A DNA stretch of 16,497 bases from a bacterium (lineage in GTDB: Bacteria; ARS69), in NCBI GenBank assembly GCA_025774865.1, contig JALGZO010000760.1, forward strand, positions 1 to 16,497. The letters are read 5' to 3'. Position numbers and translations under genes: made by a program. Shown piece by piece: positions 1-16,497 of the stretch; position 1 is the first letter of the stretch, and every line of letters starts with the position of its first letter. The notes under the pieces were generated by a model, which was not told the origin of the DNA, did not search any database, and worked only from the letters and a program-made list of their open reading frames with translations.

Positions 1-2
1 AG

Positions 3-80
3 AAGATCGTCCTCGAGCTGTTCGACGAAGCCGGCGTTGACCTGCAGGAGGAAGACACGGTCGAGGAGTCAACCGGCTGA
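3..80 (+). CDS. C-terminal end of an unidentified protein (5' truncated)
   Basis: An open frame enters from the left edge and stops at TGA 78-80, giving 25 residues that end in a strongly acidic tail (QEEDTVEESTG). The stop overlaps the ATG of the next gene by one base (TGATG), an arrangement typical of translational coupling, so this gene and the barrel protein after it are probably co-transcribed. The fragment is too short to assign to a family, and no function is claimed. Confidence 0.5.
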   Translation, partial: KIVLELFDEAGVDLQEEDTVEESTG

Positions 81-1573
81 TGTGCCGGCGCCTCTTTCGG
101 GGCATCTCGCTTCTCTTCATCGCTGCTCTGACCCCCTCAGTCTTCGCCACCCGCCCTGCGTTCGGCCAAGATCCCCTGAGTCTCAGCCTGACCAACAAGC
201 TCGACTATCGCCGGCTGGATCAGGACGACGTGCGGGAGGAGGCGTTCCGCAACCGTACGGAGCTCACCGCGTTCCAGGGGATCTTCTCCGTGTGGCTCCG
301 ACTCGAAGCGCTCCAGATCTCCGACGTGAACGTGTACGACCCATTCCTGGCCCTCGACCAGGGGGATGAAGATGGTCGCGTCGACCAGATGGACATCACC
401 AAGCGCACGATCACGGTGGAGACGGATCGCTTCCGGGGCGACTACGGGGACGTGTCGTACGTGTTCGGGAGAGGCATGTTGCCCAGCGTGTTCGAGGACG
501 AGGAGCTCAACTTCGACACGCGTCTGGAGGGGTTGACCGCTCTGTACGATCACGACTACGTCACCGGGTCGATGCTCGCGGGTAGCAACGAGGAGAACCG
601 TCTTCGAGCGATATACGCGGAGCCGGTGGCGTGGCGCGACATCCGAGTCGGCGGGGGATTCGCCGAGGCGTGGGGAAGCGGCGAGGAAACGGAGATTCGT
701 GAACGGGAGCAGCACCTCGGGGCCTACGCCGACCTTTCGACCGGGCCGGTTTCGCTGTACGGGGAGTACGTCCACCGCGAGTTTCCGAAGACGGGGGATT
801 TCGGCTATGGCGCCTTTTTCGCCGCCATCGCGTCGGTGGGAGGGGTGACCCTCTCGGGGGAGTACAAGGACTTCGACACGTTCGAGCACGACTACCACGA
901 CCCGCCGACGACCCTGCGGCAGCACACGTGGACCCTCTTGAATCGTGAGAGTGGGCAGGTCCTGGCCGACATCACCGACGACGACGTACGGGGGGTCCTG
1001 GCCGAGGGAGAGTACTCTCCGGGCCTCTTCACGACATTCGTCGCGAGCTTCAGCAAGCTCGACCGGCGGGAGACCCCCGACCGCTTCTGGGAGGCTTTCG
1101 GGGAGGCGAAGGGCACCTGGCAGGAGCAGGTCTTCGTGACCGCCGGAGCGGCGGAGTCGGAACTCGAGGTCGGGAACCTCTTCGAGGAGCGGATTACGGG
1201 AGTTGGTGAGATAGTGGGTCAGCTGGACGACTCGAACAGCCTGACCTTCGGGGTCGAGTGGGCGGAGGTTCAGGAATCCAACACCGCGACCGAGGACTTC
1301 GAATTCCCGGTGAAGTTCCGCGAGCGTATCTTCTACCTGTCCTATGGGCGTTCTCCGTGGCTCAACCTCACGGTAAACTACGAGAACAGCGGAGACCCCG
1401 CCGAGAGTCGCGAAGACTGGACGACGGTCGTCGCCGAGATCGGGCTGGCGGCCGATCACGACTTTCTCATCAGCTACGGCTCCGAGCGGGGGGGCTGGAA
1501 GTGTACGGGCGGGATCTGTTTCTTCGAGCCGGAGTTCGAGGGATTCAAATTGAGATGGGTGGCCCGATTCTGA
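80..1573 (+). CDS. Outer-membrane beta-barrel protein (DUF6029-like)
   Basis: A 497-residue protein with a basic, hydrophobic N-terminus (residues 1-30, RLFRGISLLFIAAL then an alanine-rich stretch ending in FGQ) that reads as a Sec signal peptide. The mature part has no hydrophobic helices. It is built of alternating short strands rich in Tyr, Phe, Gly and acidic residues (for example AYADLSTGPVSLYGEYV), and it ends in an aromatic residue (WVARF), as outer-membrane barrels recognised by the BAM complex do. A 'D...YVFGRGM' segment near residue 130 and the overall pattern recall the DUF6029 family of Bacteroidetes-type barrels. That assignment is from memory of the family pattern, not from a search. 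The ATG overlaps the preceding stop, and the next gene follows after 40 bases. Its role is unknown; it could be a porin-like or structural surface protein associated with the secreted redox proteins downstream. Confidence 0.75.
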   Translation: MCRRLFRGISLLFIAALTPSVFATRPAFGQDPLSLSLTNKLDYRRLDQDDVREEAFRNRTELTAFQGIFSVWLRLEALQISDVNVYDPFLALDQGDEDGRVDQMDITKRTITVETDRFRGDYGDVSYVFGRGMLPSVFEDEELNFDTRLEGLTALYDHDYVTGSMLAGSNEENRLRAIYAEPVAWRDIRVGGGFAEAWGSGEETEIREREQHLGAYADLSTGPVSLYGEYVHREFPKTGDFGYGAFFAAIASVGGVTLSGEYKDFDTFEHDYHDPPTTLRQHTWTLLNRESGQVLADITDDDVRGVLAEGEYSPGLFTTFVASFSKLDRRETPDRFWEAFGEAKGTWQEQVFVTAGAAESELEVGNLFEERITGVGEIVGQLDDSNSLTFGVEWAEVQESNTATEDFEFPVKFRERIFYLSYGRSPWLNLTVNYENSGDPAESREDWTTVVAEIGLAADHDFLISYGSERGGWKCTGGICFFEPEFEGFKLRWVARF

Positions 1574-1613
1574 GATCCTTGCGGAACGGCGCCCGCGACG
1601 TTAGGTGTTCGAA

Positions 1614-2876
1614 ATGACTCAGAGAGTGCGGATTCGTGTCGTTGCAGTGGGGCTGGCCAGCGCGGGCCTCGTGGCGTTCGCGGGATGCCGGGACGAGATT
1701 GCCGCTCCCACGATGGGCTTCATCGAGATCGATACCGGCGGCGTCGAGGGAGTCGAGGTGTTCGTCGACGGGGAGTCTCTTGGAACCCTCACCGGCGCGC
1801 CCGTCGGACCGGTCGACGAGGGGGACCACTCGGTCGCGGTGGCCCGGGAGTGCTACGAGTCGGTCCTCGGAGAGCAGGCGGTGACGGTGCGCCCGGCGGA
1901 AACGAGCGCCCTCGAATTCGTTCTGGTTCCTCGGGAATTCGGCTCGGTCGCGATCACGACCTCGGATGAGTTGAGAGAGTTCGAGGTCACCGGGGCCCAG
2001 ATTCTCCGGGAAGTGGGTGGTGAGTTCACGAACACCGGCCTGACCACTCCCGCCACGATCGACGACCTGCCGTGTGGAAACGAAACCTTCCTGATTCGCA
2101 TGAACGGCTATCCCGACCGTCCAATCACCGTGGCGGTCGATACCGGAGTTCTGACGGAGGTCCACGCGGAGCTCGGTCCGCGTCGCAAGGTTCTCGCCGA
2201 GATGTTCACGTACCAGACGTGCCCCAACTGCCCCGAGTCGTCGGACGCGTTGAAAGAGATTCGCGAAGATGATCCAGACCGGTTTTTCGTGATCGAATGG
2301 CACACTTGGGACTTCACGCATTTCAATCTGTTCGATCCGAGGTGGAAGGCGCGCGAGGAGGCGTACACGGGTGGGATCCCTCTGTCGTATCCGGGTGTGG
2401 TCATCCAGGGCGGGTACGCCGACGATCCCCGCATGCTGGACGGAAGCCGGCCCTCGGAGCCCGTCCAGTACCGTCAGCGGGCGGACTACTATCTCGCAGA
2501 GTGCGACACGGACTGTCACGACCGCGCGGGCTGCGACGAGTGCGTCTACGCGCTCATCGCCGAAGGATCCGTGACGCCCGGGACGACGGATCTCATGGCC
2601 TGGCTGAAGTGGCGGGGCGGAAGTGCGCCGGGTGATCTGAAGCTCCGCTTCGTCCTCATCGAGAACGAAGTAAGCGCGCTGGGGATCGGGTCGCCGTTCT
2701 ACTACGTCCCGCGCAACTACCACGAAGAAGCCGTCTCATTCACCTCACCGGGGGAGATTCTGGAGATTCACACCAGCCTCTCCGTCGACCCGAGCTGGGA
2801 TGTAAGTCACATGGGTTATGTGGTTTACCTGCAGTCGGATGCCACCTTGGAGGTTCTTGCCATCGATGGGACTTGA
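1614..2876 (+). CDS. PEGA / thioredoxin-like lipoprotein with CPNC redox motif (Omp28-like)
   Basis: A 420-residue predicted lipoprotein. I chose ATG 1614 over the in-frame GTG 1605 because AGGTG at 1603-1607 is well placed as a ribosome binding site for it. The signal peptide ends in a lipobox (AFAGC) with the acylated Cys at residue 25. Two PEGA-like beta domains follow (about 35-105 and 110-190; 'VEVFVDGESLGTL' is typical), then a thioredoxin-like domain starting near 195 with T-C-P-N-C-P (Cys203 and Cys206) and a probable cis-proline in GIPLSYPGVVI. This resembles Omp28-type outer-membrane proteins. A cysteine-rich loop (C-x3-C-x5-C-x2-C, bases about 2500-2545) may be disulfide-bonded. 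The protein probably does thiol-disulfide chemistry at the cell surface or in the periplasm. Its redox segment aligns with that of the selenoprotein two genes downstream, which has TGA where Cys203 lies. PEGA, lipobox and CxxC are seen directly; substrate and partner are unknown. Confidence 0.8.
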   Translation: MTQRVRIRVVAVGLASAGLVAFAGCRDEIAAPTMGFIEIDTGGVEGVEVFVDGESLGTLTGAPVGPVDEGDHSVAVARECYESVLGEQAVTVRPAETSALEFVLVPREFGSVAITTSDELREFEVTGAQILREVGGEFTNTGLTTPATIDDLPCGNETFLIRMNGYPDRPITVAVDTGVLTEVHAELGPRRKVLAEMFTYQTCPNCPESSDALKEIREDDPDRFFVIEWHTWDFTHFNLFDPRWKAREEAYTGGIPLSYPGVVIQGGYADDPRMLDGSRPSEPVQYRQRADYYLAECDTDCHDRAGCDECVYALIAEGSVTPGTTDLMAWLKWRGGSAPGDLKLRFVLIENEVSALGIGSPFYYVPRNYHEEAVSFTSPGEILEIHTSLSVDPSWDVSHMGYVVYLQSDATLEVLAIDGT

Positions 2877-2942
2877 TAGGCGAGTGTGGTATCCTGAAAC
2901 TCTCTCGGTCGATCTCGGTCCCACAGCCGGAGGGCAACTTTC

Positions 2943-3749
2943 ATGATCCGGAACGTGCGGGCATACGCCCTCACTGTCGTGTGCATGGTCGCACCCCTCG
3001 CGGTGACGTCGGCGAATGCCGTCCCGCACCTCCAGAAAACAGCAGCCGTCGCCGAGGAGGTCGCCCTGTTCCGAGTGGGTGGCGCAAACTACAGTTACAC
3101 GCTCGAGCAGCTGTCGTTTTCCACGCAGATGCAGCCCGTGATCGACGGCACCGCTCCGTACTTCTTCTTCCTCTTGACGAATACCGGCGACGACGACACC
3201 TACCACATGGTCGTCTCGGACATCGACGATCCCCTGAACTGGTTCGGACAGGTCTGCATCGGTTTTCTTTGCTTTCCGGACAGCCTGGATCATCCGTTGA
3301 CGAACGCGGATTCCGATTCCGTCGGGGTCAACGTGGTCCCCTTTACGGATGGCGTCGATACGTTCACGTTCACGCTCAGCTCGCTGGGGAATCCTGCGCT
3401 CGTGAGCGTCTACGAACTGACGCTGTACGCCGGGAGCACGGTCGTGGACGTTCGGCCGATCTCCGGCGTCGACAGTTTCGAGCTTCGGCAGAACAGTCCC
3501 AATCCCGTGCGTGCCGCGACGTCGATTCAGTTCGCGCTGCCACGGGAAGAGGCGGTCTCGCTCCGGATCTATGACGTGTCCGGCCGGATCGTGCGTACGT
3601 TGTCGGAAGGCTCCTGGCCGGCCGGTTCGCACCGGGTAGCCTGGGACGGTAAGTCCGACACCGGGGGCTCGGTACCCACCGGAGTCTACTTCTATCGCCT
3701 GGTCACGCCGGAAGGCGAACTGGCCAGGAGAATGACGGTGATTCGATGA
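2943..3749 (+). CDS. Secreted protein with C-terminal FlgD-Ig-like/T9SS-type sorting domain
   Basis: A 268-residue protein. The N-terminus is a clear signal peptide with an A-x-A-type site (SANA, cleavage after residue 26). Residues 27-165 form a beta-rich region of unrecognised family, containing a 'LLTNTGDDDTYHM' segment like those in domains describing protein or matrix attachment. Residues 179-268 are a FlgD-Ig-like sorting domain: LRQNSPNP, a 'L-R-I-Y-D-V-S-G-R' strand, 'VAWDGK', 'PTGVYFYRL' and the basic end MTVIR. In FCB-type bacteria such domains direct type IX secretion and surface attachment. No secretion machinery lies in this window. A good ribosome binding site (GGAGGG, 2929-2934) precedes the ATG. 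It sits between the two thioredoxin-like genes in the same operon-like run, so it may be exported with them. Its function is otherwise unknown. Confidence 0.8.
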   Translation: MIRNVRAYALTVVCMVAPLAVTSANAVPHLQKTAAVAEEVALFRVGGANYSYTLEQLSFSTQMQPVIDGTAPYFFFLLTNTGDDDTYHMVVSDIDDPLNWFGQVCIGFLCFPDSLDHPLTNADSDSVGVNVVPFTDGVDTFTFTLSSLGNPALVSVYELTLYAGSTVVDVRPISGVDSFELRQNSPNPVRAATSIQFALPREEAVSLRIYDVSGRIVRTLSEGSWPAGSHRVAWDGKSDTGGSVPTGVYFYRLVTPEGELARRMTVIR

Positions 3750-3764
3750 TCATCCAGTCCTCAT

Positions 3765-3776
3765 CGGGCGTGCCCG
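3765..3776 (+). repeat. Short inverted repeat just upstream of the selenoprotein RBS
   Basis: CGGGC and GCCCG, separated by two bases, form a small perfect inverted repeat in the 43-base gap before the selenoprotein gene; T3764 and A3777 extend it by one pair. It ends three bases before the AAGGGAG ribosome binding site. It could be a weak regulatory hairpin or chance in GC-rich DNA. Confidence 0.25.
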
Positions 3777-3778
3777 AG

Positions 3779-3785
3779 AAGGGAG
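3779..3785 (+). promoter_or_regulatory. Ribosome binding site deciding the GTG start of the selenoprotein gene
   Basis: AAGGGAG lies seven bases upstream of GTG 3793. This is good Shine-Dalgarno placement and supports translation starting there, 44 codons ahead of the in-frame TGA. No comparable site precedes the later in-frame TTG 3955. Confidence 0.7.
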
Positions 3786-3792
3786 TCAAACT

Positions 3793-5817
3793 GTGACGTC
3801 GACCAAGCCCCTGATCGGAGCAGTCGGTCTCGCCGCCCTCACGGGTGCGCTCCTGATGCCAGTCGTTTCGCAGGCAACTCTCGTCGATCGGACGGTATTC
3901 GCCGAAGAGTTCGGCTTCATCACGTGACAGTTTTGCCCCGACGCCCGTGCGGCGTTGAAGCAGTTGGAGCAGAACTACGGAACGGACAACATCGTCCACG
4001 TCGACTGGCACGTCTCGCAGACCTTCAACAACCCCGACGCCACCGCCCTGGCGAATTACTACGGCGTGGGGGGCGTTCCCCACGTCCTGTTCGACGGCGG
4101 GAACGATGTGATCGGCGGTGGGACGGACATGTACCCATTCTACGAGCCGATCTATCTGAGCGAGAAGGCGCAGCAGTCGAAGCTCATGATGGACGCGCAC
4201 GTCTTCTTCCCGGACGGCGGTCCCACGGGAAACGTGACGATCGATCTCGAGGTGGCACCGGGTGAGCTGATCGGTGCGGCGCACACGATCAAGGTGATCG
4301 TCTACGAGGACCAGGTCTTCGCCGCGGGCAAGTCCTGGAAGGGCATCGGGCGATTCATCGCGCTGCAGACGCCGATGACGATCGTCAACGGCGGAGAGAC
4401 CCAAACGGTGACGGTGCCCTTCACGATGGACCCATGGAGCCAGGTCCAGAATCCGGCGAACTGTCGCGCGATCGCGTACGTACAACGGAACAGTAACCAG
4501 GTGATCATCCAGTCCCAGCTTTGCTCGTTCACGTACGACGTTGACGTCACCGACCTCGAGGCGGTCGTGACGAGCGTCGAGACCGGTCAGACCGACGAGA
4601 TCGACACCCAGGTCGAGTACACCGGCGCCGTGAACGACGATGTCGTGATCACGCTCGACAAATCCACCCTGCCGGCGGGCTGGGACGCGGAGATCGTCTG
4701 GAACGCGGGCACCTATCCGACCGGCCTGACGATCACGAACATGTCTCCCGGCCAGATCGAGCCGTACCAGGTGCGGATCATCCCGAGCGCGACCCCGGGG
4801 GCCGGTAACGTGAGCGTCTCCACGGAGCCGATTTCAGATCCGCTCCGCAGGGAAGAGCACACGTACTACATGTTCGCGGGCACTCCGGCGATCCTCTTCG
4901 TCGACGACGACCGCGGGGCTTCGACGGAGTCCGCCTTCGAGCAGGCTGTTCTCGACGCGGGTTACTTCTCGATCACGCACGACTTCTTGGCGGAGGGCTC
5001 GCCCACAGCGGCCGTCATGGAGAGTTTCGACGTCGTCATCTGGACCACGGGTGAGCTGCAGACCGGGACCCTCGGAAACGTCGCAGAGGGCAACCTGGGG
5101 CTGTACCTGGACGCAGGAGGATCTCTCTTCCTGACCAGCCAGGGATTCCTGAACCACCGTGGCGCGAACTCGTTCGCGCAGACGTACCTGGGCGTGTCGA
5201 GCTTCCTTCAGGATCAGCAGGCACCGTCGGCGACCGGCGTGGCCTCCGATCCGATCGGAGACGGGCTGAACCTGACCCTGTCTCCGCCGTTCCCCGATTT
5301 CGCCGACGAAATCACCGGGACGACCGGGGGAGCGGTCAGCTGGTTGGATGGAACGTCCAATCCGATCGGCGTTCGCCTGGATACGGGGGGTCACAAGACC
5401 GTGTTCATGAGCGCGGCGTTCGACGGGATCTCGACCGTGGCGCCGGATCCGAACAACCAAGCGATCGTGATGCAGCGGATCATCCAGTGGTTGCTCCCGA
5501 CCGCGACGGATGTGCGTCCGACGGCCGGACCCGCTCCGGTGTCGCTCGCTCTCGCGCAGAACACGCCGAATCCGTTCCGCGGGGTCACGTCATTGCGGTT
5601 CGCGGTTCCCAGTGAGGGCCCGGTGAGCCTCGCGGTTTACAATATCGCCGGCCGGAAGGTGGCGGATCTCGTCAACAAGCCGCTCGACGCCGGTGCCTAC
5701 ACCGTCTCCTGGGACGGGCTCGATCGGAGCGGCAGTCGCGTCGCCTCGGGTGTGTACCTCTATCGCCTGAGCGCGTCGGGTCAATCCCTCTCGAAGGAAA
5801 TGGTCTTCGTGAGGTAG
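3793..5817 (+). CDS. Predicted selenoprotein: secreted thioredoxin-like (Omp28-like) protein with UxxC motif and sorting domain
   Basis: A frame of 674 residues if TGA 3925-3927 is read as selenocysteine (U45). The GTG start has a strong ribosome binding site (AAGGGAG). Residues 1-28 form a signal peptide ending in VSQA. A thioredoxin-like domain follows (about 34-125): strand 'TVFAEEFGFIT', then U45-Q-F-C48, a helix 'PDARAALKQLEQNYG', and a cis-Pro strand 'GGVPHVLFDGG' (Pro96). The TGA falls exactly on the first Cys of CxxC, as in the neighbouring lipoprotein (TCPNCP). Beta-rich linker regions follow, then a ThuA/GATase-like segment (about 365-545: 'ILFVDDDRG', 'DVVIWTTGEL', 'YLDAGGSLFLTSQG'), and a FlgD-Ig-like sorting domain (582-674: 'AQNTPNPF', 'VSWDGL', 'SGVYLYRL'). 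It is probably an exported thiol oxidoreductase with a Sec nucleophile. The selenium-insertion genes are not in the window. The alternative is a Cys-to-stop mutation or base error; the hairpin after the TGA and the exact position argue against that. A routine gene caller would start near TTG 3955 and lose the signal peptide and active site. Confidence 0.82.
3925..3927 (+). other. In-frame TGA predicted to encode selenocysteine (U45)
   Basis: This single in-frame stop has intact, protein-like coding sequence on both sides: signal peptide and first thioredoxin strand before, helix with the resolving cysteine after. The context is F-I-T-U-Q-F-C-P, a U-x-x-C redox motif. Genes at 80, 1614, 2943, 5947 and 11728 all end at TGA, so TGA is a normal stop in this genome and the reading must be context-dependent. 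Confidence 0.8.
3933..3963 (+). promoter_or_regulatory. Candidate bacterial SECIS element (hairpin downstream of TGA)
   Basis: The mRNA can fold right after the TGA. The upper stem has seven pairs (3939-3945 with 3951-3957, one of them G-U) and closes the five-base loop CGUGC (3946-3950). Below a 2x2 internal loop (CC/AA) there are four more pairs (3933-3936 with 3960-3963, one G-U). The loop starts 18 bases after the TGA and has G at its second position. Known bacterial SECIS elements have an apical loop about 16-37 bases from the UGA with a G among the first loop bases, which SelB recognises. The pairing is worked out by hand; no folding energy was computed. Confidence 0.7.
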
Positions 5818-5841
5818 TCCGATCCTGTCGCGAAAAGAACG

Positions 5842-5871
5842 GAGGCCGCCGGTTTTCGGACCGGCGGCCTC
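5842..5871 (+). terminator. Strong hairpin terminator after the selenoprotein gene
   Basis: A perfect 12-base-pair stem (5842-5853 with 5860-5871, mostly G-C) closes a six-base loop (TTTCGG), 24 bases after the selenoprotein stop. No clear T-run follows on the + strand, only GTTCG; on the opposite strand the hairpin is followed by CTTTTCG. It probably ends the operon-like run 80-5817 and separates it from the glycosyltransferase genes. Confidence 0.7.
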
Positions 5872-5946
5872 GTTCGCAACGGGGCGTTTTCCGGTTTCCC
5901 GAGAGACCCGATTCGGAGACAATTCTCCGACCCTTCCGAGGAAACC

Positions 5947-6666
5947 GTGCGACCCGTCATCGTCGTTCCCACGTATAACGAAGCGCCGAATCTCGAGCGG
6001 TTGGTCGACGACGTTCGCAGGATCTCGCCGGAGTCGACCATCCTGATCGTCGACGATCAATCTCCAGACGGGACCGGTGAGATCGCGGATCGTCTCGCGG
6101 CGGCCGACGACGCCGTACGCGTGATCCACCGAGATCCGCCCCGGGGGCGCGGGCTCGCGGGTCGAGACGGCTATCGGGAGGCGCTCCGGTTAGGGGCCGA
6201 CGTCGTCCTGGAGATGGATGCGGACTTCTCGCATGATCCTCGGATCCTGCCGCAGTTCCTGGACGCGGTCGCGAACGGTGCGGATGTGGTGCTCGGGTCG
6301 CGATTCGTTCGGGGCGGGAGCGATCGGGATCGGAGTGCCTGGCGGCGAGTCGTGACGATCCTCGCGAACACCTACATCCGGGTCGTGCTCGGAGTGCCGA
6401 TCGGTGATTGCAACTCGGGGTTTCGTTGCTTCCGGCGGAGCGTTCTCGAAGCGATCCGGCCGGAGACGCTGACCTCGGCGGGACCGTCCATCGTTCAGGA
6501 AGTGCTCTTCCGCGTGCACCGGGTCGGGGCAAAGATCGTGGAGATCCCGCTGGAGTTCGTGGACAGGAAGGAAGGAGAATCGAAGCTGGGACTCCGACTC
6601 CTCGTTGATGGGTACGTGATGATCCTTCGGCTCCGCATCCTCGCTCTGCTCGGGAGGGATCCTTGA
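5947..6666 (+). CDS. DPM1-like polyprenyl-phosphate glycosyltransferase (GT2 family)
   Basis: A 239-residue cytoplasmic-face enzyme of glycosyltransferase family 2, closest in pattern to dolichol/polyprenol-phosphate mannose synthases. These transfer a sugar from a nucleotide-sugar to a polyprenyl phosphate. Visible motifs are the N-terminal 'VVPTYNEAPNLERLV', 'ILIVDDQSPDGTGEIA' (nucleotide-binding Asp pair), the metal-binding 'EMDADFSHDP', 'VLGSRFVRGG', 'CNSGFRCFRR' and the C-terminal 'FVDRKEGESKL'. The length matches the catalytic domain alone, without the membrane domain found in longer members. It starts with GTG preceded by GAGGAAA. Its TGA stop overlaps the TTG start of the next gene, so the two are translationally coupled. 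The sugar (mannose, glucose or other) cannot be told from the sequence. Confidence 0.88.
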   Translation: MRPVIVVPTYNEAPNLERLVDDVRRISPESTILIVDDQSPDGTGEIADRLAAADDAVRVIHRDPPRGRGLAGRDGYREALRLGADVVLEMDADFSHDPRILPQFLDAVANGADVVLGSRFVRGGSDRDRSAWRRVVTILANTYIRVVLGVPIGDCNSGFRCFRRSVLEAIRPETLTSAGPSIVQEVLFRVHRVGAKIVEIPLEFVDRKEGESKLGLRLLVDGYVMILRLRILALLGRDP

Positions 6667-8945
6667 CTCCGTCGTCCGACCCGCTTGCTCTGAACCGCCC
6701 GCTGCGAGGGCTGTGCGTGGCGTCGGTCATCGTCGCGGCGATCACTTTGTCGTGCTTCCACGTGACGAATCTCGACATCGGGGGGCACGTCACGGTGGGC
6801 CGTGAGATCGTCCTCACGAAATCGATACCGAGCACGGACTTCTTCAGCCACACCGCGGTCGGGAATCCGTATCCCGTGCACCAGTGGTTCGGTGAGGTCG
6901 TGCTCTTCGGAATCGAACATTTGACCGGCCCCACCGGGCTCATTGTCCTGCGCATGCTGGTCGTCCTGATCAGCGCGATGCTGCTGTACCACAACGCCCG
7001 GCGGGAGAACGCTCCGGCCGTGGTCGCATGCGCGATCGTCCTGCTGCTCCTCGTCGCCGCCCGCCCACGGTTTTTCGTACGTCCCTTCCTGGTCACACTC
7101 CTCTTCCTACCGCTGCTGCAGGCGTGGATCGCCGACCTTCGTCAGGGACGCACGCGGCGCCTGTGGCCGGTGCTCGTGCTCATGGGGATGTGGGGGCACG
7201 TCCACTCGGGAGTGATCTTCGGGGTCTTGTACCTCGGCGGCATCGTCTTCGGCGAAGGTCTGAAGATCGTGCTGACCCAGGGGGGCAAGTCCGATCCGGA
7301 AAGGTGGCCGGGAGAAGTCCTGGACGGCTGGAACTATCGTCGCCTCGTGATCTTTTCGGCGATCGCGATCGTGCTCCCGTTCGTGACGATGGCGATCGTG
7401 AGCCCGGCGGGGGTGAAGCCGCTTCTGCTTCCGTTCCTCTTCTTCCAGAACGAGGGATTCCGGGCGATGATCGCGGAGTATCGCCCGGTCGATCTTGCGA
7501 AGGACTGGCCGTTCGAGGTGGTGGCTGGCGCGATTCTCGTCGGAATGGCGCTGCGGCCGAGGCGCGTGGATCTCACGCACCTGATCATCGTCGCTGGCTT
7601 CGGCTTCCTGGCGTTCCAGGCCGTGCGCGGAATCCTGCCGTTCGTGGCCGTCTCGGCTCCAATGTTGGGCCGCACCTGGGGATCGGTCGTGGAGGACCTT
7701 CTCGAGCGGGCGACCGGCGGTCGCGGCAAGCCGAGCGCACGCGTCACTCGGGCGAACGCGGCGGAGGCCATGGCGATCCTGCTCGTCGTCGGCGCCGCGG
7801 TCTTGTTCTCGGTCCGAAGTGCGCAGGGATGGATGTTCCCGTTCGGGTTCGGGCTGGATCCGAAACACTACCCCGAGCGGGCGCTCGACTTCATGTACGC
7901 GCAAGGGGTGCGCGGGCCGATTTTCAACACCGACGTTTGGGCGTCGAGTCTGCTTCGGCGCTGGCACGGAAGGCGTTTTCCGGTTTTCGTCGACGCGCGG
8001 CTCGAGGTCTATCCGGAGGAATTCTGGAGGGACACGTACTACCGGGTGTTGCAGGCGGGGCCCGGGTGGCGCGACGTGCTCCGAAAATACAACGTGCAAT
8101 CCGCCATCCTGCGGCGCGAGCCGGGGAAAATAGACGATCGGATCGGCGAGGCGCTGTGGAACGAGCCCGATTGGGCGCTCGTGTACTGGGACGACTACGT
8201 CATGGTCTTTGCGCGCTATGGACCGGACGCGCCGCGTCGTCACGACATGATCATCCCCAACTGGGAGACGACCACGTTTCTGCCGCGCCGACCGTCGGAG
8301 GTGACCGAGCTTTCCGGAGCGATGCTCGCCGAGGCTGCGAACGAGATTTCTCAGATGGCCGAATGGGACCCGGACTCGTTCCTGCCGCACTGGGCGCTCG
8401 CCAGTGCTTGGACGGAGCTGGGGGAGGGCGAGGCGGCCGTCGAGGTCTTCGATCGGCTCGCCTCGCGCAAGGCCGCGCGGAACAACTCGGCGTTCGCCGC
8501 GAGTCGGGCGGCGGCCGAGATCGTGGCGGGGGATCGGGAGCGTTGGGTCGAGCTCATCCGGGAAGCCGGTCGGGACCCCGACAGCGCGAGCGAGCTGTTC
8601 AAGGCGGCTCTACTGCTCAAAAAGGCGGGCAAGCTGGACGCCGCGATCGAACTCTACCGCGGGGTCCTCGCGGTCTCGCCGCAGGACGCGGACGCCATGA
8701 ACAACCTCGCCGTACTTCTGGCCCGCGATGGGGAAAGCGTGGCCGAGGCGCTCAGCCTGCTGGAGGACGCCATGCGGCTGCGCCCGCAGGATGGCTACTA
8801 CGTCGCGTCACGCGGCGAAGTCTACTGGCTCGCCGGGGATCCCGCGCGGGCCCGAGCCGACTTCGAGAGGGCTCTGGAGTTGCTCCCTGAAGAGGAGGTC
8901 GCCGCCCGGAACGAAGTCTTCCGCTGGCTCTCCCGGTTGGAGTAG
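6663..8945 (+). CDS. Polytopic membrane protein with C-terminal TPR repeats (possible GT-C-type glycosyltransferase)
   Basis: A 760-residue protein starting at TTG 6663 with a strong ribosome binding site (GGGAGG, 6652-6657); the start overlaps the preceding stop. Residues 15-385 hold about nine or ten hydrophobic segments. The first periplasmic loop, 'NLDIGGHVTVGREIV..IPSTDFFSHT' in outline, resembles first-loop acidic motifs of GT-C-fold membrane glycosyltransferases and related TPR membrane proteins. A soluble region (about 390-540) contains 'NTDVWASSLLRRWHGRRFPVFVDARLE', a block I associate with the same uncharacterised family. Residues 545-755 are TPR-like repeats ('AIELYRGVLAVSPQDADAMNNLAVLL'). 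Coupling to a polyprenyl-phosphate sugar synthase suggests it uses that lipid-linked sugar on the outer face of the inner membrane. This is inference from context; the reaction is unproven. Confidence 0.75.
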   Translation: MTPSSDPLALNRPLRGLCVASVIVAAITLSCFHVTNLDIGGHVTVGREIVLTKSIPSTDFFSHTAVGNPYPVHQWFGEVVLFGIEHLTGPTGLIVLRMLVVLISAMLLYHNARRENAPAVVACAIVLLLLVAARPRFFVRPFLVTLLFLPLLQAWIADLRQGRTRRLWPVLVLMGMWGHVHSGVIFGVLYLGGIVFGEGLKIVLTQGGKSDPERWPGEVLDGWNYRRLVIFSAIAIVLPFVTMAIVSPAGVKPLLLPFLFFQNEGFRAMIAEYRPVDLAKDWPFEVVAGAILVGMALRPRRVDLTHLIIVAGFGFLAFQAVRGILPFVAVSAPMLGRTWGSVVEDLLERATGGRGKPSARVTRANAAEAMAILLVVGAAVLFSVRSAQGWMFPFGFGLDPKHYPERALDFMYAQGVRGPIFNTDVWASSLLRRWHGRRFPVFVDARLEVYPEEFWRDTYYRVLQAGPGWRDVLRKYNVQSAILRREPGKIDDRIGEALWNEPDWALVYWDDYVMVFARYGPDAPRRHDMIIPNWETTTFLPRRPSEVTELSGAMLAEAANEISQMAEWDPDSFLPHWALASAWTELGEGEAAVEVFDRLASRKAARNNSAFAASRAAAEIVAGDRERWVELIREAGRDPDSASELFKAALLLKKAGKLDAAIELYRGVLAVSPQDADAMNNLAVLLARDGESVAEALSLLEDAMRLRPQDGYYVASRGEVYWLAGDPARARADFERALELLPEEEVAARNEVFRWLSRLE

Positions 8946-9015
8946 CGGAGTCGTTGCCGGGGGGAATTGGCCGGTGGTACTCTCGCCCGTCCTCCACACC
9001 CCACCGGAGAAAGCG

Positions 9016-11688
9016 ATGTCGTCGCCGCCGACCACACCACTCGCGAAGACGTACGATCCGTCGAGTGTCGAGGAGAGGATCTACGCCGCCTGGAAGCAGG
9101 CGGACCTGTTCCGGGCCGATGCGTCCTCCGGCAAGCCGCCGTTCACGATCATGATTCCGCCGCCGAACGTGACCGGCGTTCTCCACATGGGGCACGCGCT
9201 CAACAACACCCTGCAGGACGTCGTGATCCGTCACCGGCGTATGGCGGGCTACGAAGCGCTTTGGTTGCCGGGCACCGACCACGCCGGCATCGCCACCCAG
9301 GCCGTCGTCGAGAAGGACCTCTACGAGCAGAAGAAGGTGAAGAAGAAGGATCTCGGGCGGGAGGCATTCCTGAAGGAAGTCTGGAACTGGGTCGAGCACC
9401 ACGGGAACGCGATCCTCGGTCAGCTCGAGCGGCTCGGTTGCTCCTGCGATTGGTCACGGACGAAGTTCACGCTCGACGAAGACATGTCGCGGGCCGTCCG
9501 GGTGGCGTTCGTGCGTCTCTGGGAGAAGGGGCTCGTTTATCGGGGGGCGCGCCTCGTCAACTGGGACTGCACGCTCCAGACGGCGGTCTCCGACGACGAG
9601 ATCGAGTACGTCCCCAGGCAGGGTAAGCTCTGGTACTTCAAGTATCCCGTGAAAGGGAAGGATGGGGAGTTCGTTTCGGTCGCCACGACGCGTCCCGAGA
9701 CGATGCTCGGAGACACTGGCGTCGCGGTCCATCCGGACGACGATCGTTATCGTTCCCTGATCGGGGCGACCCTCGTTCTGCCGCTCGTCGGCCGCGAGAT
9801 TCCGGTCGTGGCGGACGAGAGCGTCGACTCCGAATACGGCACGGGGGCCGTCAAGGTGACCCCCGGGCACGACCCCGCCGACTACGAGCGCGGGCAGCGC
9901 CACGGCCTCGCCGTCGTCAGCATCCTGAATCCCGATGGCACCCTCGGACTCGAGGCCGGCCCGTACGAGGGTATGTCGCGCCCGATGGCCCGCAAGCAGG
10001 TCTTGAAAGATCTGGACGCACAGGGCCTGCTCGGACCCATCGAGGAGATCGAGCACAACGTGGCGCTGTCGGACCGCTCGAGAGATCCGATCGAGCCGCT
10101 GGTCAGCGAGCAGTGGTTCGTGAAGATGGGCCCGCTTGCCGGTCCCGCGATCGAAGCCGCTCGCAGCGGGCGACTCCGGTTCGTGCCCGGGCGCTGGGAG
10201 AAGGTGTACCTCGATTGGTTGGAGAACATCCGCGACTGGTGCATCTCACGCCAGCTCTGGTGGGGGCACCGGATCCCGGTCTGGTACGACGAGGACGGGG
10301 TTCCCGCCGCCTCCGTCGAGGAGCTCGAGATCGGTACGGCGCACCCCGAGACCGGCAAACCGATCGTTCGCCAGGACGACGACGTGCTGGACACGTGGGC
10401 ATCGTCGTGGCTGTGGCCGTTCTCGACCCTCGGCTGGCCCGAGAGGACCGAGGACCTCGCGCACTTCTATCCGACCCAGTTCCTGGGCACGGCCCGGGAC
10501 ATCATCTACCTCTGGGTCGCGCGGATGGTGATGGCCGGCCACGAGCTGCTCGATCACCTGCCGGAAGAGAACCGCGTCCCGTTCTCCACCTGCTTCATCA
10601 ACGCCACCGTGCTCGATGGGATCGGTCGGCGAATGTCGAAGAGCCTGGGCAACGGCATCGATCCGATCGAGATGATCGATACCTATGGCGCCGACGCGGT
10701 CCGCTACTCGCTCGTGATCCTGACCCGTGAGGGTCAGGACGTGAAGCTCTCGGAGAATCGATTCGAGCTCGGTCAACGGTTCTGCAACAAGATCTGGAAT
10801 GCGGCTCGCTTCGCGCTCGGCAATCTCGACGGCTCGATCGGCGGTGGAGAAGGCGATGCGCTGGAGGATCGGTGGATCCGCTCACGTACGGCCGTGATGA
10901 TCGAGCAGGTGTCGGCGGCGCTCGAGGAGTACCGATTCCACGACGGGGCGCAGGAGCTGTACCGCTTCTTCTGGAACGACTTCTGTGACTGGTATCTCGA
11001 GATCGCCAAGCGTCGCCTCGGTCCGGAAGCCTCTGCGGCCGACCGCGACGCGGCGCGCGCGACGCTGAGTCGCGTCCTTTCCGCCTCGCTGCGAATGCTT
11101 CATCCCTACCTTCCGTTTCTGACCGAAGAGCTGTGGAGTCACCTGCCCGGCGCGGAGGGATACATCACGACGGCGCCGTGGCCCGACGCTTCCGGCTTCG
11201 CCTTCGACGAATCGGCCGAGGCCGACTTCGATCGGATGCGGGAGGCGATCGCCGCCGTCCGCAACGTGCGAAGCCACATGCACGTGCCGCCGTCCGCCGA
11301 GATCCGCGTGCTTCTGAGGGCCGATGACGAGGAGCTCGAACGCGTGCTTCGCGAGACGCGAGAGATCTCGTCGCCGCTCGCGCGGATCTCGGACTGGGAG
11401 TCGGGCCGCGATCTGCAAAAGCCGTCGTCCTCGGCGAGTGCGGTCATCCGCGGCGGAACGCTGTACGTTCCCCTCGAGGGAATCATCGACGTCGAGGTGG
11501 AGAAGAAACGGCTCGAGAAGGAGAGTGCACGCCTCTCCGGTCTCATCCAGGGGACGGAGAAGAAACTTTCGAACGAGAACTTCGTTCAACGAGCGAGGCC
11601 GGACGTGGTGGAGCGAGAGCGGGAAAAGCTCTCGAGCTTCAAAGGAGACCTGGATAACGTCATGGCGGCCCTACGAGACTTGGACTAA
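9016..11688 (+). CDS. valS: Valyl-tRNA synthetase
   Basis: An 890-residue class I aminoacyl-tRNA synthetase that charges tRNA-Val in the cytoplasm. The catalytic core carries the HIGH signature as HMGH (57-60, in 'PPPNVTGVLHMGHALN') and the KMSKS loop as RMSKS (539-543). Between them is the CP1 editing domain ('VATTRPETMLGDTGVAVHP', 'YGTGAVKVTPGHDPADYERG') that clears mischarged threonine. The anticodon-binding helical domain follows, and the C-terminal coiled coil typical of ValS ('VEKKRLEKESARLSGLIQG', 'NENFVQRARPDVVEREREK'). The frame stays open upstream to 8728, but homology to the family starts just after ATG 9016, which has GGAGA five bases before it; the upstream part overlaps the previous gene. 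It is full length and intact. Confidence 0.97.
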   Translation: MSSPPTTPLAKTYDPSSVEERIYAAWKQADLFRADASSGKPPFTIMIPPPNVTGVLHMGHALNNTLQDVVIRHRRMAGYEALWLPGTDHAGIATQAVVEKDLYEQKKVKKKDLGREAFLKEVWNWVEHHGNAILGQLERLGCSCDWSRTKFTLDEDMSRAVRVAFVRLWEKGLVYRGARLVNWDCTLQTAVSDDEIEYVPRQGKLWYFKYPVKGKDGEFVSVATTRPETMLGDTGVAVHPDDDRYRSLIGATLVLPLVGREIPVVADESVDSEYGTGAVKVTPGHDPADYERGQRHGLAVVSILNPDGTLGLEAGPYEGMSRPMARKQVLKDLDAQGLLGPIEEIEHNVALSDRSRDPIEPLVSEQWFVKMGPLAGPAIEAARSGRLRFVPGRWEKVYLDWLENIRDWCISRQLWWGHRIPVWYDEDGVPAASVEELEIGTAHPETGKPIVRQDDDVLDTWASSWLWPFSTLGWPERTEDLAHFYPTQFLGTARDIIYLWVARMVMAGHELLDHLPEENRVPFSTCFINATVLDGIGRRMSKSLGNGIDPIEMIDTYGADAVRYSLVILTREGQDVKLSENRFELGQRFCNKIWNAARFALGNLDGSIGGGEGDALEDRWIRSRTAVMIEQVSAALEEYRFHDGAQELYRFFWNDFCDWYLEIAKRRLGPEASAADRDAARATLSRVLSASLRMLHPYLPFLTEELWSHLPGAEGYITTAPWPDASGFAFDESAEADFDRMREAIAAVRNVRSHMHVPPSAEIRVLLRADDEELERVLRETREISSPLARISDWESGRDLQKPSSSASAVIRGGTLYVPLEGIIDVEVEKKRLEKESARLSGLIQGTEKKLSNENFVQRARPDVVEREREKLSSFKGDLDNVMAALRDLD

Positions 11689-11717
11689 CGTCTTCGGAGA
11701 AGACGCCGCCCGGGCGG
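11689..11717 (+). repeat. Two adjacent inverted repeats between valS and the DUF4139 gene
   Basis: Immediately after the valS stop, CGTCTTC (11689-11695) and GAAGACG (11699-11705) form a perfect seven-pair stem with a three-base loop. It abuts the 12-base palindrome CCGCCCGGGCGG (11706-11717), which ends shortly before the ribosome binding site of the next gene. There is no T-run, so it is a weak intrinsic terminator at best. It could also be an operator or an mRNA-processing hairpin. Confidence 0.35.
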
Positions 11718-11727
11718 GGAGGGAAGG

Positions 11728-13074
11728 ATGAAAGCGACTCTCGGCGGCTTTGTGGTTCCCGCTCTCGCTCTCGCCGTCGCCGTCGCCGGCGCGAACGAGA
11801 TCCACGTCACCGTCTACAACAATGATCTGGCCCTGGTGAAGGAAGTGCGCTCGGTCGAATTGCCGAAGGGCACGGGCGAGTTCTCCTTCGTGGGCGTGCC
11901 GGCCCGAATCGATCCCACTTCCGTACGCCTCGGGGTCCGCGGGGGCGGATCCCTCAGCGTTCTCGAACAGAACTACCGCTATGACCTCGTCAGCCGCGAG
12001 AAGCTTCTCGAGAGGTACCTGGACCAGCCGACGCGGGTCGTGACCAAGCACGACAAGCTGCACGAGGGAATCCTGAAGACAGCGAGCGGATCGCTCGTGC
12101 TCGAAACCGCGGACGGTGTCGTGCTGCTGGCGAACGACGAGATCGCGGACATCACCTTCCCCGAGATTCCCGAAGGTCTCATCACGCGGCCGACGCTCGT
12201 CTGGATCGTCGACAACGACGGGGACGCGAAGCGGGACCTCGAGATCGCATACCTCACCGAGGGGATGGCGTGGCATACGGAGTACGTGGCCGCGGTCGAC
12301 TCGAAGGACGAACGCATGACTCTCAACGGCTGGGTATCGATCCAGAACAATTCCGGCGCCACTTACGAAGGCGCGCACGTCAAGGTCGTCGCCGGGGACG
12401 TTCACCGGGCCCAGCGCCCTGGTGGCATGCCTCGCGGAATGAAGGTGATGGCGATGGATTCGGCGGCGCCGGGATTCGAGGAGCGATCCTTCTTCGAGTA
12501 CCACCTGTACGACCTCGATCGAACGACGACGCTCGCCGATAGAGAGGTGAAGCAGATCCAGCTCCTCGAGGACCGGGAGGTCCCGCTCACCAAGGTATAT
12601 GTCTACGAACCCTCCCGGGTGGATGACAAAGTCCAGGTCAAGATCGAGTTCGAGAACACGAAGGAGAACGACCTCGGGATTCCGCTGCCCGGCGGCAAGT
12701 TCCGCGTGTACCGAGAGGACATGGACGGGGCTCTCGAATTCGCCGGCGAGGATTTCATCGACCACACGGCCCGCGACGAGAAGGTATCGATCGTTCTCGG
12801 CAACGCGTTCGACCTGGTCGGTGAGCGGAACGAGACCGACGCGAGGCGCATCTCCAACCGGATCTGGGAGCGGACCTTCGAGATCAAGCTCCGAAACCGC
12901 AAGGAAGAGGACGCCGTCACGATCCTCGTGCGGGAGCATCCCGGTGGCATCTGGAACGTCCTGGAGTCGAGCCACGAGTGGGAGAAACCGAACACGCGCG
13001 ACCTGGAGTTCGAAATCCCAGTGAGCGCCGGCGAGGAAGTCTCGGTCACCTATCGCGTGCGAGTGGAGTACTGA
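11728..13074 (+). CDS. Secreted DUF4139 domain protein
   Basis: A 448-residue protein with a signal peptide (residues 1-22, 'MKATLGGFVVPALALAVAVA' then GAN) and a mature part matching the DUF4139 family of exported proteins of unknown function. Recognisable features are the opening 'EIHVTVYNNDLALVKEVRSVELPKG', 'FVGVPARIDPTSVRL', 'LTEGMAWHTEYVAAVD', 'LNGWVSIQNNSGATYEGAHVKVVAGD', and late 'VPLTKVYVYEPSRVDDKVQVKIEFEN' and 'LRNRKEEDAVTILVREHPGG' segments of a beta-sandwich fold. It probably acts in the periplasm or at the surface. A strong ribosome binding site (GGAGGGAAGG) precedes the ATG. The RodZ-like gene starts seven bases after its stop, so the two are very likely co-translated. Confidence 0.85.
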   Translation: MKATLGGFVVPALALAVAVAGANEIHVTVYNNDLALVKEVRSVELPKGTGEFSFVGVPARIDPTSVRLGVRGGGSLSVLEQNYRYDLVSREKLLERYLDQPTRVVTKHDKLHEGILKTASGSLVLETADGVVLLANDEIADITFPEIPEGLITRPTLVWIVDNDGDAKRDLEIAYLTEGMAWHTEYVAAVDSKDERMTLNGWVSIQNNSGATYEGAHVKVVAGDVHRAQRPGGMPRGMKVMAMDSAAPGFEERSFFEYHLYDLDRTTTLADREVKQIQLLEDREVPLTKVYVYEPSRVDDKVQVKIEFENTKENDLGIPLPGGKFRVYREDMDGALEFAGEDFIDHTARDEKVSIVLGNAFDLVGERNETDARRISNRIWERTFEIKLRNRKEEDAVTILVREHPGGIWNVLESSHEWEKPNTRDLEFEIPVSAGEEVSVTYRVRVEY

Positions 13075-13081
13075 GGAGCCC

Positions 13082-14158
13082 ATGGAAGGCCTCGGTGAGT
13101 TCCTGAGAAAGGGCCGCAATGAGGCCGGCTTGTCTCTCGAAGAGCTCGCGCAAAGGACTCGAATCCGGGTCGAGAGCCTGGAGTCGTTGGAGCGCGAAGA
13201 TCTCGAAGCGCTCCCCACCGAAATCTATGTTCGAGGGTTCGTTAAGCTCGTTTGTCGCGAGCTCCAGCTCGCGACCGAGGACGGTCTCGTTCGCTACGAG
13301 GCGTTACGATTCAACTCGGCGCCCCCCGACGAGATCATCTGGGCCGAGGAGCGGGAGACGTCTGAACCCGGGTGGCTGGAGGAGGCGCTGAAAGACCCGG
13401 AGCGCGTGGTCAGTTTCGTGCGATCGACGATGCGGTGGGGCGCGATCGGACTCGGCGGCGTGATCATCGTCGTGGTGGGCGTCATGGGGACGCGCTGGCT
13501 CGGGCGGGGCGAGGAGCCCCGGGCCGAGGTCGTCGCGGCCACGGACGCCGCGGCGGGACAGGACGACGAAACCGCGAGTGAGCCCCCGAAGGAAGACGCC
13601 GCGGCGCCGGCCCCGCCCCCCGAGCCCGAGTCGAAGAAGCCGGATCCTCCCGCCGAGAAGCCGCCCGCGGAGGAGTCTCGTGCGGCGAAGTCCGCGCCCG
13701 ACATTCAGCTCGCGCTCGTCACTCCCCAGATTCCCGAGCGGGTGGTGCCCGGGACGGTGGAGCCGGGAGAGCCAGTCGTCGAGACGCCCCCGCCCGAAGC
13801 GTCGGCGGCCGAGCCGGTCGTCGTAGACCGAACGCCAGCGCCCGCGGCATCACGCCCCGGGACCCGACCCACGGAGCGCACGTTTACGGCGCCCAGTCCC
13901 GCGGCCGGCGACCGCCTCGTCCTCATCGTGGAGGCACTTCGTCCGGTAGACATCGAGGTTCTCCTGGATGGAATCGGTCTGCCTCGCCACAAGTCGCTTG
14001 TCGGCGGCGAGCGCAAGACATGGAAGGCCGACAGCCTCTTCCTCTTGAGCGCCACGGACGGCGGTGCGATCCGGTTGTTGTTGCAGGGAGTCGACCTCGG
14101 GGTCGCCGGCACTGACGGCGAGCCGATCGTGCAAGCGAGGATCGGCCGGGGTCCCTAG
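13082..14158 (+). CDS. rodZ: RodZ-like HTH / transmembrane / DUF4115 protein
   Basis: A 358-residue protein with the RodZ layout. An N-terminal helix-turn-helix (HTH_25-like, residues about 3-75) contains 'GLSLEELAQRTRIRVESLESLER' and 'LPTEIYVRGFVKLVCREL'. One transmembrane helix follows (about 119-140), then a long Pro/Ala/Glu-rich periplasmic linker (about 145-278), and a C-terminal beta domain like DUF4115 ('LVLIVEALRPVDIEVLLDG', ending near 350). RodZ proteins link MreB filaments to the membrane in rod-shape control; the HTH binds MreB rather than DNA in studied members. No mre genes are in the window, so the exact role is inferred from architecture. GAGGAG overlapping the preceding stop serves as the ribosome binding site. 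It converges on the sulfatase gene with a nine-base gap. Confidence 0.8.
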   Translation: MEGLGEFLRKGRNEAGLSLEELAQRTRIRVESLESLEREDLEALPTEIYVRGFVKLVCRELQLATEDGLVRYEALRFNSAPPDEIIWAEERETSEPGWLEEALKDPERVVSFVRSTMRWGAIGLGGVIIVVVGVMGTRWLGRGEEPRAEVVAATDAAAGQDDETASEPPKEDAAAPAPPPEPESKKPDPPAEKPPAEESRAAKSAPDIQLALVTPQIPERVVPGTVEPGEPVVETPPPEASAAEPVVVDRTPAPAASRPGTRPTERTFTAPSPAAGDRLVLIVEALRPVDIEVLLDGIGLPRHKSLVGGERKTWKADSLFLLSATDGGAIRLLLQGVDLGVAGTDGEPIVQARIGRGP

Positions 14159-14167
14159 CTTTCAGAC

Positions 14168-16393
14168 CTAGCGGTTCCACTTCGCGAGCTCGGCGATGTT
14201 CGCGAGCTCTGGGCGCGCCGCGATGGCCGCCCGCACGTGCGCGATTCCCTCCTCCTCCCGACCCGATTCGGCCAACGCCACTCCCAGGTGGCCCCGAACC
14301 TCGTCGTTTCGCGTCACCCGCCACGCCTCGGTGAGCGGCGCGACTGCTTCTCCCGATCGTCCGGAGCGAATCGCCGCCCAACCGTACGTATCGAGCACCG
14401 CGGGATCGTCGGGCGCCAGCTCTCTCGCCCGCCGCGCGAGCTCGTACGCTTCCGTCGGATCGATCGACGCGTCCGCGAGAATCCAAGCGAGGTTGTTGAT
14501 CGTCTCGAGGTCGTCCGCGAGGTGCGGCAGCCCGGCCCGCAGCACGCTCGCCGCCTCCCGCTTCCGGCCGGATCTCGACAGGAGCAGGGCCTTGCCGTTG
14601 ACGGCAGCGGGCAGAGCGGGGTCGAGCTCGAGCGCACGATCGTATTCGTCCATGGCGCGGTCGGTCTCACCCAGCGACTCGAGCGAGAGCGCGTGATCCG
14701 AGGCGAGTGCACCATCCGACGGAAGCAGGCGCGTCGCCTCGCTGTAAGCCCACACGGCCCCCGCGGGATCGTTCTCGTCGGCCAGCAAGCTCGCGAGCGT
14801 CTTCCACCCCTTCGCGTGCTCGGGATCGACCTCGACGATTCGGCGGCAGGTCTCGGTCGCCCCTTGGTCATCGTCGACCCTGAGCCGGAGACGCAGGATA
14901 CGCTCGAGAATGGAGAGGTTCTCGGGATCACCGGCCACGAGCGCGTCGACGAAGGCCCGCTCTTGGTCCTTCGGGCTCTCCATGACGACTCCGGGTAGCT
15001 GGTTGAGATCGTGGTAGAGCGCGATCATTTCCTTCGGATCTCGCGCCTCGAAGTCCCAGAGCTCGTCGTCGTGGCCGACCCCGTCGCCGCCGACATACCC
15101 GAGCGCATCGAGCTGGAGGCGCGTTTGCTCGTCGACTTCGAGGGAGACGGCGCCGAGCTCGCCGCCGCGGGCCAGGAACTTCCGAAGCTCTCGATGCAGC
15201 TCGCCCGCGACCTCCGCCCGCTCCGACATGAGGTTTCGAGTCTCACCGGGATCCTGCGCCAGGTCGTAGAGCTCCGGTCGAGGCGCCTCGATGTACTTCC
15301 ACGAACCTCGGCGCCAGGACCGGCTCCCCGACCACCCGAAATTGAGCCGCGGGAAGAGTGACTCCGCGTAGATCGGCGTGGGATCCGCGCGTTCGCCGGC
15401 GAGAAGTGGGAGCGTCGAGGTTCCGTCGAGGTCGTCGGGGATCGGCAGTCCCAGCAAATCGAGCAGGGTCGGCATGATCTGCACGAGCGAGACCGGATCG
15501 TCGACGCGCCGACCGGACGGAAGATCCGGACCGGCCATGATCCAAGGTACGCGCATCGATGCGTCGTACACGAAGAAACCGTGTGACGACTCGTCGTGTT
15601 CGCCGAGCGACTCGCCGTGATCGGCGGTCACCAGAACCACGCATCGCTCCACGACGTCGCCGAGACCGTCGAGGAGCCGCCCGATTTGCTCGTCCACGAA
15701 CGCTACCTCGCCGTCGTATGGGGAGGAACGGACGCGCGCAGCGATGTGCGACGGCGGCTGTTGCGGCGAGTGGGGATCGAAGAAGTGAATCCACGCGAAG
15801 AAGGGATCGGGCCCCGTGGCGGCGCCGCGAATCCAAGGGAGCGCGGCATCCACGACGACGTCGGCCGGGCGTTGGTCGGTGTAGAGCCGGTTGAGCAGGT
15901 CACCCGCGACCGGATCCTGAACGAAAGCGTCGTCGTAGAGGTCGAAGCCTTGAGCCGTGCCGTAGCGACGCTCGAGCGGCACCGCCGCGAGGAACCCGGC
16001 CGTGTTCCAGCCGGCGCTGCGGAGGATCTCAGCTAGCGTCTCCGCGTCGTCGGGGAGCCGGGCCGCCCCGTTGTCCCGCACGCCGTGACGATCGGGATAG
16101 AGGCCGGTCAGGATGGAAGCGTGTGAGGGGAGCGTCAGCGGAACGGGAGCGGTCGCATCCGTGAATGTGACACCACGCCCCGCGAGCCGGTCGAGCACAG
16201 GGGTCCAGTCCGCCTGCGCGTCGTAGCAACCGATGCGATCCGCGCGGCAGGTATCGATGGTGATGAGAAGGACGTGCGGGGCGGAGGGTGGGCGTCCGCA
16301 GCCGGTCAGTGCGAGGACGAGCAGCAGTACGCGATTCGCGGTCGTGATTCTGGAGGAAGCTGTCACCGGCCATGCTCTCGAGATGGGGATCAT
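14168..16393 (-). CDS. Sulfatase-superfamily lipoprotein with C-terminal TPR repeats
   Basis: A 741-residue protein with a lipoprotein signal (lipobox L-T-G-C, Cys32). Residues 38-400 are an alkaline-phosphatase/sulfatase-fold domain: the metal ligands 'LLITIDTCRADRIG' (Asp47, Asp52), 'VPLTLPSHASILTG' at the nucleophile, 'WIHFFDPHSP' and 'VTADHGESLGEHDE' (Asp258, His259). At the position of the formylglycine-forming Cys/Ser of true sulfatases (C/S-x-P-x-R) there is Thr87 (T-L-P-S-H), so it is unlikely to be a classical sulfatase; Thr is the nucleophile in phosphoethanolamine and phosphoglycerol transferases of the fold. Residues 470-741 are TPR-like repeats ('AMDEYDRALELDPALPAAVNGKALLL'). ATG 16393 has no clear ribosome binding site; GTG 16366 is an alternative that keeps the signal. 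It lies 14 bases after another gene on the same strand. Confidence 0.85.
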   Translation of the reverse strand: MIPISRAWPVTASSRITTANRVLLLVLALTGCGRPPSAPHVLLITIDTCRADRIGCYDAQADWTPVLDRLAGRGVTFTDATAPVPLTLPSHASILTGLYPDRHGVRDNGAARLPDDAETLAEILRSAGWNTAGFLAAVPLERRYGTAQGFDLYDDAFVQDPVAGDLLNRLYTDQRPADVVVDAALPWIRGAATGPDPFFAWIHFFDPHSPQQPPSHIAARVRSSPYDGEVAFVDEQIGRLLDGLGDVVERCVVLVTADHGESLGEHDESSHGFFVYDASMRVPWIMAGPDLPSGRRVDDPVSLVQIMPTLLDLLGLPIPDDLDGTSTLPLLAGERADPTPIYAESLFPRLNFGWSGSRSWRRGSWKYIEAPRPELYDLAQDPGETRNLMSERAEVAGELHRELRKFLARGGELGAVSLEVDEQTRLQLDALGYVGGDGVGHDDELWDFEARDPKEMIALYHDLNQLPGVVMESPKDQERAFVDALVAGDPENLSILERILRLRLRVDDDQGATETCRRIVEVDPEHAKGWKTLASLLADENDPAGAVWAYSEATRLLPSDGALASDHALSLESLGETDRAMDEYDRALELDPALPAAVNGKALLLSRSGRKREAASVLRAGLPHLADDLETINNLAWILADASIDPTEAYELARRARELAPDDPAVLDTYGWAAIRSGRSGEAVAPLTEAWRVTRNDEVRGHLGVALAESGREEEGIAHVRAAIAARPELANIAELAKWNR

Positions 16394-16407
16394 CGAACCG
16401 ATCGATC

Positions 16408-16497
16408 TTATCGGACGACGACGAGCTTGTCCGTGGCGGTGTCGCGCCCCTGGGACAGGCGCAGGAGTGGATCCCCGAGGCCCGGACCCCCGGCGTA
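16408..16497 (-). pseudogene. 3' end of a sorting-domain gene with a probable one-base deletion (truncated by window edge)
   Basis: On the minus strand the last frame ends in 'RLSQGRDTATDKLVVVR' and TAA (16410-16408), a typical end of a FlgD-Ig-like sorting domain like those of the two + strand genes. Upstream of 16467 that frame gives nonsense-like 'YAGGPGLGDP', while the neighbouring frame gives 'TPGVRASGIH'. Joining the two with one added base near 16466 gives ...V-R-A-S-G-I-H-F-L-R-L-S-Q-G, which fits the family's SGVYxYRL strand. The deletion may be real or an assembly error; the piece seen is about 30 codons, so family assignment rests on this tail alone. Confidence 0.5.

Follow-up and report, generated by a model that had tools for sequence, protein, structure and literature searches.

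The closest described relatives of the protein considered here are the Omp28-related selenoproteins. They correspond to GOS_C, which was first reported in a 2008 ocean survey, with 74 selenocysteine (Sec) sequences (PMC2398784), and a review (2026) gives NCBIfam model NF045500 for this hypothetical UxxC protein (PMC13188914). Within the phylum of a Neomarinimicrobiota genome, 24 of the 245 genomes contained members of NF045500 scoring above its cut-off; most of these true members were frames of 367-440 aa and several adjoined redoxin and DUF6029 genes. Exported proteins of the same domain type, known as Cys forms, are covered by Pfam PF11551 (Omp28) and by NF033782 (Omp28 family lipoprotein). 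HBP35 of P. gingivalis (PDB 5y1a) combines a thioredoxin motif with a C-terminal domain and has a surface form. The U-x-x-C redox motif is also displayed by Sec-containing thioredoxin and thiol:disulfide interchange proteins, which belong to a different domain family and for which we know of no sorting tail or DUF6029 cassette.

The stretch of DNA analysed here (the window, 16,497 nucleotides of contig JALGZO010000760.1) contained on its forward strand a gene of 674 codons (3793-5817) with a single in-frame TGA. NF045500, named "Omp28-related selenoprotein", was its best NCBIfam match, with a score of 60 bits (E 2.5e-16), or 55 bits when all six frames were searched, under the cut-off of 200. 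Both have Sec (putative in the window protein) at the aligned UxxC position, an Omp28/thioredoxin-like exported domain and a sorting tail. The window protein differed from NF045500 by its low score, by its placement in a separate clade and by an extra middle region of ~325 residues, which it shared with a clade of the Krumholzibacteriota phylum but not with most NF045500 members. It was also under the cut-offs of PF11551 (18.1 of 34.9) and NF033782 (36.2 of 150), whose known forms carry Cys where the window protein would carry Sec. HBP35 likewise has Cys instead of Sec and is devoid of the middle region; its likeness to the window protein came from a weak sequence match (5y1a, E 0.017) and does not imply orthology. 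Literature searches on Omp28 or type IX secretion with selenoproteins, on Krumholzibacteriota selenoproteins and on Omp28 with TlpA retrieved nothing relevant.

In a quick tree with weak deep branches (supports are SH-aLRT values), the window clade (96) was placed outside the NF045500 clade (97). Its nearest neighbours were Cys proteins from the same phylum (88); this group was joined next by the Sec clade of the Krumholzibacteriota phylum (91), and at least eight Sec/Cys changes were counted on this tree. Because of its score, its separate clade and its different architecture, the window protein is, as judged from its sequence, a separate and distantly related form of the known Omp28-related selenoprotein kind. 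The initial annotation, made from the DNA alone, had considered the family as undescribed. This does not hold entirely, NF045500/GOS_C being a known relative, while the position under the cut-off, the separate clade and the distinct architecture speak in its favor.

Two further groups of Sec-type Omp28-like proteins were encountered. The first (L143-L156, L175) comprised 14 proteins from the Krumholzibacteriota phylum, which formed their own clade and mostly displayed a U-P-Y-C-P motif; their frames were mostly 720-790 aa from stop to stop and mostly 840-920 in the genome search. The second (L209-L214, in the phylum of G096) was a clade of six genes with UGPC, UPYC and similar motifs, the N-terminal part of which was mostly beyond the reach of the NF045500 model.

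The in-frame TGA and its column in homologues

The gene starts with GTG and ends with TAG. Codon 45 (TGA, 3925-3927) is the sole internal stop of this frame and is followed by Q-F-C, giving a U-Q-F-C motif of which the second redox residue is Cys48 (TGC, 3934-3936). A ribosome-binding-site-like GAGAAGGGAG (3776-3785) precedes the GTG at 3793, and residues 1-28 (MTSTKPLIGAVGLAALTGALLMPVVSQA, 3793-3876) constitute a predicted signal peptide, recognized by inspection; homologues display a hydrophobic leader too. An in-frame TGA located after a ribosome-binding site and a signal peptide, as initially described, was thus confirmed. The thioredoxin helix and cis-Pro proposed downstream are consistent with the alignment, P96 being invariant in 10 out of 10 sequences.

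Among 92 distinct Omp28-like genes, column 45 consisted of 70 TGA and 22 Cys codons (TGC 18, TGT 4) and nothing else. This is the mix of Cys and TGA that the initial annotation had named as the sign of a selenoprotein. When all three stops were read through in 93 homologous genes, the column displayed 69 TGA, 22 Cys and two other codons, both of the latter in sequences whose CxxC site was absent or misaligned. Neither TAA nor TAG (zero each) was encountered at this column among the 93 genes, none of which contained a further in-frame stop within codons -15 to +150 around it, and the second Cys of U/C-x-x-C was Cys in 93 out of 93. Taken together, these counts at and around the column exclude a chance origin of the TGA.

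All five genomes examined from the window's phylum contained a homologue with a single TGA, located at the same column. The window's own genome harbored a second homologue, a paralogue also with TGA at this place, and three more distant proteins of the phylum displayed Cys. In the Krumholzibacteriota phylum (that of G005), 39 of 80 genomes gave matches, mostly with one TGA. Since relatives in many bacteria share this in-frame TGA at an identical position, a selenoprotein is very probable. The window's genome also contained a third paralogue (L027 and L029, on the short contig G000:C155); its N-terminal part is in a different frame and it is possibly a pseudogene or an assembly error.

Selenocysteine machinery and a SECIS-like hairpin

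The window's genome is a metagenome-assembled genome of 4.7 Mb in 785 contigs (92.65 % complete, 8.3 % contaminated). The initial annotation had suggested looking there for selA, selB and selC (tRNA-Sec), and all three were found: tRNA-Sec with 72.7 bits (likewise called tRNA-SeC by ARAGORN), SelB with 339.7 bits, or 367.1 with its neighbour (cut-off 242), and SelA with 543 bits (cut-off 268). SelB and tRNA-Sec were above cut-off in all six gene-bearing genomes examined, and SelA was detected in four of the six, the remaining two being 82 % and 67 % complete. Relative G001 (100 % complete, 1 % contaminated) displayed tRNA-Sec, SelA, SelB and the gene altogether. In the Krumholzibacteriota-type phylum, SelB was above cut-off in 73 out of 80 genomes and was hence not discriminating for Sec genes. 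The selenoprotein reading is supported by the Cys/TGA column, by tRNA-Sec, SelA and SelB in the genome and by a TGA common to the phylum relatives; the gene almost certainly encodes a selenoprotein with Sec at codon 45.

A putative bacterial SECIS-like hairpin was located at 3940-3956, with a 6-bp stem and the loop CGUGC (3946-3950). The bacterial SECIS model places a hairpin just 3' of the UGA, 16-37 nt after it, with G in the first two loop positions; the loop sequence and the distance of 18 nt observed here agree with it. The hairpin core corresponds to a conserved GCC CGT GCG GCG. Within codons +5 to +11 of the six window-clade genes, 61 of 64 comparisons between identical residues showed identical synonymous codons (95 %), versus 52 % elsewhere in the gene, and none of 395 seven-codon windows was as conserved. 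No excess of synonymous-codon conservation was found after column 45 in Cys homologues. The stem paired in 94 % of cells versus 31-58 % when slid. Covariation was weak: double-sided pair changes came from one sequence only and were equalled by shuffles in 45 out of 500 cases. By folding, the SECIS model fitted 63 of 70 TGA genes versus 15 of 22 Cys genes. The folding energy of the 45 nt after the TGA was rejected as a SECIS test, Cys genes folding equally well, and synonymous-codon conservation was therefore used. An Rfam search of the window gave no match.

Domain architecture, export and gene cassette

Residues 31-246 (3883-4530) form the Omp28/thioredoxin-like domain with the putative Sec, as indicated by NF045500 and by a homologue profile; the Pfam matches to Thioredoxin_2 and Omp28 were weak and under cut-off. 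AlphaFold2 models built from two and four alignment rows were both poor (pLDDT 41 and 43), so that the fold assignment relies on weak sequence matches. The middle region (residues 250-575, 4540-5517) is conserved with the Sec proteins of the window's phylum and of the Krumholzibacteriota phylum and corresponds to no known family. It had initially been taken for a GATase/ThuA-like segment. A search of Pfam with E up to 10 gave no match except a marginal DUF7393, and no invariant Cys was found in this region among five aligned sequences. A class I glutamine amidotransferase or ThuA assignment, judged by a family match and a catalytic Cys, was therefore rejected as unsupported.

The C-terminal part (residues 585-674, 5545-5814) displays a T9SS type A sorting domain (TIGR04183, 31.7 over 23) and a FlgD Ig-like domain (PF13860, 35.5 over 27), and the sorting domain announced by the initial annotation is thus real. 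The genome also encoded SprA (530.7 bits with neighbours, cut-off 200) and PorU (515.4 bits, cut-off 420). Both marks of a type IX cargo, a sorting domain above cut-off and the machinery in the same genome, were consequently present, which supports the surface-directed export proposed earlier. The window protein is probably exported by type IX secretion, and display at the surface or release would be the natural, likely outcome. SprA-like proteins were observed in all 11 genomes tested (G000-G005, G046, G047, G086, G220, G222), in ten of them above cut-off, and type IX secretion is therefore widespread in these little-studied phyla.

Three genes precede the candidate selenoprotein gene on the same strand. 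The first (80-1573) encodes a DUF6029 protein (PF19494, 44.6 over 27), a predicted outer-membrane barrel; DUF6029 has been tied to outer-membrane beta-barrels by HHpred (PMC9603273). The second (1605-2876) encodes an Omp28-like lipoprotein with a PEGA domain (PF08308, 33.5 over 20.8; NF045500 30.7 bits, under cut-off) and constitutes the Cys paralogue of the cassette. As had been noticed earlier, its C-P-N-C lies at the matching place, its first Cys (TGC at 2220) aligning to column 45. The third (2943-3749) encodes a 268-aa secreted protein with a sorting domain (PF13860, 44.7 bits). The lipoprotein and a sorting-domain protein occupied the same positions in five out of five genomes. The order in the window's phylum was redoxin, DUF6029 protein, CxxC Omp28-like lipoprotein, sorting-domain protein and Sec protein; the window, whose contig opens with the DUF6029 gene, does not reach the redoxin position. 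The Sec gene is followed by a glycosyltransferase gene in the window and, in G004, by an ORF resembling it.

The redoxin-DUF6029-Omp28 order was also encountered in G046, where redoxin and DUF6029 are fused in one protein, in G047, G048 and G086, and in several genomes of the Neomarinimicrobiota phylum. A Cys version of the cassette was displayed by G088, G089, G094 and G095; tRNA-Sec was missing, at the threshold used, in three of these four (G088, G089, G094). The Sec genes of the Krumholzibacteriota phylum were not all included in a cassette, others having none nearby and some being located on short contigs. No published description of the redoxin-DUF6029-Omp28 cassette was found in the literature, and this association of a redoxin, a DUF6029 barrel and an Omp28-like thiol/selenol protein, recurring in several phyla, is new here. 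Genome G086 (a Gemmatimonadetes record) displayed tandem Omp28-like genes, Sec and Cys forms mixed, after the redoxin and DUF6029 genes (L158, L178, L216). Locus L217 (13679-14608) encodes a 309-aa redoxin/TSP_3 protein whose frame contains a TGA at codon 76; it may be a selenoprotein as well.

Proposed role, alternatives and significance

As a whole, an explanation combining Sec decoding, type IX export and surface redox activity with cassette partners is considered very likely. SelB with Sec-tRNA would decode the UGA at codon 45, aided by the hairpin just downstream; the decoding, its conservation and the RNA hairpin are supported by the sequences compared. Passage over the inner membrane would be directed by the signal peptide. 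The C-terminal sorting domain, supported in the same manner as are the type IX secretion genes, would then target the protein to type IX secretion, so that it is displayed on the cell surface or released. From there on we infer: at the surface, Sec45-Gln-Phe-Cys48 would act as a selenol/thiol oxidoreductase site of the Omp28/thioredoxin-like kind, and electrons would flow between the protein and its partners. Probable partners are the members of the cassette, itself supported by sequence, namely the adjoining CxxC lipoprotein, the DUF6029 outer-membrane barrel and the redoxin located upstream in relatives. A surface selenol/thiol redox role with these partners is the likeliest one, at about even chances. 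A wider proposal, clearly more tentative, is that the three kinds of cassette protein, the Omp28-like one in its Sec or Cys form, may constitute an undescribed trans-envelope redox system across several phyla of the FCB group. Reducing power would be handed over by the redoxin in the periplasm, at or through the outer-membrane barrel, to type IX surface selenol/thiol proteins in which Sec and Cys were exchanged repeatedly.

If the TGA were a genuine stop, or a mutation that disables the gene, the locus would be a pseudogene or would consist of two ORFs, the long part starting from TTG 3955. TGA is a normal stop in the window's genome (e.g. at the end of ORF 2943-3749) and a TTG-initiated ORF of 620 aa does exist downstream. 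However, six genes from five genomes share this TGA, and the protein is conserved both before and after it; the gene displays no other disabling change, and initiation at the downstream TTG would leave out both signal peptide and active site. Conservation of the TGA position and of the flanking protein refutes this reading, the probability of which is practically nil. Decoding of the TGA as another residue, by a change of genetic code or by suppressor read-through, would in principle also open the frame, but is very improbable as TGA terminates neighbouring genes, is limited to the Cys column within codons -15 to +150 and coexists with tRNA-Sec, SelA and SelB.

It is possible, if rather doubtful, that the protein is an ordinary member of NF045500 (GOS_C) whose only novelty is its divergence. 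The best NCBIfam match, the aligned Sec, the UxxC and the sorting tail all point that way, against which stand the 60 bits for a cut-off of 200, the separately supported clades, the nearest groups of the window clade including Cys proteins, and the extra middle region. Another use of the U-x-x-C could be surface ligand binding (capture of metal, heme, selenium or mercury) rather than disulfide exchange. P. gingivalis HBP35, with its thioredoxin motif and C-terminal domain, indeed binds hemin besides its thioredoxin activity (PMC2907840); binding is nevertheless unlikely for the window protein, which has the UxxC/CxxC pair of classical redox sites, with an invariant second Cys, and whose relatives adjoin redoxin genes in many genomes.

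If the preferred reading of a type IX-exported selenoprotein is true, a wide range of related selenoproteins escapes NF045500 at its present cut-off, and gene calling with table 11 would cut such proteins short, since TGA reads as a stop. It would also mean that Sec occurs in proteins with a type IX sorting signal, which would therefore probably be located on or outside the cell surface. Surface Sec chemistry could then serve extracellular redox, metal or thiol metabolism, and the redoxin-DUF6029-Omp28 cassette offers a shared, testable context for three poorly understood protein families.
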